This document shows positions 1 through 64,000 of a stretch of 64,000 nucleotides of DNA, piece by piece. The stretch covers positions 1-64,000 of the forward strand of contig NZ_LATD01000028.1 in the NCBI RefSeq assembly GCF_000981895.1, in the 5' to 3' direction. The notes beneath the pieces are model-generated. The model did not search any database, was not told the DNA's origin, and was given only the letters and a program-made list of their open reading frames with translations. A program made the position numbers and the translations under genes. This DNA is from Streptomyces odonnellii (GTDB lineage: Bacteria > Actinomycetota > Actinomycetes > Streptomycetales > Streptomycetaceae). Every line of letters begins with the position of its first letter. Within the stretch, counting starts at the first letter, position 1.

Positions 1-1217
1 CGCCCGGAGCCCTCCGGTCCTTCCGGACCCTCCAGGTGCTCCGGCTCTCCCGCACCGCCCGCGTGCCCGGGCCCGGCACCCCGGAGGCCTCGCGGTCCGG
101 CCTCCAGGCTCCCGCCGAGCAGTTCGGCGCGCTCCCTCATCCCCAGCAGACCGTACCCGGAGCCGGACGCCCCCAGCCCGGCCGGGCCCGCCCCCTTCCC
201 GCCGGAGTCCCGTACGTCCAGCGTCACCTCGTCAGGACCGTACGTGAGCACCATCCGCACACGCGCCCCCGGCGCGTGTTTCCGTACGTTGGTGAGCGCC
301 TCCTGCGCCACCCTCCGTACCGTCTGCGAGGCCTCCGCCGGCAGCGGCCTGGGTGTCCCCTCGACCACGGCCTCGGCACCGTCCACCGCGGCCAGCTCCC
401 GCAGGTACTCGCCGAGCGGGGGCATCTCCCCGCGCAGCGCGGAGAGCGCCTGGCGGGTCTCGGCGAGCCCTTCGCGCGCCATGGAGCGCGCGGCCACCAC
501 CCGCTCCAGCATCTGGTCGCGGAACGCTCCCGGAGGCTCCTTCTCGATCCGCAGCCTGGCGGCCTCCAGGTGCACGAGCTGCGCGGAGAGGCTGTGTGCG
601 AGGACGTCATGGATGTCGCGCGCGATCCTGGCCCGCTCGGCGAGGGCGGCCGACTCGGCCTCTGCGGCACGGGCGGCCCGCTCCTGGGCCAGCAGCCGCT
701 GGGCGCTGCCGCGCGCCTCCGCGTCGAGCCGCAGCACATAGCCGCCGAGGAGCAGCCCAGCGGTGGTGATCGCCGCGCCCGGCCAGGACTCGTGGTTGAC
801 CGCGGTGTACCCGCCGAGGGCGGCGAAGGTGACGGGCAGAGCGGCGGCGAGCGGCAGCCGTTCCATGGCGGAGACGCCGCAGCCGCACCAGATCACGACC
901 GCGGGAGCCTCGAACCCGGCCTGGTGCGAGGCGATGGCCCCGCCCATCAGCAGGACCAGCAGGCCGACCGACGGCCAGAGCTGATGCCGCAGGGTGGTGC
1001 GGAAGAAGGCCCAGGCACAGCCCACAGCGGTGAGCACGCCCGCCACGACCGCCGGCACCGTCCAGCCGTCCACATCGCGGCGGCCGAGGATCGCCCACAG
1101 CAGGCCCACCAGGGCGACGGTCCGTATCGTACGGGCCAGCCAGCGCCGGGCCTCAGTACGGCCCTGCCGGGAGAGGGCCTCCCGGGAGGGCCAGTTCGTC
1201 CAGACGTCGGCTGTCAC
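1..1217 (-). CDS. NarL-family sensor histidine kinase (C-terminus outside window)
   Basis: Membrane sensor kinase of the HisKA_3 class, whose partner is normally a LuxR/NarL-type response regulator. About 405 residues are visible. After a short N-terminus there are several hydrophobic segments (roughly residues 25-150), then the dimerisation/phosphoacceptor motif IARDIHDVLAHSLSAQL with its His near residue 200, then an ATPase domain with an N-box (QEALTNVRKHAPGA) and a G-box (GSGYGLLGMRERAELLGG). The GTG start at 1217 overlaps the stop of the upstream gene (GTGA overlap), so the two are translationally coupled. The reading frame is still open at base 1. The partner regulator, if present, lies to the left of the window. 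The ligand is unknown. Confidence 0.88.
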   Translation of the reverse strand, partial: MTADVWTNWPSREALSRQGRTEARRWLARTIRTVALVGLLWAILGRRDVDGWTVPAVVAGVLTAVGCAWAFFRTTLRHQLWPSVGLLVLLMGGAIASHQAGFEAPAVVIWCGCGVSAMERLPLAAALPVTFAALGGYTAVNHESWPGAAITTAGLLLGGYVLRLDAEARGSAQRLLAQERAARAAEAESAALAERARIARDIHDVLAHSLSAQLVHLEAARLRIEKEPPGAFRDQMLERVVAARSMAREGLAETRQALSALRGEMPPLGEYLRELAAVDGAEAVVEGTPRPLPAEASQTVRRVAQEALTNVRKHAPGARVRMVLTYGPDEVTLDVRDSGGKGAGPAGLGASGSGYGLLGMRERAELLGGSLEAGPRGLRGAGPGHAGGAGEPEHLEGPEGPEGSG

Positions 1218-1738
1218 ACACGGTCCTTCCAGGGCTCGGTTCCCGCCGCGGCGGCGTCCGGGCCGTCACCGTACGGCGGACGGGCGGTACGCGCCCGCAT
1301 CACCAGCATGCCCCTGCGGACCAGTACGGAGGCGGCGAGCGCGAGGAGCAGCGCTCCGGTCCCCTGGTGGACGTCGGCCAGTGCGCCGATGCCCACCAGG
1401 CCGACCCGCAGCGCGATCCCGCCGATCCACACCGCGATCGTGGCCTTGGTGCCCCGGCTCCAGAATGTGCCGTCCTGGCCGGTCCACAGCGTGCTGGTCC
1501 TGGCCCAGCCGACGCCCATCGCCAGGCCGACCAGCAGCTCGGCTCCGAGCAGCAGCACCGACAGCGACCGGTGGTGCTGGTCGAGGAGACCGGGCTCACG
1601 CAGCGCGACGACCACCAGGACGACCGGCAGGACCAGCCAGCGCCGCCCGTCGGCGGTGACCCGCTGCGGCCTGAGCTGGCGTGCGGCGATCAGTGCGACA
1701 GCGGCGATGATCACCAGGACATTGACAAGCGCGGACAT
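1214..1738 (-). CDS. DUF1453/CcdC-like small integral membrane protein
   Basis: A 174-residue protein with about four hydrophobic helices: residues 2-20, 35-50, 60-80 and 105-150. It starts at the ATG at 1738, which is preceded by a GGAGG ribosome-binding site; a longer in-frame ORF begins at 1858 but lacks such a site. The protein resembles membrane proteins annotated DUF1453 in actinobacteria. It is translationally coupled to the downstream sensor kinase by a 4-base overlap, so it may be an accessory membrane component of that signalling system; this is inference from context. No catalytic motif was recognised. Confidence 0.7.
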   Translation of the reverse strand: MSALVNVLVIIAAVALIAARQLRPQRVTADGRRWLVLPVVLVVVALREPGLLDQHHRSLSVLLLGAELLVGLAMGVGWARTSTLWTGQDGTFWSRGTKATIAVWIGGIALRVGLVGIGALADVHQGTGALLLALAASVLVRRGMLVMRARTARPPYGDGPDAAAAGTEPWKDRV

Positions 1739-1841
1739 GGAGTGCCTCCGGGGACGGGGAAGGCCGACATGGCAGGTCGGCGCCGTCGACAGTACGGAGA
1801 AAGCCCAGGCCGGAGCATCGGCGTACAGGTTGATCAGAGGT

Positions 1842-1881
1842 GGAGCCGTGGTCTCCACCCTGGGGTGGAGACCACGGCTCC
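1842..1881 (-). terminator. Rho-independent-type terminator downstream of parE
   Basis: Perfect 19-bp inverted repeat (arms 1842-1860 and 1863-1881) with a 2-base loop. It lies 11 bases past the parE stop and before the kinase operon, so it should end parE transcription. Like most Streptomyces terminators it has no obvious U tract. Confidence 0.75.
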
Positions 1882-1891
1882 GGACAGCACG

Positions 1892-4012
1892 TCAGGCGTC
1901 GATGCGCGAGCGGTCCAGCGTCGCCGCCGAGCTGGTGATGAACTCCTTGCGGGGCGCCACCTCATTGCCCATCAGCAGATCGAAGATCTGCTCGGACGAC
2001 TCCAGGTCCCCGATGTTGATCCGCCGCAGCGTGCGGTGGCGCGGGTCCATCGTGGTCTCCGCGAGCTGGTCGGCGTCCATCTCGCCCAGGCCCTTGTAGC
2101 GCTGGATGGAGTCCTTGAACCGGATGTTCTTGCGCTGGTACTCCAGCAGCGTCTGGCGCAGCTCGTTGTCCGAGTACGTGTACACGTACTTGTCCTGGCC
2201 GCGCTTGGGCTGCACCAGCTCGATCCGGTGCAGCGGCGGTACGGCGGCGAAGACCCGGCCCGCCTCCACCATGGGCCGCATATAGCGCTGGAAGAGCGTG
2301 AGCAGCAGACAGCGGATATGGGCGCCGTCGACATCGGCGTCGACCAGCAGCACGATCTTGCCGTAGCGGGCCGCGTCGATATCGAACGTACGACCGGAGC
2401 CCGCTCCTATGACCTGGATGATCGCCCCGCACTCGGCGTTCTTGAGCATGTCCGAAACCGATGACTTCTGGACATTGAGGATCTTGCCGCGGATCGGCAG
2501 CAGCGCCTGGAACTCGCTGTTCCTGGCGAGCTTGGCCGTACCGAGCGCGGAGTCCCCCTCCACGATGAACAGCTCGCTGCGGTCCACGTCGTCACTGCGG
2601 CAGTCGGCGAGCTTGGCCGGCAGCGAGGAGGTCTCCAGCGCGGTCTTCCTGCGCTGCGCCTCCTTGTGCTGACGGGCCGCGATCCTCGTACGGGCCGCGG
2701 CCACGGCCTTCTCCAGCACGGCCCTGGCCTGCGCCTTGGCATCGCGCTTCGTGGAGGTCAGGAACTCCTTCAGCTCCTTGGCGACGACATTGGAGACGAT
2801 CCGGTTGGCCGCCGACGTGCCGAGGACCTCCTTGGTCTGGCCCTCGAACTGCGGCTCCGCGAGCCGCACCGTGACCACGGCGGTCAGGCCCTCCAGGGCG
2901 TCGTCCTTGACGATGTCGTCCTCGGCGACGCGCAGCATCTTGGCCGAGCGCAGCGCCTCGTTGACCGTCCGGGTCAGGGAGCGCTCGAATCCGCTCACAT
3001 GGGTGCCCCCCTTGGGCGTCGCGATGATGTTGACGAACGACCTGACCGTGGTCTCGTATCCGGTGCCCCAGCGCAGGGCGATGTCGACGCCCAGCTCGCG
3101 GGTGACCTCGGTGGGCGTCATGTGCCCGCGGTCGTCCAGGACCGGCACGGTCTCCTTGAAGGTGCCCTGCCCGGTCAGCCGCAGCACGTCGCAGACGGCC
3201 TTGTCCTGCGCCAGATATTCGCAGAATTCGCTGATCCCGCCGTCGAAGCGGAAGGTCTCCTCGGACGGACCCCCGCCCTCGGCGCCCGCGCGCTCGTCCC
3301 TGACGACGATGGTCAGCCCGGGCACCAGGAAGGCGGTCTGGCGGGCGCGCTGGTGGAGCGTCTCCAGGGAGAGCTTGGCGTCCTTGAGGAAGATCTGCCG
3401 GTCCGCCCAGTAGCGCACACGCGTGCCCGTACGGGTCCGGGGCACCCGCTTGCCCTTGATCAGCCCGTTCGCCGGATCGAAGGGGCTGTCCGGGCCCGGC
3501 TCGGTGAAGATGCCGGGGACCCCGCGCCGGAAGCTGATCGAGTGCGTCGCGCTGTTGCGGTCCACCTCGACATCGAGCCGGGCCGAGAGCGCGTTCACCA
3601 CGGAGGCGCCCACGCCGTGCAGACCGCCGGAGGCCGCGTACGAGCCGCCGCCGAACTTTCCGCCGGCGTGCAGCTTGGTCATCACGACCTCGATGCCGGA
3701 CAGGCCGGTCTTGGGCTCGACATCGACCGGGATGCCCCGGCCGTTGTCCTTGACCTCGACCGAGCCGTCCTCGTGGAGGATCACCTCGATGTGGTCGCAG
3801 TACCCGCCCAGGGCCTCGTCCACGGAGTTGTCGATGATCTCCCAGAGGCAGTGCATCAGGCCACGGCTGTCGGTCGAGCCGATATACATTCCGGGGCGCT
3901 TGCGGACCGCTTCGAGCCCCTCAAGGACGAGCAGGTGCCGCGCGGTGTAGTTGGAGCCGTCACGGTCTGCGGTCAGCAGCGCAGTGGACGGCACGGACGT
4001 CTCGGCGGTCAC
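1892..4012 (-). CDS. parE: DNA topoisomerase IV / gyrase B-type subunit ParE
   Basis: 706 residues, a GHKL ATPase subunit of a type IIA topoisomerase that decatenates or relaxes DNA together with a ParC partner. Visible features: the GHKL motifs ending the N-box (IDNSVDEALGG), DNGRGIPV, and GGLHGVGASVVNALS in the first 170 residues; the transducer domain; and a TOPRIM domain with ELFIVEGDSA, the acidic DADVDGAHIR motif and the PIRGKILNV loop. The length suits Streptomyces ParE rather than a longer gyrase B. The GTG start at 4012 follows GAGGAG with good spacing and replaces an upstream ATG at 4075 that lacks a ribosome-binding site. It is divergent from the small gene at 4470. Confidence 0.93.
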   Translation of the reverse strand: MTAETSVPSTALLTADRDGSNYTARHLLVLEGLEAVRKRPGMYIGSTDSRGLMHCLWEIIDNSVDEALGGYCDHIEVILHEDGSVEVKDNGRGIPVDVEPKTGLSGIEVVMTKLHAGGKFGGGSYAASGGLHGVGASVVNALSARLDVEVDRNSATHSISFRRGVPGIFTEPGPDSPFDPANGLIKGKRVPRTRTGTRVRYWADRQIFLKDAKLSLETLHQRARQTAFLVPGLTIVVRDERAGAEGGGPSEETFRFDGGISEFCEYLAQDKAVCDVLRLTGQGTFKETVPVLDDRGHMTPTEVTRELGVDIALRWGTGYETTVRSFVNIIATPKGGTHVSGFERSLTRTVNEALRSAKMLRVAEDDIVKDDALEGLTAVVTVRLAEPQFEGQTKEVLGTSAANRIVSNVVAKELKEFLTSTKRDAKAQARAVLEKAVAAARTRIAARQHKEAQRRKTALETSSLPAKLADCRSDDVDRSELFIVEGDSALGTAKLARNSEFQALLPIRGKILNVQKSSVSDMLKNAECGAIIQVIGAGSGRTFDIDAARYGKIVLLVDADVDGAHIRCLLLTLFQRYMRPMVEAGRVFAAVPPLHRIELVQPKRGQDKYVYTYSDNELRQTLLEYQRKNIRFKDSIQRYKGLGEMDADQLAETTMDPRHRTLRRINIGDLESSEQIFDLLMGNEVAPRKEFITSSAATLDRSRIDA

Positions 4013-4469
4013 GCGGTTCGCTCCTCGCTGAATTTGAGATGTGGCCCCGTGGGGTAAAGGCCCGGCGTCTGTCACCGGTCAGAGGGTACAGAGGCCTGGT
4101 AGAGCCGTTGTCACGCTACCCTCGCGATTTCTCATGCTAGTCCAAGGTCGTATAGGTGTTCGATCCCTCGCGAGGGTGAAGCACACATCACGTTCCCTTC
4201 CAGGCATGAACCATTTAGGCTCCGGGCACGTCCTCATCAACAACCGGCAAGCCAGCCGGTGAGGGCGCTCCCCACTGACAAGCACTGTCAAGCGAAGCGA
4301 AACCCGTAGAGCGAAGCCCAGCCAGCAATACGGCTCATTCGCCGCCAACCACCAGCAGCCGACCAGCGCGGAAAGAAGTTTTCGAGGAAAAGCCGAGAGC
4401 GGGAACGTTTTCGGCCTGGTTGGATGTTGACCCTGGTACGACAGCTCGTCGAGCTAGAGAAGAGGCGAC
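4013..4469. other. Divergent intergenic region parE / DUF7455 gene
   Basis: 457 bp without a convincing gene; it must hold both divergent promoters. The clearest structure is the inverted repeat TGACA-AGCAC-TGTCA at 4276-4290. The reverse strand there also reads TTGACA, but no -10 box stands at the right distance. No promoter was pinned down. Confidence 0.5.
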
Positions 4470-4700
4470 GTGACTACTGTTCTGACCCCCGCGAGCCCGC
4501 TGACCGCGGCTGACCGCTGCGACCGCTGCGGCGCGCAGGCCTATCTGCGCGTCGTCCTGATCAGCGGTGGTGAACTGCTCTTCTGCGCCCACCATGGACG
4601 TAAGTTCGAGCCGGAACTCAAGAAGATCGCCGCGGAAATACAGGATGAGACCGACCGGCTGACGGCTGTTCCGGCCGGCGGCGGTGAAGAGGAGCGCTGA
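4470..4700 (+). CDS. Small DUF7455-type putative zinc-binding protein
   Basis: 76 residues, GTG start preceded by AGAGG. The core has DRCDRCGAQAYLRV followed by ELLFCAHHGRKFEP, i.e. a Cys-X2-Cys pair and a Cys-X-His-His group that together look like a single zinc ribbon, then a short charged tail. The family is widespread in actinobacteria and is usually called DUF7455; no function is established to my knowledge. It is divergent from parE and convergent with the protease gene. Metal binding is inferred from the Cys/His pattern only. Confidence 0.8.
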   Translation: MTTVLTPASPLTAADRCDRCGAQAYLRVVLISGGELLFCAHHGRKFEPELKKIAAEIQDETDRLTAVPAGGGEEER

Positions 4701-4744
4701 CACCTCGCATCCACGACGAGCCAGGGGCCGGCGTACACCGGCCG

Positions 4745-4782
4745 ACGGGCGGCCATCCCGGTACTGCGGGATGGCCGCCCGT
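4745..4782. terminator. Bidirectional terminator hairpin
   Basis: Perfect 16-bp stem (4745-4760 with 4767-4782) around a 6-base loop, between the convergent small zinc-ribbon gene and the protease gene; it can serve both. Confidence 0.75.
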
Positions 4783-4811
4783 TCTCTTCAGCGCGGTACG
4801 GGCGGCCATCT

Positions 4812-5660
4812 TCAGCGGGACGCGGGCACTCCCACCGCGGCCGCGACCGACTTGTTCCCCGTGGTGATCCTGGTGTAGACGCCGGGACTGTCCTGGCGCC
4901 CGCAGCCGCTGCCCCACGAGACCAGCCCGATAAGCCGTCCCTGGGCCACCAGCGGCCCCCCGCTGTCCCCCTGGCACGCGTCGTGCCCGCCCTGGGGATC
5001 GCCCGCACAGAGCATCGTGGCGGGGTCGTAGCGGCCCCCTGAGCCGCCCGGGTACGCCTTCTCGCAGTTCGCGTCCGACAGCACCGTCACAGGCGCCGAG
5101 CGCAGCGTACTGGCATAGTCCCCGTTCCCCGAGGTGTCGCCCCAGCCGTAGACGGCCGCGGCCGTACCGGGAGTGGCGGCGGAATCCCGCGGCTCCGCGG
5201 GCCGGATGGCATACCGCCCCGGCAGCGACCGCTCCAGGGTCAGCACGGCCAGATCCGCCGCGTTGGTCGCCTGGTCGTACCCCGGATCCACCTGTACGGA
5301 CCGTACGGACACGACATGCCCGCCCCTGCCGCGCAGCCGGTCCCGCCCCGCGATGACGCTCAGGTCGCGCACCCGTCCCGGAGGCCCTCCGAGCACATCC
5401 GGGCTCATACAGTGCGCGGCCGTCAGCACTTTCGTCGGAGCCACCACCACGCCTCCGCAGAACTGGCCCGCCCGCGTACCGCCGAAACGGTCACGGCTGG
5501 ACACGGCCACGGCCCAGGGGCTGTCGGCGGCCCGTACCGGCTCGCCCCCGATGACCACACTCTCGGCGGCCGCGGGCAGGGGTGAGACGAGCAGCGGCAG
5601 CGCCCCCGCCGCGATCACGGTCACTCCTCCCGTCAGCACGCGGGCAAGGGAACGGCGCAT
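4812..5660 (-). CDS. Secreted trypsin-like serine protease (S1)
   Basis: 282 residues. The N-terminus MRRSLARVLTGG plus a hydrophobic stretch ending PLPAAA is a typical Sec signal peptide, so the protein is exported. The mature part starts near the IGGEPVRAADSPW motif and carries the full catalytic triad: His in LTAAHC, Asp in AADLAVL, Ser in CQGDSGGPL. Paired Cys residues are consistent with chymotrypsin-fold disulfides. The ATG at 5660 follows AGGAG; an upstream in-frame start at 5726 would put 22 extra residues before the signal peptide and is rejected. A protease at this position between hrdB and parE matches S. coelicolor gene order as I recall it. Confidence 0.9.
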   Translation of the reverse strand: MRRSLARVLTGGVTVIAAGALPLLVSPLPAAAESVVIGGEPVRAADSPWAVAVSSRDRFGGTRAGQFCGGVVVAPTKVLTAAHCMSPDVLGGPPGRVRDLSVIAGRDRLRGRGGHVVSVRSVQVDPGYDQATNAADLAVLTLERSLPGRYAIRPAEPRDSAATPGTAAAVYGWGDTSGNGDYASTLRSAPVTVLSDANCEKAYPGGSGGRYDPATMLCAGDPQGGHDACQGDSGGPLVAQGRLIGLVSWGSGCGRQDSPGVYTRITTGNKSVAAAVGVPASR

Positions 5661-5740
5661 ACGGGCTCCTGACTCTCCGGTGAAGGTGTATCTACCCAGA
5701 GTCAGCCCCTGACGCGCCTCCCGCACCCCGCGCGCAGAGT

Positions 5741-5774
5741 GAAGGCCCGGATCCCTGGAGGCATCCGGGCCTTC
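5741..5774 (-). terminator. Terminator downstream of hrdB
   Basis: Perfect 12-bp stem, GAAGGCCCGGAT paired with ATCCGGGCCTTC, loop of 10 bases, about 100 bp after the hrdB stop and upstream of the protease gene on the same strand. Confidence 0.7.
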
Positions 5775-5871
5775 GAACGCGCTTCAGTGCGCCCCTGAAA
5801 GTGACCTGATCGGGACCGGGCGGATCAAGTGCCGTCCGAGCACGCCAGGCGGATCAGGCTCCAGCGGCGAA

Positions 5872-7422
5872 CTAGTCGAGATAGTCGCGCAGAACCTGCG
5901 AACGCGACGGGTGGCGCAGCTTCGACATGGTCTTCGACTCGATCTGCCGGATCCGCTCCCGCGTCACGCCGTAGACCTTGCCGATCTCGTCCAGCGTCTT
6001 GGGCTGGCCGTCCGTGAGGCCGAAGCGCATGGAGACCACGCCCGCCTCACGCTCGGAGAGGGTGTCGAGGACCGAGTGCAGCTGCTCCTGGAGAAGCGTG
6101 AAGCTCACCGCGTCGGCCGGGACGACCGCCTCGGAGTCCTCGATCAGGTCTCCGAACTCGCTGTCGCCGTCCTCGCCCAGCGGGGTGTGCAGCGAGATCG
6201 GCTCACGGCCGTACTTCTGGACCTCGATGACCTTCTCGGGGGTCATGTCGAGTTCCTTGGCCAGCTCCTCCGGGGTGGGCTCGCGACCCAGGTCCTGAAG
6301 CATCTGGCGCTGCACACGCGCGAGCTTGTTGATGACCTCGACCATGTGCACCGGGATACGGATGGTGCGCGCCTGGTCGGCCATGGCGCGGGTGATCGCC
6401 TGCCGGATCCACCAGGTGGCGTACGTGGAGAACTTGTAGCCCTTGGTGTAGTCGAACTTCTCGACCGCGCGGATCAGACCGAGGTTGCCCTCCTGGATCA
6501 GGTCCAGGAAGAGCATGCCGCGGCCGGTGTACCGCTTGGCCAGCGAGACCACGAGCCGGAGGTTGGCCTCCAGCAGATGGTTCTTGGCGCGGCGGCCGTC
6601 CTCGGCGATGATCTCCAGCTCACGCTTGAGCTTGGGCGCGAGCTTGTCTGAGTTGGCCAGCTTGTCCTCGGCGAAGAGCCCGGCCTCGATGCGCTTGGCG
6701 AGTTCGACCTCCTGCTCGGCGTTGAGGAGCGGGACCTTGCCGATCTGCTTCAGATAGTCCTTGACCGGGTCGGCGGTGGCACCGGCGACGGCGACCTGCT
6801 GGGCCGGCGCGTCGTCCTCGTCGTCGTCGGAGAGGACGAAGCCCTTGTTCTCGCCCTCGGTCTCCTCCTCCTCGACCTTGCCGCCCTGGATCTCATCGGT
6901 CGGCTCTTCGCCGTCCGGGGCCTCGTCGGCGTCCTTCTTGCCCGTGGCCTTCTTGGCGGTCGTCTTCTTGGCGGCGGTCTTCTTGACCGTCGCCTTCTTG
7001 GCCACGGTCTTCTTCGCGGCGGTCTTCTTCGCGGGTACGGCGGCCTCGTCGGCAGCCGTGTCCACGCTCTCCACCACGGGAGCGGCGGTGGCTGCCGCGA
7101 CGGTCTTCGCCGTGGCCGTCTTGGTCGCGACAGTCTTGGTGGCGGTGCGCTTGACCGGGCTCTTCGCTGCGACGCTCTTACGGGTGCGCTTGGGCGACTC
7201 CGCGGCACTGACCATCAGCGTCACACCCTCTTCCTCGAGGATCTGGTTGAGGCTGCGCAGAACATTCTTCCACTGGGTTGGCGGAATCTGGTCGGCCTCG
7301 AAGGCCCGACGCACGTCATCGCCGGCGATCTGCCCATCAGCCTTTCCCCGCTCGATGAGCGCCATCACAGACTCGGACTCGGCGATCTCCGGCGGGAGCG
7401 TACGGGATGTGCTGGCCGACAC
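5872..7422 (-). CDS. hrdB: Principal RNA polymerase sigma factor HrdB (RpoD)
   Basis: 516 residues, group 1 sigma-70. The N-terminal region 1.1 ([18 protein letters not shown]...) is followed by a long Lys/Ala/Thr-rich low-complexity stretch (residues ~80-170) and an acidic patch, typical of streptomycete HrdB. Then come region 1.2 ([16 protein letters not shown]), region 2 with its -10 recognition helix ([14 protein letters not shown]), region 3, and region 4 with the -35-binding helix-turn-helix ([20 protein letters not shown]). The GTG start at 7422 is chosen because AGAGG lies just upstream and because the start [15 protein letters not shown] matches the start I recall for S. coelicolor HrdB. 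The TTG two codons earlier is less likely. Confidence 0.97.
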
Positions 7423-7763
7423 GAACAACCTCTCGGAACGATGGAAACGGCTTCCGGCCCCGCCCAGGATCGGGCCGGAGCCGACGACCGTCGGCTGGGG
7501 ATGTGCCGACGGCGCGGGCTAGGACCTCAGAGGGTGAATACAGCGCCACGCACGGCGGTCGTATTCCCTCCTCGGCTGTCACCTCTTAGGTCATCGCCCT
7601 GCCTCAAGGAGTGTTACGCCCATTCCACGTGGCCCGAGTCACACCCCATTTGCGACAAAGCACACAGAAGCGGGATCTAGGGCCTCACAATCGCGTCGCC
7701 GGACCCCCCGGGTCCGGCGACACACGATGCGTACATCCCCGTACGTCCTGGTCCTGGCGGCGG
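7423..7763 (-). other. hrdB upstream region
   Basis: 341 bp between hrdB and whiH, which share a strand. It holds the whiH terminator (7695-7721) and the hrdB leader and promoters. In Streptomyces hrdB expression is known to depend largely on the ECF sigma factor ShbA. Candidate boxes such as GGAAT at 7626-7622 (reverse strand) are visible but lack a partner at the correct distance, so no promoter is called. Confidence 0.5.
7695..7721 (-). terminator. Terminator downstream of whiH
   Basis: 12-bp perfect stem GTCGCCGGACCC / GGGTCCGGCGAC with a 3-base loop, 43 bases past the whiH stop; it separates whiH from hrdB. Confidence 0.65.
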
Positions 7764-8651
7764 TCAGTGCTCGCGCGGCGCGGGCACGACGCGCTCCACA
7801 TCCGGCTGGACCGTGAGCAGTTGGCGCATGGCCGACTCCGCGGCGTGCGCGTCGCCGGAGGCGAGGGCGTCGGTGATCCGGGCGTGGTGAGCGAGCGAAG
7901 CCTCGGTGGGACGGTCGCATCCGGTGACCGGACCGCCGGAGACCTGGAGGGCGGCGGAGACGATGCCGGAGAGGTGCTCCAGCATGCGGTTGCCGGCGAG
8001 CTGGATCAGCAGGGAGTGATATTCGGCGTCCGCGCGGGCGAAGGTGATCGAGTCGCCCTGGGCCAGGGAGTGGCCCATGATCTCGACCATCTCGGCGAGC
8101 CGCTGCTGCACCTCCGTCCGTCCGTGGCCGGCGGCCAGCCGCGCGGCGAGGGGCTCGATCGTCCAGCGCAGCTCGCTCAGCTCACGGCGCTGGTCGTCGC
8201 GCTGCGGCCCGAAGGCGCGCCACTCGATGATGTCGGGGTCCAGCAGATTCCAGTCGCTCACCGGGCGGACGCGCGTACCCACATTGGGCCGGGCGCTCAC
8301 GAGGCCCTTGGCCTCGAGAACGCGCAGCGACTCCCGCACCACCGTGCGGGAGACCTCGAAGCGCTGGCCGATCTCCTCCGGTACGAGCGGCCGGTCGGCG
8401 CCCAGGTCTCCGGAGACGATCATCTGGCCGAGCTGCTGGACGAGTTGGCCGTGCAGTCCGCGGCCGCGGCTGCTCGCCGTACGCCGTCCCACCCGGCCCA
8501 GATCGGTGTCGGCGCCCTCCCAGACGGGAGCTGCCGCGCGGTCGGCGCCTGGCGCCTCCGCGAAGGGGTAGCGGTCGAGTTCACCCGGGTCGGCGAGGCC
8601 CGGCTCGACGGAACGGGCGGCGGTCATCATGGTGTGCGCAAGGGTACTCAC
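7764..8651 (-). CDS. whiH: Sporulation regulator WhiH (GntR/FadR family)
   Basis: 295 residues. The N-terminal ~85 residues are a poorly ordered, charged extension. A GntR winged helix follows, with EEIGQRFEVSRTVVRESLRVLEAKGLV as the recognition region, and then an all-helical FCD ligand-binding domain with DAEYHSLL and HHARITDAL, positions that often hold a metal or carboxylate ligand. WhiH of S. coelicolor is a GntR-type factor needed for sporulation septation and lies next to hrdB, so position and family agree. The GTG at 8651 follows AAAGGA at slightly short spacing; an ATG at 8627 is an alternative start. Confidence 0.85.
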   Translation of the reverse strand: MSTLAHTMMTAARSVEPGLADPGELDRYPFAEAPGADRAAAPVWEGADTDLGRVGRRTASSRGRGLHGQLVQQLGQMIVSGDLGADRPLVPEEIGQRFEVSRTVVRESLRVLEAKGLVSARPNVGTRVRPVSDWNLLDPDIIEWRAFGPQRDDQRRELSELRWTIEPLAARLAAGHGRTEVQQRLAEMVEIMGHSLAQGDSITFARADAEYHSLLIQLAGNRMLEHLSGIVSAALQVSGGPVTGCDRPTEASLAHHARITDALASGDAHAAESAMRQLLTVQPDVERVVPAPREH

Positions 8652-8811
8652 GCATCCTTTGTCGGCGTTGCTTCCACGAGCCTTGAGGTCTTTGGTGAAA
8701 AGCACACGAAAGGGTGATCGGCGCTCGCCCCTCGATTGACGCCTTATCGGAAAGAAGCGGGCTTTCTCAGGGGAGTTGTGAGCAGGAAGGCACGCTCCGG
8801 TCGCTCCGCGA

Positions 8812-10761
8812 TCACCAACGGGCCCTGCGGCGAAGGCCGGTGAGCAGATACGCGCAGAGAAGGACCGACACCGACAGGACCAGCGCGGCGGCGAGCGGCC
8901 GGGCGAGGAGCCCCGCCACGGCCGTCAGCCAGTGGTCGGCGCGGGTGGGCCACTGGAGCCACGCCAGTTCACGGAGCCTGGCCGGGAGTCCGGCCGTCGA
9001 ACGCGCGGACGGGCCCGCGAACGCCGTCCGCAACAGCGGTACGGCCAGGGTCGGTACGGCAACGACGACGGCCACTCCGGCGACGGTGACGCGGAAGACC
9101 CCGGCGCCGAGGAGCCCGGCCCAGGCACAGCCGACGGCCAGCCCGGCCCACCCGGCACCCAGCGCGGGCCAGTTGTCCGGTACGGGCGCGGCGGCATGGC
9201 CGTACACGAGGCGCAGCGCGGCGCCGTCGACCGCCACCACCAGGAAGGCGAGGATCAGGGCCGAGGCGGCGGTCACCGCGAGCTTGGCGAGGAGCAGGGC
9301 GAGACGGCGGGGGACGGTGCCCCGGGCGCCGGCGAGCGCGGGATAGCGGAATTCGTCGCCGAAGGTGAGCGCGCCGAGCAGTCCGGCGCCGAGCACGGCG
9401 GGCGGCAGCGGCAGGATCGCGGGCCAGGCCACCAGCAGCCTGTGCGGCGGAGTCCCGCCGGCGCGGGCGAGGAACAGGGCGAGGAGAACGGACACGAGGA
9501 CGACCGCGGCCACGATCAGGGGTGTCGTACGGATCCCGAACATGCGGTGGAGTTCGTAGCGCAACGGCCTGAGCGGACTGCGGACCGGACGCGGTGACAG
9601 CGGCGGCACCGGGCGTGGCAGGGGCCCCGGGCCGTCGGACGCGGGTCCGGGCGTGGACGTGGACGTGGACGTGGAGGCGGTCGCGGAGTTGGTGACGGGG
9701 TTGGTCCGGGGAGCGGCCCGGAGTTCGGCGGGCGGGGCGATCACCGCCCGGGTCGGTGCCGTGTCCGCCTCGGAGGCCGGAGCGGGAACGGTGCCACTGC
9801 CCTGGCCCGACGCGGGCAGCGAGACCGGCCGGGGAAGCGGAATGGGCGCGAGGGCGGCTGCGAGGGCGGGATGGTGAACGGGCTCCGGTCCGGTGTCCCC
9901 GAACTCGTCGGCGAGCTGATGGACGAGGACGCCGTGGCGGAAGGCGGTCTCACCGATCTCGGGGCAGCTGCTGCCGTAGACGGTGAGCCGGCTGCCCGCC
10001 TCGGCGACCACTTCGACCGAGCGCCGCTCCGCGCGGGCCTCGCGGCTCAGCGCGTCGGCGAGGCGCGCGGCGTGCGGTGTCCTGACCGCGACGCGCGGAC
10101 GCAGTCTGGTACGCGCGAACTCCGCGCCGTCCTGGTCCGCGACCAGGCGGCCGTCGTCGATGGTGACGACATGATCGGCGGTACGGGCGGCCTCCTTGGG
10201 GTCGCTGGTCGTGTAGAGAACGGTGCCGCCCCGGGCCGCATGGGCGCGGAGCAGCCCGAACAGCCAGGTGCTCTCACGCAACGAGAGACCTGCGGACGGC
10301 GCGTCGAGCAGCAGCGCGTGCGGGTCGCCCAACAGCGCGGTGGCGAGCCCGAGTCTGCGGTCCATGCCGAGCGAGAGCGTGCCGAGCCGTTCGCCGCGCA
10401 GTCCGTCGAGGCCCACGGCACCGAGGAGTTCGTCGGCGCGCGCGGCGGGGACGCCCGCCGCGGCGCCGAGCATTCTGAGCTGACCTCTGACGGTCCGTCC
10501 GGGATGGCCGGGCACAGCACCGAGGAGCACCCCGACCTCGCGCGCCGGGTGGGCGACGCGATGGAGCGGCAGGCCGCGGAAGTAGGTGATCCCACGGCCG
10601 GGTTGGAGTTCGAGCATCAGCCTGAGGGCGGTGGTCTTGCCCGCGCCGGAGGCACCGAGCAGCGCGGTGACGGAGCCGGACCGGGCCTCGAAGGTCAGAT
10701 CGTCCACGGCGGAGGTGAGGTCTCGACGGGGGGTGCTGGTCAGTCCGATGGCCTGGAGCAT
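8812..10761 (-). CDS. ABC transporter: fused ATPase and permease, degenerate ATPase motifs
   Basis: 649 residues. Residues ~1-240 form an ABC ATPase with an intact Walker A (GASGAGKTT, ~36-44). The signature is LSLGM instead of LSGGQ (~129-133), Walker B reads LLLDAPSAG with Ala154 in place of the catalytic Glu, and the switch-loop His is Ser (YTTSDPKEA, ~186). A proline/threonine-rich linker (~310-380) leads to a C-terminal membrane domain with about six helices, resembling ABC-2-type permeases. The ATG at 10761 fits the ATPase domain start; an in-frame ATG at 10905 lies further upstream without support. Substrate unknown. It could be a regulatory or low-turnover transporter. Confidence 0.8.
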   Translation of the reverse strand: MLQAIGLTSTPRRDLTSAVDDLTFEARSGSVTALLGASGAGKTTALRLMLELQPGRGITYFRGLPLHRVAHPAREVGVLLGAVPGHPGRTVRGQLRMLGAAAGVPAARADELLGAVGLDGLRGERLGTLSLGMDRRLGLATALLGDPHALLLDAPSAGLSLRESTWLFGLLRAHAARGGTVLYTTSDPKEAARTADHVVTIDDGRLVADQDGAEFARTRLRPRVAVRTPHAARLADALSREARAERRSVEVVAEAGSRLTVYGSSCPEIGETAFRHGVLVHQLADEFGDTGPEPVHHPALAAALAPIPLPRPVSLPASGQGSGTVPAPASEADTAPTRAVIAPPAELRAAPRTNPVTNSATASTSTSTSTPGPASDGPGPLPRPVPPLSPRPVRSPLRPLRYELHRMFGIRTTPLIVAAVVLVSVLLALFLARAGGTPPHRLLVAWPAILPLPPAVLGAGLLGALTFGDEFRYPALAGARGTVPRRLALLLAKLAVTAASALILAFLVVAVDGAALRLVYGHAAAPVPDNWPALGAGWAGLAVGCAWAGLLGAGVFRVTVAGVAVVVAVPTLAVPLLRTAFAGPSARSTAGLPARLRELAWLQWPTRADHWLTAVAGLLARPLAAALVLSVSVLLCAYLLTGLRRRARW

Positions 10762-11000
10762 CGCTTCTCTCGCGGGGAGGTGAGACCGCTCGGCGGCAGG
10801 GGCTAGTACCGCAGCAAGATAACTCGACATGTCCGACTTGTGACGCATGAGGCGCACCCGGGTGTCCCGGTGTCCGCGCTTCGCGTCCAACCACGCGGCT
10901 TCCACCGGAACCTGAACTGACGGCCCGTCAGGCCGACGCGTGCCCGCTCTGCCTGTTCCGTCCGTTCTGTCTGGCGTGTCGGTGCCGCCCGTACCGCAGG

Positions 11001-11765
11001 TCAGACCTCGGGGCGCAGCATCGGCGGATTCAGTACGGTCGCCCCGCCAGCCCGGAAGAGCTGGGCCGGCCTGCCGCCCTGCCGGGTGGTGGTCCCCCCG
11101 GACGGGACCAGGAAGCCCGGGGTGCCCGTCACTTTGCGGTGGAAGTTACGGGGATCCAGCGCCACGCCCCACACCGCCTCGTACACCCTGCGCAGCTCGC
11201 CGACGGTGAACTCGGGCGGGCAGAACGCGGTGGCGAGCGAGGAGTACTCGATCTTGGAGCGGGCCCGCTCCACCCCGTCCGCGAGGATCCGGGCGTGGTC
11301 GAAGGCGAGCTGGGCGGGCTGTTCGTCCTCGCGGGCGAAACCACCCTCCTGGTTGAGCAGCTCCGCGACGGGAGCCCAGCGCGCGCTGTTGGCATCGCCG
11401 CCGGCCCTGGGCGCGGGAAGGTCGGGCGAGAGCGCGAGATGCGCCACGCTGACCACCCGCATCCGGGGGTCCCTCCCGGGCTCCCCATAGGTCGCGAGCT
11501 GTTCGAGATGAGCCCCGTTACCGGGCTCCGGGGAGAGTGGGTCGTGTGCGCAGAGCCCGGTCTCCTCGGACAGTTCCCGTGCCGCCGCCTCGGCCAGATC
11601 CTCGTCGCCCCGGACAAAGCCGCCGGGCAGCGCCCACCGCCCCTGGAAGGGCGGCTCCCCGCGCCGTACGACCAGCGCGCAGAGCGCGTGGCGCCGGACG
11701 GTGAGCACGACCAGGTCGACGGTGACAGCGAAAGCCGGGAAGGCCGACGGGTCGTAGGGCGACAT
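11001..11765 (-). CDS. NUDIX hydrolase / NrtR-type transcriptional regulator
   Basis: 254 residues in two parts. Residues ~1-140 are a NUDIX domain with the sequence GGFVRGDEDLAEAAARELSEETG, which keeps the E-X3-RELSEETG core of the NUDIX box. The C-terminal part (EFTVGELRRVYEAVWGVALDPRNFHRKV...) is a winged helix as in NrtR, the repressor of NAD metabolism genes that senses ADP-ribose. Because the catalytic Glu residues remain, it may keep hydrolase activity. The ATG at 11765 has only a weak ribosome-binding site. No NAD biosynthesis gene is adjacent, so the target genes are unknown. Confidence 0.8.
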   Translation of the reverse strand: MSPYDPSAFPAFAVTVDLVVLTVRRHALCALVVRRGEPPFQGRWALPGGFVRGDEDLAEAAARELSEETGLCAHDPLSPEPGNGAHLEQLATYGEPGRDPRMRVVSVAHLALSPDLPAPRAGGDANSARWAPVAELLNQEGGFAREDEQPAQLAFDHARILADGVERARSKIEYSSLATAFCPPEFTVGELRRVYEAVWGVALDPRNFHRKVTGTPGFLVPSGGTTTRQGGRPAQLFRAGGATVLNPPMLRPEV

Positions 11766-11778
11766 GCGATGATCATAG

Positions 11779-11793
11779 TCGTCTGCTTGACGA
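11779..11793. promoter_or_regulatory. Possible operator of the NUDIX regulator
   Basis: Inverted repeat TCGTC-TGCTT-GACGA, ending 14 bases before the start codon of the NrtR-like gene. NrtR proteins commonly autoregulate through short palindromes. The arms are only 5 bp, so this is a weak call. Confidence 0.3.
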
Positions 11794-11884
11794 TAAACAC
11801 TCCTTGTGTCATTAACCCAGGGGCACTTCTTTGCCCTTTCTCCGATCTTCGAGTTCACGGACCGGCGGGACCCGCCGAGCCGTC

Positions 11885-13912
11885 TCACACCCCGAGCTGG
11901 AGCCCGTCGGCCGCTTCCTCGACCATGCCGAGCCCGAGCCGGCTGACCCGTACGGAGAAGGGCTCCCCCGCGACCCGCAGGCCGCTGAGCTGGACCGCTC
12001 CGAGCGGGGCGGTGCGCATCGGGTGCAGCGCGACCGTGCCACCGGGGGCGTCGGGACGGATACCGACGAGCGCGGTGAGCACATGGATCCCCGCCGCCGC
12101 GGCCACCGCGGCGGGCCGGCACGCAGCGGGATGCGGCACGGGCGCACCCCCGGCGGTCCGCTGCTCCCCCGCGTACATCTCCGGCAGCCGGTGGCCGAAA
12201 GCCTCCGCCGCGTCCAGCAGCCCGCGCAGCAGCGAGACGGCTTCCTTCTCGTGCCCGGCCGCCGCCAGACCTCCGATCGCGACGGCCGTCTCATGCACCC
12301 GCACCGCCCCGGCCCGGTGGCCGAACGGGTTGTGGCCCGGCTCCTTGGCCGCGAGTCCGCGCAGCCCCCAGCCGGTGTCGAGCGCGGGACTGCCGAGCAG
12401 CCGGGCCACCTGTTCGGTCCTGGCGCCGTCGAGGAGACCCGGGGCCGCTCTCCCCTCGCCGAGCAGCCCGGTGTCCAGGAGATGCGCGGAGTTGGCGCTC
12501 GGATGCGGAAGGAGCCGTCCGTCGGAGAGACGCGCCGCGGCCGGCCGGCCCCCCGCCCGGTCGTCGAACCAGAACGTCTCGCCGAACCGCCGCCGCAGCG
12601 CCTCCGCCCACTCCCGCCAGCCGTCGGCCCCCGGCCGGCCGCAGGCGTCCAGCAGATCCGCCCCGAGCAGGGCCGCCCGGTGTGCGTGGGCCTGGGTCTC
12701 GACGCGCTGCGGCCCGGTGGGGCCCGGCTCCCCCAGCAGATCACCGTCGTCCGAGGCGGCACGCAGCCACTGGAGACAACGCTCCGCGGCCGGGAGCAGC
12801 TCGGCCAGCTCCTTTTCGGGGAGCCCCCAACGGCGTGCCTCCGCGAGGACGACGGGAAAGGCGAGGGTCGCCTCGACGCCGGTGCAGCTCGGCGGCAGAT
12901 GAGGACCGGCGTCGCGCAGCGGTCCGCGGAGCCGCCCGAAGTCCCTTCCCTGCTCCCTGAACTGCGTGCGGGCGAGGGTACGGAGCGTCGCCGCGGCCAG
13001 CCGGGTGCCGAGCGGGAGCGCCATCCGTACAGCCCAGAGCGCTTCCGCAGCGGGCGGTCCGCAGCGCCAAGGCACGCCTGCCGCGGGATGGAGGTCCGCG
13101 GGGCCGCCGGGACCCCGGAGCAGCAGCCCCCGCAGATCGCCGAGGCTCGCGGCGAACAGCGGCCGCACCCGGAGGTCGTCCCCCTCGGCCGCCGCCGCGG
13201 GCAGGGGATCGCTCCCCGTCCGGCCCGTGGGCCGCACGGGCCGGTCGGAGCGGATCCGCAGTTCGATGGTGTGGGCGGCTCCGGGCCCCAGCTCCACTTC
13301 CCAGCGCAGCAGTCCCGCCGAGGCCAGCGAGTCCTGCGGGGCCGGGGACGCGGTGACGACGGCGTACCGGCCGTCCGGCGCCGACCAGCGAAGACCCGCC
13401 GCATGGACACCTGCGGGCAGTTCGGGGCCCGCCCGGCCGGCGCCGATCGCGGCCAGCTCCGCGAGATCGGTGCCGAAGGAGATCTCCACCGGAATCCTGC
13501 GCGGCCGCCGGGCGGAGCTGTGCAGGGTGATCCGCTCGGTGCCGTCGGCGTCCCGCAGCCGCTCGACACTGATCTCCGGATCGGGCCCGGCGTCCTCGGG
13601 GGTACGGACCACCGCCCGGAACCGCGCCCGGTCGGCGGCGACGAGCCTGCCCTGCAGCGGGATCGGGTCCCGTCCCGCGATCCGCAGCCGGCACCGGGAG
13701 AGCAGGCGCCGGCCCGACTGGTAGAAGCCCTCGATCCCCTCGCCGGTGAGCTGTCCGTGCTCGGCCGAGACCGCGAGGCAGGGCAGCGCGACGCACAGCA
13801 GAGCGTGGTGCACGACGGGCGGCCCTGCGGGCGGCGCGGCCCGCCTCCCCGCCGGCCCGGCGGGGGTGATACGCGGCGGCTCGCTGTTCGGGGAGGGGGC
13901 GGTGAGGGCCAT
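11885..13912 (-). CDS. Glycogen-debranching-like protein (amylo-alpha-1,6-glucosidase family)
   Basis: 675 residues. The N-terminal ~250 residues form a beta-rich region of the type called glycogen debranching enzyme N-terminal bis-like, with the EGIEGFYQSGRRLLSRCRLRIAG segment characteristic of that family. The rest is an (alpha/alpha)-barrel of the trehalase/glucoamylase kind with ETQAHAHRAALLGADLLDACGR, SANSAHLLDTGLL, WGLRGLA and HPAACRPAAVAAAA. The family acts on alpha-glucans or related saccharides, but the substrate of actinobacterial members is not settled, and I cannot assign catalytic acids. It is cytoplasmic, with no signal peptide. The ribosome-binding site at the ATG (13912) is weak. 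Confidence 0.75.
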   Translation of the reverse strand: MALTAPSPNSEPPRITPAGPAGRRAAPPAGPPVVHHALLCVALPCLAVSAEHGQLTGEGIEGFYQSGRRLLSRCRLRIAGRDPIPLQGRLVAADRARFRAVVRTPEDAGPDPEISVERLRDADGTERITLHSSARRPRRIPVEISFGTDLAELAAIGAGRAGPELPAGVHAAGLRWSAPDGRYAVVTASPAPQDSLASAGLLRWEVELGPGAAHTIELRIRSDRPVRPTGRTGSDPLPAAAAEGDDLRVRPLFAASLGDLRGLLLRGPGGPADLHPAAGVPWRCGPPAAEALWAVRMALPLGTRLAAATLRTLARTQFREQGRDFGRLRGPLRDAGPHLPPSCTGVEATLAFPVVLAEARRWGLPEKELAELLPAAERCLQWLRAASDDGDLLGEPGPTGPQRVETQAHAHRAALLGADLLDACGRPGADGWREWAEALRRRFGETFWFDDRAGGRPAAARLSDGRLLPHPSANSAHLLDTGLLGEGRAAPGLLDGARTEQVARLLGSPALDTGWGLRGLAAKEPGHNPFGHRAGAVRVHETAVAIGGLAAAGHEKEAVSLLRGLLDAAEAFGHRLPEMYAGEQRTAGGAPVPHPAACRPAAVAAAAGIHVLTALVGIRPDAPGGTVALHPMRTAPLGAVQLSGLRVAGEPFSVRVSRLGLGMVEEAADGLQLGV

Positions 13913-14027
13913 GGGTGGTCAGTTCTGCCTTCTGTGCGCTCCGGAGGGCGGCCGTCGCCGCGGCGGTGCGGCTCGTACGGCTTCGCCACAGAGGTGAACG
14001 CCCGCCCGGCCGAACGGGTCACGGCCG

Positions 14028-15317
14028 TCATCGCCCGCTCCTTGTCCCGCGCCTGCCGTCGCGCCGGCCTGTCCGGCCCCGCGCCGCCGTCCTTTCGGGG
14101 CGCCGTGCGGCCTGGAGTGTTTTACGCCGCTCGGGCGGACGCGCGGAACGGGACGCATGCCGTCCGGCAGCCGCGCGTGGACCCGGCAGTGCTCGTGCGA
14201 CACGCTGCTCGCGCAGACAGCGGCGCAGCGCCTCGGGGTCAAGTCCTTCGTTGCAGGCCTGGTGGAGCAACTGGGCGAAGACGTACTGCGGGTCGAGGCG
14301 CAGGGCCAGCCCGAGCGCGACCCGGGCGCCGGGTTCGTCACCGGTGGACCACGAGACCCAGCCGGCCAGGGTCAGCGGCGCGGTGGCGAATTCGTTGTAG
14401 GGGCCGACGCAGCGCCGGGCCAGGGCGCGCCAGAGCCTCAGGGCCAGCTCAGCCTGCGGACCTTCCATCCACTCGGCAGCCCGGTCCCGTGTCGTACGGT
14501 CCTGGAGTCCGAGGATGACGGCGGCCGCCTCCTGATGGCTGATGAGCCGGTCGTCCTCGGCGTCCATGGCCGTCTGTCCCGCCCGTGGCGCCTCCGCGAG
14601 CCGCTTCATCAGCTCGCGCGCCGCCCGCAAGGTCTCCGCACCGACCTTTTCCTGGCTCCGTTCGACCAGGATCCTGGGCACGAGGGCCGCGCTCGCCTCG
14701 TCGAGCGCGCGCTCCTGTTCCTTGGCGGCCGGTGTCCCCCAGGAGGTCAGGCGGGCCTCCATCTCCCTGAGCGACCCGCGGACATGCACACCGGCGTAGG
14801 CGGCGGCCGCGGCCATCACCGACGTACCGGGCAGGGCCAGTCCGGTGCCCTCGGGCGGACAGCAGCGCACATCGGGGCAGCAGTACGACCAGAAACGGCC
14901 GTCGGACACACAGAGCACCTCGTACACGGGCACATCGAGGCTCCCGCAGGCGGTGCGCAGCCGCTGCGCGAGGGGGCGGAGCCGCTCCATCACCTGCCGG
15001 CCAGTCTCCCCTTCCGCCGGGTCCTGGCAGAGAAAGGCGACAACTCCGTCCGGGCGGGCGCCCCGCCGTGCGCTTCCCTCGATCAGACAGTCGGCGAGCT
15101 GCTCGGCCACCGGCGGCCACTCCTTCGGCGAACTCGGGATGCCCAGCCTGAGCCGTCCGCCGAAACTTCCGTGCTCGCCGTGGAGCGCGACCATGACGAC
15201 GGAATCGGTGGGGTGGAAGCCGAACAAGTACGGGAGGGCGTCGGCGAGTTCGGCGGCACTGCGCAGGGTCATCTGCTGCCGGCCGGTGGATGAGGTCGAT
15301 TCGTGGTGGTTGTTCAT
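14028..15317 (-). CDS. DUF4192 domain protein
   Basis: 429 residues. The family hallmark LADALPYLFGFHPTDSVVMVAL is at residues ~22-43, followed by an alpha/beta region with several Cys residues (YCCPDVRCCPP) and a C-terminal helical part with tetratricopeptide-like spacing (GWVSWSTGDEPGARVALGLAL). The last ~60 residues are Arg/Pro-rich and probably disordered. DUF4192 proteins are common in actinobacteria and uncharacterised. The ATG at 15317 is chosen because MNNHHES begins the conserved part. It is divergent from the RecQ-like helicase gene, and the two share a 110-bp promoter region containing a DnaA-box pair. Confidence 0.78.
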   Translation of the reverse strand: MNNHHESTSSTGRQQMTLRSAAELADALPYLFGFHPTDSVVMVALHGEHGSFGGRLRLGIPSSPKEWPPVAEQLADCLIEGSARRGARPDGVVAFLCQDPAEGETGRQVMERLRPLAQRLRTACGSLDVPVYEVLCVSDGRFWSYCCPDVRCCPPEGTGLALPGTSVMAAAAAYAGVHVRGSLREMEARLTSWGTPAAKEQERALDEASAALVPRILVERSQEKVGAETLRAARELMKRLAEAPRAGQTAMDAEDDRLISHQEAAAVILGLQDRTTRDRAAEWMEGPQAELALRLWRALARRCVGPYNEFATAPLTLAGWVSWSTGDEPGARVALGLALRLDPQYVFAQLLHQACNEGLDPEALRRCLREQRVARALPGPRAAAGRHASRSARPPERRKTLQAARRPERTAARGRTGRRDGRRGTRSGR

Positions 15318-15355
15318 GGCACGACCGTCCCGTGCCCGGCCGGATCCCGCGACCC

Positions 15356-15377
15356 CTGTGGATAACTTTGTCCACAG
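15356..15377. promoter_or_regulatory. Head-to-head DnaA-box pair between divergent genes
   Basis: TGTGGATAA (15357-15365, reverse of the consensus box TTATCCACA) and TTGTCCACA (15368-15376, the streptomycete-favoured form) lie two bases apart, giving a near-palindrome with arms CTGTGGA and TCCACAG. The site sits between the DUF4192 gene and the RecQ-like helicase gene, so bound DnaA could affect both. Confidence 0.55.
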
Positions 15378-15427
15378 CCCGGCGGCCGTGTTCGCGCTCT
15401 GTCCGAGCCATCGGGTTGCATGGGTGC

Positions 15428-17599
15428 ATGACCAACGCAGACCGCACGGCTCTCCGGGCCTCCGCCGATTCCGTTCTCGCCCGCCTCGTCGGTGACGCCA
15501 CCGGCGCCGCCACGCTGCGCGAGGACCAGTGGCGGGCCATCGAGGCGCTTGTCGCCGACAAGCGCAGGGCGCTGGTCGTCCAGCGGACGGGGTGGGGCAA
15601 GTCCGCGGTGTATTTCGTGGCGACCTCACTGCTGCGGGAGCGCGGCGCGGGCCCGACCGTGATCGTCTCACCGCTGCTCGCGCTCATGCGCAATCAGGTG
15701 GAGGCCGCCGCGCGCGCCGGGATCCGCGCGCGGACGATCAATTCGTCGAACGTGGAGGAGTGGGACACGGTCCAGGACGAGGTGGCGGCGGGCGAGGTCG
15801 ATGTCCTGCTGGTCAGTCCCGAGCGGTTGAACAATCCGGACTTCCGGGACCAGGTCCTGCCCCGGCTCGCCGCGGCCACCGGGCTGCTGGTGGTGGACGA
15901 GGCGCACTGCATCTCCGACTGGGGCCACGACTTCCGTCCCGACTACCGGCGGCTGCGCACGATGCTCGCGGAGTTGCCGTCGGGGGTCCCGGTTCTCGCC
16001 ACCACGGCCACGGCCAATTCCCGGGTGACCGCCGATGTCGCCGAGCAGTTGGGCACGGGGGCGGGGACGGACGCGCTGGTGCTGCGCGGTCCGCTTGACC
16101 GGGAGAGTCTCAGTCTGCATGTGCTCCGGCTGCCGGACGCGGCACACCGGCTGGCGTGGCTGGCCGACCATCTCGGCGAGCTGCCCGGCTCCGGGATCAT
16201 CTATACCCTGACGGTCGCCGCGGCCGAGGAGGTCACCGCGTATCTGCGGCAGTGCGGGCACACGGTCGCCTCGTACACGGGGCGCACGGAGAACGCGGAC
16301 CGGCAGCAGGCCGAGGACGATCTCCTGGCGAACAGGGTGAAGGCGCTGGTCGCCACCTCCGCGCTGGGCATGGGCTTCGACAAGCCGGACCTGGGATTCG
16401 TGGTGCATCTCGGCTCGCCGTCCTCCCCCATCGCCTATTACCAGCAGGTGGGCCGAGCCGGCCGTGGGGTGGAGCACGCCGAGGTGCTGCTGCTGCCGGG
16501 CAGGGAGGACGAGGCCATCTGGCAGTACTTCGCATCGGTCGCCTTCCCGCCCGAGGAGCTGGTCCGGCGCACGCTCGATGTCCTGGGCCAGGCCGGGCGG
16601 CCGCTGTCGCTGCCCGCGCTGGAGCCCCTGGTCGAGCTGCGGCGTACGCGTCTGGAGACGATGCTCAAGGTCCTCGATGTGGACGGAGCGGTGCACCGGG
16701 TGAAGGGCGGCTGGACGTCGACGGGCCGCCCGTGGGTGTACGACACCGAGCGGTATGCCTGGGTGTCGCGGCAGCGTGAGGCCGAACAGCAGGCGATGCG
16801 GGACTACGCGTCGACGGCCGGCTGCCGGATGGAGTTCCTGCGGCGGCAGTTGGACGACGAGGAAGCCGCTCCGTGCGGGCGCTGCGACAACTGCGCGGGG
16901 GTGCGGTTCGAGGACAAGGTGACCGCCGCCGCCCTGGACGCCGCGCGCGGTGAGCTGGGCAGGCCGGGTGTGGAGGTGGAGCCGCGCCGGATGTGGCCGA
17001 CCGGGCTCCCGGCGGTCGGTGTGGCACTGAAGGGGCGCATCCCACCCGGCGAACAGTCCTTCGCGGGGCGGGCGTTGGGGCGGCTGTCCGACATCGGCTG
17101 GGGCAACAGGCTGCGGCCGATGCTGGCATCACATGCCCCGGACGGCCCGGTGCCCGACGATGTGGTGACCGCTGTGGTGAGCGTGCTCGCCGACTGGGCC
17201 AAGGGGCCGGGCGGTTGGGCCTCCGGTGCCGCCGACGCGTCTCCCCGGCCAGTCGGGGTCGTCACCGTGGCCTCGCACAGCAGGCCCAGGCTCATCGGCT
17301 CGCTCGGCGGCCGCATCGCGCAGGCCGGCAGAATTCCGCTGCTCGGTACGGTCGAGTACGCGCCGGAGGCCGCCGACACCCGTATCTCCCGTACCAACAG
17401 CGCGCAGCGAGTGCGCGCGCTGCACGAGACGCTGACCGTACCCGCCGAACTGGCCGCGGCGCTCGCGTCGGCGGGCGGTCCCGTTCTGCTGGTCGACGGC
17501 CTCTCCGACAGCGGCTGGACTCTCGCGGTGGCCGCCCGGCTGCTGCGGAAAGCCGGAGCAGAGGGGGTGTTTCCGCTGGTCCTCGCCGTTCAGGCCTGA
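15428..17599 (+). CDS. RecQ-family DNA helicase fused to a phosphoribosyltransferase-like domain
   Basis: 723 residues. Walker A QRTGWGKSA (~52-60), DEAHCISDWGHDFR (157-170) and the RecQ motif VI region (YYQQVGRAGRG) identify a superfamily 2 3'-5' helicase. A four-Cys zinc site follows (TAGCRMEF...CGRCDNC, ~464-489). The C-terminal ~115 residues carry SRPRLIGSLGGRIAQ...NSAQRV and then VLLVDGLSDSGWT (~684-697), which has the form of the PRPP-binding loop of type I phosphoribosyltransferases (ComF-like). The ATG at 15428 has little leader and may be near-leaderless. Role presumably in DNA repair; the extra domain may bind a nucleotide or PRPP. Confidence 0.85.
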   Translation: MTNADRTALRASADSVLARLVGDATGAATLREDQWRAIEALVADKRRALVVQRTGWGKSAVYFVATSLLRERGAGPTVIVSPLLALMRNQVEAAARAGIRARTINSSNVEEWDTVQDEVAAGEVDVLLVSPERLNNPDFRDQVLPRLAAATGLLVVDEAHCISDWGHDFRPDYRRLRTMLAELPSGVPVLATTATANSRVTADVAEQLGTGAGTDALVLRGPLDRESLSLHVLRLPDAAHRLAWLADHLGELPGSGIIYTLTVAAAEEVTAYLRQCGHTVASYTGRTENADRQQAEDDLLANRVKALVATSALGMGFDKPDLGFVVHLGSPSSPIAYYQQVGRAGRGVEHAEVLLLPGREDEAIWQYFASVAFPPEELVRRTLDVLGQAGRPLSLPALEPLVELRRTRLETMLKVLDVDGAVHRVKGGWTSTGRPWVYDTERYAWVSRQREAEQQAMRDYASTAGCRMEFLRRQLDDEEAAPCGRCDNCAGVRFEDKVTAAALDAARGELGRPGVEVEPRRMWPTGLPAVGVALKGRIPPGEQSFAGRALGRLSDIGWGNRLRPMLASHAPDGPVPDDVVTAVVSVLADWAKGPGGWASGAADASPRPVGVVTVASHSRPRLIGSLGGRIAQAGRIPLLGTVEYAPEAADTRISRTNSAQRVRALHETLTVPAELAAALASAGGPVLLVDGLSDSGWTLAVAARLLRKAGAEGVFPLVLAVQA

Positions 17600-17812
17600 T
17601 ACAGGACACCGGCCGCACGGCTCTGGCCAGGGATATGACCGCCATACCTGCCCAAACCCGTCAACGGCGCCAATTGCTCGTTGCCGCGCGCCCCCGTGCC
17701 AGCGAGAATTGAACAACCCCGCACGATCCGCTCGCGGTTCGCGAGGGCCATGCCGTGGTACGCCCCCGTCCGCCCCTGCCCGCACTGTGGGCGCGTACGC
17801 GAAGGGAGGATC

Positions 17813-18442
17813 GTGACCTTCGGATTCGCTCCGTCCGCAGCCACTTCGCTCAGCAGACCGGCCGACTCCGCCAACCGCCCCGCCAGGATGCTCGAACTGG
17901 ACGAATGGGCGGACGCGGGGATTCCGCTGCTCCGCAATCCCCGCGAGGTGGTGAGCGGTCTGCACAGCAGGCACCGGCCGAAACCGGCGACCGCGGTGGT
18001 GGCCGTCCTGGACCATGCGGAACGGCTGATCGCCAGCGCCTCGTTCACCCCGCGGGCGGCGCCGGTGGACGGCTGGGAGTTCCGCAACGCGCTGCTGGCC
18101 CATCTGCGGCGGGTCATCCCGCACGATCTGCGCCGTCGCACCCCCGTGCGTACCGCCGTACTGCTCTACTGCCGTGAGGGCGACGAGCGCTGGACGGAGG
18201 AGGACGGAGCCTGGATGTGGGGGCTGCGGGACGCCTGCACGCTGCACGGCCTGCGGTGCGGCGCGTACATCACCCTGACACACGGCGGCTGGCAGGTGCT
18301 GGGCGAGGGCCGTGGGGGCCGTCGGCCGAGCTCCGGGTCCCCGCCCGCCGATCTTTCGGAGACGGTGCTGGAGGCCGCCTCGTCCCTGGTGCGCGGCGGC
18401 GGTGGCGGCGTCGAGCCACTGCGGCACACGGCCGCCCGCTGA
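17813..18442 (+). CDS. Conserved hypothetical protein
   Basis: 209 residues, starting at a GTG 5 bases after a strong GGGAGG site; in-frame starts further upstream lack one. I do not recognise a family with certainty. The central alpha/beta part (ATAVVAVLDHAERLIASASF, RTAVLLYCREGD, DACTLHGLRCGAYITLTHGGWQVLGEG) alternates hydrophobic strands with helices, and the C-terminus is Gly-rich and probably disordered. There is no signal peptide or membrane segment. It follows the RecQ-like gene by 213 bp on the same strand, and co-transcription is possible. Confidence 0.65.
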   Translation: MTFGFAPSAATSLSRPADSANRPARMLELDEWADAGIPLLRNPREVVSGLHSRHRPKPATAVVAVLDHAERLIASASFTPRAAPVDGWEFRNALLAHLRRVIPHDLRRRTPVRTAVLLYCREGDERWTEEDGAWMWGLRDACTLHGLRCGAYITLTHGGWQVLGEGRGGRRPSSGSPPADLSETVLEAASSLVRGGGGGVEPLRHTAAR

Positions 18443-18666
18443 GCTGCCGGGACGGAGCGGCGCCGGACAGCGGCGAATCGAGCGGCCCCGACGGCTTCCG
18501 AGCACAGAGCACCACAGTGCGCAGAGCATCACAGGCGCGCATGGAGACCACAACGGCCCGGCCACCCCCTGAACGGGCAGCCGGGTCACGACCGGGTCGT
18601 ACGGCGTACGACGGCGGGCGCACGTACCACGCCCGCGCATCCCGCGCCGTACGGCTGTCGTACGGC

Positions 18667-19305
18667 TCAGACCCCCGCGCCGAGCGCGGCGTTGATCCGT
18701 GCGGCGTCACCGCACACGACCAGCAGCGCGGTGGCACGCTGCCGGGCCAGCGGCAGGACCCGGGCGGCGACCTCGTCCCCGCCTCCGTTCACCGCCACGA
18801 CCACAACGGGCCGGGACTCCGCACGGGTCACGGCGGCGGCGCCGGCGAAGAACACGTCTTCACGGGCGTCGTGCTGGGCCCAGTAGGAGGCTTCGCCGAA
18901 GGACAGCTCATGGGTGGCCCACGGATGCTGTTCCCCGGTGGTGAGGACGAGGATCTCGCCGGGCGCCCGGCCCGAGTCGAGCAGCAGGTCCACCGCCTCC
19001 TCGGCAGCGTCGAGCGCCCCGTCCTCCGGAGCCGGGATGAGCTGGATCTGAGGAGCGGAAGGAGTAGTGGGCCCGGACGCCTTGGGCTGCCCGGCGGAGC
19101 TGTGCGAGCGCTGCGCCGGCGGCGCGGGCTTCGCGGTACCGGGCCCCGGGCGACCGGGACGCGGCGTGGCCGCGGAGCGCGGCCCGGGAACGGGACGCGG
19201 ACCGGGTACAGGACGAGGGGTCGGCGCCGTACGGCCGGTGGCCGGGGTGGCGCCAGAACCCTGGGCTCTCTCGTGAATCTGAGGCTCCTGAGGGATGAGA
19301 GGCAT
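18667..19305 (-). CDS. Orphan UvrD/HelD-type helicase C-terminal-like module, proline-rich N-terminus
   Basis: 212 residues. The first ~85 are Pro/Arg/Gly-rich with repeats (RPVPGPR) and probably disordered. The rest (EILVLTTGEQHPWA...EDVFFAGAAAVTRAESRPVVVVAVNGG...ARQRATALLVVCGD) matches, as I recall it, the C-terminal segment of large actinobacterial superfamily 1 helicases (typical form: DVFYGHVLGFKGLERPAVVLAVNG). No Walker A or Walker B is present, so it cannot be a helicase alone. The ATG at 19305 is preferred because the longer form adds only 12 residues without a better ribosome-binding site. It lies upstream-adjacent to rnhB on the same strand. Function unknown. Confidence 0.6.
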   Translation of the reverse strand: MPLIPQEPQIHERAQGSGATPATGRTAPTPRPVPGPRPVPGPRSAATPRPGRPGPGTAKPAPPAQRSHSSAGQPKASGPTTPSAPQIQLIPAPEDGALDAAEEAVDLLLDSGRAPGEILVLTTGEQHPWATHELSFGEASYWAQHDAREDVFFAGAAAVTRAESRPVVVVAVNGGGDEVAARVLPLARQRATALLVVCGDAARINAALGAGV

Positions 19306-19456
19306 GGCTGGATGTCTATCAAACGCCGACGCCAGGGGCATCGGCGGGTGGGCGCATTCGCGCCCTGGCCCGCGGCCTGCGGGCGCGCGGGCGGGAGGTC
19401 ACCGGGTGTTCCGGGAATCGAGCAGATCGGTCGTCGGACGTGCCGGGTTCGAACGG

Positions 19457-20167
19457 TCAGAAGTCGAAGCCGAGTTGGCCCCCGCTTTCCATGGCCGCGG
19501 CCTCCGCGGGGATCCGGATCTTCTTCAGGTGCCGCCACCGGGGCAGCGCGTCGAGATAGGACCACGAGAGCCGGTGGTGCGGTGTCGGCCCCCGCTCCTC
19601 CAGCGCCGCCTTGTGCACCGGCGAGGGATAGCCGGCGTTGGCGCCGAAGGCGAACGGTACGTACTCCTCGGAACCCGCGCCCAGTTCGGCCATCAGCGCG
19701 TCCCTGCGTACCTTGGCGATGACCGAGGCGGCCGCCACCGGGACACAGGTCTGGTCGCCCTTGATGACCGTACGCACCTGCCAGGCCCCTCCCAGATAGT
19801 CGTGCTTGCCGTCGAGGATCACCGCGTCGGGCCGTACCGGCAGCGCCTCAAGGGCGCGTACGGCGGCGAGCCTCAGCGCCGCGGTCATCCCCAGGGCGTC
19901 GATCTCCTCCGGAGAGGCGTGCCCGAGCGCGTGCGAGGTGACCCACTTCTCCAGCTCACCGGCCAGCTCCGTACGGCGCTTGGGGCTGATCAGCTTGGAG
20001 TCGGTGAGACCGGCCGGAGGTCTGCGCAGTCCGGTGATGGCCGCGCACACCGTGACCGGCCCGGCCCACGCTCCGCGTCCCACTTCGTCGACGCCTGCGA
20101 CGACTCTGGCGTCGGTGGTGGCGCGCAGCGAGCGCTCAACGGTGTGCGTGGGTGGTTCGTACGGCAT
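19457..20167 (-). CDS. rnhB: Ribonuclease HII
   Basis: 236 residues. Endonuclease that removes RNA from RNA-DNA hybrids, including single misincorporated ribonucleotides. The catalytic motif [14 protein letters not shown] supplies the first Asp and Glu, ILDGKHD and [16 protein letters not shown] supply the next acidic residues, and the type 2 motif [12 protein letters not shown] plus the Gly-Pro-rich segment before HHRLSWSY completes the family pattern. Full length for actinobacterial RNase HII. Start ATG at 20167 with a modest AGGTG site. No ligand or regulation is evident. Confidence 0.95.
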
Positions 20168-20257
20168 GGCACCTGCAAGGTTACGCCGCCGGAACGCCGT
20201 GCAACAGACCGGGTACCGGCCGTCCTCAACAGCCGTGTCCGGCCCGCGTCCCCGGGT

Positions 20258-20887
20258 TCACCGGGCCGTGGGCGGCCGGAGGAGCGGCACCAGGATCTGA
20301 TCGATCATCTCGGCGATCTCGCCATCCTCCCATTCGCTCCCGCACACCTTGGTGCGGAACATCATCAGCGCCGGTATCACCTGGAGGACGAGTTCGCCGG
20401 TGGCGTCGGGCCGTACGTCACCTCGCTGGATTCCGCGGTCCACCACCTGGCCGAGGAGGCGGTTGGAGGGCTCGATGAAATTGCTGTTGATGAGTTCCTG
20501 GAAACGTTCGGCGCTGGCCGGGTCGCATTCGTGAAGGACCGCACGGAGTGCGAATCCGGGCTGCGAGAACATCGCGTCCCGCACGCTCCGGCAGAGCTGG
20601 TAAAGGTCCTCGCGGATGCTCCCGTGGTCGGCCGCCTCGTCGAACGGCGGCAGCCCCGCCAGGAGTGCGTCGGCGACCAGGTCCTCCTTGGACGGCCAGC
20701 GGCGGTACACCGCGGCCTTGCCCGTCTGGGCCCCGGCGGCGACGCCCTCCATGGTCAGGCCGTTCCAGCCGACCGTACTCAACTGCTCCAGCGCGGCGTC
20801 GAGGATGGCCCGTTCCAGTACGGGACCACGACGGCGCAGGGACGCCGACTGCGACCGAGCGGTGGCCGCGGAGCGCGAAGACATCAT
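20258..20887 (-). CDS. TetR-family repressor of the adjacent efflux pump
   Basis: 209 residues. An Arg-rich N-terminus precedes the TetR DNA-binding domain (AILDAALEQLSTVGWNGLTMEGVAAGAQTGKAAVYRRWPSKEDLV). The C-terminal part is helical with a TetR_C-type ending (FRTKVCGSEWEDGEIAEMIDQILVPLL). It starts at the ATG at 20887, which has a GGAGAG site at good spacing; a GTG at 20914 is less likely. It is divergent from the MFS gene, and the 137 bp between them holds two near-identical palindromes, the classic arrangement of a drug-responsive repressor controlling itself and a pump. The inducer is unknown. Confidence 0.88.
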   Translation of the reverse strand: MMSSRSAATARSQSASLRRRGPVLERAILDAALEQLSTVGWNGLTMEGVAAGAQTGKAAVYRRWPSKEDLVADALLAGLPPFDEAADHGSIREDLYQLCRSVRDAMFSQPGFALRAVLHECDPASAERFQELINSNFIEPSNRLLGQVVDRGIQRGDVRPDATGELVLQVIPALMMFRTKVCGSEWEDGEIAEMIDQILVPLLRPPTAR

Positions 20888-20929
20888 CGGTAACTCTCCA
20901 TCGTTGGCTGACACTCCGGGGCGGCAGCG

Positions 20930-20955
20930 TTCAGTGAACGCTTGCGTTCACTGAA
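20930..20955. promoter_or_regulatory. TetR operator 1
   Basis: Near-perfect palindrome whose core is AGTGAACG-CTTG-CGTTCACT, extended by TTC/GAA on each side. It lies 43 bp upstream of the repressor start. Confidence 0.75.
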
Positions 20956-20980
20956 GGGGATTCACTACCGTGGACGCGAC

Positions 20981-21000
20981 AGTGAACGGGTGCGTTCACT
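20981..21000. promoter_or_regulatory. TetR operator 2
   Basis: AGTGAACG-GGTG-CGTTCACT, the same half-sites and 4-base spacer as operator 1, centred 48 bp from it and 24 bp before the pump start codon. Confidence 0.75.
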
Positions 21001-21024
21001 AATTCACTCGTGGGGGATCCAACA

Positions 21025-22581
21025 GTGACAACCTCTCAACTCGAAAAACAGAGCGGACCACGGGGCGCGGCCGGTCGCACAGGGCGCCCAGGGATCGCCC
21101 TCGCCGTCATCGCCGCCTGCCAGCTCATGGTCGTACTCGACGCGACGATTGTGAATATCGCGCTTCCACATATCCAGAACGCTCTCAGCTTCTCGACCAC
21201 GGACCTCTCCTGGGTGCTGAGCGCGTACACGCTGACCTTCGGCGGTCTGCTGCTGCTCGGCGGCCGGGCCGGCGACATCCTGGGCCGCCGCCGGGTGTTC
21301 ATGGCCGGCATCCTGATCTTCACCCTGGCATCCCTCCTCGGCGGCTTCGCCCAGGAGCCCTGGCAGTTGCTGGCCGCCCGGGTGCTCCAGGGAGTCGGCG
21401 GCGCGATCGCCTCGCCCACCTCGCTCGCCCTGATCACCACCACCTTCGCCGAGGGGCCCGAGCGGAACAGGGCATTCGGTGTCTTCGCCGCGGTCTCAGC
21501 GGGCGGTGGCGCCATAGGCCTGCTGGCGGGCGGCATGCTCACCGAGTGGCTCGACTGGCGCTGGGTGTTCTTCGTCAATGTACCGATCGGTGTGCTGATC
21601 GCGGTCCTCGCGCCGAGGTACATCAATGAGTCCGAGCGCCATCCGGGACGTTTCGACCTCGCCGGTGCCGCGACCTCCACGCTCGGTATGGCATCGCTGG
21701 TGTACGGATTCATCAGGGCCTCCGAGGAGGGCTGGCGGGACACACTGACCGTGTCGGCGTTCGTCGCGTCGGTGGTGCTGCTCGCGATGTTCGCGGTGAT
21801 CGAGTCGCGGGCGAAGGAGCCCATCACTCCGCTCCGGATGTTCGCCGACCGGAACCGTTCGGGCACGTACGTCATCATGCTGAGCCTGGCCGCCGCGATG
21901 TTCGGGATGTTCTTCTTCATCGTACTTTTCGTACAGAACGTGCTCTCGTACAGCCCGATCAAGTCCGGTCTGGCCTTCCTTCCCGTGACGGTCGCGATCA
22001 TCGTGGGCGCGGGGCTGTCCCAGCGGTTGCTGCCGGTGCTCGGGCCCAAGCCGTTCATGGTGACGGGTTCGGCCATCACCGGCGTCGGCCTGTTCTGGCT
22101 GACACTGATCAGCCCGGACAGCTCGTATCCGAGCGGGGTGCTCGGGCCGCTGCTGCTCTTCGGCTTCGGCATGGGGCTGAACTTCGTGACGCTCACCCTG
22201 ACCGCGGTCTCCGGAGTCGCGCAGCACGAGGCGGGCGCGGCCTCCGGGCTGCTCAACGCGAGCCAGCAGGTGGGCGGTTCGCTGGGGCTCTCCATCCTGG
22301 TCACGGTGTTCGGTACGGCCAGCCGCAACGAGGCGGAGCGGCAACTGCCGTCCTTCATGGCGCAGGCGAGCCCGGAGCAGAAGGCGGAGCTGGCCAAGAC
22401 CCAGGAACTGCCGGGGCGCTGGGGCCACGAGGTGCTGACCCAGGGCATCTCGACCGCTTTCGTCGCGGCGGTGGTCATGGTGGCGGTGGCGCTGCTGACG
22501 GCGGCGCTGGTGATCCGGGTGCGCAAGAGCGATCTGGAGGCGCTGAGCGGCAGGGCGGAGGCGGCGGGTCCGGTCGCCTAG
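21025..22581 (+). CDS. DHA2-family MFS multidrug efflux transporter
   Basis: 518 residues, an integral membrane proton/drug antiporter of the 14-helix class. Motif D1-like sequence (LDATIVNIALP) is in helix 1, motif A (GGRAGDILGRRRVF) follows helix 2, and motif C-like glycines (GGAIGLLAGGML) are in helix 5. The GTG start at 21025 follows GGGGGA; a GTG five codons upstream is less well placed. It is divergent from, and presumably repressed by, the TetR gene at 20258-20887. The substrate cannot be told from the sequence; EmrB/QacA-like pumps export hydrophobic drugs or endogenous antibiotics. Confidence 0.9.
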   Translation: MTTSQLEKQSGPRGAAGRTGRPGIALAVIAACQLMVVLDATIVNIALPHIQNALSFSTTDLSWVLSAYTLTFGGLLLLGGRAGDILGRRRVFMAGILIFTLASLLGGFAQEPWQLLAARVLQGVGGAIASPTSLALITTTFAEGPERNRAFGVFAAVSAGGGAIGLLAGGMLTEWLDWRWVFFVNVPIGVLIAVLAPRYINESERHPGRFDLAGAATSTLGMASLVYGFIRASEEGWRDTLTVSAFVASVVLLAMFAVIESRAKEPITPLRMFADRNRSGTYVIMLSLAAAMFGMFFFIVLFVQNVLSYSPIKSGLAFLPVTVAIIVGAGLSQRLLPVLGPKPFMVTGSAITGVGLFWLTLISPDSSYPSGVLGPLLLFGFGMGLNFVTLTLTAVSGVAQHEAGAASGLLNASQQVGGSLGLSILVTVFGTASRNEAERQLPSFMAQASPEQKAELAKTQELPGRWGHEVLTQGISTAFVAAVVMVAVALLTAALVIRVRKSDLEALSGRAEAAGPVA

Positions 22582-22607
22582 TCAGGGCTGCGGCTGACCA
22601 GCACTGG

Positions 22608-22654
22608 GGCCTGGATCCGGGTCAGGGGCGGGGGGCCGGACCCGGATCCAGGCC
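22608..22654. terminator. Bidirectional terminator
   Basis: Perfect 16-bp stem GGCCTGGATCCGGGTC / GACCCGGATCCAGGCC with a 15-base loop, between the convergent MFS gene and the DUF4173-like gene. Confidence 0.7.
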
Positions 22655-22665
22655 GTACGAAAACG

Positions 22666-24522
22666 TCACAGCCCGTCGAAGCCACCGAGGTCGCTGTCCA
22701 GGTAGCCCCAGCCGGCGCAGATGACGGAGTGGTCGACCGGCCGCTCCGCCAGGATGTCGCGGGCCCGCCGTTCGGCCAGGCTCGTCGCGTACCAGGGCTG
22801 GTCGCCCTCCGACAGATTCCGGTCAATACCGGTCAGAGCGCAGGAGCGCAGCGGCTCGGGCAGCCGGTCCAGGGCGGGCACCGCATCGGCGGACAGTTCC
22901 TGGAAGTACTCGACGTCGATCTTCTCCGTACGTTCGTACCGCTGGACGTTCTGCTCGGCGACCAGCGTGTCCGGCGAGAGCAGCCCGTACACGAGGACGG
23001 CCGCGGCAGCGCTCGCGGCGACGGCGCGCGGCAGCCAGCGTCCGCCCACGGCCCCCGCCACCAGGATCAGAACGATCACCAGGGCGAGCCACAGCTCCAT
23101 CGCCGCCACCGTGACACGCAGCCGTGTCAGTCCGTACGCCTCGACGTACAGGTCCATCCGGCGCAGCGCGGAGGCGGTCACGACCAGCGTCAGCGCACAG
23201 AGGACGCCGAGCACGGTACGGACCAGCGCGAGGTCGCGGGCACCGTCGCGCGGGGCCCAGCGACGGGCCAGCCCGATGACGAGCAGGACGAGGACGGTGA
23301 CCCACAGAAGCTGCCAGAAGCCCTGCCGCGCGTACTCGGAACGCGTGAGTCCGGTCTGCTCGAAGACCTTACGGTAACCGCCGAAGAGCACGGCGAGCTG
23401 GACGGCGATGAAAGCCGCGAACAGAAGGTTCAGGACGATCAGCGGAAGCGCCCATTCCATCCGGGCGCGGGCCTTGCCGGGCCGAACGGTGATGCGGTCC
23501 CAGCGCAGCGGCGCGGCGGCGGTGTGCGCGGCGGCGAGGGCGCCGAGGAGTCCGACGCCGAACAACAGGAAGCGCCAGGGCCCGTCCTCGACCGACACCT
23601 CGGGGGTCAGACCGCCGAGCAGATCGGCGAACGCCGCGTCGGCGCCCGCGAAGAGCGAACCGAACACCACCAGCAGCACGACCGCGACGACGAGCGCGCG
23701 GATCACGGGCAGCCAGTGCCGCGGCGACTGTCCGGCGCGCTCGCGCAGACCGCGCAGGCCCCAGGCCATGGCGGTGCCGATCGACCCGAGCAGGCCGAAC
23801 GGGCCGAACACCACGCCCGGCCACGTGCGGGCCCCGTGCAGTGCCAGCGACCCCAGCGCCATCGCAGTGGTGATCGCGAGGAAGGTGGGCAGACCGGCGT
23901 CGCTCAGGGCGGGGACGACCAGCAGTGCCACACCGCCGAGGGCCCAGACCAGCGTCCAGGGGCGCGGGCGGCGGCCTGCCGCCTGCGCGGCGAAGTAGGC
24001 GCCGAGGGCGGCGGGGACCGTCACGATCAGCAGATTCAGCCCGGCTCCCTCGCCCAGCAGCAGGGCGCTGAGCAGGGCGGTCGCCAGGACCGACCAGAGT
24101 GTGGCGACGCGGATGCGGGCCGGGGCGGCGGGACTGATCGCGGTGAGCCAGGCGGGCGGCTCGGGGCGCTGCGGCTGCCACTGCTGCCAGTCGGGCGCAG
24201 GCGGCGGGCCCTGGGGCTGCTTGCGGTACGGGGACGAGGCGGCGGATGCCCGCGCTGCCGCGCGCGGCAGGGCGGCTTCGGATGCAGCGCTCGCCGCCTC
24301 GGGTTTCGGTGCGACGCTCGCTGCCCCGGGTTTCGCCGCGGTGGCCGCAGCCGCGGGTTCCGAGGCACTGGCCGCAGCCGCGGATTTCGGACCGACGCCC
24401 GCGGCCTCGGCTTTCGGCGCGGCGCTCTGGGCGACCAGGTCTCGCGGCTCCTGTTCGCTGCCCGCGGTCCGCCGGTCGTCCGGCTCCTCGGCCGGCATGG
24501 GTATGGACGGTGAATCTGTCAC
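22666..24522 (-). CDS. DUF4173/DUF4153-like polytopic membrane protein
   Basis: 618 residues. The first ~100 are Ala/Pro/Lys-rich and repetitive (variants of KPEAASAASE), then WQQWQPQRPEPPAW, and then about 12 hydrophobic helices. The family segment (WDRITVRPGKARARMEWALPLIVLNLLFAAFIAVQL ... FGGYRKVFEQTGLTRSEYARQGFWQLLWVTVL) is of the DUF4173 type. A soluble C-terminal tail ends in a Cys-containing segment (HSVICAGWGYLD). Function unknown. The ATG at 24522 has only a GA-rich stretch upstream and no clear Shine-Dalgarno site. The alanine-rich head probably lies in the cytoplasm. Confidence 0.78.
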   Translation of the reverse strand: MTDSPSIPMPAEEPDDRRTAGSEQEPRDLVAQSAAPKAEAAGVGPKSAAAASASEPAAAATAAKPGAASVAPKPEAASAASEAALPRAAARASAASSPYRKQPQGPPPAPDWQQWQPQRPEPPAWLTAISPAAPARIRVATLWSVLATALLSALLLGEGAGLNLLIVTVPAALGAYFAAQAAGRRPRPWTLVWALGGVALLVVPALSDAGLPTFLAITTAMALGSLALHGARTWPGVVFGPFGLLGSIGTAMAWGLRGLRERAGQSPRHWLPVIRALVVAVVLLVVFGSLFAGADAAFADLLGGLTPEVSVEDGPWRFLLFGVGLLGALAAAHTAAAPLRWDRITVRPGKARARMEWALPLIVLNLLFAAFIAVQLAVLFGGYRKVFEQTGLTRSEYARQGFWQLLWVTVLVLLVIGLARRWAPRDGARDLALVRTVLGVLCALTLVVTASALRRMDLYVEAYGLTRLRVTVAAMELWLALVIVLILVAGAVGGRWLPRAVAASAAAAVLVYGLLSPDTLVAEQNVQRYERTEKIDVEYFQELSADAVPALDRLPEPLRSCALTGIDRNLSEGDQPWYATSLAERRARDILAERPVDHSVICAGWGYLDSDLGGFDGL

Positions 24523-24715
24523 GGGACCCCCTCCCGACCGGGCCCCGTCGCGGTGGAGTGGTGCGTACGACCCGGTGTCTCGTCGGCATGCGCCCGTCGA
24601 AGATCATCAAGGCGGCGTGGCGGACAGAGTAACCACGTACCCGAGAGGGTCCCGTACTCCTCAGGGTCGCCTGTGGCAGGACCGTGACAAACGCATGCCC
24701 CGGGTGGTCGCCCGG

Positions 24716-25657
24716 TTACGCCCGAGGACCGTCAGTCATGCCCGAGGACAGCCAGCCGGGAAGCTCTTCCGTACGCTCCCGCCAGAGCTCGGGCGGCGCC
24801 CCTGCGGTGCTCGCGGCGATCACTCCCCCGACGATGGCGCAGTTCGTATCGACATCTCCGCCCACCTGGGCCGTTGCCCAGAAGCCCCGTTCGAAATCGC
24901 CGAGGGCGCGCGCCGCCGACCAGAGGGCGAACGGCACGGTGTCCTGCGCGCTGGTGCGCCGTCCGCAGCCGAGGACGGCGGCGACGGTGCCCGCGTCGTC
25001 GTAGTCGAGCATGTCCCGCGCCCTGCGCAGCCCCGCCCCCACCGCGCTGCGCGGTACGAGTGCCACCACACCGTCGAGCAGGGCCTCCGGCGAGGGCGGT
25101 CCCGCGGGGTCGGCGGCGAGGGCGGCGGCGGCCGCCACCGCCATGGCGCCCGCCACCGCCTCGCGGTGCTGATGTGTGGTGTACGCGGAGATCTCGGCCT
25201 GGTGCGTGGCCTGTTCCGGATCGTCCGCGTACCAGGCGCCGAGCGGCGCGATGCGCATGGCGGCTCCGTTGCCCCACGAGCCCTGCCCGTTGAAGAGCCC
25301 GGCGGCCAGCTCGCGCCAGTCGCCGCCCTCCCGGACCAGCCGGAGCATCCGGTTGACGGCGGGCCCGTAACCCCGGTCGAAGTCATGCCGCTCGGCGAAG
25401 GAGCGTGCGAGCGTGTCCTGATCTATACGGCCGAGCGCGGCGAGTACGGCAACGACCGACGCGCCCATTTCGGTGTCATCGGTCCACTGCCAGAGTCCGG
25501 GCGGCAGCTCCCGTAGCTTCAGCAGGGGATAGTTGGACGGTACGAAGAACTGGGAACCGAGGGCGTCGCCCACGGAGAGTCCGCGCAGGCTGGCCAGGGC
25601 ACGTTCGAGACGCCCCTCGGGTGTGGAGTCACCCGCGAGTGTGAAGTCAGCGGTCAT
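24716..25657 (-). CDS. ADP-ribosylglycohydrolase family protein
   Basis: 313 residues of the DraG/ARH fold. These enzymes hydrolyse ADP-ribose from proteins or small molecules using a two-metal Mg/Mn centre. The metal-binding motifs are present: GDALGSQFF near residue 30, WTDDTEMGAS near 58-67, and GGDVDTNCAIVGG near 270. The Val in GGDVDTN, instead of the commoner Thr, is acceptable in the family. The start ATG at 25657 has no clear ribosome-binding site. The next gene downstream in the same direction is not obviously related. The physiological substrate is unknown. Confidence 0.88.
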   Translation of the reverse strand: MTADFTLAGDSTPEGRLERALASLRGLSVGDALGSQFFVPSNYPLLKLRELPPGLWQWTDDTEMGASVVAVLAALGRIDQDTLARSFAERHDFDRGYGPAVNRMLRLVREGGDWRELAAGLFNGQGSWGNGAAMRIAPLGAWYADDPEQATHQAEISAYTTHQHREAVAGAMAVAAAAALAADPAGPPSPEALLDGVVALVPRSAVGAGLRRARDMLDYDDAGTVAAVLGCGRRTSAQDTVPFALWSAARALGDFERGFWATAQVGGDVDTNCAIVGGVIAASTAGAPPELWRERTEELPGWLSSGMTDGPRA

Positions 25658-25686
25658 CGCGCTGACACTTTAATCGCACGGTCGCG

Positions 25687-26346
25687 CTAGCCGATATGGC
25701 CGTACGGTTCCGGGGTCCGCCACTGCTCGAACGGCCGGTCCAGCGTGTATCTGCCGTCCGCGCCGAGCAGCAGCATCCGGGTCTCCGCGTTGCAGGGGTT
25801 CGACAGTGACTCGAACTCGGCGACCGACCAGTGGAACCACCGCATACAGAAGAGCCGCATCGTCAACCCGTGGGTGACGAGCAGCACATTCTTCGGAGAG
25901 TCGGGCGCTTCGAAGCTCCGGTGGAGGGACTCCAGGAACGAGCCGACCCGGTCGTACACATCCGCGCCGGACTCCCCCTGTGCGAAGCGGTAGAAAAAGT
26001 GCCCGTACGCGTCGCGGTAGGCCTTCTGGAGCTGTACGTCGTCGTGGTCCTGCCAGTTGCCCCAGTCCTGCTCGCGCAGCCGCGGCTCCTCCCGTATCCG
26101 TATCTGTTCCGGATCGAAGCCGAAGGCCTGGAACGTCTCGTGCGTACGGCGGTACGGGGAGACATAGACGCTGACCTGCTCCCGGCCGAAGAGCTCGCGC
26201 AGCCGTACGCCGGTCTCCTCGGCCTGCTGTCTCCCCTTCTCGGTGAGCCTCAGGGCGTGGTCGGGCCGACGTTCGTACACCGAGTCATCTGCGTTGCCTT
26301 CCGACTCTCCGTGCCGGACAAGGACAATGCGCCGCGGTCGTGCCAT
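25687..26346 (-). CDS. Histidine phosphatase (phosphoglycerate-mutase superfamily)
   Basis: 219 residues. The phosphoacceptor motif LVRHGESEGN at the N-terminus and the second catalytic His in LLVTHGLTMRLF (near residue 155) define the branch 1 histidine phosphatase fold, with conserved Arg in SPYRRTHET and Glu in REQDWGNWQD. Such proteins dephosphorylate diverse metabolites; this one is not a glycolytic mutase on available evidence. It follows the YdbC-like gene by 82 bp and precedes the ADP-ribosylglycohydrolase gene by 29 bp on the same strand, so the three are probably co-transcribed. Confidence 0.9.
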   Translation of the reverse strand: MARPRRIVLVRHGESEGNADDSVYERRPDHALRLTEKGRQQAEETGVRLRELFGREQVSVYVSPYRRTHETFQAFGFDPEQIRIREEPRLREQDWGNWQDHDDVQLQKAYRDAYGHFFYRFAQGESGADVYDRVGSFLESLHRSFEAPDSPKNVLLVTHGLTMRLFCMRWFHWSVAEFESLSNPCNAETRMLLLGADGRYTLDRPFEQWRTPEPYGHIG

Positions 26347-26428
26347 GCCATGACCCTAGAGCGGCCCGGAATCCGGGTGCCGCTCGGGGCGTACCACCGG
26401 GGCGCGCGCACCGTCGGCGCGCGCGGGG

Positions 26429-27034
26429 TCACACCGTCCAGCCCGGTTCGAGATCGACGACATCCCCGGCCAGCGCCGCCACATCCGCGGCCGTCTGCGC
26501 GCGCAGGGTCAGCCGCTCGACGCGTTCGACCCGGTACTTTCCGTGCTCGGCCGCGGACTGCCACATCGACAGCACGATGAACTCGTGGCCGGGGGCCTCG
26601 CCGAACAGCCCGCGCACCATCCCGGGCGATCCGGCCATCGCCGGGTTCCACACCTTCTCCTGCATCAGCGCGAAGTGCTCGACACGGTCCTCGTGGACCT
26701 TGCAGTGCGCGACCCGGACCACATCCGCGTCGGTGAACCGTGGCTCGAAGCCGGTCTTCACATCGAAGCGGTAATCGAATAGTTTCGCCTGGACGTCCCG
26801 GTACGTCCCCGACTGCGCGGCGGCCAGCCGGTCGTGCGAGCGGGCCATGAAGGAGTCGTAGAACGCGCGGCTCTCCCAGAACGCGAAGACATGGGCGACG
26901 CCCGGCTTCGTCCGGCTCCATCCCCCGCTCTGCCCCCGGAACCCCGGCTCACCGAGCAACCCCGCCCATTTGCGCTGCCCGCGTTCAAACCCTCGTCGGT
27001 CGACCACGGTGCAGCGCGTCCACTTGACCAGCAC
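26429..27034 (-). CDS. YdbC-like / DUF4937 protein
   Basis: 201 residues with two related halves of the dimeric alpha/beta-barrel type: LVKWTRCTVVDRRGFERGQRKWAGLLGEPGF...VFAFWESRAFYDSFM and VRVAHCKVHEDRVEHFALMQEKVWNPAMAGSPGM...FIVLSMWQSAAEHGKY. The pattern resembles antibiotic-biosynthesis-monooxygenase-like domains and the uncharacterised DUF4937/YdbC family. There is no signal peptide. The GTG at 27034 gives VLVKWTR at the domain start. Function unknown. Confidence 0.75.
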   Translation of the reverse strand: MLVKWTRCTVVDRRGFERGQRKWAGLLGEPGFRGQSGGWSRTKPGVAHVFAFWESRAFYDSFMARSHDRLAAAQSGTYRDVQAKLFDYRFDVKTGFEPRFTDADVVRVAHCKVHEDRVEHFALMQEKVWNPAMAGSPGMVRGLFGEAPGHEFIVLSMWQSAAEHGKYRVERVERLTLRAQTAADVAALAGDVVDLEPGWTV

Positions 27035-27249
27035 CGCGCCATCGTACGGGGCGGAGCGTGGCGCGGGTCACTCTCCGGAAGAGTGCGTGCCACCCGGCCC
27101 GGCGGTACGCACACGGGTACGAGGCGAGTATCGGCCAACGTGGCGTCAACCGGACTGATCGCGGCGCCTGTTGTCAGTGTCCCGGTCTAGCCTTGCAGTA
27201 TGTGGGCCTCAGACCGGCCCGGTTCCGATGAGGACGAGGGGGAGGACCA

Positions 27250-27786
27250 GTGAGCAGCAGTCTCAACCGAGGGGTGGCGAAGATCGAGGTCACGCTGAAG
27301 TGGGACCCCAGTCCCCTGGGCGCGCCCCCGCACGATCTCGACCTCGTCGCCGCGACCTACACGGCGAAGGACCCGAACGGGAAGCCTGCCTATCTCGTCT
27401 ACTTCGGAAGCCGCTCACCGGACGGCACGATCACTCTGGACCGGGAGAGCAGGACCGGCCAGGGCTTCGGCGCCGACGAGGAGATGACGCTGGAGCTGGA
27501 CCGGCTGTCGCCCGCGTACCACCGGGTGGTGGTGGGGGTGGCCATCCAACAGCGCGACGGGCGGCGGACGTTCGGCGACATAACCAATACCAAGGCGCGT
27601 GTCCTGGAGGGATACACCGAGCTGGCCGAGCACGACTTCACAGGCGTCCCCTCCGCCACTGCGGCCACCTTCGCGGAGTTCACCCGGGACGCCTCGGGCG
27701 CATGGCAGTTCAGTACAGCCGTCCGTGGTTTTGACACCGACCCCCAGTCCTTCGGCACCCTGATGGGCACCACCGGCACCGTCTGA
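27250..27786 (+). CDS. TerD-family protein
   Basis: 178 residues of the TerD beta-sandwich fold, with [11 protein letters not shown]...[38 protein letters not shown] and [19 protein letters not shown]. TerD proteins bind calcium and are linked to tellurite and stress resistance; in streptomycetes several affect differentiation. The usual acidic Ca-binding segment after the DLD motif is partly replaced here (TGQGFGAD), so calcium binding is uncertain. The GTG start follows GGGAGG. It stands alone, not in a ter cluster, and is followed by the ComB-like gene. Confidence 0.85.
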
Positions 27787-27805
27787 CACCCCGGCACGCG
27801 CGAAC

Positions 27806-28492
27806 ATGATCGGCATGAACGCTCGTTTCCTTGGCATCGCCGAGCTGGGCGAAGCCCCGGCCGTGGCGGTCGTGATCGACGTCATGCGTGCCTTCACGGT
27901 GGCTGCCTGGGCCTTTGCCCAGGGGGCGGAAAAGATCGTTCTTGCTGAGTCGCTGGACGAAGCCCTGGCGCTCAAGGCTCGGCATCCGGATTGGGTGGCG
28001 CTCAAGGACGGTCCGCCGGCGCCCGGGTTCGACATGGTCAACTCGCCGGGGCTGCTGCGGTCTGTTGACCTTCGCGGGCGGACCGTTGTGCAGAAGATCA
28101 CGGCAGGGACGGTCGGCGCCCTCGCGGTCCAGGAGGCGTCGCTGGTGCTGTGCGCCGGCTTCGTGGTGGCGGAGGCAACGGCTCGGCTCTTGCGGACACG
28201 CGGGTGTGACGATGTCACGTTCGTGGTCACCGGCGAAGACGGTCACGCCGATGAAGATCTGGCGTGCGCCCAGTACATCGCTCGGAGGGCCACCGAGGCC
28301 GAGACGGATGCCGCTGAGTTCCTCCGCCGTGCCGGCGAGTCCCGTGCCGCCGCCGAGTTGGCGGAGGGTGTGCGTCAAGGCGTCCATCCTGATGATGTCG
28401 CACTCTGCCTTGAGCTGGACCGGTTTACTTTTGGCATGGTGGCGGCCTTGGAGGACTCGCTCATGGTCCTTCGTCCGTGCGCCGTGCCTTAA
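27806..28492 (+). CDS. ComB-like (2-phosphosulfolactate phosphatase family) protein
   Basis: 228 residues. The N-terminal [20 protein letters not shown] corresponds to the family motif DV-x-RA-[ST]-T, and [12 protein letters not shown] to the GFD-x-GNSP motif. However, the usual GER segment reads KDGPP and the usual TTNGT reads ITAGT, so the active site is only partly conserved. In archaea ComB acts in coenzyme M synthesis, but no other genes of that pathway are nearby, so the substrate is probably different. Codon use is richer in A/T-ending codons (CTT, GCT, GTT, CAT) than its neighbours, which suggests recent transfer. There is no clear ribosome-binding site; an in-frame ATG at 27815 is an alternative start. 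Confidence 0.72.
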
Positions 28493-28544
28493 CTGACGCA
28501 CAAAGCCTCGATCTGATCGCCGTCTCCGCAGACTCAGCACGCCG

Positions 28545-28577
28545 GAGAGGGTGCCGGCCCACGGCCGGCACCCTCTC
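28545..28577. terminator. Bidirectional terminator between the ComB-like gene and nrdJ
   Basis: Perfect 15-bp stem, GAGAGGGTGCCGGCC with GGCCGGCACCCTCTC, loop CAC, between convergent genes. One of the strongest hairpins in the window. Confidence 0.85.
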
Positions 28578-28622
28578 TCAAACGCGGATCAGCGTCCTCA
28601 GCAGCCGCAATTCCGCCCCGTT

Positions 28623-31529
28623 TTAGCTGCAGCCGCTCGTCGATCCGCAGCCCTCGCAGATGTAGCAGGACCCCGCCCGCTGCATCTTCGTACCGCAGGA
28701 GAAGCACAGCGGCGCGTCGGCGCTGATGCCGAGCTGCATCTCGACCAGTTCGGCGGAGGTGTGCGCCTCCTTGGGGGCCGGGATCGCGGCCGGGCCCGCG
28801 ACATCGGCGGCGGAGACCGCGGAGACCGCCTTCAGCGTCTCCGCCGGACGCGGAGTGGACTGGACGAGACTCTCGGTGTCCAGGGTGTCCTCGTCCAGGG
28901 ACGGCTCGTACGAACCGGTGTCCAGGTGGCGCTGGCGCTCCTCCGCGGAGTGGATCCCGAGGGCCGAGCGGGTCTCGAAGGGCAGGAAGTCCAGGGCGAG
29001 CCGGCGGAAGATGTAGTCGACGATCGACTGCGCCATCCGGACATCCGGGTCGTCCGTCATCCCGGCCGGCTCGAACCGCATATTGGTGAACTTGGAGACA
29101 TAGGTCTCCAGCGGCACGCCGTACTGAAGTCCGACCGAGACGGCGATGGAGAAGGCGTCCATCATGCCCGCGAGGGTCGAGCCCTGCTTGGACATCTTCA
29201 GGAAGACCTCACCGAGACCGTCGTCGGGGTAGGAGTTGGCGGTCATATAGCCCTCGGCGCCACCCACCGTGAAGGAAGTGGTCAGACCGGGACGGCCCTT
29301 GGGAAGGCGCTTGCGGACCGGGCGGTACTCGATGACCTTCTCCACCGCCTGGCGGATGGTCTCCTCGGCCTTCTCGGCGACCTTCTCCTCCTCCTTCTTC
29401 TTGGCGGAGAGGGGCTGGCCGACCTTGCAGTTGTCGCGGTAGATGGCGAGGGCCTTGACGCCCATCTTCCACGCCTCGAAGTAGACCTCTTCGACGTCCT
29501 CGACGGTGGCGCTCTCCGGCAGGTTCACCGTCTTGGACAGCGCGCCGCTGATCCACGGCTGGATGGCCGCCATCATCCGGACATGGCCCATGGCGGAGAT
29601 GGAGCGCTCGCCCATCGCGCAGTCGAAGACCTCGTAGTGCTCGGGCTTCAGTCCGGGCGCGTCGATCACATTGCCGTGCTCGGCGATGTGGGCGACGATC
29701 GCCTCCGCCTGCTCGGGCTGGTAGCCGAGGCGGCGCAGCGCCTGCGGCACCGTGCCGTTGACGATCTGCATCGAGCCGCCGCCGACCAGCTTCTTGAACT
29801 TGACCAGGGCGAGGTCGGGCTCCAGACCGGTGGTGTCGCAGGACATCGCGAGACCGATGGTGCCGGTGGGAGCGATGACCGAGGCCTGGGCGTTGCGGAA
29901 GCCGTTCTTCTCACCGAGGCGCAGGACGTCCTGCCAGGCCTCCGTGGCGGCGGCCCAGACCGGGGTGTCCAGGTCGTCCATGCGGACGGCCGTGGCGTTG
30001 GCGTCGGAGTGCTGCCGCATGACGCGCTTGTGCGGCTCGGCATTGCGGGCGTAGCCCTCGTACGGACCGACGACCGCGGCCAGTTCGGCCGAGCGGCGGT
30101 ACGCGGTGCCGGTCATCAGTGACGTGATGGCGCCGGCCAGCGCGCGGCCGCCGTCGGAGTCGTAGGCGTGGCCCGTGGCCATCAGCAGGGCACCGAGGTT
30201 GGCGTAGCCGATGCCGAGCTGGCGGAAGGCGCGGGTGTTCTCACCGATCTTCCGGGTCGGGAAGTCCGCGAAGCAGATGGAGATGTCCATCGCGGTGATG
30301 ACCAGCTCGACGACTTTGGCGAAGCGCTCGGACTCGAAGGACTGGTTGCCCTGGCTGTCGTCCTTCAGGAACTTCATCAGGTTCAGGGAGGCCAGGTTGC
30401 ACGAGGTGTTGTCCAGGTGCATGTACTCGCTGCACGGGTTCGAGCCGTTGATCCGGCCGGACTCGGGGCAGGTGTGCCAGCGGTTGATCGTGTCGTCGTA
30501 CTGGATGCCCGGGTCGGCGCAGGCCCAGGCCGCCTCGGCCATCTTGCGGAAGAGGGACTTGGCCTCGACCTCTTCGATGACATCGCCGGTCATCCGGGCC
30601 CGCAGCCCGAACTTGCCGCCGTTCTCGACGGCCTTCATGAACTCGTCGTTCACCCGGACCGAGTTGTTGGCGTTCTGGTACTGGACGGAGGTGATGTCGT
30701 CACCGCCCAGGTCCATGTCGAAGCCCGCGTCGCGCAGGGCGCGGATCTTCTCCTCCTCCTTGACCTTGGTCTGGATGAAGTCCTCGATGTCCGGGTGGTC
30801 GACATCGAGGATGACCATCTTGGCCGCGCGGCGGGTGGCGCCACCGGACTTGATCGTTCCTGCGGACGCGTCGGCGCCGCGCATGAAGGAGACCGGGCCC
30901 GAGGCATTGCCCCCGGAGGAGAGCAGTTCCTTGGAGGAGCGGATACGGGAGAGGTTCAGACCGGCGCCGGAGCCGCCCTTGAAGATCATCCCCTCTTCCT
31001 TGTACCAGTCCAGGATCGAGTCCATGGAGTCGTCGACGGAGAGGATGAAGCAGGCCGAGACCTGCTGCGGCTGCGGGGTGCCGACGTTGAACCACACGGG
31101 CGAGTTGAAGCTGAAGATCTGGTGCAGGAGGGCGTACGCCAGCTCGTGCTCGAAGATCTCGGCGTCGGCGGGCGAGGAGAAGTAGTGATAGTCCTCGCCG
31201 GCCTTGCGGTACGTCTTCACGATCCGGTCGATGAGCTGCTTGAGCCCGGTCTCGCGCTGCGGGGTGCCGACGGCCCCGCGGAAGTACTTGCTGGTGACGA
31301 TGTTGACCGCGTTCAGCGACCAGAAGTCGGGGAACTCGACGCCACGCTGCTCGAAATTGACCGAGCCGTCGCGCCAATTGGTCATGACGACGTCACGGCG
31401 CTCCCAGACCACCTCGTCGTACGGATGCACGCCGGGTGTCGTGTGGATCCGCTCGATACGCAGCCCCTTGCCGGCCTTGGTCCCCTTGGTTCGGGAACCA
31501 CGTGCCGGGCCGCTCGTCGTCTCTGTCAT
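28623..31529 (-). CDS. nrdJ: Vitamin B12-dependent class II ribonucleotide reductase
   Basis: 968 residues. Reduces ribonucleotides to deoxyribonucleotides using adenosylcobalamin, supplying DNA precursors without oxygen dependence. The catalytic barrel contains the substrate and active-site segments SGGNASGPVSFMRGAD, NGSNPCSEYMHLDNTSCNLASLNL and SCDTTGLEPDLALV. The C-terminus carries a zinc-binding tail (CFSCGTKMQRAGSCYICEGCGSTSGCS, split here as CFSC, CYIC, CEGCG). The ATG at 31529 follows GGGAGG; the longer upstream reading has no support. It lies 143 bp downstream of nrdR on the same strand, i.e. the nrdRJ operon known from S. coelicolor. Confidence 0.96.
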   Translation of the reverse strand: MTETTSGPARGSRTKGTKAGKGLRIERIHTTPGVHPYDEVVWERRDVVMTNWRDGSVNFEQRGVEFPDFWSLNAVNIVTSKYFRGAVGTPQRETGLKQLIDRIVKTYRKAGEDYHYFSSPADAEIFEHELAYALLHQIFSFNSPVWFNVGTPQPQQVSACFILSVDDSMDSILDWYKEEGMIFKGGSGAGLNLSRIRSSKELLSSGGNASGPVSFMRGADASAGTIKSGGATRRAAKMVILDVDHPDIEDFIQTKVKEEEKIRALRDAGFDMDLGGDDITSVQYQNANNSVRVNDEFMKAVENGGKFGLRARMTGDVIEEVEAKSLFRKMAEAAWACADPGIQYDDTINRWHTCPESGRINGSNPCSEYMHLDNTSCNLASLNLMKFLKDDSQGNQSFESERFAKVVELVITAMDISICFADFPTRKIGENTRAFRQLGIGYANLGALLMATGHAYDSDGGRALAGAITSLMTGTAYRRSAELAAVVGPYEGYARNAEPHKRVMRQHSDANATAVRMDDLDTPVWAAATEAWQDVLRLGEKNGFRNAQASVIAPTGTIGLAMSCDTTGLEPDLALVKFKKLVGGGSMQIVNGTVPQALRRLGYQPEQAEAIVAHIAEHGNVIDAPGLKPEHYEVFDCAMGERSISAMGHVRMMAAIQPWISGALSKTVNLPESATVEDVEEVYFEAWKMGVKALAIYRDNCKVGQPLSAKKKEEEKVAEKAEETIRQAVEKVIEYRPVRKRLPKGRPGLTTSFTVGGAEGYMTANSYPDDGLGEVFLKMSKQGSTLAGMMDAFSIAVSVGLQYGVPLETYVSKFTNMRFEPAGMTDDPDVRMAQSIVDYIFRRLALDFLPFETRSALGIHSAEERQRHLDTGSYEPSLDEDTLDTESLVQSTPRPAETLKAVSAVSAADVAGPAAIPAPKEAHTSAELVEMQLGISADAPLCFSCGTKMQRAGSCYICEGCGSTSGCS

Positions 31530-31672
31530 GCCGCCTCCCATATACGTACAAAAACACCCTGAAGTGCCATGCTCTTCCCGTGGCACGGGGTCTGTGTCCA
31601 AAAGCCCCGGGAACGCCTGAGGCGCCCGTGACAGGTCCTGGTTGCCGCGGAGCGGCCGGGTGCGGCCGGCCC

Positions 31673-32182
31673 TCAGTCCGCGGCGGTGGCGGGCACGGGG
31701 ACCTCGTGGGTCCCGTCGGCACCGCACTCCTCTACGGGAGGCCGCTCACGCAGTTCCGCGATGGCGGCCTCGAAGTCTTCGAGCGAATCGAACGCCCGGT
31801 AGACGGATGCGAAGCGCAGGTACGCGACAAGGTCGAGTTCCCGCAGTGGGCCGAGTATGGCCAGCCCCACGTCGTGGGTGGTCAGCTCGGCGCTCCCGGT
31901 CGCGCGCACCGCCTCCTCGACCCGTTGGCCGAGCTGGGCGAGGGCGTCCTCGGTGACCGGCCGTCCCTGGCACGCCTTGCGCACACCGGAGATGACCTTG
32001 GTACGGCTGAAGGGCTCGGTCACACCGCTGCGCTTGATCACCATCAGTGAGGCGGTCTCCACCGTCGTGAAACGGCGGGAGCAGTCGGGGCACTGGCGCC
32101 GACGCCGGATCGACGTCCCGTCGTCGGTGGTGCGGCTGTCGACGACACGGCTGTCGGGGTGCCTGCAGAAGGGGCAGTGCAT
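31673..32182 (-). CDS. nrdR: Transcriptional repressor NrdR
   Basis: 169 residues. An N-terminal zinc ribbon (MHCPFC...[14 protein letters not shown]) is followed by an ATP-cone ([30 protein letters not shown]) that senses ATP/dATP. NrdR represses ribonucleotide reductase genes by binding paired NrdR boxes when nucleotide pools are high. The ATG at 32182 follows GAAGGAGGG. It is divergent from lexA and co-directional with nrdJ, so it controls its own operon through the boxes at 32294-32339. The C-terminal ~25 residues are an acidic tail. Confidence 0.95.
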
Positions 32183-32293
32183 GGCTCCGAACCCTCCTTC
32201 ACGGCGCGACTGAATAGCCTCGTGAGGGCCCGGAAAGAGCCCCTCGAAGCAGTCCCCAGCATAGGCGATGCCCTCGGCCCCGAACGACCGGGA

Positions 32294-32339
32294 CCACAAC
32301 TTCTGGGCGGTTGTGACAATCCAACCACTACATCTGGGG
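32294..32339. promoter_or_regulatory. Paired NrdR boxes upstream of nrdR
   Basis: Two similar sites, CCACAACTTCTGGG (32294-32307) and CCACTACATCTGGGG (32325-32339), start 31 bp apart, i.e. about three helical turns. This spacing and the core CCAC-W-AC-NTCTGG fit tandem NrdR boxes described for Streptomyces nrdRJ. They lie 112-157 bp upstream of the nrdR start. Confidence 0.7.
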
Positions 32340-32604
32340 CCGGACGGCATCCTAAGCCCCGGAGCGTGTCGCCCGCTGAGGCGGGTGCGGCGGTCCCGCG
32401 CGGGCCGGCCATGAGCGTACGGGAAGGGCCCGGCGGCCAGGATCCGGGACCGCCGGAGTCCTACACGCCGGACGGACGCGACCGCGCCCTGGGCCCCGGC
32501 GCCATGGTCCCGGGCGGTACCGTGACGACGGGCCGCCCACGGCCACAAGCCGGGCCCATACACCGAGTCCGTCACTTACGGCAGTCACTCTTCGATTTTT
32601 CACT

Positions 32605-32618
32605 CGAACGTGTGTTTG
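32605..32618 (+). promoter_or_regulatory. LexA (SOS) box upstream of lexA
   Basis: CGAACGTGTGTTTG matches the Gram-positive/actinobacterial LexA consensus CGAAC-N4-GTTCG in all but one half-site base (GTTTG). It is 64 bp before the lexA start and fits autoregulation. Confidence 0.75.
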
Positions 32619-32681
32619 GCGCAACCTTTCGAAAGCTACTACCGTTGTCCAGCTAGGGAGAACATTTCGAGAGGGGCCGAC

Positions 32682-33467
32682 GTGACCACCACCGCAGACA
32701 GTGCCACCATCACTGCCCAGGACCGCTCCCAGAGCCGACTCGAGCCGGTGCATGCCATGAATGACGGGATCATGAACCCGGAGGGGCCCAAGCCCGCCCG
32801 TTCGCTGCCCGGACGACCTCCAGGAATCAGGGCGGACAGCTCGGGGCTCACCGACCGGCAGCGCAGGGTCATCGAAGTGATCCGGGACTCCGTGCAGCGG
32901 CGTGGATACCCGCCTTCGATGCGGGAGATCGGCCAGGCCGTGGGGCTCTCCAGCACCTCGTCGGTGGCCCATCAGCTCATGGCCCTGGAGCGCAAGGGCT
33001 TCCTGCGCCGCGACCCGCACCGGCCCAGGGCCTATGAGGTGCGCGGCTCTGACCAGCCGAGCACCCAGCCGACGGACACGACCGGCAAGCCCGCCGCGTC
33101 CTATGTCCCGCTGGTCGGCCGGATCGCCGCCGGCGGACCGATCCTCGCCGAGGAGTCGGTCGAGGACGTCTTCCCGCTTCCCCGCCAGTTGGTCGGCGAC
33201 GGAGAGCTGTTCGTCCTCAAGGTCGTCGGTGACTCGATGATCGAAGCCGCGATCTGTGACGGGGACTGGGTGACGGTCCGCCGCCAGCCGGTCGCGGAGA
33301 ACGGGGACATCGTCGCCGCGATGCTGGACGGCGAGGCGACGGTCAAGCGCTTCCGCCGCGAGGACGGCCATGTCTGGCTGCTGCCGCACAATGTGGCGTA
33401 TCAACCGATCCCCGGTGACGAGGCGACGATCCTCGGCAAGGTGGTCGCGGTCCTGCGCCGGGTGTGA
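32682..33467 (+). CDS. lexA: SOS repressor LexA
   Basis: 261 residues. Represses DNA-damage genes and self-cleaves when RecA is activated. An unusual ~55-residue N-terminal extension precedes the winged helix ([44 protein letters not shown]). The cleavage site Ala-Gly is in [10 protein letters not shown], the catalytic Ser in [11 protein letters not shown] and the Lys in GEATVKRF. The GTG at 32682 follows GAGGGG and begins VTTTADS; an upstream ATG-like start at 32610 would overlap the LexA box and is rejected. It is convergent with dinG. Confidence 0.95.
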
Positions 33468-33488
33468 CACCTCCACCGGCTCCGACCG

Positions 33489-33521
33489 GGCCCCGGGACC
33501 CTCTGCGCCGGTCCCGGGGCC
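33489..33521. terminator. lexA terminator
   Basis: 12-bp stem GGCCCCGGGACC / GGTCCCGGGGCC with a 9-base loop, 22 bases past the lexA stop, between convergent lexA and dinG. Confidence 0.75.
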
Positions 33522-33617
33522 TGCTGTTTGCCCCGGAACCACGCCCCCGCCGCCCCGGCTGAGGAGCGGCGGCGGAGGCGGTCACTCTCCGGTCGCCATG
33601 CCCTGAAACACCCGGTC

Positions 33618-33691
33618 CCGGATCATCACGCCCCGGATCATCACGCTCCAAATCACCGGGCCCCGGATCACCGGGCTCGGATCGTCACGCC
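33618..33691. repeat. 15-bp tandem repeat downstream of dinG
   Basis: About five copies of CCGGATCATCACGCC-like units (starts at 33618, 33633, 33648, 33663, 33678) with drift. The last copy overlaps the dinG stop codon. Units 3 and 4 share the variant ATCACCGGGC. Confidence 0.7.
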
Positions 33692-35655
33692 CCGGCGGCC
33701 TGCGCCGCGGCATCGATCGCCGCGAGGGACCTCCGTACCGTCTGGCCGTCCGTCGTGTACCAGAAATCGGGCAGTGAGGCGCGCAGGAAGCTGCCGTACC
33801 GCGCGTTGGCCAGCCTCGGGTCCAGTACGGCCACGACGCCGCGGTCCCCGCTCGCCCGTACGAGCCGCCCGGCGCCCTGGGCCATCAGCAGGGCGGCATG
33901 CGTCGCGGCCACCGCCATGAACCCATTGCCGCCGCCCTCCTCCACCGCCTTCTGCCGAGCGCTCATCAGCGGATCGTCCGGGCGCGGGAAGGGAATCCGG
34001 TCCATCACCACAAGCTGGGAGCTGGGCCCCGGCACGTCGACGCCCTGCCACAGCGACAGCGTGCCGAACAGACAGGTCTTCGGATCGGCGGCGAAGGCCT
34101 TGATCAGCTCACCCAGTGTCTCCTCGCCCTGGAGCAGGATCGGCGCGTCCAGCCTGCCGCGCAGCTCCTCGGCGGCGGCCTGGGCCGCCCGCATCGAGGA
34201 GAACAGGCCGAGCGTACGGCCACCGGCCGCCTCCACCAGGCCCGCCAGCTCATCCATCATGTCGCCGCGCGACCCCTCACGCCCCGGGGTGGCGAGATGG
34301 CGGGCGACATAGAGGATGCCCTGCTTGCGGTAGTCGAAGGGCGAGCCGACATCGATGCCCTTCCACTGCGGGATGTCGTCCCCCTCCGTCCCCTCCGGCG
34401 CCAGCCCCAGCGAGGCGCCCACTCCGTTGAAGTCACCGCCGAGCTTGAGCGTGGCGGAGGTGAGGACGACGGAGCGGTCGGCGAAGAGCTTCTCCCTCAG
34501 CAGCCCGGACACCGAGAGCGGAGCCACCCGCAGCGAGGCCCCGAAGCGGTCGTGCCGCTCGTACCAGACGACGTCGTACTCGGCCCCGTTGGCGATCCGC
34601 TCCGCCACGGCGTGTACGGACTCGACCGACGCCAGCGCCTGCTTCCGTACGACGTCCTCGTCCTGCACGGACTTGTCCCGGGTCGAGCCCAGCGCCGAGA
34701 TCACCGTACGGGCCGCGTCGCGCAGCGCCATCAGGGCATAGCCGAGATCCTCGGGGACCTCTTCGAGCCGCCCGGGCAGGGCCAGCTCCATCAGCCGCTC
34801 GAAGCCCTCGGCCGCCGTCTGGAGGGCGTCCGCCGCCTTCTCGTTCACCAGCTTCGCCGAGCGGCGCACGGCGCGGTTCACCTGCCCCGGAGTCAGCTCG
34901 CCGGTGGCCGCGCCGGTGACCCGGGAGACCAGCTCATGGGCCTCGTCGACGATCAGCACCTCGTGCTGCGGAAGCACCGGCGCGCCTTCTATGGCGTCGA
35001 TCGCGAGCAGGGCGTGGTTGGTCACGACGACCTCGGCGACCTTGGCCCGCTCCCGCGCGAGTTCCGCGAAGCACTCCGCGCCATAGGCGCACTTCGTCGC
35101 GCCCAGGCACTCCCGCGACGAGACCGACACCTGCGACCAGGCGCGGTCCGAGACGCCGGGCGTCAGATCGTCCCGGTCGCCCGTCTCGGTCTCGTCCGCC
35201 CAGTCCCGCATCCGCAGCAGGTCCATGCCCAGCTTGCTGGACGGCGCGGCGGCCTCGAACTGGTCGAAGAGCCCGTCCTCCTCGTCCTGCGGCACCCCCT
35301 CGCGCAGCCGGTGCAGACAGAGGTAGTTGGACCGGCCCTTGAGCATGGCGAACTCGGGCCGTCTGCGCAGCAGCGGATGCAGCGCCTCGACCGTGCGCGG
35401 AAGGTCGCGCTCCACGAGCTGGCGCTGGAGCGCGAGGGTCGCGGTGGCCACCACGACCCGCTCTCCGTGCGCCAGGGCGGGCACGAGATAACCGAGTGAC
35501 TTTCCGGTGCCGGTGCCCGCCTGGACCAGCAGGTGGGACGAGGTGTCGATGGCCTCGGCGACGGCTTCGGCCATGGTGACCTGGCCGGGCCGTTCCACGC
35601 CGCCGACGGAGCTGACGGCGGCGTGGAGGAGTTCGGGGAGTGATGGCTTCGTCAT
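33685..35655 (-). CDS. dinG: DinG-type (XPD-like) ATP-dependent DNA helicase
   Basis: 656 residues, superfamily 2 5'-3' helicase. Walker A AGTGTGKSLGYLVPA (~46-60), motif II LIVDEAHELVSR, and GAGRLVRASGDRGVVAVLDPR as motif VI. Four Cys for an iron-sulphur cluster are spread as YLCLHR and ECLGATKCAYGAECF, as in DinG/XPD. Family members unwind forked or R-loop DNA in repair. The ATG at 35655 lacks a strong ribosome-binding site; the protein begins MTKPSLPELLHAAV. It starts 39 bp after the last siderophore gene on the same strand, so part of its transcription may come from that operon. Confidence 0.88.
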   Translation of the reverse strand: MTKPSLPELLHAAVSSVGGVERPGQVTMAEAVAEAIDTSSHLLVQAGTGTGKSLGYLVPALAHGERVVVATATLALQRQLVERDLPRTVEALHPLLRRRPEFAMLKGRSNYLCLHRLREGVPQDEEDGLFDQFEAAAPSSKLGMDLLRMRDWADETETGDRDDLTPGVSDRAWSQVSVSSRECLGATKCAYGAECFAELARERAKVAEVVVTNHALLAIDAIEGAPVLPQHEVLIVDEAHELVSRVTGAATGELTPGQVNRAVRRSAKLVNEKAADALQTAAEGFERLMELALPGRLEEVPEDLGYALMALRDAARTVISALGSTRDKSVQDEDVVRKQALASVESVHAVAERIANGAEYDVVWYERHDRFGASLRVAPLSVSGLLREKLFADRSVVLTSATLKLGGDFNGVGASLGLAPEGTEGDDIPQWKGIDVGSPFDYRKQGILYVARHLATPGREGSRGDMMDELAGLVEAAGGRTLGLFSSMRAAQAAAEELRGRLDAPILLQGEETLGELIKAFAADPKTCLFGTLSLWQGVDVPGPSSQLVVMDRIPFPRPDDPLMSARQKAVEEGGGNGFMAVAATHAALLMAQGAGRLVRASGDRGVVAVLDPRLANARYGSFLRASLPDFWYTTDGQTVRRSLAAIDAAAQAAGA

Positions 35656-35694
35656 AGCCCGACCCACCCTACGGCTCACCACTGACAACAGCGA

Positions 35695-37587
35695 TCACTC
35701 GCGGCGGCTCCCGGCCGCCAGCGGATTGGGGACCGTACCGTGCACGGCGGCGTGCGGCCGCTCGGACCGGTCGCGGTATCCGTCGAGGTGGAGGCGGTTG
35801 CGGTTGAGGCAGAGCCGCTCGATACGCGGGGTGAGCAGGTCGAACGTGGCGAAGCGCTCCTTCAGCTCCGGGAACCGCGTGTGGTGCCGCAGGATCTCCG
35901 CCCGTACGAGGGACCAGAACTCGCCCTCGGGCACCCCTAGTTGCTCCTCGCACAGGGGTGCCAGATAGCGGAAGACCCCGACGAAGAGCCCTGAATGGAT
36001 GAACTGGGTGAGGAAGCTCGGCTCCTCGGTCAGCAGGATGTCCTTCACGTCGCGGGGCATCGTGTCGTGCTCGGGCAGCGGCTGCGCGCTGATGTTCACA
36101 TCGTCCACGAAATCCTTGATCGCCAGCCGTACGGGGACGTCCTGGCCATCGAAGACGACGATGGCGTTCTCGCCGTGCGGGGAGAAAACGGTTCCGTAGC
36201 GGTAGAGGAAGTGCAGCAGCGGCGGGAGCAGCGCCGCGAAGAGCCGCTGGAGCCAGTCCTCGGGCGTGAGACCGGAGCGGGAAACGAGTTCGGCGGTGAA
36301 CGCCCTTCCCTCCGGATCCGTATGGATGAGGGAGGCAAGCGTACGGGCACGCTCCCCGGGGGCGAGCCGGGTCTCCAGGGGCTCGCGCCAGATCGCGCCG
36401 AGCAGTTCCTTGTACTGGTAGGGGACTTCCGGGAGCTGGTCGTACAGCGGGTGCTCGACCGTCACCGAGGCGACCTCGCCCAGCAGGATCACCCCGCATT
36501 CGTCGCGCAGGAACGGGTCGGCGTCATGGATGCCGTGGACCCACGCGGTGACGGCGGGCGCGGCGAGAGTGCGCTCGGTGGGCAGTCCGCGCCAGACCAG
36601 GGTGTTGAGGATGGACAGGGGCAGTTTGACGGTGTGCCGGTCGGGCCGTCCGATGTTGAGGAACGTACGGATGGACTGCTGCGGCAGGCGGAGATCACCG
36701 TCGGTCGGGAGCGGGACGATCGCTCCCCCGGCTATGGCGGGCGCGTAGAGCGGGAGCAGGACCTCGTCCCACTGCCAGGGGTGTACGGGCAGATAGAGAT
36801 AGGCGGCCGGGTCCAGGCCCCGGTCCCGGAGGACGGTGTCGAAGCGCTCGCGGACCGCCGCGTCAAGTTCCCCGGCGTAGAGCAGGTCGGGGCTGTCCAG
36901 GGCCGGGACTCCCCGGTAGGCGGCAAGGGCGGTGCTGACCGCGATCCAGGGCAGGGGCGCCGGTCTGCGGGCCTCGGGCGCCCAGCGCGCCGCATCGGTG
37001 GCGGAGAAGCCGACGCGGCCCTTGTTGAGGACGAGCCAGGGGTGGCCGGTCTGGTGTCCTTCGAGGTCGGCGTAGCCGAGATCGGCGAGGCGTGCCGCGG
37101 AGAGGGCGGTGTGGCCGAGCCGGGCGTCCGCGGCGAGGGTCGTGGTGAGTTCGCGGACGAGATGGCCGAGGGTCTCGCCGTCGAGCCCGAGCACCCGGCG
37201 GGCGAGCGGCAGAAAGCCCAGCGGATCGGTGAACGGCTGGTTCCGGTAGCGGATGGAGCCGGGGTCGACGCGCCAGTCGCCATAGGCACCGCGGGTGGCA
37301 CGGAAGAGGAGCGATTCTCCGGCGTCGAGGGTGAGGGCGTAGTGGCCGGCGGCACCGGGGACGGGCACCGGTTCGACGATCTCCTCGTACGCGAATTCCC
37401 CGAGCAGTTTGGCGAGAAGCCGGCCGGCGGCCCGGTCCCAGGCCCGGGGGTTCAGCTCCGGTGGGGAGAACAAGGGCGCGGTGGAGCCGGGCGGGGCGGT
37501 GGAGTCACCGGCGGCCGTGGAGTTGTGGACAGGAGCGGTGGAGTCGTGGCTGACAGGGGAGTCGTGGGTGGCAGGGGACTTCGGCAC
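35695..37587 (-). CDS. IucA/IucC-family NRPS-independent siderophore synthetase (second of two)
   Basis: 630 residues. The first ~38 are a Ser/Thr/Ala/His low-complexity repeat (units like DSTAP). The synthetase core has GHPWLVLNKGRVGFS (nucleotide/carboxylate loop), YLPVHPWQWDEV, QQSIRTFLNIGRPDRHTVKLPLSI, and in the C-terminal ferric-reductase-like part HGENAIVVFDGQDVPVRLAIKDFVDDVNIS. Family members condense a carboxylate with an amine via an acyl-adenylate. It looks nearest to the type C group, which often oligomerises or closes the product, but substrate cannot be read from sequence. GTG start after GGAG. Third-in-line partner of the AlcB-like acyltransferase 115 bp upstream. Confidence 0.85.
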   Translation of the reverse strand: MPKSPATHDSPVSHDSTAPVHNSTAAGDSTAPPGSTAPLFSPPELNPRAWDRAAGRLLAKLLGEFAYEEIVEPVPVPGAAGHYALTLDAGESLLFRATRGAYGDWRVDPGSIRYRNQPFTDPLGFLPLARRVLGLDGETLGHLVRELTTTLAADARLGHTALSAARLADLGYADLEGHQTGHPWLVLNKGRVGFSATDAARWAPEARRPAPLPWIAVSTALAAYRGVPALDSPDLLYAGELDAAVRERFDTVLRDRGLDPAAYLYLPVHPWQWDEVLLPLYAPAIAGGAIVPLPTDGDLRLPQQSIRTFLNIGRPDRHTVKLPLSILNTLVWRGLPTERTLAAPAVTAWVHGIHDADPFLRDECGVILLGEVASVTVEHPLYDQLPEVPYQYKELLGAIWREPLETRLAPGERARTLASLIHTDPEGRAFTAELVSRSGLTPEDWLQRLFAALLPPLLHFLYRYGTVFSPHGENAIVVFDGQDVPVRLAIKDFVDDVNISAQPLPEHDTMPRDVKDILLTEEPSFLTQFIHSGLFVGVFRYLAPLCEEQLGVPEGEFWSLVRAEILRHHTRFPELKERFATFDLLTPRIERLCLNRNRLHLDGYRDRSERPHAAVHGTVPNPLAAGSRRE

Positions 37588-37702
37588 GAGGACTCCTCGG
37601 GACGGAACCGGTGTGGATCGAGCGGTGTATCCACAGCCGCCGGAAGCGGCTGAGAGCGAGGGCGGGCGGCGGCAGGCGCAGACGGGCCGGGCCGAGGACG
37701 GT

Positions 37703-38440
37703 TCAGAGCCGGTCGCGCAGGGCGCGGTCGCGCACCATGAGGGCGGCTCGTTTGCCGGGCAGATCGACCTCCGAGAAGAAGCGGAAGCCGGCGCTCAGGA
37801 AGGCGGAGACGGACGGGGTGTTGCGCAGGTCGGGTTCGGCGATGACGCGCCCGCAGCGGGGCCGGTGGTCGAGGATGAGATCGGAGACGGCTCTGAGCAG
37901 GACGGTCCCGACCCCGCGCCCGCGGTCGGCGACGCCCCCGAGCAGGAGATGGATCCCGGTGTCGTGCGGACGGGCAGGGTAGTGGCGGGCGAGCGGGTCC
38001 AGGTCCGCGCGGTAGATCTCCCAGTAGCTCATCGGAATCCCGCCCAGAACACCGAGGCACGGGACGCTTCGGCCGTCGCCGTCGAGCTGGGGACGCAGAT
38101 GGGCGGCGGTCACGGATTCCGGCCCCGCCAGCTCCCAGAAAGCGGCCACGGCGGGATCGTTCATCCAGCGGCTGACCAGCGACAGATCGCGCTCGATACA
38201 CACGGGTACGAGCCGGAAGACACCGGCGGACGTGGGGGTGGCACCCCAGCCGCCCGGCGTGTCGAGCAGATCACCGGCCACCGCGGCGGGGGCGGCCTGC
38301 GGCGGTACGACCGCCTGCCCGCCCCCTCCGAACAGTGCGGTCAGCTCATCGAGCCGTAGGTCGACGGTGTCCTCGGTGCCCCCGCCGTGGTGCGGGGTGG
38401 GGCCGGCTCCACTGCCGGTGCTCGCGTCGGCGGGAGGCAT
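37703..38440 (-). CDS. AlcB/IucB-type siderophore N-acyltransferase (GNAT)
   Basis: 245 residues. After a ~70-residue disordered head comes the AlcB domain: LVSRWMNDPAVAAFWELAGP, then GIPMSYWEIYRADLDPLARHYP, then HDTGIHLLLGGVADRGRGVGTVLLRAVSDL with the acetyl-CoA loop RGRGVG. Related enzymes (IucB, RhbD, AlcB) acylate N-hydroxylated lysine, diaminopropane or similar amines during aerobactin- or rhizobactin-like synthesis. Since no N-hydroxylase is nearby, the true substrate is uncertain. The ATG at 38440 follows GAGAGGAG. It lies between the two synthetases. Confidence 0.85.
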   Translation of the reverse strand: MPPADASTGSGAGPTPHHGGGTEDTVDLRLDELTALFGGGGQAVVPPQAAPAAVAGDLLDTPGGWGATPTSAGVFRLVPVCIERDLSLVSRWMNDPAVAAFWELAGPESVTAAHLRPQLDGDGRSVPCLGVLGGIPMSYWEIYRADLDPLARHYPARPHDTGIHLLLGGVADRGRGVGTVLLRAVSDLILDHRPRCGRVIAEPDLRNTPSVSAFLSAGFRFFSEVDLPGKRAALMVRDRALRDRL

Positions 38441-38499
38441 GGGGCGCTCTCCTCTCAGCAGTTCGGACGGGTCGCGCTCCTTCGGCGCCGGACCGGTGA

Positions 38500-38534
38500 C
38501 GGATCAATGGCGGATCAGCCGCGGATCAATGGCG
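38500..38534. repeat. Short direct repeat between NIS genes
   Basis: CGGATCAATGGCG occurs at 38500-38512 and 38522-38534, 22 bp apart, in the 138-bp gap upstream of the acyltransferase gene. A second pair, TACGAAG-N-ACAT, follows at 38546 and 38569. Confidence 0.6.
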
Positions 38535-38578
38535 AGTCGGTCGCGTACGAAGCACATGTCGGTGGCATACGAAGAACA

Positions 38579-40651
38579 TCATTGGCGCAGTGGGTTCGTG
38601 ATGGTGACATACACGGACTGGGTATCAACAGGCCCCACCAGTTCGTCGAGACCGTGCAGCCGGGTCAGCAGATTGGCCTTGCAGCGCAGAGTGGCGGGCT
38701 CCAGCAGCCGTCCGGGCAGCGGCGAGCCCAGCTCCGCCGCTCCGGCCAGAAACTGCCTGAAGGCGGCGAGAAGGACACGCTCGTCGGCGAGCCCCTGCGC
38801 ACCGAACGCGCCGATCAGGCCGAAGACGTTGTTGATGCCGAGGTAGTAGGCGAAGCGCTCGTCGGTGACCTCGTCGGAGACGAAGGTGTCGCTGGCGGAG
38901 CCGATCCCGGGAAGGCGGCGCTCCAGCGAGGCGCGGTGGGACTCGCGGAAGTAGTAGCCCTGGTTGTCGCGGTAGCGGCCCCCGGTGGGCCAGCCGTCCG
39001 TGTCGAGGAGCACCAGGGTGTTCTGCTGATGGGCCTCCAGGGCGATCCCTGCCGTACCGTCCAGCCAGAGCACCGGGCGTACGACCTGGTCCAGATAGCG
39101 CAGAAACCACTCGGCGGACACGGCGGCACGCGACCGGCCGGTGCGGGCCGCCAGTGTACGGACGATCTCCGCGAGCCGCGAGTGGGTGCCCGCACGCCCG
39201 GGATACGGGCGCGGAGCGGTCAGCCCGGCGATACAGACGGCGTCGTCCCCGGGCGCGAACGGATTGTGGCGCACCATCACATCGAGCCCGCCGACCGGTT
39301 CCCCCTCCGGGGTGTCGACGGCGAGCCAGGCGGGGTCCCGGACGATGTCGAAGCCGGGGTGCGCGGCCTGCCACTCCTTGCCGAGCCCGCTGCGGAGCAG
39401 CCGGTGCACCTCGACGCCCCGGTGGAGTTCCTTGCGAAGGTTCTCACGGCGCGAGTTGGTGATCCGTACGCCGAGCGAGAGCTTGAGCATGGTGGGAACG
39501 CCGGACCGGTGGACCGTACGGATCGAGGAGGTGGGGTGCCAGGGCGCACCATGGGGTCCCAGGTCGTGCAGGAGGCCGGCGTCCAGGAGCGCGGCCACCG
39601 CGGGCCGGTGCTTCAACTCGCGTGCCTGCCAGGGGTGGAGGGGCAGCGGGACGGTGTCGCCGGGCAGGGGTACGTCCCCGATGAGGCGGGTGGTGAGCAG
39701 TTCCGCGGGGATGACGCGGCCCTGTTCGGTCCAGGCCGAGCCGGTGGCGAGTACGGACCGGTGGACGGCCATCCAGTGCAGCGGGAAGGAGCCGCGCAAC
39801 TCGGGTGAGTAGAGGCGGGCTTCGGCCTCGGAGAGTCCTTCGCGGCTCTTGGGTGTGGGGTGCAGGGGGTGGCCGAGGATGAGCGACTGCTCGGCGGTGA
39901 GGAAGAGATCCGCACTGGCGGGGGCGCCGGGGTCCTGGCGCCGGTCGGCGATGAACTCGGCGGTGTGGCCAAGAGAGTTGGCGACCCGGCCGACCAGGTC
40001 GGCGCCCTGGTGGCGGCCCCCCTCCCGGCCGAGGAGCGCGGCGACGGTGACGGCCTCGGCGGCCGGGGCGTCCTGGGGCGCGTTCTCCAGGAAGGGCATG
40101 CCGAAGCGGTGCCAGCCCGTGGCGGACCAGTACCGGACGGGGACGAGCAGGGCGGTGCCGCTGGCGGTGAGCGGGATCCGCAGCACGGTGCCGTCGGGGC
40201 GGGGCAGCCCGGTCTCCCTGACCCAGCAGCGCAGCAGATTCTCGGTGGCCGCCGCGTCGGCTGCCTTGAGCGGGTCGGGGTGGTCGAGTTGGTCGGCCGC
40301 CGGAGGGCCGGCGAACGGGCCCGCCGGAGTGGCGGGTTCGCCGTCGAAGCCGCCCTCGGACTGCCGTGGCACCGTCGGGGATCCCGCGGTACGGGCGGCC
40401 CGCGCGGGGGCCTGCCCTCCCTGGTGTCCTCGGGGGTGGTCGGTGGAACGGGCGTCGGCCTCGGGCACTTCGGGTGAGGGTGTGGGGTTCACGCGGGCTT
40501 CCTTGTGAGGGTGTCCGGGATGTCCTGGATGGCCGGGGGGTGCGGCGGATCCATGTCCTGAGGATCCGGCGGATACGGCGGATCCGGGACGTCCCGGGTG
40601 GCCGGCGTGTCCGGGGCGTCCCGGGCCGGCGTCGGCGGTGTCCTGGGTCAT
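38579..40651 (-). CDS. IucA/IucC-family NRPS-independent siderophore synthetase (first of two)
   Basis: 690 residues. The core (from about residue 110) has ATP/substrate motifs LGHPLHPTPKSREGLS, PLPLHPWQ, HPTSSIRTVHRSGVPTMLKLSLGVRITNSRRE and the C-terminal EAHQQNTLVLLD...RDNQGYYFR, the IucA/IucC signature. The start at ATG 40651 overlaps the aminotransferase stop by 4 bases (ATGA). A GTG at 40492 with AAGGAAG upstream would remove a 53-residue Gly/Pro/His-repeat region (GHPGHPGHP) and give 637 residues; which start is used is open. It probably condenses citrate or a similar acid with an amine made by the pathway. Confidence 0.85.
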   Translation of the reverse strand: MTQDTADAGPGRPGHAGHPGRPGSAVSAGSSGHGSAAPPGHPGHPGHPHKEARVNPTPSPEVPEADARSTDHPRGHQGGQAPARAARTAGSPTVPRQSEGGFDGEPATPAGPFAGPPAADQLDHPDPLKAADAAATENLLRCWVRETGLPRPDGTVLRIPLTASGTALLVPVRYWSATGWHRFGMPFLENAPQDAPAAEAVTVAALLGREGGRHQGADLVGRVANSLGHTAEFIADRRQDPGAPASADLFLTAEQSLILGHPLHPTPKSREGLSEAEARLYSPELRGSFPLHWMAVHRSVLATGSAWTEQGRVIPAELLTTRLIGDVPLPGDTVPLPLHPWQARELKHRPAVAALLDAGLLHDLGPHGAPWHPTSSIRTVHRSGVPTMLKLSLGVRITNSRRENLRKELHRGVEVHRLLRSGLGKEWQAAHPGFDIVRDPAWLAVDTPEGEPVGGLDVMVRHNPFAPGDDAVCIAGLTAPRPYPGRAGTHSRLAEIVRTLAARTGRSRAAVSAEWFLRYLDQVVRPVLWLDGTAGIALEAHQQNTLVLLDTDGWPTGGRYRDNQGYYFRESHRASLERRLPGIGSASDTFVSDEVTDERFAYYLGINNVFGLIGAFGAQGLADERVLLAAFRQFLAGAAELGSPLPGRLLEPATLRCKANLLTRLHGLDELVGPVDTQSVYVTITNPLRQ

Positions 40652-42012
40652 GGGCACGGGTCCGCTCCGCTCCGGCGCGGCGCGGTACGTTCGGCGGCGG
40701 CGAGGGCGTCGGCGAAGCGGTCGAGGACCGCGGCGGCCTGTTCGTCGGTGAGCGTGAGCGGAGGGAGCAGCCGCACGACGGATGAACGGCGGCCGCCCAG
40801 TTCGACGATGAGGCCACGGCTCAGGCACTCGCGCTGGACGGCGGCGGCGAGTACGGGGTCCGGCGGCGCGGGGTCGCCGGGGGCCGGAGCGACGAGTTCC
40901 ACACCGATCATGAGACCACGCCCGCGTACGTCTCCGACACAGTGGTGGGTCGCGGCCAGGCCCTGGAGCTGTCCCAGCATCCGCGCGCCGAGGACCGCGG
41001 CGCGGCCGGCCAGCCCGTTCTCCCGTACGTACTTGAGGGTCGCGGCGCCCGCCGCCATCGCGAGCTGATTGCCCCGGAAGGTGCCCGCGGGGGTTCCGGG
41101 CGGCCAGCAGTCGAGGTCCGCGTGGTGGACGATCAGAGCCAGCGGGAGGGAGCCGCCGATCGCCCTGGAGAGCACCATCACATCGGGGACGATCCCGCTG
41201 TGCTCCACGGCCCAGAAGGCACCGGTACGCCCCACCCCGGTCTGCACCTCGTCCGCGATGAGCGGAATGGACCGCTCCGCCGTCAGTTCGCGCATTCTTC
41301 GCAGCCAGGTGTCCGGCGCCGGGATCACTCCGCCCTCGCCCTGGACGGGTTCCAGGATCATTCCGGCGGGGACCGGCGCCGCTCCTCTGGGGTCGTCGAG
41401 CAGATCCTCGGTCCAGCGCGCGGCGAGTTCCGCGCCGCGTTCGCCGCCGACACCGAAGGGGCAGCGGTAGTCGTACGGAAAGGGCAGCCGGACCACCCGC
41501 GCGTCCTGAGCACCGGCGGAGGCCGCGAGGGCCCCGGCCGTCAGCCCATGGCTCGCTCCGGTGAAGGCGAGCAGGGTGTCGCGGCCGGTGGCGGTACGGA
41601 CGAGGGTCAGGGCGGCCTCGACGGCATCGCTGCCCGCGGGGCCGCAGAACCGCACCCGGGCGTTCTCGGCGAACCGCCGTGGCAGGGTCGCCAGCAGCTC
41701 CGTGGTGAACGCGTCCTTGACCGGGGTCGCGAGGTCGGGGACATGTAAGGGAGCGCCCGAGTCGAGGACTTTCCTGATCGCTTCGAGGACGACCGGATGG
41801 TTGTGCCCGAGGGCGAGGGCGCCCGCTCCGGAGCCGCAGTCCAGATACCGCCGCCCGTCCGCCCCTTCGATCGTGATCCCCCGGGCCCGCACCGGCACGA
41901 TGGGCAGCGACCGCGCGTAGGTACGGGCCGCCGTTTCGCGCAGGGGCTGGCGCCGGAGAATGCCCTCGTGCGCGACGGTGGGCGCCGCCGGAGCTGGTTC
42001 GGTCACGGCCAC
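40648..42012 (-). CDS. Class III (DABA-type) aminotransferase homologue lacking the PLP lysine
   Basis: 454 residues, fold type I PLP enzyme related to diaminobutyrate-2-oxoglutarate aminotransferases such as RhbA/Dat. Conserved parts: GSGAGALALGHNHP, RFCGPAGSDAVEAAL, EPVQGEGGVIP, LIADEVQTGVGRTG, GTFRGNQLAMAAG. The position of the Schiff-base lysine (…SKAIGG… in relatives) reads LSRAIGGSLP with Arg283, codon AGG at 41166-41164. It heads the NIS operon; the GTG at 42012 follows GGGAGG at 11 bases. If the Arg is real, normal transamination should be lost. Otherwise it would supply 2,4-diaminobutyrate for the siderophore. Confidence 0.85.
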   Translation of the reverse strand: MAVTEPAPAAPTVAHEGILRRQPLRETAARTYARSLPIVPVRARGITIEGADGRRYLDCGSGAGALALGHNHPVVLEAIRKVLDSGAPLHVPDLATPVKDAFTTELLATLPRRFAENARVRFCGPAGSDAVEAALTLVRTATGRDTLLAFTGASHGLTAGALAASAGAQDARVVRLPFPYDYRCPFGVGGERGAELAARWTEDLLDDPRGAAPVPAGMILEPVQGEGGVIPAPDTWLRRMRELTAERSIPLIADEVQTGVGRTGAFWAVEHSGIVPDVMVLSRAIGGSLPLALIVHHADLDCWPPGTPAGTFRGNQLAMAAGAATLKYVRENGLAGRAAVLGARMLGQLQGLAATHHCVGDVRGRGLMIGVELVAPAPGDPAPPDPVLAAAVQRECLSRGLIVELGGRRSSVVRLLPPLTLTDEQAAAVLDRFADALAAAERTAPRRSGADPCP

Positions 42013-42347
42013 GACTGTCGGTCCTCCCGCTGTCACGGTTCGGTCACATGTCAGTACGGCGCTCGTCCGGCGAATGTTCGACGGTGAAGCCTGCCCCGTC
42101 CCTCGTATGTACCAACGACGCGGAATGCCCCGGATCACGGGCTGTCCAAAGATCCTTGGCACCGGAAACCGGTCAGGGATCAGGCCGGAAACCGCTCTCG
42201 GAACCGCAGCCCTGCCGTACGCCGTCCCCATCGGCACGCGGCATAGTGGAGGGTCTTGTCCTGACCCCAACACCGAGGCCGGGACACGTCATTCGCTGTC
42301 CGTACGAACTGTTCCGAACTGTTCCGAAGTCCCAGGGGGATCACGCC
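42013..42347. other. Divergent region: NIS operon / lipoprotein protease
   Basis: 335 bp with no gene. It should hold the NIS operon promoter. No DmdR-type iron box (TTAGGTTAGGCTAACCTAA-like) was seen on either strand. The tandem decamer at 42305-42328 lies at the protease end. Confidence 0.5.
42305..42328 (+). repeat. Tandem decamer CGAACTGTTC
   Basis: Two exact copies (42305-42314 and 42315-42324) plus a partial CGAA, starting 43 bp before the lipoprotein protease start. Period 10 bp equals one helical turn, and each unit is itself palindromic around GAAC-T-GTTC. Confidence 0.65.
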
Positions 42348-43559
42348 ATGCGACCCATTCGCCCGACGCTCGCCGCACGCCGTGGAAGGAGCACCCGGCG
42401 CGGATTCCCCGCCCTGGCCGCGGTCTCGGTCGCCGCGACGCTCGCGCTGACGGCCACCGCCTGCGGGCCGGGCGAGGAGAACGCCGCGTCCGAGCCGAGC
42501 GCCGCGGCCGACGGCCAGATCACGATTCCGGACGATCTCAAGGACCGGCTCAAGGAGCACGGGATCGATCTGGACAAGTGGCGCAACGGCGAGTGGAAGA
42601 ACTGGGACAAGGACAAGTGGCTCCGTGAGGCCAGGGACTTCGTCAACCCGATCATCGAGGACCTCTGGGACCCGGACAGGATGCGGGACGCGGAGCAGCC
42701 GCCGGAGCAGCCCGTCAAGGAGCAGGACATCTCCGGCGACGCGGGAGTCACCGACCCGACTCCGCAGCCCGTCACCGCGCAGGAGGTGAACACGCCGTAC
42801 GGGGAGAACGCGGCCGAGTCGGGCAAGCTGTTCTTCGACGGGCCCGAGGGATCGATGGTCTGCTCGGCGACCGTGGTCCAGGACCCGGCCCACCCCGGCA
42901 AGTCCAACATGGTCTGGACGGCGGGCCATTGTGTGCACGCGGGCAAGGCCGGCGGCTGGTACCGCAACCTCGCCTTCGTCCCCTCGTACAACAACGAGGG
43001 CCTGTCGATGGCGGAGTCGGAGAACGCCCCCCACGAGCAGATCGCACCGTACGGAGTGTGGTGGGCGGACTGGGCGCAGACCTCCGAGCAGTGGATAGCC
43101 CAGGGTGCGTCGTCCGGCGGTCAGGGCGCTCCGTACGACTTCGCGGTGATCCATGTCACCCCGGAGAAGGGCAGCACCGCCACCTCGCTGGAGGAGACGG
43201 TCGGTTCGGCCCTTCCGGTGGACTTCAACGCCCCGGCCACGCCGCAGATCGCGAGCATGACGGCGACCGGCTACCCGGCGGCGCCGCCGTACGACGGCCA
43301 GAAGCTCTTCCAGTGCGAGGACAAGCCGGGCCGGCTGTCGCTGAACGCCGAGGACCCGACGATGTACCGCGTCGGCTGCACCATGACGGGCGGTTCGTCC
43401 GGCGGCGGCTGGGTGGCGGCGGGCCGGGACGGCAAGCCCGCTCTGGTCTCCAACACCTCCATAGGCCCGGTCACCGCGGGCTGGCTGGCCGGACCGCGCC
43501 TCGGCGATGTCGCCAAGGGCATCTACGACGGCGTCAGCGAGAAGTTCGCGGACCAGTAG
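42348..43559 (+). CDS. Lipoprotein trypsin-like serine peptidase
   Basis: 403 residues. The N-terminal signal ends in LTATAC with a lipobox Cys near residue 39, so the protein is probably lipid-anchored outside the membrane. An acidic, Trp/Lys-rich spacer (residues ~50-130) precedes a chymotrypsin-fold domain with the triad His in WTAGHCVHAG, Asp in YDFAVIHV and Ser in MTGGSSGGGW. The ATG at 42348 has GGGGGA upstream. It stands alone between the NIS operon and hflX, convergent with hflX; a 10-bp tandem decamer lies just upstream and may regulate it. Confidence 0.85.
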   Translation: MRPIRPTLAARRGRSTRRGFPALAAVSVAATLALTATACGPGEENAASEPSAAADGQITIPDDLKDRLKEHGIDLDKWRNGEWKNWDKDKWLREARDFVNPIIEDLWDPDRMRDAEQPPEQPVKEQDISGDAGVTDPTPQPVTAQEVNTPYGENAAESGKLFFDGPEGSMVCSATVVQDPAHPGKSNMVWTAGHCVHAGKAGGWYRNLAFVPSYNNEGLSMAESENAPHEQIAPYGVWWADWAQTSEQWIAQGASSGGQGAPYDFAVIHVTPEKGSTATSLEETVGSALPVDFNAPATPQIASMTATGYPAAPPYDGQKLFQCEDKPGRLSLNAEDPTMYRVGCTMTGGSSGGGWVAAGRDGKPALVSNTSIGPVTAGWLAGPRLGDVAKGIYDGVSEKFADQ

Positions 43560-43588
43560 GGCCGCACCAAGTCTCGTATCCCGTAAGG

Positions 43589-43629
43589 CCGATGGCCCGC
43601 CCCCTCGCGGTGAGGGGGCGGGCCATCGG
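43589..43629. terminator. Bidirectional terminator (protease / hflX)
   Basis: Perfect 18-bp stem (43589-43606 with 43612-43629), arms CCGATGGCCCGCCCCCTC / GAGGGGGCGGGCCATCGG, loop of 5 bases, between convergent genes. The longest perfect stem in the window apart from the 19-bp stem at 1842. Confidence 0.85.
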
Positions 43630-43662
43630 TCCATGTGTGTACGGGACGCACGGTCCGTACGG

Positions 43663-45153
43663 TCAGCGTGCCACCGGCACATACGGCGCGAGCGCCGCCG
43701 CCAGTTCCTCATGGACCCGGGCCTTGAGCACCGTGCCCTCGGGGGTGTGCTCCTCGGAGAGCACCTCGCCCTCGGCATGCACCCGCGAGACCAGTCCGCC
43801 CTCCGTGTACGGCAGGAGGACCTCCACCTCGACCTCGGGCCGGGGCAGTTCGGCGTCGATCAGCGCGAGCAGCTCGCCGATTCCGGTGCCCGTACGCGCG
43901 GAGACGGCGATCGCGTGCCGCTCCATGCGCATCAGACGCTGGAGGACCAGCGGATCGGCCGCATCGGCCTTGTTGATCACCACGACCTCGCGTACGTTCA
44001 CGGCGCCCACATCGCGGATCACCTCGCGCACGGCCGCGATCTGCTCCTCCGGCGCCGGGTGCGAGCCGTCCACCACATGCAGGATCAGATCGGAGTCACC
44101 GACCTCCTCCATGGTGGAGCGGAACGCCTCGACGAGGTGGTGCGGCAGATGCCGGACGAATCCGACGGTGTCGGCCAGCGTGTAGATCCGGCCGCTGGGG
44201 GTCTCGGCCCGGCGCACGGTCGGGTCGAGGGTCGCGAACAGCGCGTTCTCCACGAGCACGCCGGCACCGGTGAGCCGGTTGAGCAGCGAGGACTTGCCCG
44301 CGTTGGTGTATCCGGCGATGGCGACCGACGGCACCCGGTGGCGCCGCCGCTCCTGGCGCTTGATCTCGCGGCCGGTCTTCATCTCCGCGATCTCCCGGCG
44401 CATCTTCGCCATCTTCTCGCGGATCCGCCGCCGGTCCGTCTCGATCTTGGTCTCACCGGGGCCTCGGGTGGCCATACCGCCACCGCCACCGCCACCCATC
44501 TGCCGGGACAGCGACTGGCCCCAGCCGCGCAGCCTCGGCAGCATGTACTGCATCTGGGCCAGCGCGACCTGTGCCTTGCCCTCACGGGACTTGGCGTGCT
44601 GGGCGAAGATGTCCAGGATCAGGGCCGTACGGTCGACGACCTTGACCTTGACGACGTCTTCGAGGTGGATGAGCTGGCCGGGGCTCAGCTCTCCGTCGCA
44701 CACGACGGTGTCTGCGCCGCTGTCCAGCACCAGGTCCCGCAGCTCCTGGGCCTTGCCCGAGCCGATATAGGTGGCCGGATCGGGCTTGTCCCGCCGCTGG
44801 ATGACTCCGTCGAGCACCAGCGCGCCCGCCGTCTCGGCCAGGGCCGCCAGCTCGGCGAGGGAGTTCTCCGCCTCCCCCACGGTGCCCGAGGTCCACACGC
44901 CGACCAGCACGACCCGCTCGAGGCGGAGCTGCCGGTACTCGACCTCGGTGACGTCCTCCAGCTCGGTGGAGAGACCCGCCACACGCCGTAGCGCGGCGCG
45001 GTCGGAGCGGTCGAACTGGTCGCCGTCCCGCTCGCCGTCGATCTCGAAGCTCCAGGCGACATCCTCTTCCATCAGGGCATCGGCCCGGAGGCTGTCCGTG
45101 CGGTGGTTCGCGAAGCTCTGCGTGTCCTGGGAAGGGGAAGAAGAGGAGGTCAT
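43663..45153 (-). CDS. hflX: Ribosome-associated GTPase HflX
   Basis: 496 residues. Residues ~70-260 are the HflX N-terminal domain (VVLVGVW...PATYIGSGKAQEL, then the Gly-rich QMGGGGGGGMATRGPGETK loop). The G domain follows: G1 GYTNAGKSSL, G3 DTVGFVRHLP, G4 NKAD, G5 SARTGTG. HflX splits stalled or hibernating ribosomes in heat and antibiotic stress. An N-terminal ~60-residue acidic extension is typical of actinobacteria. The ATG at 45153 follows AAGGAT. It is monocistronic on this evidence and convergent with the protease gene. Confidence 0.93.
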   Translation of the reverse strand: MTSSSSPSQDTQSFANHRTDSLRADALMEEDVAWSFEIDGERDGDQFDRSDRAALRRVAGLSTELEDVTEVEYRQLRLERVVLVGVWTSGTVGEAENSLAELAALAETAGALVLDGVIQRRDKPDPATYIGSGKAQELRDLVLDSGADTVVCDGELSPGQLIHLEDVVKVKVVDRTALILDIFAQHAKSREGKAQVALAQMQYMLPRLRGWGQSLSRQMGGGGGGGMATRGPGETKIETDRRRIREKMAKMRREIAEMKTGREIKRQERRRHRVPSVAIAGYTNAGKSSLLNRLTGAGVLVENALFATLDPTVRRAETPSGRIYTLADTVGFVRHLPHHLVEAFRSTMEEVGDSDLILHVVDGSHPAPEEQIAAVREVIRDVGAVNVREVVVINKADAADPLVLQRLMRMERHAIAVSARTGTGIGELLALIDAELPRPEVEVEVLLPYTEGGLVSRVHAEGEVLSEEHTPEGTVLKARVHEELAAALAPYVPVAR

Positions 45154-45311
45154 TGGATCCTTACGTCGCGTGGGAAGGCCGTCGAATGCCGACCGCTGTA
45201 GTCACAACGCGTGACGATCGGGAATGATTCCCGGCGCCGCCGACATCTCGATGGTGACACGGTTCCGCCCGGCCGTCACTCGTGTTTGCGCCCCGGCTCT
45301 CCCGCCTGCTC

Positions 45312-46835
45312 TCACGCTCCGTCGCGGGACCGCGCCACACCGGGCGGCACGGCGGCGGCTCCGGGGCGGTGCCGCGCGTCCCGTGCCGGGTCACGGTCAC
45401 CGGGGTCGGTCCGCCAGTCCGGGTGACCCGGCATCGGCGGGGTCGTCCGCCCGTACAGCCACTCCCTGAAGAATCCCGAGAGATCGCGCCCCGAGATCCG
45501 TGAGGCCAGCGAGGTGAAGTCCGCGGTGGTGGCCGTCCCGTCCCGGTGGATCCGTACCCAGTCCCGTTCCAGCCGCTGGAAGGCGTCGACGCCGATCCGC
45601 TGCCGCAGCGCGTACAGGACCAGGGCGCTGCCGTCGTACACGACCGGCCGGAAGAGACTGATCGGCCGGCCCGGGGTCGGCGGTTCCGGGGCGGCGGGAG
45701 GTCCGCCGGCCGCCCGCCAGCGGTCGGAGTTGCGGTACGCGTTGCGCATCCGCGTCTCCAGTGACTTCTTGGCGTGCTCCTCCGCGTACCGCGCCTCGTA
45801 CCAGGTCGCGTGGCCCTCGTTGAGCCAGAGGTCCGACCAGGTGCGCGGCGAGACGCTGTTCCCGAACCAGTGGTGGGCCAGCTCATGGACCATGATCGAG
45901 TCGACGTACCACTCGGGGTACTCCGGACGGGTGAACAGGGAACGCTCGAACAGCGTGAGGGTCTGTGTCTCCAGCTCGAAGCCCGTGTCCGCGCCGGCGA
46001 TCAGCATGCCGTACGTCTCGAAGGGGTACGGCCCCACCTCCCGCTCCATCCACCGCAGGTGGTCGGGCGTCTTGGCGAGCCAGCGCTCCAGTTTCGCGCG
46101 GTCGGCGGCCGGCACCACGTCCCGTACGGGCAGTCCGTGCGGCCCCTTGCGATGGACCACGGCCGAGTTCCCGATCGAGACCTGTGCGAGTTCCGTGGCC
46201 ATGGGGTGGTGGGTGCGGTAGGTCCAGAGCACGGTTCCGGCATGGCGGGTCTTCGCCACGGGAAGTCCGTTGGCCACCGCGGTCAGCCGCTCGGGCGTGG
46301 TGATGCGGAAGGTGAAGTAGGCCTTGTCGGCGGGGTGGTCGTTGCTCGGGAACACTCGGCGCGCGGCATCGGCCTGGTTGGCCATCGCCAGTCCGTCGGT
46401 GGTGCGCAGCCAGCCGCCGTCCTTGCCGTCCGTCTCACTGGTGTGATGAACGGTGATCCGCATCCGCGTGCCGGTGTCGATCGCGCCACGCGGAGTGACC
46501 ACCAGGTCCTCTCCGGCTTTCGCGAACCTCGCGGGGGTGCCGTTGACCTCGACCGAGCGGACTCTGCCCTGGGTGAAGTCGAGGTTGACGCGCTCCAGCC
46601 GCTCGGTCGTCAGGGCGTCGATCCTGGTGACGGCGTCGAGCGGCTTGGTGTTGTCGCCGCTGTAGGTGAAGGCGAGGTCATAGGCGGTGACGTCGTAACC
46701 GGGGTTGCCGAGGTACGGGAAGAGGGGGTCGCCGATACCGAGGGGCTCGGGCGGGGGCAGTGTCGCGGCGACAAGGGTGGCCGAGGCAGCGGCGGCCAGC
46801 AGGGCGGCGCGCAGTCGGCGATTGGTGAACGGCAT
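45312..46835 (-). CDS. M1-family metallopeptidase, exported
   Basis: 507 residues. The N-terminal MPFTNRRLRAALLAAAASATLVAATL is a signal peptide (written here as MPFTNRRLRAAL plus a hydrophobic run). The zinc-binding motif MVHELAHHWFGNSV with the third ligand Glu in LWLNEGHATW (about 18 residues later) is M1/gluzincin-type. The usual exopeptidase GAMEN motif is not evident, the region reading ADTGFELETQTLT, as in other secreted streptomycete M1 relatives. The Arg/Pro-rich tail of ~30 residues is probably disordered. It is upstream-adjacent to hflX on the same strand. Confidence 0.85.
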   Translation of the reverse strand: MPFTNRRLRAALLAAAASATLVAATLPPPEPLGIGDPLFPYLGNPGYDVTAYDLAFTYSGDNTKPLDAVTRIDALTTERLERVNLDFTQGRVRSVEVNGTPARFAKAGEDLVVTPRGAIDTGTRMRITVHHTSETDGKDGGWLRTTDGLAMANQADAARRVFPSNDHPADKAYFTFRITTPERLTAVANGLPVAKTRHAGTVLWTYRTHHPMATELAQVSIGNSAVVHRKGPHGLPVRDVVPAADRAKLERWLAKTPDHLRWMEREVGPYPFETYGMLIAGADTGFELETQTLTLFERSLFTRPEYPEWYVDSIMVHELAHHWFGNSVSPRTWSDLWLNEGHATWYEARYAEEHAKKSLETRMRNAYRNSDRWRAAGGPPAAPEPPTPGRPISLFRPVVYDGSALVLYALRQRIGVDAFQRLERDWVRIHRDGTATTADFTSLASRISGRDLSGFFREWLYGRTTPPMPGHPDWRTDPGDRDPARDARHRPGAAAVPPGVARSRDGA

Positions 46836-46962
46836 GATGTACGGCTATCAGCGCCTGCCCTCACCCGTCCGGCGGCGCGCTCCGTACCCACCCGAAAGGG
46901 GCAGGTCGGAGCGCGGAAGCCCGCCGGATGCCGTTCTGTCACGCGGTTGACGGGGTCCCGCT

Positions 46963-49074
46963 TCAGGCTGTCGCCGGGTGCTGGGCGCGGCTCACGTCGT
47001 ACACCCCCGGTACATCGCGCATCGCGCGCATCAGGGCGGACAGGCCCGCCGCGTCGGGCAGTTCGAGGGTATAGGTGTGCCGTACGCGCTGTTCGCTGGG
47101 CGGCTCGACGGTGGCCGAGACGATCGCCGCGCCCGCCGTGGCAATCGTCTCCGTGAGGTCGGCGAGCAGCCGGGGCCGCCCGAAGGACGCGACGTACAGC
47201 GTGACCACGCACTCCGAGGCGTCCCCCCAGCTCACCGCGACCGGCTCGCGGTCCAGCGCCCGCATCCGGTCCACCGCCCGGCACTCCTGCCGGTGGACCC
47301 TGACCACACCGCCGCGGACCGGGAAGCCGGTGACGGCGTCGGGCGGTACGGGGGTGCAGCAGCCGGCCAGCCGTACGGTCGCTCCCGGCAGGTCCACCAC
47401 GGCGTTGGCGGTGGAGCGGCGGTCCGCGGTGGGGGCGTGGGAGGCGCGGGGCGTGGCATCGGGCGGCCCCACCGCTTCGGGGTGCGCGGCCAGCCATCCG
47501 GTGATGGCGATCCTGGCGGCGGCCGTACGGGCATGGTCCAGCCACTCGGGAGAGGGTCCGGAGGACGCGTCCTGGGCCAGCAGGAGCTGGACCGTGTCGC
47601 CGTCGCTCAGGACCGTACTCAGCGGCGTCAGACGCCCGTTGACCCTGGCCCCCAGGCAGCGGTGCGCGGCCTCGCCGTACTGCGCGTACGCGGCGTCCAC
47701 ACAGGTCGCCCCGGCCGACAGCCCCAGGAGCCCGCCCTCGGCACGGAAGACCGTGATCTCCCGGTCCTGGGCGAGGTCCGCGCGGAGCGTCGTCCAGAAG
47801 GTGTCCGGGTCGGGTGCGGCCTGCTGCCACTCCAGGAGCCGGGAGAGCCAGCCGGGCCTGGTCGGGTCGGTCCGCTCGCCGTCCTGGATCTCCGCGCCCG
47901 CCCCGGGCCCGGTGCCGTCCGCCGGTCCCGGACCGTCGACCGACGCGTACGGATTGCCGAGCGCGACGACTCCGGCCTCGGCGACCTTGTGCATCTGGTG
48001 CGTGCGGATGAGGACTTCGGCGACGGCGCCGTCCGGGCCCGCCACGGCCGTGTGGAGCGACTGGTACAGATTGAACTTGGGCGCGGCGATGAAGTCCTTG
48101 AACTCGGAGATCACCGGCGTGAAGCAGGTGTGCAGCTCGCCCAGCACCGCGTAACAGTCCGCGTCCTCACCGACCAGCACGAGCAGCCTGCCGAAGTCCG
48201 TGCCGCGCAGCTCGCCGCGTTTGAGCCTGGACCGGTGTACGGAGACGAAGTGCCGTGGCCGTACGAGCACTTCGGCGGCGATGCCCGCCTCCCGCAGCAC
48301 GCGTCTGACGTCCTCGGAGATGGCCGCGAGGGCATCGCCCGTGGTGGCGTTCTCCGCGATCAGGGCGCGGGTGTGGGCGTACTCCTCGGGATGGAGGATC
48401 GCGAAGACCAGATCCTCCAGCTCGGTCTTGAGCGCCTGGACGCCGAGGCGTTCGGCGAGCGGAATGAGGACGTCCCGGGTGACCTTGGCGATCCGGGCCT
48501 GCTTCTCCGGGCGCATCACCCCGAGGGTGCGCATGTTGTGCAGCCGGTCGGCGAGCTTGATCGACATCACCCGGACATCGTTGCCAGTGGCGACGAGCAT
48601 CTTCCGGAAGGTCTCCGGCTCGGCGGCGGCGCCGTAGTCGACCTTCTCCAGCTTGGTCACGCCGTCGACCAGATAGCAGACCTCGTCGCCGAACTCGGCG
48701 CGCACCTGATCGAGCGTCACCTCGGTGTCCTCGACGGTGTCGTGGAGGAGCGAGGCGGTCAACGTCGTGGTCTCGGCCCCCAGTTCGGCGAGGATCAGGG
48801 TCACGGCCAGCGGATGCGTGATGTAGGGCTCGCCGCTCTTGCGGAACTGTCCGCGGTGCGAACTCTCCGCGAGGACATACGCCTTGCGCAGTACGGAGAG
48901 GTCGGCGTCCGGGTGGTGCGCACGGTGCGCGTCCGCGACATGGCCCATGGCGTCCGGCAGCCGGTCCCTGGAGGCGGGGCCCAGCAACGCGGCCCTGCCG
49001 AGCCGACGGAGGTCGATCCGGGGAAGGCCGCGTCTGCGACTGTGGGCACCAGGGCTGGTGGCCTCTGCACTCAT
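46963..49074 (-). CDS. rshA: RelA/SpoT homologue (RshA-type)
   Basis: 703 residues. The HD hydrolase domain is intact: HRGQFRKSGEPYITHP, LLHDTVEDTEVT and VMSIKLADRLHNMRTLG. The synthetase domain is divergent: the usual SIYRKMxxK helix reads VSVHRSRLKRG, the YDLxAVR motif reads TDFGRLLVLV (Asp kept, Arg lost), while EVLIRTHQMH keeps the catalytic Glu. TGS and ACT domains follow (residues ~470-700). S. coelicolor RshA was reported to be able to make ppGpp in truncated form, so this may be mostly a hydrolase. The ATG at 49074 follows GGAGG; an ATG at 49158 is further upstream without support. Confidence 0.88.
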   Translation of the reverse strand: MSAEATSPGAHSRRRGLPRIDLRRLGRAALLGPASRDRLPDAMGHVADAHRAHHPDADLSVLRKAYVLAESSHRGQFRKSGEPYITHPLAVTLILAELGAETTTLTASLLHDTVEDTEVTLDQVRAEFGDEVCYLVDGVTKLEKVDYGAAAEPETFRKMLVATGNDVRVMSIKLADRLHNMRTLGVMRPEKQARIAKVTRDVLIPLAERLGVQALKTELEDLVFAILHPEEYAHTRALIAENATTGDALAAISEDVRRVLREAGIAAEVLVRPRHFVSVHRSRLKRGELRGTDFGRLLVLVGEDADCYAVLGELHTCFTPVISEFKDFIAAPKFNLYQSLHTAVAGPDGAVAEVLIRTHQMHKVAEAGVVALGNPYASVDGPGPADGTGPGAGAEIQDGERTDPTRPGWLSRLLEWQQAAPDPDTFWTTLRADLAQDREITVFRAEGGLLGLSAGATCVDAAYAQYGEAAHRCLGARVNGRLTPLSTVLSDGDTVQLLLAQDASSGPSPEWLDHARTAAARIAITGWLAAHPEAVGPPDATPRASHAPTADRRSTANAVVDLPGATVRLAGCCTPVPPDAVTGFPVRGGVVRVHRQECRAVDRMRALDREPVAVSWGDASECVVTLYVASFGRPRLLADLTETIATAGAAIVSATVEPPSEQRVRHTYTLELPDAAGLSALMRAMRDVPGVYDVSRAQHPATA

Positions 49075-49264
49075 GGGCGCCTCCGGGCAGCTTCGACCGG
49101 CGGTGCGAAGAACGGGAACGCCCTCCGGGCCGGTGCTTGATGCTACCGAGCCCACCACGTGGAGCAGTCCCGCTCCCGCCCGGCGTGAAACGGATCACCC
49201 ATTCGAGCGAAGCCCCGGCGAACCTCACGGACGCCCCGAACAGCAGAAGCTCCGGGTCGAAGCC

Positions 49265-50176
49265 CTAGGCCTGGGCGTTCGCGAGCCAGTGCGGGTCGAT
49301 GTGCCCCTCCGCGACGATCACGGCCGGCCCGGTCATCTCGATCCCGCCGTCGGGCCGTTCCGTGATGAGCAGCCGGCCGCCGGGGAGATCCACGGTGTAC
49401 GTGACGGGGGCACCGGTCACGGCCGGGTCGGCGCCGTCCCTCCGGGCGGCGGCCACGGCCACGGCGCACGCGCCCGTACCGCAGGAGCGGGTCTCGCCCG
49501 AGCCGCGTTCGTGCACCCGCATGGCGACGTGGCGCGGGCCCCGGGAGACGACGAATTCGACATTGACGCCGTCCGGGTAGACGGACGAGGGGCTGACCGG
49601 CGGCTCGGTGAGCAGCGCGCCCGCGTGCGCGAGGTCGTCGACGAACGCGACCGCGTGCGGATTGCCCATGTTGACGTTACGTGCCGGCCAGGCGCGGCCG
49701 CCAACGGTGACCGTGGCGCCCTGCTCGGGGAGCGCGGCGCGCCCCATGTGGACCGTGATGTCGCCCTCCCTCGCGGGACCTCCGGCCGGGCCCGTGCTCT
49801 TGGCGAGGTGCGCCCGCTTCACTCCGGCGCGGGTCGCCACGGCCAGATCGCCCGCCTCCACCAGTCCCGCGCGCTGGAGATAGCGGGCGAAGACCCGGAC
49901 GCCGTTGCCGCACATCTCGGCGACCGATCCGTCGGCGTTGCGGTAGTCCATGAACCACTCGGCCTCGGCTGCCATGTCGTGTGCCTCGGGGTGCGCGGCG
50001 GACCGTACGACATGGAGCAGCCCGTCGGCACCTATTCCGGCCCGGCGGTCGCACAGGGCGGCGACGGCCCTGGCGGGCAGGTCGACGGTGTTGTCCGGGT
50101 CGGGGACGATCACGAAGTCGTTCTCGGTCCCATGGCCCTTGAGGAAGGCGATCGGAGTGGTCTGCGAGGTGCTCAC
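49265..50176 (-). CDS. dapF: Diaminopimelate epimerase
   Basis: 303 residues. Converts LL- to meso-diaminopimelate; Streptomyces peptidoglycan uses the LL form, while the meso form feeds lysine synthesis. The two catalytic Cys are in EMCGNGVRVF and SCGTGACAVAV, and the substrate segment NVNMGNPHAV is present. Two symmetric halves as in the family. A GTG start at 50176 (VSTSQTT) is used because the longer upstream form lacks similarity. It is part of a co-directional run: miaA, membrane protein, dapF. Confidence 0.95.
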   Translation of the reverse strand: MSTSQTTPIAFLKGHGTENDFVIVPDPDNTVDLPARAVAALCDRRAGIGADGLLHVVRSAAHPEAHDMAAEAEWFMDYRNADGSVAEMCGNGVRVFARYLQRAGLVEAGDLAVATRAGVKRAHLAKSTGPAGGPAREGDITVHMGRAALPEQGATVTVGGRAWPARNVNMGNPHAVAFVDDLAHAGALLTEPPVSPSSVYPDGVNVEFVVSRGPRHVAMRVHERGSGETRSCGTGACAVAVAAARRDGADPAVTGAPVTYTVDLPGGRLLITERPDGGIEMTGPAVIVAEGHIDPHWLANAQA

Positions 50177-50289
50177 GGGCCCATCGTACGAGCAGCCACC
50201 GACAAGGGCCGCCGCTCCGAGGCCGACCGGATCTCCCGCGTCCTCGCCCCGGCCCCGCGCCCCGCGGCCCCGCCGGTCGTGCGCCGTGG

Positions 50290-50733
50290 TCAGCGCAGCC
50301 GGGCGACCCGCCAGACGGCGAGGGCGACCAGTGCGGCGGCCATGGTCACGTACAGGGCGATGACCCGCCAGTCGGGCCGTTCCCCGGAGGCACGCGACGG
50401 CAGCCCCGGCCAGGTGTGGCCGACCCGGCTGGCGGCCATCATGCCCCAGCCCGCGGCGCAGCAACTGATCAGGAGTCCCAGCATGGCGACGACCGCCCCG
50501 CCGTCCCCGGTGCCGAAGGCGAGGGGGAAGGCGAACATCAGGGAACCGATCGCCGCGAGCCCCACGATGGGCGCGAGCTGCCAGATCCGCAGTCGGCGCT
50601 GGGGCCGCAGCTCGACCTCGACCTCGGGGGTCACGGTCTGCTCTTCCGGCCCGTCGGGACTCAGTCCCGGAGCGTCGTTCCGCGTGTCCGGTACGGTTGG
50701 TTCTCTGTCACGAGGGCCGGCCTCCATCGCCAC
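50290..50733 (-). CDS. Small membrane protein of unknown family
   Basis: 147 residues. A hydrophilic, acidic N-terminal half (through EVELRPQRRLRIW) precedes three hydrophobic helices: QLAPIVGLAAIGSLMFAF, VVAMLGLLISCCAAGWGM and VIALYVTMAAALVALAVW. It starts at a GTG at 50733, placed 4-5 bases after GGGAGG; the ATG at 50727 is an alternative. It lies between miaA and dapF on the same strand, with gaps of ~115 bp. No known domain was recognised. Confidence 0.65.
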   Translation of the reverse strand: MAMEAGPRDREPTVPDTRNDAPGLSPDGPEEQTVTPEVEVELRPQRRLRIWQLAPIVGLAAIGSLMFAFPLAFGTGDGGAVVAMLGLLISCCAAGWGMMAASRVGHTWPGLPSRASGERPDWRVIALYVTMAAALVALAVWRVARLR

Positions 50734-50852
50734 GCGCCCTCCCCATTCGGACTCCACTGGCCGATCGATGCCCGATGGTCGATCGATGCTCGATGATGGC
50801 ACGCCCGGAGGGACCGCACGCACGAGCGGAGCGTCCCGATGCCATCACGTGA

Positions 50853-51791
50853 TCAGGCTGTGACCGCTCGTTCGACCAACGCCAGCGCCCGGTGCGGGAG
50901 TTCCTCCCGCTGCTCCGTTCCACCGCCCAGCCAGTGCACCCGTGAGTCGCGGCGGAACCATGAATCCTGGCGGCGCGCGAAGCGTTTGGTGGCGCGTACG
51001 GTCTCGGCGCGCGCCTCTTCGTCGGTGCACTCCCCCGCGAGCGCCGCGAGCACCTGCTGATAGCCGAGCGCACGCGAGGCGGTACGGCCCCGGCGCAGCC
51101 CCTGGCGCTCCAGGGTGCGCACCTCGTCCACGAGTCCGGCCTCCCACATCCGGTCCACCCGCTGTGCGATGCGGATGTCCAGCTCGGGCCGGGCGACATC
51201 GACCCCGATCTGGACGGTGTCGTAGACGGCGTCATGGCCGGGGAGATTGGCGGTGAAGGGCTTGCCGGTGATCTCGATGACCTCCAGCGCCCGGACGATA
51301 CGGCGGCCGTTGCTGGGCAGGATCGCGCGGCCGGCCTGGGGGTCGGCGGCGGACAGCCGGGCGTGCAGGGCGCCCGAGCCGCGCGTGGTCAGCTCCTTCT
51401 CCAGCCTGGCGCGCACCTCGGGGTCGGTGCCGGGGAAGTCGAGGGCGTCGATGGCCCCCCGTACGTACAGCCCCGAGCCGCCCACCAGGACGGGGGTACG
51501 GCCCGCCGCCAGCAGCCGGTCGATCTCGGCCCTGGCCAGCCTCTGGTACTCGGCGACGCTGGCCGTCTCGGTGACGTCCCAGATGTCCAGGAGGTGGTGC
51601 GGGATACCGGCGCGTTCGCCCGCCGTCAGCTTGGCGGTTCCGATGTCCATTCCGCGGTAGAGCTGCATGGAGTCGGCGTTGACGACCTCACCGTCGAGTT
51701 GCCGGGCGAGATGGACGCCCAGATCGGACTTGCCGGCCGCGGTGGGACCGACGACGGCGATGACCCGCGGTGCGGTAGCTGCGCTTCTCAC
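50853..51791 (-). CDS. miaA: tRNA dimethylallyltransferase
   Basis: 312 residues. Transfers dimethylallyl to A37 of tRNAs reading UNN codons, the step before MiaB methylthiolation. P-loop VVGPTAAGKSDL at the N-terminus, then NADSMQLYRGMDIGTAK, then VLVGGSGLYVRG, then R-rich segment GRRIVRALEVIEITGKP. GTG start at 51791. It heads the run miaA, membrane protein, dapF on the reverse strand and is divergent from the 94-residue small gene. miaB lies 2 kb away on the same strand but separated by the small genes. Confidence 0.95.
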   Translation of the reverse strand: MRSAATAPRVIAVVGPTAAGKSDLGVHLARQLDGEVVNADSMQLYRGMDIGTAKLTAGERAGIPHHLLDIWDVTETASVAEYQRLARAEIDRLLAAGRTPVLVGGSGLYVRGAIDALDFPGTDPEVRARLEKELTTRGSGALHARLSAADPQAGRAILPSNGRRIVRALEVIEITGKPFTANLPGHDAVYDTVQIGVDVARPELDIRIAQRVDRMWEAGLVDEVRTLERQGLRRGRTASRALGYQQVLAALAGECTDEEARAETVRATKRFARRQDSWFRRDSRVHWLGGGTEQREELPHRALALVERAVTA

Positions 51792-51971
51792 CGCCCCAGT
51801 CTTGCAAACTCGCAGGCCCGTACCCGAACGAGTTACGTGACGGCGTGCGGCCGGGTTCGTTGCCTGTTGCGAGGGTTCCGTCGCCGGTGTTCCGTACGGC
51901 GCTCCCGCGTGCGGGACGGCGCACCCGAGCGGCGCGGAATTTCACCCTCACGAGTATTCTATGGAGAAGAT

Positions 51972-52256
51972 ATGGGTGTGTTTTCACGGCTTCGCCGGAA
52001 GTCAGCAGCCGCGTCCGTGGCGTCAACCGAGGAAGCAGAGGCCGCCACTGCGACGGCCGATGCGGCCGGTTTCACGGGTCGGGACGCCGCGCGGGACGGG
52101 GCCGAGGTCGGGGCGAAGGAGACCGGAGCGGCGGGGGCCGGGCCGGCCGAGAGCGACAGGACCGAGGCGCCGGCCGCGGAGGGCGTGGAGATCCCCAAGC
52201 AGCAGTCGGCGGAGGCAGCGGCGGACAACGAGGCCGGGAAGAGCACCCGCGGCTAG
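51972..52256 (+). CDS. Small Ala/Glu-rich protein
   Basis: 94 residues, ATG start after GGAGAAG. The basic N-terminus MGVFSRLRRKSA is followed by an Ala/Glu/Thr-rich low-complexity body and a conserved tail EGVEIPKQQSAEAAADNEAGK. Similar short proteins in Streptomyces are sometimes annotated as gliding motility protein, a label without clear support. It lies between miaA (divergent) and the MT0933-like gene. Its TAG stop codon is part of the left end (CTAG) of the repeat element at 52253. Confidence 0.75.
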   Translation: MGVFSRLRRKSAAASVASTEEAEAATATADAAGFTGRDAARDGAEVGAKETGAAGAGPAESDRTEAPAAEGVEIPKQQSAEAAADNEAGKSTRG

Positions 52257-52323
52257 GGTCTTTCGTTTGGATCCGGCTGTACCAGGGCACGCGACCCAGC
52301 AAGATCCAAACGAGCGGCCCCAG
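52253..52323. mobile_element. 71-bp palindromic MITE-like element, copy A
   Basis: Starts CTAGGGTCTTTCGTT and ends ATCCAAACGAGCGGCCCCAG; the ends are inverted repeats of about 20 bp. It shares nearly base-by-base sequence with copy C at 60517-60588. The left CTAG contains the TAG stop of the 94-residue gene; the right end reads CCAG. As RNA it folds into a long hairpin and may also terminate transcription. Confidence 0.75.
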
Positions 52324-52353
52324 GTCGTTGTCTCCTCCGAGGGAAGGTGGGCC

Positions 52354-52602
52354 ATGGGCTTCATGGATACGTTGAAGGCCAGAATCGCTCCGGCCAAGGA
52401 CAAGGTCTCGGACTTCGCGCAGCAGCACGGAGGCAAGATCGAACACGGGCTGGAGAAGGCCGCCCGTACGGTCGATCAGAAAACCAAGGGCAAGTACAGC
52501 GACAAGATCGACGCGGGGACGGGCAAGGCGAAGGATGCCCTGGGCCGGTTCACCCACAAGGACGACGGCAGCACTCCGCCGCCGCCACCGCCCGCCTCCT
52601 GA
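52354..52602 (+). CDS. MT0933-like antitoxin-family protein
   Basis: 82 residues: MGFMDTLKARIAPAKDKVSDFAQQHGGKIEHGLEKAARTVDQKTKGKYSDKI, split here as the family-typical MDTLK, KVSDFAQQHGGKI and TKGKYSDKI segments, then a C-terminal Pro-rich tail. Resembles the MT0933/Rv0909 family (actinobacterial), which in mycobacteria is labelled antitoxin. No toxin gene is adjacent here, so a toxin-antitoxin role is doubtful. ATG at 52354 follows GGGAAGG. It follows element copy A by 30 bp. Confidence 0.75.
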   Translation: MGFMDTLKARIAPAKDKVSDFAQQHGGKIEHGLEKAARTVDQKTKGKYSDKIDAGTGKAKDALGRFTHKDDGSTPPPPPPAS

Positions 52603-52718
52603 TCCTCGGCAACGGCTGTGGACGGCCGCGCGGCGCCTCCGGGCACCGCGCGGCCGCCGCGTTTCCGGGCCTGCTCGGCACCAGCCCGAGCACCAGCCGC
52701 GCCTATGCAGCAGCCGGG

Positions 52719-52901
52719 CCCAGGCCGTGTCTGACGCATAGCGTCGTCCGCCCGCAGGGCGGGGCGCGCGGCGGCTGGTGCGTGCGATCGCAAGGCGGAG
52801 GACCGCCCGCGTACTGGACGTACTCGGGCGACTCCGACAACGCCGCGAGCGTGCGTGCCAGGCGTCGCGCGCCAGACGGGATGTGGCAGACACGGCCTAG
52901 G
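52719..52901. mobile_element. 183-bp element with terminal inverted repeats (element B)
   Basis: Left end CCCAGGCCGTGTCTG and, read in reverse, right end CCTAGGCCGTGTCTG match at 14 of 15 positions. The interior has no supported coding region and, from memory, resembles an intergenic repeat common in Streptomyces genomes. The right-end CTAG includes the TAG stop of the LigB-like gene (52899-52897). Confidence 0.7.
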
Positions 52902-53673
52902 TCCAGGCCGCGACGAAGTATCCGACGCCGTAGGGGGCGGCCTCGTACAGCAGCTCACCGCTCAGAGCCACGTCGTCGGCGGCACCGGCAAGAAGCTGCC
53001 AGGGCGCGCGGCCCGCGGCCTTGAGGTCGTACGCCAGCTCCGCGTCCAGCGCCTTCAGCGCCGCCGCGTCGGCCGCCGCCAGGGCCCGTGCCACGGCTTC
53101 GTCGAAGCCGGCCGCACGCTCGTCCAGATATCCGGGCGCCTTGAGCGTGCGGCAGGCGCTGCCGTCGCCCATCACCAGCAGGGCCACGCGGTCGGAGCGG
53201 GCCGCGATCTCCTTGCCCGCCTGGACACACCGGTCAGTGGCGAGAGGTTCGCCGACGCCGAGCCCCCAGACCGGGGCGGCGGACCAGCGGACACGCTCCA
53301 GGAGCCAGGCCGCGACCGCGAGCGAGGCCGGCAGCTCGCGCTGGGCGTTGCCGCCCTCGGAGCGCCCGGCGCCCGCTCCGGCGTGCGCCGCCGTGTCCGT
53401 CCGTATATCCGCTCCGGCGCGCGCCCCGCCCAGTACGACATCGCGGGCCACCCCGAACCCCCGGAACGAGCCGGTCGCGCCCTCCGGGTACTCCCCCCGG
53501 CCCTCCTGCCCCGTGGGCCCCACGACGACCAGCAGATCGGGCCGAGCCGCCGCCAGCACCCCCAGCGCGTCTTCGCACGCCGCACGCGCCTCGTCCAGTT
53601 CCGGAGCCGCCGACGCGGCCACCTCCGGCACGAGCAGCGGTGGGCAGGGGCAGACGGCAGCGGCGACCAGCAT
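52897..53673 (-). CDS. Class III extradiol dioxygenase (LigB)-like protein
   Basis: 258 residues. An N-terminal CPCPPLLVPEV segment, LLVVVGPTGQEG and later LLVMGDGSACRTLKAPGYLDERAAGFDEAV fit the LigB-like/MEMO superfamily seen in actinobacteria beside miaB. Catalytic metal ligands of true dioxygenases are not clearly conserved, so the reaction is unknown. The start ATG at 53673 has a weak ribosome-binding site. The stop codon TAG coincides with the right terminal repeat of element B, so the present C-terminus may have been set by that insertion. Confidence 0.7.
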   Translation of the reverse strand: MLVAAAVCPCPPLLVPEVAASAAPELDEARAACEDALGVLAAARPDLLVVVGPTGQEGRGEYPEGATGSFRGFGVARDVVLGGARAGADIRTDTAAHAGAGAGRSEGGNAQRELPASLAVAAWLLERVRWSAAPVWGLGVGEPLATDRCVQAGKEIAARSDRVALLVMGDGSACRTLKAPGYLDERAAGFDEAVARALAAADAAALKALDAELAYDLKAAGRAPWQLLAGAADDVALSGELLYEAAPYGVGYFVAAWT

Positions 53674-53714
53674 GATCGAACCCTAACGCGGGCGCCGCGC
53701 CCCGGGGCCGGCCG

Positions 53715-55202
53715 TCAGCCGGCGGCGCATCCGCCGGTCGCCGCGGGCAGCGGAGCCGGTACACCGACCGTGGGCAGCCCCAGCAGCACCCCCGCCGGCT
53801 TCGCGGCCTCGGCGGCGTTACGCCGCTCCCAGGCGTCCCCGGCGCGGGTGCGCCGTACCTCCCGGGTCGGCCCCTCGGCGAGCAGATGGTGCGGGGCGGC
53901 GTAGGTGATCCCGACGGTCACCACATCGCCGGGGCGCACTTCCCCGTCCGGCTTGGTGAAGTGCACGAGCCGGTTGTCGCGGGCGCGTCCGGAGAGCCGG
54001 TGGGTGGCGCCGTCCTTGCGCCCCTCGCCCTCGGCGACCATGACCTCCAGCGTCCTGCCGACCTGCTTCTTGTTCTCCTCCCAGGAGATCTCCTCCTGGA
54101 GGGCGGACAGTCGCATATAGCGGTCCTGGACCACGTCCTTGGGGATCTGTCCGTCCATCTCGGCGGCCGGGGTCCCGGGGCGCTTCGAGTACTGGAAGGT
54201 GAAGGCCTGCGCGAAGCGCGCCTCGCGCACCACCCGCATGGTCTGCTCGAAGTCGTCCTCGGTCTCGCCGGGGAAGCCCACGATGATGTCGGTGGAGATG
54301 GCGGCGTGCGGGATGGCGGCGCGCACCTTGCCGATGATGCCGAGGTAACGGTCCTGCCGGTACGAGCGGCGCATCGCCCGCAGCACGGTGTCCGAGCCGG
54401 ACTGGAGCGGCATATGGAGCTGCGGCATCACATTGGGCGTCTCGGCCATCGCCGCGATCACGTCGTCCGTGAAGTCGCGCGGATGCGGTGACGTGAAGCG
54501 GACCCGCTCCAGGCCTTCGACGGCCCCGCAGGCCCGCAGCAGCTTCGAGAACGCCTCGCGGTCGCCGATGTCGGAACCGTACGCGTTGACGTTCTGGCCG
54601 AGCAGCGTGATCTCGGAGACGCCCTCGGAGACCAGTGCCTCGATCTCGGCCAGGATGTCGCCGGGGCGGCGGTCCTTCTCCTTGCCGCGCAGCGCCGGGA
54701 CGATGCAGAAGGTGCAGGTGTTGTTGCAGCCCACGGAGATGGAGACCCACGCGGCATAGGCGGACTCGCGGCGGGTCGGCAGCGTGGAGGGGAACGCCTC
54801 CAGCGACTCGGCGATCTCGACCTGCGCCTCTTCCTGGATCCGCGCGCGCTCCAGGAGGACGGGCAGCTTGCCGATGTTGTGCGTCCCGAAGACGACATCG
54901 ACCCAGGGCGCCCGCCGCACGATGGTGTCGCGGTCCTTCTGCGCCAGACAGCCGCCGACGGCGATCTGCATCCCGGGCCGCTTGGTCTTCATGGGGGCGA
55001 GCCGGCCGAGATTGCCGTACAGCTTGTTGTCGGCGTTCTCCCGCACCGCGCAGGTGTTGAAGACGACGACATCGGCGTCCCCGTCGGAGCCCTCGGGCGC
55101 CCGGACGTACCCGGCTCCCTCCAGCAGGCCCGACAGCCGCTCGGAGTCGTGGACATTCATCTGGCACCCGTAGGTGCGCACCTCGTAGGTCTTCGCGCTC
55201 AT
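53715..55202 (-). CDS. miaB: tRNA-2-methylthio-N6-dimethylallyladenosine synthase
   Basis: 495 residues, radical SAM methylthiotransferase. N-terminal cluster-binding domain with [14 protein letters not shown] and GGCLAQ Cys, then the radical SAM motif CNNTCTFC (C-X3-C-X2-C), and a C-terminal TRAM domain ([18 protein letters not shown]...). Acts on i6A37 made by MiaA. The ATG at 55202 begins [16 protein letters not shown]; the upstream in-frame reading at 55463 is not supported. It is 41 bp upstream of the LigB-like gene on the same strand, so the two are likely co-transcribed. Confidence 0.95.
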
Positions 55203-55335
55203 CTCGCCCACCAGAGTACGGGGTCCCTCCGGACCGGCGCCCCTGGCTTGTGCGCGACAGCGGCCGGGCGACGGCCCGGGCCGCGGCGACAACCGGGCCT
55301 GGTCTTCGCGGGTGGTGAGCTGGCAGGATCGCGGC

Positions 55336-56337
55336 ATGTTCGCGGCGCTGTCCCGTATCGGCCGTGGCCGGGTCCTCCAGGGCGCCGCCGCGTTGGTGGT
55401 GTTCGGGCTGCTGGTGTGGTGGCTGGTGCCCTTCGGGCCGGCGTCGCCCAAGGGGTCGGTCACCTTCAGTACGGGCGTGCCGAGCGGGGTCTACCAGCGG
55501 TACGGAACGCTCCTCAAGGAGGACCTCGGCCGCGATCTGCCGGATGTCTCGATACAGCTCAAGACCAGCGAGGGCTCGCAGCAGAACCTCGCGTGGGTGG
55601 CGACCGGCAAGGCCGATTTCACCGTGGCCACCGCCGATGCCGTCGCCAAGTACCAGGAGGACCGGAAGCCGTTCGCGGACCGGCTGCGCGGGTGCGCGCG
55701 GCTGTACGACGACTATGTGCAGCTCGTCGTCGCCAAGGACTCGCCGATCCGCTCCGTCGCGGGGCTGCGCGGCAGGACGGTGGGCGTGGGGCAGCAGGGC
55801 TCCGGGGTACGGCTGATAGCCGACCGGATCATGACGGCCGCGCACCTCGACCCTCAGCGGGACATCACCCCGGTGCCGGCCGGCATAGACACCATGCCGG
55901 ACCTGCTCGAACACCACCGTCTGGATGCGTTCTTCTGGTCGGGCGGGCTGCCCACCGCGGCCGTGGACGTGCTGTCGAAGCGCTTCGACATCCGGCTGAT
56001 CCCCCTGGAGCCGGAGCTCATCGCCGGACTCCACGCTTCGGGCGAGGCGGCCTCCCGCTACTACCGCTCCGCGGCGATACCGGCCGACGCCTATGGCGAG
56101 GTGCGGAACGACGGTGCGGCCGTGCCGACGGTGGCGGTGGCGAATCTGCTGGTCACCACGGACCGCATGGGCGCCGGGCTGACGGAGGGCTTCACCCGTA
56201 CGGTGATCGACAGCCGGGACCGGATCGGCAAGCAGGTCCACCCGGCGCAGCTCGTCGACCTGAGGACGGCCATCTACACGGCGCCGCTGGAGCTGCACGA
56301 GGGCGCGATGCGCTACTACCACTCGGTCAAGCCCTAG
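55336..56337 (+). CDS. TAXI-family solute-binding protein (TRAP-associated extracytoplasmic immunogenic)
   Basis: 333 residues. A single N-terminal hydrophobic helix ([19 protein letters not shown]) anchors or exports the protein, and the rest is a two-lobe binding fold with [53 protein letters not shown] and [22 protein letters not shown], typical TAXI segments. No DctQ/DctM permease is nearby, so it could work as a sensory rather than transport component. It is convergent with gluK; a regulatory link is inferred from position only. ATG at 55336 follows AGGA. Confidence 0.85.
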
Positions 56338-56339
56338 GG

Positions 56340-56407
56340 CGTATCACGTCAGGCCCTGGTCCGTATGCCAGATCCCAGCCCGTATCGCGTCAGGCCCCGG
56401 TCCGTAT
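56340..56407. repeat. 27-bp direct repeat, 41-bp period
   Basis: CGTATCACGTCAGGCCC... at 56340-56366 and CGTATCGCGTCAGGCCC... at 56381-56407, identical in 25 of 27 bases. It follows directly on the stop of the TAXI gene and precedes the gluK stop (56426), so it lies between convergent genes. The flank again begins CTAGGG. Confidence 0.7.
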
Positions 56408-56425
56408 CGGGCCGGAGCCGGCACC

Positions 56426-57817
56426 TCAGGGTATCGGCGACGACCGTGGAACACTCAGCGTCACCCGCAGCCCGCGCGGCTCGCCGTGCGCGTAGGTGAT
56501 CGAGCCGCCGCCCGCCGCCAGCAGCGCCCGGGAGATGGACAGGCCGAGACCCGACCCCTTGATGTTCTGGTGACGGTTGCTGCGCCAGAACCGGTCGCCT
56601 ATCCGGGCGATCTCGTCGTCCGTGAGCCCCGGCCCGCCGTCATTGATCGAGATCGTGGACGTTTCACCATTACGGGCGACCGTCACCGTGACCTCTTCAC
56701 CCGCCGGAGTGAACTTCAGGGCATTGTCGATGACCGCGTCCAAGGCGCTGGAGAGCGCGGTCGGGTCGGCCCAGGCGGTGACCGCGGCGGGGTGCTCGGT
56801 CAGTCTCACGCCCTTCTCCTCGGCCAGTGCCCGCCATGCCGCGACCCGTTCCGTCGTCAGTTCCCCGATGTCCGTGAGCCGAAGATCGGCGGGGGCGTGC
56901 TCCGCCAGCGCCAGGTCCAGCAGATCGTCCAGGACCTGCGCGAGGCGCCTGCCCTCCGTCCGTACGGAGGCGATCTCCTCGTTCCCCTTGGGCAGTTCCA
57001 GCGCGAGCAGCTCGATGCGGAGCAGCAGGGCGGAGAGCGGATTGCGCAACTGGTGGGAGGCGTCGGCGACAAAGGCGCGCTGCTGCTCCAGCACCTCTTC
57101 GACGTTGTCGGCCATCTCGTTGAACGAGCCGGCCAGCCGCCGCAGTTCGGGCGGTCCCCCGGCCGCCGCCACCCGCGAGTTCATCCGGCCGGTGGCGATG
57201 TCGTGCGTCACGGCGTCGAGTACGCGTACGGGCCTGAGCACCCAGCCCGTCAGCCGGATCGCGGCTCCAACGGCCAGCAGCATGGCCAGCGCCTCACCCG
57301 CGGCGATCAACAGCCAGCCCTTCAGGATGCGCCAACGCATCTGCCCGGTGGGCGAGTCGGTCACCACGACCGCGACCACGTCGCCGTCCCGTACCACCGG
57401 CGAGTCCACGATGAGCCTGCTGTTCTGCCAGGGCCAGACCTGCTCGGGATCGTCGCTGCGGCGGCCCAGCAGGGCCTCCTGGAAGGACTGCCGCCCCTCC
57501 CCCTCCGCGGGCACCGTCCAGTCCTTGGGGGCGCGGGCCATGTAGTCGTTGTCACGGTAGAAGACGCCGACCTTGATCCCGTAGACCTCGTGGTAGCGGG
57601 TGAGTTCCTCCTCCAGCAGCGCGCGCCGCTCGTCGGCGCCCGCCCGGCCCTCGGCGACGAACTGCGCGAGGGCCGCGACCCGGGTGGTGTCGTCGATCCG
57701 GTCGACGACGACACGCTGCTGCTGCGCGGCGGCGAGGCTCATCGCGAGCGGGAAGCCCAGCGCGACGAGCACACCCGCCATGAGGATGATGAGCAGCGGC
57801 AGCAGTCGGGAACTCAC
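56426..57817 (-). CDS. gluK: Sensor histidine kinase GluK (glutamate-responsive type)
   Basis: 463 residues. Two membrane helices (LLPLLIILMAGVLVALGF and, after a ~130-residue extracellular domain, LLIAAGEALAMLLAVGAAI), a HAMP linker, HisKA with FVADASHQLRNPLSALL, then the N-box DNALKFTPAGEEV and G-boxes DGGPGLTDDE and GSGLGLSISRALL. In S. coelicolor the neighbouring GluR-GluK pair controls gluABCD glutamate uptake, and the same order is seen here. GTG start at 57817, 6 bases after the gluR stop, with AAGGA inside the gluR end: translationally linked. Confidence 0.9.
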   Translation of the reverse strand: MSSRLLPLLIILMAGVLVALGFPLAMSLAAAQQQRVVVDRIDDTTRVAALAQFVAEGRAGADERRALLEEELTRYHEVYGIKVGVFYRDNDYMARAPKDWTVPAEGEGRQSFQEALLGRRSDDPEQVWPWQNSRLIVDSPVVRDGDVVAVVVTDSPTGQMRWRILKGWLLIAAGEALAMLLAVGAAIRLTGWVLRPVRVLDAVTHDIATGRMNSRVAAAGGPPELRRLAGSFNEMADNVEEVLEQQRAFVADASHQLRNPLSALLLRIELLALELPKGNEEIASVRTEGRRLAQVLDDLLDLALAEHAPADLRLTDIGELTTERVAAWRALAEEKGVRLTEHPAAVTAWADPTALSSALDAVIDNALKFTPAGEEVTVTVARNGETSTISINDGGPGLTDDEIARIGDRFWRSNRHQNIKGSGLGLSISRALLAAGGGSITYAHGEPRGLRVTLSVPRSSPIP

Positions 57818-57823
57818 GGGACG

Positions 57824-58537
57824 TTACGGTCCTTGATGCGCGGCCGGGACGACCAGCCGGTAGCCGACGCCTCTGACGGTCTCGATCAGCGCGGGCATGC
57901 CGAGCTTGCCGCGCAGCGACGCCACATGGACTTCCAGGGTCCGCCCCGTACCTTCCCAACTGGTGCGCCACACCTCGCTGATGATCTGCTCGCGCCCGAA
58001 GACCACCCCGGGCCGCTGGGCGAGCAGGGCCAGCAGATCGAACTCCTTGCGGGTGAGCTGGACGGGCGTACCGTCCACGGTGACCCGCCGCGTGGGCAGT
58101 TCCAGCGTGAGACGCCCGAGCCGCTGGGCCGCCTCGGCCGGCGGTCCCGCCTCCTCGCCGCCCGTACGCCGCCGGCTCACCGCGTGGATACGCGCCAGGA
58201 GTTCACCGGTGTCGTACGGCTTGACCACATAGTCGTCGGCCCCGAGGTTGAGGCCATGGATACGGGAGCGGACATCGGCCCGCGCGGTCACCATGATGAC
58301 CGGGGTCGAGGTGATCCGCCGGATCTTCCCGCAGACCTGGTAGCCGTCCTGGTCGGGCAGGCCGAGGTCGAGCAGCACCACCGCGAACGGTTCCTTGCCC
58401 GCGTTGGCGGCGGGCAGCAGGGCCTGGAGCGCCTCCTCGCCGCTTCTGGCGTGCACGACCTGGAAGCCGTGCTTGGCGAGCACGGCCGCCAGCGCCGCCG
58501 CGACATGATCGTCGTCCTCCACGAGCAGCAGTCTCAC
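57824..58537 (-). CDS. gluR: Response regulator GluR (OmpR family)
   Basis: 237 residues. Receiver domain with acidic pocket LLLVEDDDHV, phospho-acceptor Asp in VVLLDLGLPDQDG and Lys in DDYVVKPYDTGELLARI, then an OmpR-type winged helix (LTRKEFDLLALLAQRPGVVFGREQIISEVW...TLEVHVASLRGKL). The GTG at 58537 follows GAAGGGGG; the longer reading to 58642 is rejected. It is divergent from gluA with a 249-bp intergenic region, and upstream of gluK. It is expected to activate gluABCD when glutamate is present. Confidence 0.92.
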   Translation of the reverse strand: MRLLLVEDDDHVAAALAAVLAKHGFQVVHARSGEEALQALLPAANAGKEPFAVVLLDLGLPDQDGYQVCGKIRRITSTPVIMVTARADVRSRIHGLNLGADDYVVKPYDTGELLARIHAVSRRRTGGEEAGPPAEAAQRLGRLTLELPTRRVTVDGTPVQLTRKEFDLLALLAQRPGVVFGREQIISEVWRTSWEGTGRTLEVHVASLRGKLGMPALIETVRGVGYRLVVPAAHQGP

Positions 58538-58614
58538 GGGCCCCCTTCGCGGTCGTGATCGCACAACGTATCCGGGCATCCATTCCGATGTGGCCGTGCC
58601 AGTCAAGAGTCTTC

Positions 58615-58638
58615 CCGTTACGCCAAGGTTTCCGTTAC
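58615..58638 (+). promoter_or_regulatory. Candidate GluR-binding direct repeat
   Basis: CCGTTAC occurs at 58615-58621 and 58632-58638, in the gluR-gluA intergenic region. OmpR-family regulators bind direct repeats, but the 17-bp start-to-start spacing is not the usual 10-11 bp. Weak call. Confidence 0.3.
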
Positions 58639-58724
58639 CCACCCGGTACTCCCCGCACCGCCCTCTTCACACGGAGTGTCCGGTTGCAGCCGGATCGTTA
58701 TGCTCAATTTCAGCTCAGATGTGA

Positions 58725-58753
58725 TGACGCTGGTCGCAGGGCGTGACTAGGGT
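58725..58753 (+). promoter_or_regulatory. Candidate gluABCD promoter
   Basis: TGACGC at 58725-58730 and TAGGGT at 58748-58753 with a 17-bp spacer, as for HrdB-type promoters (TTGACN / TANNNT). It lies 33 bp before the gluA start codon. Confidence 0.4.
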
Positions 58754-58786
58754 CCTCCCAACCGAGGAGGACGGAGCAAGAAGCCG

Positions 58787-59572
58787 ATGAGCGGAGTGTC
58801 AGTGACCAAGGGCGCCGAGGACGCCGTGCCCGCGACGGGCGATCTGGTCGTACTGAGCAACGTGAACAAACACTTCGGCGCGCTGCATGTGCTCCAGGAC
58901 ATCGATCTGACCATCGCCCGTGGCGAGGTCGTGGTCGTCATCGGACCTTCCGGGTCCGGCAAGTCCACACTGTGCCGCACCATCAACCGCCTGGAGACCA
59001 TCGATTCGGGCGAGATCTCGATCGACGGCAAGCCGCTGCCGCAGGAGGGCCGTGAACTGGCCCGGCTGCGTGCGGATGTCGGCATGGTCTTCCAGTCGTT
59101 CAACCTCTTCGCACACAAGACGGTGCTGGAGAATGTGACGCTGGGCCAGATCAAGGTCCGCAGGACGGACAAGAAGAGCGCCGAGGAGAAGGCCCGCGGG
59201 CTGCTCGACAGGGTCGGCGTCGGTTCACAGGCCGACAAGTACCCCGCCCAGCTCTCCGGCGGCCAGCAGCAGCGCGTCGCCATCGCACGGGCTCTGGCGA
59301 TGGATCCGAAGGTCATGCTCTTCGACGAGCCGACCTCGGCGCTCGACCCCGAGATGATCAACGAAGTGCTCGAAGTCATGCAGCAACTCGCGCGTGACGG
59401 TATGACGATGGTCGTCGTCACCCATGAGATGGGCTTCGCGCGCTCCGCGGCGAACCGGGTCGTCTTCATGGCGGACGGCCGCATCGTCGAAGAGGCCACG
59501 CCCGACGCGTTCTTCAGCAATCCGCGAAGCGACCGCGCCAAGGACTTCCTCTCGAAGATCCTGCATCACTGA
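58787..59572 (+). CDS. gluA: Glutamate-type ABC transporter, ATP-binding subunit
   Basis: 261 residues. Complete ABC ATPase: Walker [16 protein letters not shown]-loop [18 protein letters not shown], signature [16 protein letters not shown], Walker [16 protein letters not shown], and switch His in [12 protein letters not shown]. Polar-amino-acid importer type (HisP/GlnQ family). In S. coelicolor gluABCD takes up glutamate and is controlled by GluR-GluK, the divergent pair here. ATG at 58787. Confidence 0.95.
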
Positions 59573-59680
59573 CCGTTCATCACTGAACAAGGCGCTTCAC
59601 TTCACTGAACACGGCTCTTCACACGGCACCGAGTTCGGCAGAACCCGTTCGTCCACGTCTCACCCGAGGGAAGTTCACGC

Positions 59681-60520
59681 ATGAAGCTTCACAAGGCAAG
59701 CGCGGCCGCCGCCGCGGCTCTCGTCCTCTCCCTGACCGCCACCGCGTGCGGCGGCGACAGCAGCGACGACGCCGGCGGCGACAGCGGTGGCGGGAAGATC
59801 ACCATCGGTATCAAGTTCGACCAGCCCGGCCTCGGCCTGAAGAAGCCGGACGGCACGTACGCGGGCTTCGATGTCGATGTCGCCACCTATGTCGCCAAGG
59901 AACTGGGTTACGACGCCAAGGACATCGTCTGGAAGGAGTCGCCCAGCGCCGAGCGCGAGAACCTGATCTCCAACGGAGACGTGAAGTTCGTCGTCGCCAG
60001 CTACTCGATCAACGACGAGCGCAAGCAGAAGGTCGACTTCGCCGGCCCGTACTTCCTCGCCCACCAGGACCTGCTGGTCCGCTCGGACGACAGCGCCATC
60101 ACCAAGGCCGAGGACCTCAACTCCAAGAAGCTCTGCTCCGTGACGGGTTCCACCTCGGCGCAGAACGTCAAGGAGGAACTCGCCCCCAAGGCCGACCTCC
60201 AGGAGTTCGGCGGCTACTCCGAGTGCCTGACCGGCCTGGAGAACAAGGCCGTTGACGCCCTGACCACGGACGACTCGATCCTCGCCGGGTACGCCTCGCA
60301 GCAGGAGCACCAGGGCAAGTTCAAGCTCGCTGGCCTCAAGCTCAGCGACGAGAACTACGGCATCGGTCTCAAGAAGGGCGACACCGATCTGCAGACCAAG
60401 ATCAACGCCGCGCTGAAGAAGATGGAGTCGGACGGCTCCTGGCAGAAGGCCGTGACCGCCAACTTCGGCCCGTCCGGCTACAAGAACGAGCCCGCTCCGG
60501 CGATCACCGAAGGCAGCTAG
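59681..60520 (+). CDS. gluB: Glutamate-type ABC transporter, substrate-binding lipoprotein
   Basis: 279 residues. Signal ending LSLTATAC with a lipobox Cys (~residue 23), then a Gly/Ser/Asp linker, then a family 3 solute-binding fold (ITIGIKFDQPGLGLKKPDGTYAGFDVDVATYVAKELG, split here as TYAGFDVDVATYVAKELG, and NGDVKFVVASYSIND). It anchors to the membrane outer face and delivers glutamate-like ligands to GluCD. ATG start at 59681 after GAGGGAAG. Its stop codon TAG is part of repeat element C. Confidence 0.94.
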   Translation: MKLHKASAAAAAALVLSLTATACGGDSSDDAGGDSGGGKITIGIKFDQPGLGLKKPDGTYAGFDVDVATYVAKELGYDAKDIVWKESPSAERENLISNGDVKFVVASYSINDERKQKVDFAGPYFLAHQDLLVRSDDSAITKAEDLNSKKLCSVTGSTSAQNVKEELAPKADLQEFGGYSECLTGLENKAVDALTTDDSILAGYASQQEHQGKFKLAGLKLSDENYGIGLKKGDTDLQTKINAALKKMESDGSWQKAVTANFGPSGYKNEPAPAITEGS

Positions 60521-60588
60521 GGTCTTTCGTTCGGATCTGGCGGCACCAGGGCACGCGAGCCCAGCAAGATCCAAACGAGAGGCCCTAG
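60517..60588. mobile_element. 72-bp palindromic MITE-like element, copy C
   Basis: Bounded by CTAG on both sides (60517-60520 and 60585-60588). Left end CTAGGGTCTTTCGTTCGGAT; right end, reversed, CTAGGGCCTCTCGTTTGGAT. Close copy of element A at 52253. It overlaps the gluB stop and lies between gluB and gluC; the folded RNA could lower gluCD expression relative to gluB. The bases right after it, GACACGGCCTGG, resemble the end of element B. Confidence 0.78.
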
Positions 60589-60701
60589 GACACGGCCTGG
60601 CGGGGCCGGACAGGCCCGGCCGGGCCAGACAGGAGTGACGCGCCGCCGGCCCGCCCGGCGGCGCGTACCGACCAGCCAACCAGGGGAGAGCGCGGAGCAT
60701 C

Positions 60702-61376
60702 GTGTTCGACTTTCTTGATTCCGGGCAGTACGACCTGCTCGGCGCCTTCTGGGTGACGGTGCAGCTCACCCTCTACTCCGCAGTTGGTTCTCTCATATGG
60801 GGAACGCTGCTGGCCGGGATGCGGGTCAGTCCTGTGCCGCTGATGCGTGCCTTCGGTACCGCGTACGTCAATCTGGTCCGTAACACGCCCCTGACCCTGG
60901 TCCTCGTGGCCTGTTCACTGGGGCTCGGTCTGACCCTCGGGATCACGCTCGGCGGCCAGGACTTCAAAGCCATGGGCTTCCGGCTCGCCGTCCTGGGACT
61001 CGTGGCCTACACCGGCACCTTCGTCTGCGAGTCCCTGCGCTCCGGTATCAACACCGTGCCGGTCGGCCAGGCCGAGGCGGCCCGTGCGCTGGGGCTCAGC
61101 TTCTTCCAGGTGCTGACGCTGATAGTCCTTCCGCAGGCGTTCCGCTCCGTGGTGGCACCGCTGGCCAACGTACTGATCGCGCTGACCAAGAACACCACGG
61201 TGGCCTCGGCGATCAGTGTCGCGGAGGCATCGGCGCTGATGAAGACAATGCTGGAGAACGAGACCAGCGCGCTCTTCGCGGTATTCGCGGTGTTCGCGTT
61301 CGGATTCATCGTTCTCACTCTTCCGACCGGTCTGATCCTGGGCTGGGTCAGCAAGCGAGTGGCGGTGAAGCGATGA
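60702..61376 (+). CDS. gluC: Glutamate-type ABC transporter, permease 1
   Basis: 224 residues with about five membrane helices and the inner-membrane permease signature EAARALGLSFFQVLTLIVLPQAF (the EAA loop). Polar-amino-acid permease of the HisM/GlnP family. GTG start at 60702 preceded by GGAGCAT. Its stop overlaps the gluD start by 4 bases, so the two are translationally coupled. Confidence 0.93.
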   Translation: MFDFLDSGQYDLLGAFWVTVQLTLYSAVGSLIWGTLLAGMRVSPVPLMRAFGTAYVNLVRNTPLTLVLVACSLGLGLTLGITLGGQDFKAMGFRLAVLGLVAYTGTFVCESLRSGINTVPVGQAEAARALGLSFFQVLTLIVLPQAFRSVVAPLANVLIALTKNTTVASAISVAEASALMKTMLENETSALFAVFAVFAFGFIVLTLPTGLILGWVSKRVAVKR

Positions 61377-62278
61377 GTGCCACGTCCGTTCTGTACGACA
61401 CCCCCGGGGTACGTGCCAAGCGGCGCAACATCATCTACACGATCGTGTTCCTGGTGGTCCTCGCGCTCGCCGCCTGGTGGGTGCTGGCGGTGATGGCCGA
61501 GAAGCAGCAGCTCGCGTCCGAGAAGTGGAGCCCGTTCGTCACGGACGCCAAGGTCTGGACGACCTATCTGCTGCCGGGGCTCGGCGAGACCCTGAGGGCC
61601 GCGGCGCTGGCCATCGTGATCGCGCTGCCGCTCGGCGCGCTGCTCGGTATCGGCCGGCTCTCCGACCACGCCTGGATCCGGGTCCCGGTCGGTGCCGTCG
61701 TCGAGTTCTTCCGGGCCATCCCGGTACTGCTGATGATGGTGTTCGCCGCCCAGCTCTACACGCAGTACACCGATGTCTCGTCGGATCTGCGCCCCCTGTA
61801 CGCCGTGGTCACCGGTCTGGTGCTCTACAACGCCTCGGTAATGGCCGAGATCGTACGGGCCGGCATCCTCTCCCTGCCGAGGGGCCAGACGGACGCGGCG
61901 AAGGCCATAGGCATGCGCAAGGGCCAGACCATGTCGTACGTACTGCTGCCGCAGGCGGTCACGGCGATGCTGCCGGCCCTGGTCAGCCAGCTCGTGGTGA
62001 TCGTCAAGGACACGGCACTGGGTGGTGCGATCCTCGGTTTTTCCGAGTTGCTCTCGCAGGGCCGCACCATCACCGCGAACTACGGTGCCAACACCATCGC
62101 CACGTTCGCCGTCATCGCGCTGATCTACATCGCGCTGAACTTCCTGCTCACGACCTTGGCCGGATGGCTGGAGCAGCGGCTGCGCCAGGGCAAGAAGAGC
62201 ACGGGCGCCGTGCTGACCGCCGATGATGTGCAACAGGCCAGTGCGCCGGGCCGTACCCCGGACGGCGGAGGCGCCTGA
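61373..62278 (+). CDS. gluD: Glutamate-type ABC transporter, permease 2
   Basis: 301 residues. First helix after a basic N-terminus (RRNIIYTIVFLVVLALAAWWVLAVM), then several more, with the EAA-type loop DAAKAIGMRKGQTMSYVLLPQAV. The C-terminal tail is hydrophilic. ATG start overlapping the gluC stop (ATGA). With GluC it forms the membrane channel of the transporter. Confidence 0.93.
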   Translation: MSATSVLYDTPGVRAKRRNIIYTIVFLVVLALAAWWVLAVMAEKQQLASEKWSPFVTDAKVWTTYLLPGLGETLRAAALAIVIALPLGALLGIGRLSDHAWIRVPVGAVVEFFRAIPVLLMMVFAAQLYTQYTDVSSDLRPLYAVVTGLVLYNASVMAEIVRAGILSLPRGQTDAAKAIGMRKGQTMSYVLLPQAVTAMLPALVSQLVVIVKDTALGGAILGFSELLSQGRTITANYGANTIATFAVIALIYIALNFLLTTLAGWLEQRLRQGKKSTGAVLTADDVQQASAPGRTPDGGGA

Positions 62279-62320
62279 GGCGTACGGGACAGGGGGTGTA
62301 CGCGCCGCTCAGGCCGTCGC

Positions 62321-62350
62321 TTGACGCAAGCACCCCCAGTGGGTTGCATA
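62321..62350 (+). promoter_or_regulatory. Candidate promoter of the FAD monooxygenase gene
   Basis: TTGACG at 62321-62326 and TGCATA at 62345-62350, 18-bp spacer. The -10 is weak, the -35 is good. 72 bp before the start codon. Confidence 0.35.
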
Positions 62351-62421
62351 CGTTCTGTGATCACGTACCGGGCTCCTACCGCCCTTGACCGCAAGACCGC
62401 ACGGGCCGGAGGGGTCGCGCC

Positions 62422-64000
62422 GTGGACCCGGTGATCGTCGCCGGCGCGGGCCCCGTCGGACTCGCGCTCTCCCTGGCCCTCGCCGCGCAGGGAGTCCCGT
62501 CCGTCGTCCTGGACGAGGGTGCGGGCGCGGACGAGCAGCGTCCCGCCCGTACCGCCATACTGCGGCCCGACACCGCCGCCCTGGTGGCCCGGCTCGGCTG
62601 TACGACCCTCGGCGACGAGGGGACCCACTGGACCGGCTGGCGGCTGATGCGGCGCAAGCAGCTCATGCGGGAGCTGCCGCTCGGCGGTGAGAACGGCGCC
62701 CCCGCCCCCCTGCACATCCCGCAGCACGCCCTCACGCGCGGGCTGCGGGACGCCATCGCCGACCAGGAGCTGGTACGGCTCGCCACCGGCAGCCGGCTCG
62801 ACTCGCTGGAGCAGGACGAGCGCGGCGTCACCGTGCACACGCGCGGCCCCGGCGCGACCTGGTGGCGCGGCAGCCATCTGGTGGGCTGCGACGGCGCAAG
62901 GTCGACCGTCCGCAAGCTGCTCAACATCCGCTTCCCGGGGCGCACGGCCGTGGAGCGGCATGCCGTCGCCGCGCTCCGCGTCGAACTCCCCTGGCCGGAC
63001 CAGGCGCTGCTGCACCGTCAGCCGCCCTGGCCCAGCGGTGGCGAGGAGGTGTCGGCCAGGCCCCTCGCGGACAGCGTGTGGCGGCTGGACTGGCTGCTGC
63101 CCGCGCGCGGCGAATTGGTCACGCCCGACGCCCTCGTGACGCGGTTACGGGACACCCTGGCCGGCTGGTGCGGCGAGACCCCGCCGTACGAGCTGCTCGA
63201 CACCGGCGTCTACACGCTCCACCACCGGCTCGCCAGGCGGTGGCGGGTCGGCAGGGCGTTCCTGGCCGGGGACGCGGCCCATCTGCTGGGCGCGGTGGGT
63301 ACGCAGGGACTCGACGAGGGGCTGCGTGATGTCGCCAACCTCGCCTGGAAGATCGCCGAGGACTGGCACCGGGGCGCGACGGAGACCCTGCTCGACAGCT
63401 ATCAGGCCGAACGGCGCACCGCCGTCGCCTCCCGGCTGCGCGCCGCCGACCAGTCGCTGCCGATACTGCGTGGCGGCAGCGGGCTGCGTACGTACATGCC
63501 GGGCGCGCGCGGGTACGACACGCTCCTCGCCGACGGGCACCTGGGGCACGGGCCATTGGGAGCACCGCCCTCGTATCCGCACTCCCCCCTCGCGCCTCCG
63601 TACGCCGAGGCGCAGACGGCCGTGGGCACACCGCCCGGCGGTCCGGTCACGGATGTGCTGGTCATGGCGCCGGACGGGACGACCGCGCGGCTCAGGGACC
63701 GGCTGTGGCGGGGCCGGCTCCTGGTGGTGCTGGTCGCGCCGGGCACCGGGGTGTGGGACCGGCGGCACTGGGTGTCCGCGGGGGTGATGCCGCGGCTCGC
63801 CGCCGCGGTGAAGGCCCTGCCGGTACGGGCGGAGCTGCTGGTCACCGAGGCGTATCCGGGCGCCGCCGCCCACTGTGTGCTGCTCGTACGGCCGGACGGG
63901 CACCTGGTCACGGCCTTCGGCGGGGTGCGCCCCGCCGATCTGTACGCAGCGGCCGACGCGGCGCGCGGAGGTACTCCTTCCGTTTCATCCCGGACGTCGG
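62422..64000 (+). CDS. FAD-dependent aromatic-type monooxygenase (C-terminus outside window)
   Basis: About 526 residues visible, open at the end. The FAD-binding motif VIVAGAGPVGLALSLALAAQG at the N-terminus (cited as VIVAGAGPVGLALSLAL), the DG motif VGCDGARSTVRKLL near residue 155, and the FLAGDAAHLLGAVGTQGLDEGL motif near residue 280 identify the p-hydroxybenzoate-hydroxylase / PgaE-like class, which hydroxylate aromatic substrates. The remaining ~150 residues look like the C-terminal thioredoxin-like domain of that class. GTG start at 62422 after GGAGGGG. Substrate unknown; no clear link to gluABCD. Confidence 0.88.
   Translation, partial: MDPVIVAGAGPVGLALSLALAAQGVPSVVLDEGAGADEQRPARTAILRPDTAALVARLGCTTLGDEGTHWTGWRLMRRKQLMRELPLGGENGAPAPLHIPQHALTRGLRDAIADQELVRLATGSRLDSLEQDERGVTVHTRGPGATWWRGSHLVGCDGARSTVRKLLNIRFPGRTAVERHAVAALRVELPWPDQALLHRQPPWPSGGEEVSARPLADSVWRLDWLLPARGELVTPDALVTRLRDTLAGWCGETPPYELLDTGVYTLHHRLARRWRVGRAFLAGDAAHLLGAVGTQGLDEGLRDVANLAWKIAEDWHRGATETLLDSYQAERRTAVASRLRAADQSLPILRGGSGLRTYMPGARGYDTLLADGHLGHGPLGAPPSYPHSPLAPPYAEAQTAVGTPPGGPVTDVLVMAPDGTTARLRDRLWRGRLLVVLVAPGTGVWDRRHWVSAGVMPRLAAAVKALPVRAELLVTEAYPGAAAHCVLLVRPDGHLVTAFGGVRPADLYAAADAARGGTPSVSSRTS

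Follow-up and report, generated by a model that had tools for sequence, protein, structure and literature searches.

Stepwise loss of catalytic motifs in a conserved ABC ATPase-permease fusion encoded beside whiH in Streptomyces

Introduction

Among ABC proteins, degenerate ATP sites have mostly been described in heterodimers whose other site is good. In PMC7756269 they are described as normally belonging to heterodimers, and the degenerate site of ABCG5/G8 is said to carry Arg in place of the Walker A Lys. The same source reports that a D-loop mutation made the exporter ABCB2/B3 a nucleotide-gated facilitator and that D-loop changes did not affect transport by ABCG5/G8. Among open-licence PMC papers, a search for homodimeric bacterial ABC proteins in which both sites are degenerate turned up none on the ABC family described here, in which the sole NBD of the locus is degenerate.

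By gene number, SCO5818 is probably the S. coelicolor orthologue of this gene, because SCO5819 is WhiH and SCO5820 is HrdB in PMC3897704. SCO5818 is placed among the S. coelicolor membrane glycoproteins, with 5 predicted helices, in PMC6593405; since three of the glycoproteins given there are very likely intracellular, single assignments need care. A SCO5818 variant is recorded for a mutant in PMC10624881, as one change whose effect was not assayed there.

Results

Domain architecture and structure models

The window is the whole stretch of Streptomyces odonnellii DNA that was analysed, 64,000 nucleotides in length. The gene under study and its parts are located as follows:

8812..10761, minus strand: ABC gene, 649 aa, composed of NBD, accessory domain, linker and probable ABC2-type permease (ORF, translation)
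10102..10761, minus strand: ABC ATPase domain (NBD), residues 1-220 (Pfam ABC_tran, AlphaFold model, fold matches)
10708..10743, minus strand: A-loop region, residues 7-18, with Pro11 in place of the aromatic residue
10630..10656, minus strand: Walker A GASGAGKTT, residues 36-44, kept
10489..10536, minus strand: Q-loop region, residues 76-91, with Gly81 at the Gln/Glu/Asp position
10363..10377, minus strand: signature LSLGM (residues 129-133), a normal form in the subfamily
10282..10317, minus strand: Walker B and D-loop, residues 149-160, with Asp153 retained, Ala154 in place of Glu and Ser160 in place of the D-loop Asp
10186..10221, minus strand: switch region, residues 181-192, with Ser186 in place of the His
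9892..10101, minus strand: C-terminal accessory domain of the NBD, residues 221-290 (AlphaFold model, paralogue alignment)
9601..9891, minus strand: disordered linker rich in Pro/Ala/Gly/Ser/Thr, residues 291-387 (pLDDT <50 over most of it)
8815..9600, minus strand: permease domain, residues 388-649, an elbow helix and ~6 membrane helices, probably of the ABC2 (type V exporter) fold (models, fold matches)
10813..10839, minus strand: conserved 27-base element ahead of the ABC gene, probably a promoter or operator

The ORF and its translation agree in coordinates and frame with the original prediction of an ABC fusion at 8812-10761. The frame starts with ATG at 10761 and stops at 8812-8814. An alternative in-frame GTG at 10905 would give 697 aa and would cross the conserved element at 10813-10839. 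Because M1 is invariant across alignment A1 (72 rows of ABC orthologues, L068, L074, L078, L079, L081-L084 and L086 being left out), the ATG was taken as the start of the orthologues. Residues 20-156 scored 66.5 bits with Pfam ABC_tran against a cut-off of 25, which places the domain in that family. The best NCBIfam model was drrA, far below its cut-off: the DrrA equivalog TIGR01188 gave 101.6 bits against 312.45, so the protein falls outside this equivalog. The PADLOC match mad3 (59 bits, residues 120-203) was rejected as generic ABC similarity, no single stretch passing alone. The region of residues 221-290 also aligns in the two nearest paralogues, and the linker varies from 22 to 238 residues among 78 rows.

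In the AlphaFold model of the whole protein (pLDDT 78.5, pTM 0.59), the NBD matched many ABC NBDs with Foldseek and VIA. Since NBDs filled both lists, the permease was modelled alone (pLDDT 79.9, pTM 0.78), and its top matches were NosY, PmtCD, ABCG and ABCA. The best Foldseek E-value was 0.037, to chain Y of NosDFYL, with none under 0.001; the VIA Z-score of 11.9 to PmtCD is below the level advised for helical folds, and all 50 listed rows were ABC transporters. Pfam assigned 0 families to the window permease, and among the 60 members of permease alignment A2 (drawn from 75 available sequences, the window and 74 others) it gave weak matches to ABC2_membrane_4 in 3 and to ABC2_membrane_3 in 2. 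Residues E470, R472, P474, P484, R485, R486 and K493 are invariant in A1 and surround the loop that joins helices 2 and 3, presumably the coupling loop of the fold.

Catalytic motifs in orthologues and paralogues

Relatives were found with six peptide patterns from the window protein, none of which spans a catalytic position. The best 80 of the 274 relatives were taken, and near relatives are therefore over-represented. With the window they make 81 rows; 78 of the 80 loci are titled Streptomyces, one Streptosporangium (L061) and one Streptomycetaceae bacterium (L077). Long frames are intact in 78 of the 81 rows, the window included; the frame is broken early in L081 and L086, and L074 ends at the contig end.

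Walker A had been described as intact, which is right for the window and for all rows except one (Lys in 80/81); Arg replaces the Lys in L035, and also in L124 and L126, both from one sister genus. The Walker B Asp is present in 81/81 rows. The changes of the Walker B Glu (LLLDAPSAG, Ala154) and of the switch His (TTSDPKEA, Ser186) are present as first quoted, so that the window has Ala and Ser where a catalytically competent site has Glu and His or Gln. Across the orthologues these two substitutions fared differently. Position 154 is the normal Glu in 58 rows, Ala in 13 (window included), Asp in 9 and Thr in 1. The His is lost family-wide: the switch position holds 12 residue types, with His in L063 alone (1/81), and with an entropy rank of about 287/289 it is among the most variable positions of the NBD.

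Further changes, beyond the three of the original prediction, were found in the Q-loop, D-loop and A-loop. The D-loop position is Ser in 71 rows, Ala in 6, Thr in 3, Gly in 1 and Asp in 0; at the Q-loop position all 81 rows have Gly. At the A-loop position Pro (70), Ser (6), Arg (4) and Thr (1) occur, and an aromatic residue in 0/81. The signature Gly132 is kept in 81/81 rows, with Ser (63) or Pro (18) at position 130. We also observed at residues 154 and 156 (window 10294-10302) that Ser156 stands solely beside Ala154 or Thr154 (12/12 Ser rows); the pairing is found mostly in one clade and may reflect shared descent.

As a same-genome control, 27 ABC loci were chosen non-randomly from 102 matches, and 26 of them could be aligned. 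The Walker B Glu is present in 26/26 and the D-loop Asp in 25/26, and the switch residue is His in 21 and Gln in 5. Because none of the 26 paralogues lacks the Glu or has anything but His or Gln at the switch, the two substitutions of the window are not background. The Q-loop residue is Gln in 19, Glu in 4, Asp in 2 and Gly in 1 (L098, which carries Gln one position further on). The catalytic residues are present in these 26 paralogues and in 12 outgroup rows. LSLGM, which had been counted as a third degenerate motif, turned out to be ordinary: Leu occupies position 3 in 5/26 and Met position 5 in 12/26 paralogues, and 12/12 outgroup rows read [FY]SLGM.

Selection and conservation

The dN/dS ratio was 0.013-0.133 for the NBD (14 of 16 pairs computable, Ala-bearing pairs included) and 0.031-0.220 for the permease (16/16 pairs). 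For the neighbouring genes it was 0.019-0.062 (nudix gene, 8 of 10 pairs computable), 0.007-0.046 (whiH, 10/10), 0.011-0.078 (hrdB, 7 of 10 computable) and 0.032-0.254 (protease gene, 7 of 10 computable). Within the protein, conservation is highest in the NBD, whose mean identity to the window is 76% as against 59% for the permease. This analysis revealed that the NBD is under strong purifying selection. A pseudogene was rejected as the main reading on account of the low dN/dS.

Purifying selection would also be expected of an ordinary but slow homodimeric exporter, one that tolerates the changes and still hydrolyses ATP fast enough to be of use. The Glu retained in 58/81 rows fits such an exporter, as does the invariance in A1 of the coupling-loop residues E470, R472, P484, R485, R486 and K493. 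However, a single polypeptide combines four to five altered catalytic positions, the switch position drifts freely and the Glu drifts too, and we consider this explanation unlikely. Against the reading preferred below, position 154 is Glu in 58 rows and Asp in 9, so that some hydrolysis may remain in many species.

Phylogeny and stepwise loss of motifs

The Streptomyces tree was built from 78 rows; L074, L081 and L086 were left out of it and of the identity figures. In this tree, Glu versus not-Glu requires 9 changes, 6 of them forced by starred branches; the Walker B Glu was thus lost repeatedly, at least six times on starred branches alone. Ala154 requires 5 changes (4 forced) and Asp154 requires 4 (3 forced). 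A loss in this strain only was rejected, as Ala occurs in 13/78 tree rows and the window falls within a starred set of nine Ala rows. In the same tree L061, whose record bears the title Streptosporangium nondiastaticum, clusters closely with L057 from Streptomyces klenkii; the record is possibly mislabelled.

The rooted tree holds 67 rows, including 40 of the 81 orthologue rows together with L109 and L110, and carries warnings for long branches (par_L089, L128, L118, L117, L115) and for odd composition in five outgroup rows. The locus rows form one clade (100/99). The loss of His falls on one branch, and the position needs 2 changes because L063 has His. The loss of the D-loop Asp takes 1 change, the Glu position 13 and the Lys position 2.

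Across the class, the whole model matched in only 3 of 40 genomes, all of the same genus as the window. Some match at 1e-40 was obtained in 30/40, mostly to the NBD only, and the nine aligned loci with such matches (L111-L119) have canonical motifs. Within the family, matches at 1e-80 occur in 16/25 genomes and 9/17 genera. The near-basal loci L129-L132, from two genera, keep the A-loop Tyr, the Glu, the D-loop Asp and the His; their Q position is Gly, and their signature reads LSAGA or LSTGA. In L128 the His is lost and Asp stands for Glu, with the D-loop Asp retained. In L124-L127 both the His and the D-loop Asp are lost and the A-loop is still aromatic; two of these four loci have Arg in Walker A and two have Ala for Glu. 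In L120-L123 the A-loop aromatic residue is gone as well. The decay was therefore stepwise, from a near-canonical base through the loss of His and then of the D-loop Asp to the loss of the A-loop aromatic residue together with NBD-permease fusion, and losses of Glu and Lys are scattered along the series. Near the Q position, Gln occurs in L127 and in the diverged L162, and Asp in L163; the Q-loop change is therefore not uniform outside Streptomyces. The NBD fold and most nucleotide-holding residues are kept, and the residues of hydrolysis and site communication were lost one by one. Slow or absent hydrolysis, as originally proposed, is a fair reading of these losses.

Locus order, fusion and gene loss

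The neighbours of the ABC gene and a motif before whiH are:

11001..12122, minus strand: NrtR-type nudix regulator, upstream neighbour
7764..8705, minus strand: GntR/FCD regulator, WhiH by position
5872..7428, minus strand: principal sigma factor HrdB
8744..8750, minus strand: CCGATAA before whiH, exact in 29/79 rows

The regulator at 7764..8705 is presumably WhiH. Among the 80 loci, the order nudix-ABC-whiH-hrdB was seen with the nudix gene in 79, whiH in 78 and hrdB in 77, the misses lying at contig ends. It recurs in 12 of the 13 sister-genus loci with the gene, and the 13th (L141) is cut by a contig end. The nudix gene adjoins the ABC gene wherever the contig extends that far; the start given for it probably lies too far upstream, and in most loci the alignment of its orthologues sets in at about residue 104-109.

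A single frame encodes NBD and permease in L133-L136, as in Streptomyces. The genes are separate in L137-L140, because the match to the permease falls past the stop codon or in a different frame. The NBD frame likewise closes in L142-L145; tblastn gave no permease match there, though 0.8-1.3 kb is left before whiH, and these loci probably carry separate permease genes as well. It follows from these frame states that the fusion coincides with the clade without the A-loop aromatic residue. In the sister genera the ancestral unit consists of a single NBD gene with a single permease gene after it, an arrangement that suggests a homodimer. It argues against a functional exporter half whose canonical ABC partner is encoded elsewhere and whose signature would serve the good site of that partner. 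Such a pairing would agree with the rule that degenerate sites normally belong to heterodimers (PMC7756269), with the retained signature (Gly132 throughout, Ser or Pro at position 130) and with the two near canonical paralogues found in tandem on contig C13 (NBD identity 38-40%). No partner NBD gene was found at the locus, however, either in the window or in related loci, and we regard the pairing as improbable.

Nine family genomes lack a 1e-80 match, and whiH is present in all of them. Two hold a diverged copy, with Asp (L162) or Ala (L163) for Glu. No NBD was found between the nudix gene and whiH in 7/25 family genomes (L155-L161, six genera), where the nudix match is 160-264 nt from whiH and both whiH and hrdB are retained. 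This absence refers to the locus; the rest of these genomes was covered by the 1e-80 search.

Upstream signals and the relation to whiH

The element at 10813-10839 stands 51 nt before the ABC start. The sequence AAGTCSGAHATRTMGCGTTATCTTGCT was found with at most 3 mismatches in 62/80 loci and at most 5 in 66/80, once each and on the same strand; in 36 control loci there was none at up to 7 mismatches. In 22 family loci a single site with 7 mismatches was found, at the matching place in L133, and the element is missing where the ABC gene is lost. Its TTATCTT part could be a -10 box, and no standard -35 was seen.

The ABC gene could also be a slowly decaying relic that retains little function and is heading for loss. 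The stepwise decay on the rooted tree, the seven family genomes without the NBD and the early frame breaks in L081 and L086 would agree with this. Nevertheless, dN/dS is well below 0.25 in every computed pair, the long frames stay open in 78/81 rows, the upstream element is conserved in 66/80 loci, and SCO5818 was detected as a membrane glycoprotein (PMC6593405). A relic is thus very unlikely.

The gap 8706-8811 before whiH contains CCGATAA and an invariant-looking CGATCACCCTTTCGTGTG up to the start. The former resembles the -10 of sigma-WhiG. In the genomes that lack the ABC gene, CGATCACCCTTTCGTGTG is kept in 7/7 and CGATAA in 6/7. whiH thus has conserved upstream signals of its own, and the ABC-whiH gap varies from 18 to 714 nt across loci. 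The original prediction had called the fused permease and the position beside whiH and hrdB unusual and had suggested that the protein may be a regulator or sensor and not a pump. A developmental regulator or sensor acting with WhiH or HrdB would explain the order kept in the sister-genus loci and, as far as contigs reach, in Streptomyces. Yet whiH and hrdB persist without the ABC gene in 7/25 genomes, whiH has its own signals, the gap between the two genes varies in length, and open-licence PMC papers gave no phenotype for the ABC gene next to whiH. This role is most improbable; position alone ties the ABC gene to whiH.

Discussion

Most of the motor parts have been lost and yet the gene is well preserved, which suggests a role other than ordinary pumping. 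We lean, with slightly better than even confidence, towards a half-size ABC2 (type V) protein with two identical ATP-holding sites and very slow or no hydrolysis, in which binding latches or gates the membrane part. Both sites of a putative homodimer would hold the nucleotide through Walker A, the Walker B Asp and the signature Gly, and hydrolysis would be very slow or absent. Binding of ATP would close the dimer, which would open again only on release of the nucleotide. Nucleotide binding might then gate the membrane part as a facilitator, lock or scaffold with no pump cycle; the gating and any substrate are a guess. Because the A-loop aromatic residue is lost, and the Walker A Lys in 3 rows, ATP binding is itself open to some doubt on sequence grounds. 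The ABCB2/B3 facilitator is a precedent for the gating; the ABCG5/G8 transport that D-loop changes did not affect (both PMC7756269) and the absence of the gene from the locus in 7/25 family genomes count against the preferred reading. It is possible, though doubtful, that a two-gene drug-type ABC2 exporter became a fused, non-hydrolysing, homodimeric ATP-binding switch that gates a pathway or signals the energy state.

If this last reading is true, the protein is a bacterial ABC transporter with both sites degenerate, and the sister genera preserve the intermediate steps. The stages of the decay are represented in living relatives: canonical outgroups, near-canonical loci, loci with the His lost, with the D-loop lost, fused, with Glu or Lys lost, and genomes with the gene deleted. 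They make the question of ABC function without hydrolysis testable in harmless Streptomyces strains of the laboratory.

The protein resembles actinobacterial ABC2 exporters of the DrrA/BcrA type in the SLGM signature and the accessory domain. Those exporters are two-gene systems, whereas here NBD and permease are fused; in addition, the Q-loop, D-loop, A-loop and switch His are changed in the window family and the Glu is often lost. ABCG half-transporters share the one-chain order of NBD and then permease, which in the window protein is probably of type V like theirs, and ABCG25 aligned over window residues 1-642 (Z 23.4, 415 residues). ABCG2-like homodimers keep their catalytic residues, whereas both sites of the window protein would be degenerate. 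The degenerate sites of ABCG5/G8, CFTR and TAP are like the window family in the loss of Glu and His, and the Walker A Lys to Arg change reported for ABCG5/G8 (PMC7756269) is seen in L035, L124 and L126. However, ABCG5/G8, CFTR and TAP combine a defective site with a functional one, whereas the only NBD at the window locus is degenerate, with its signature kept.
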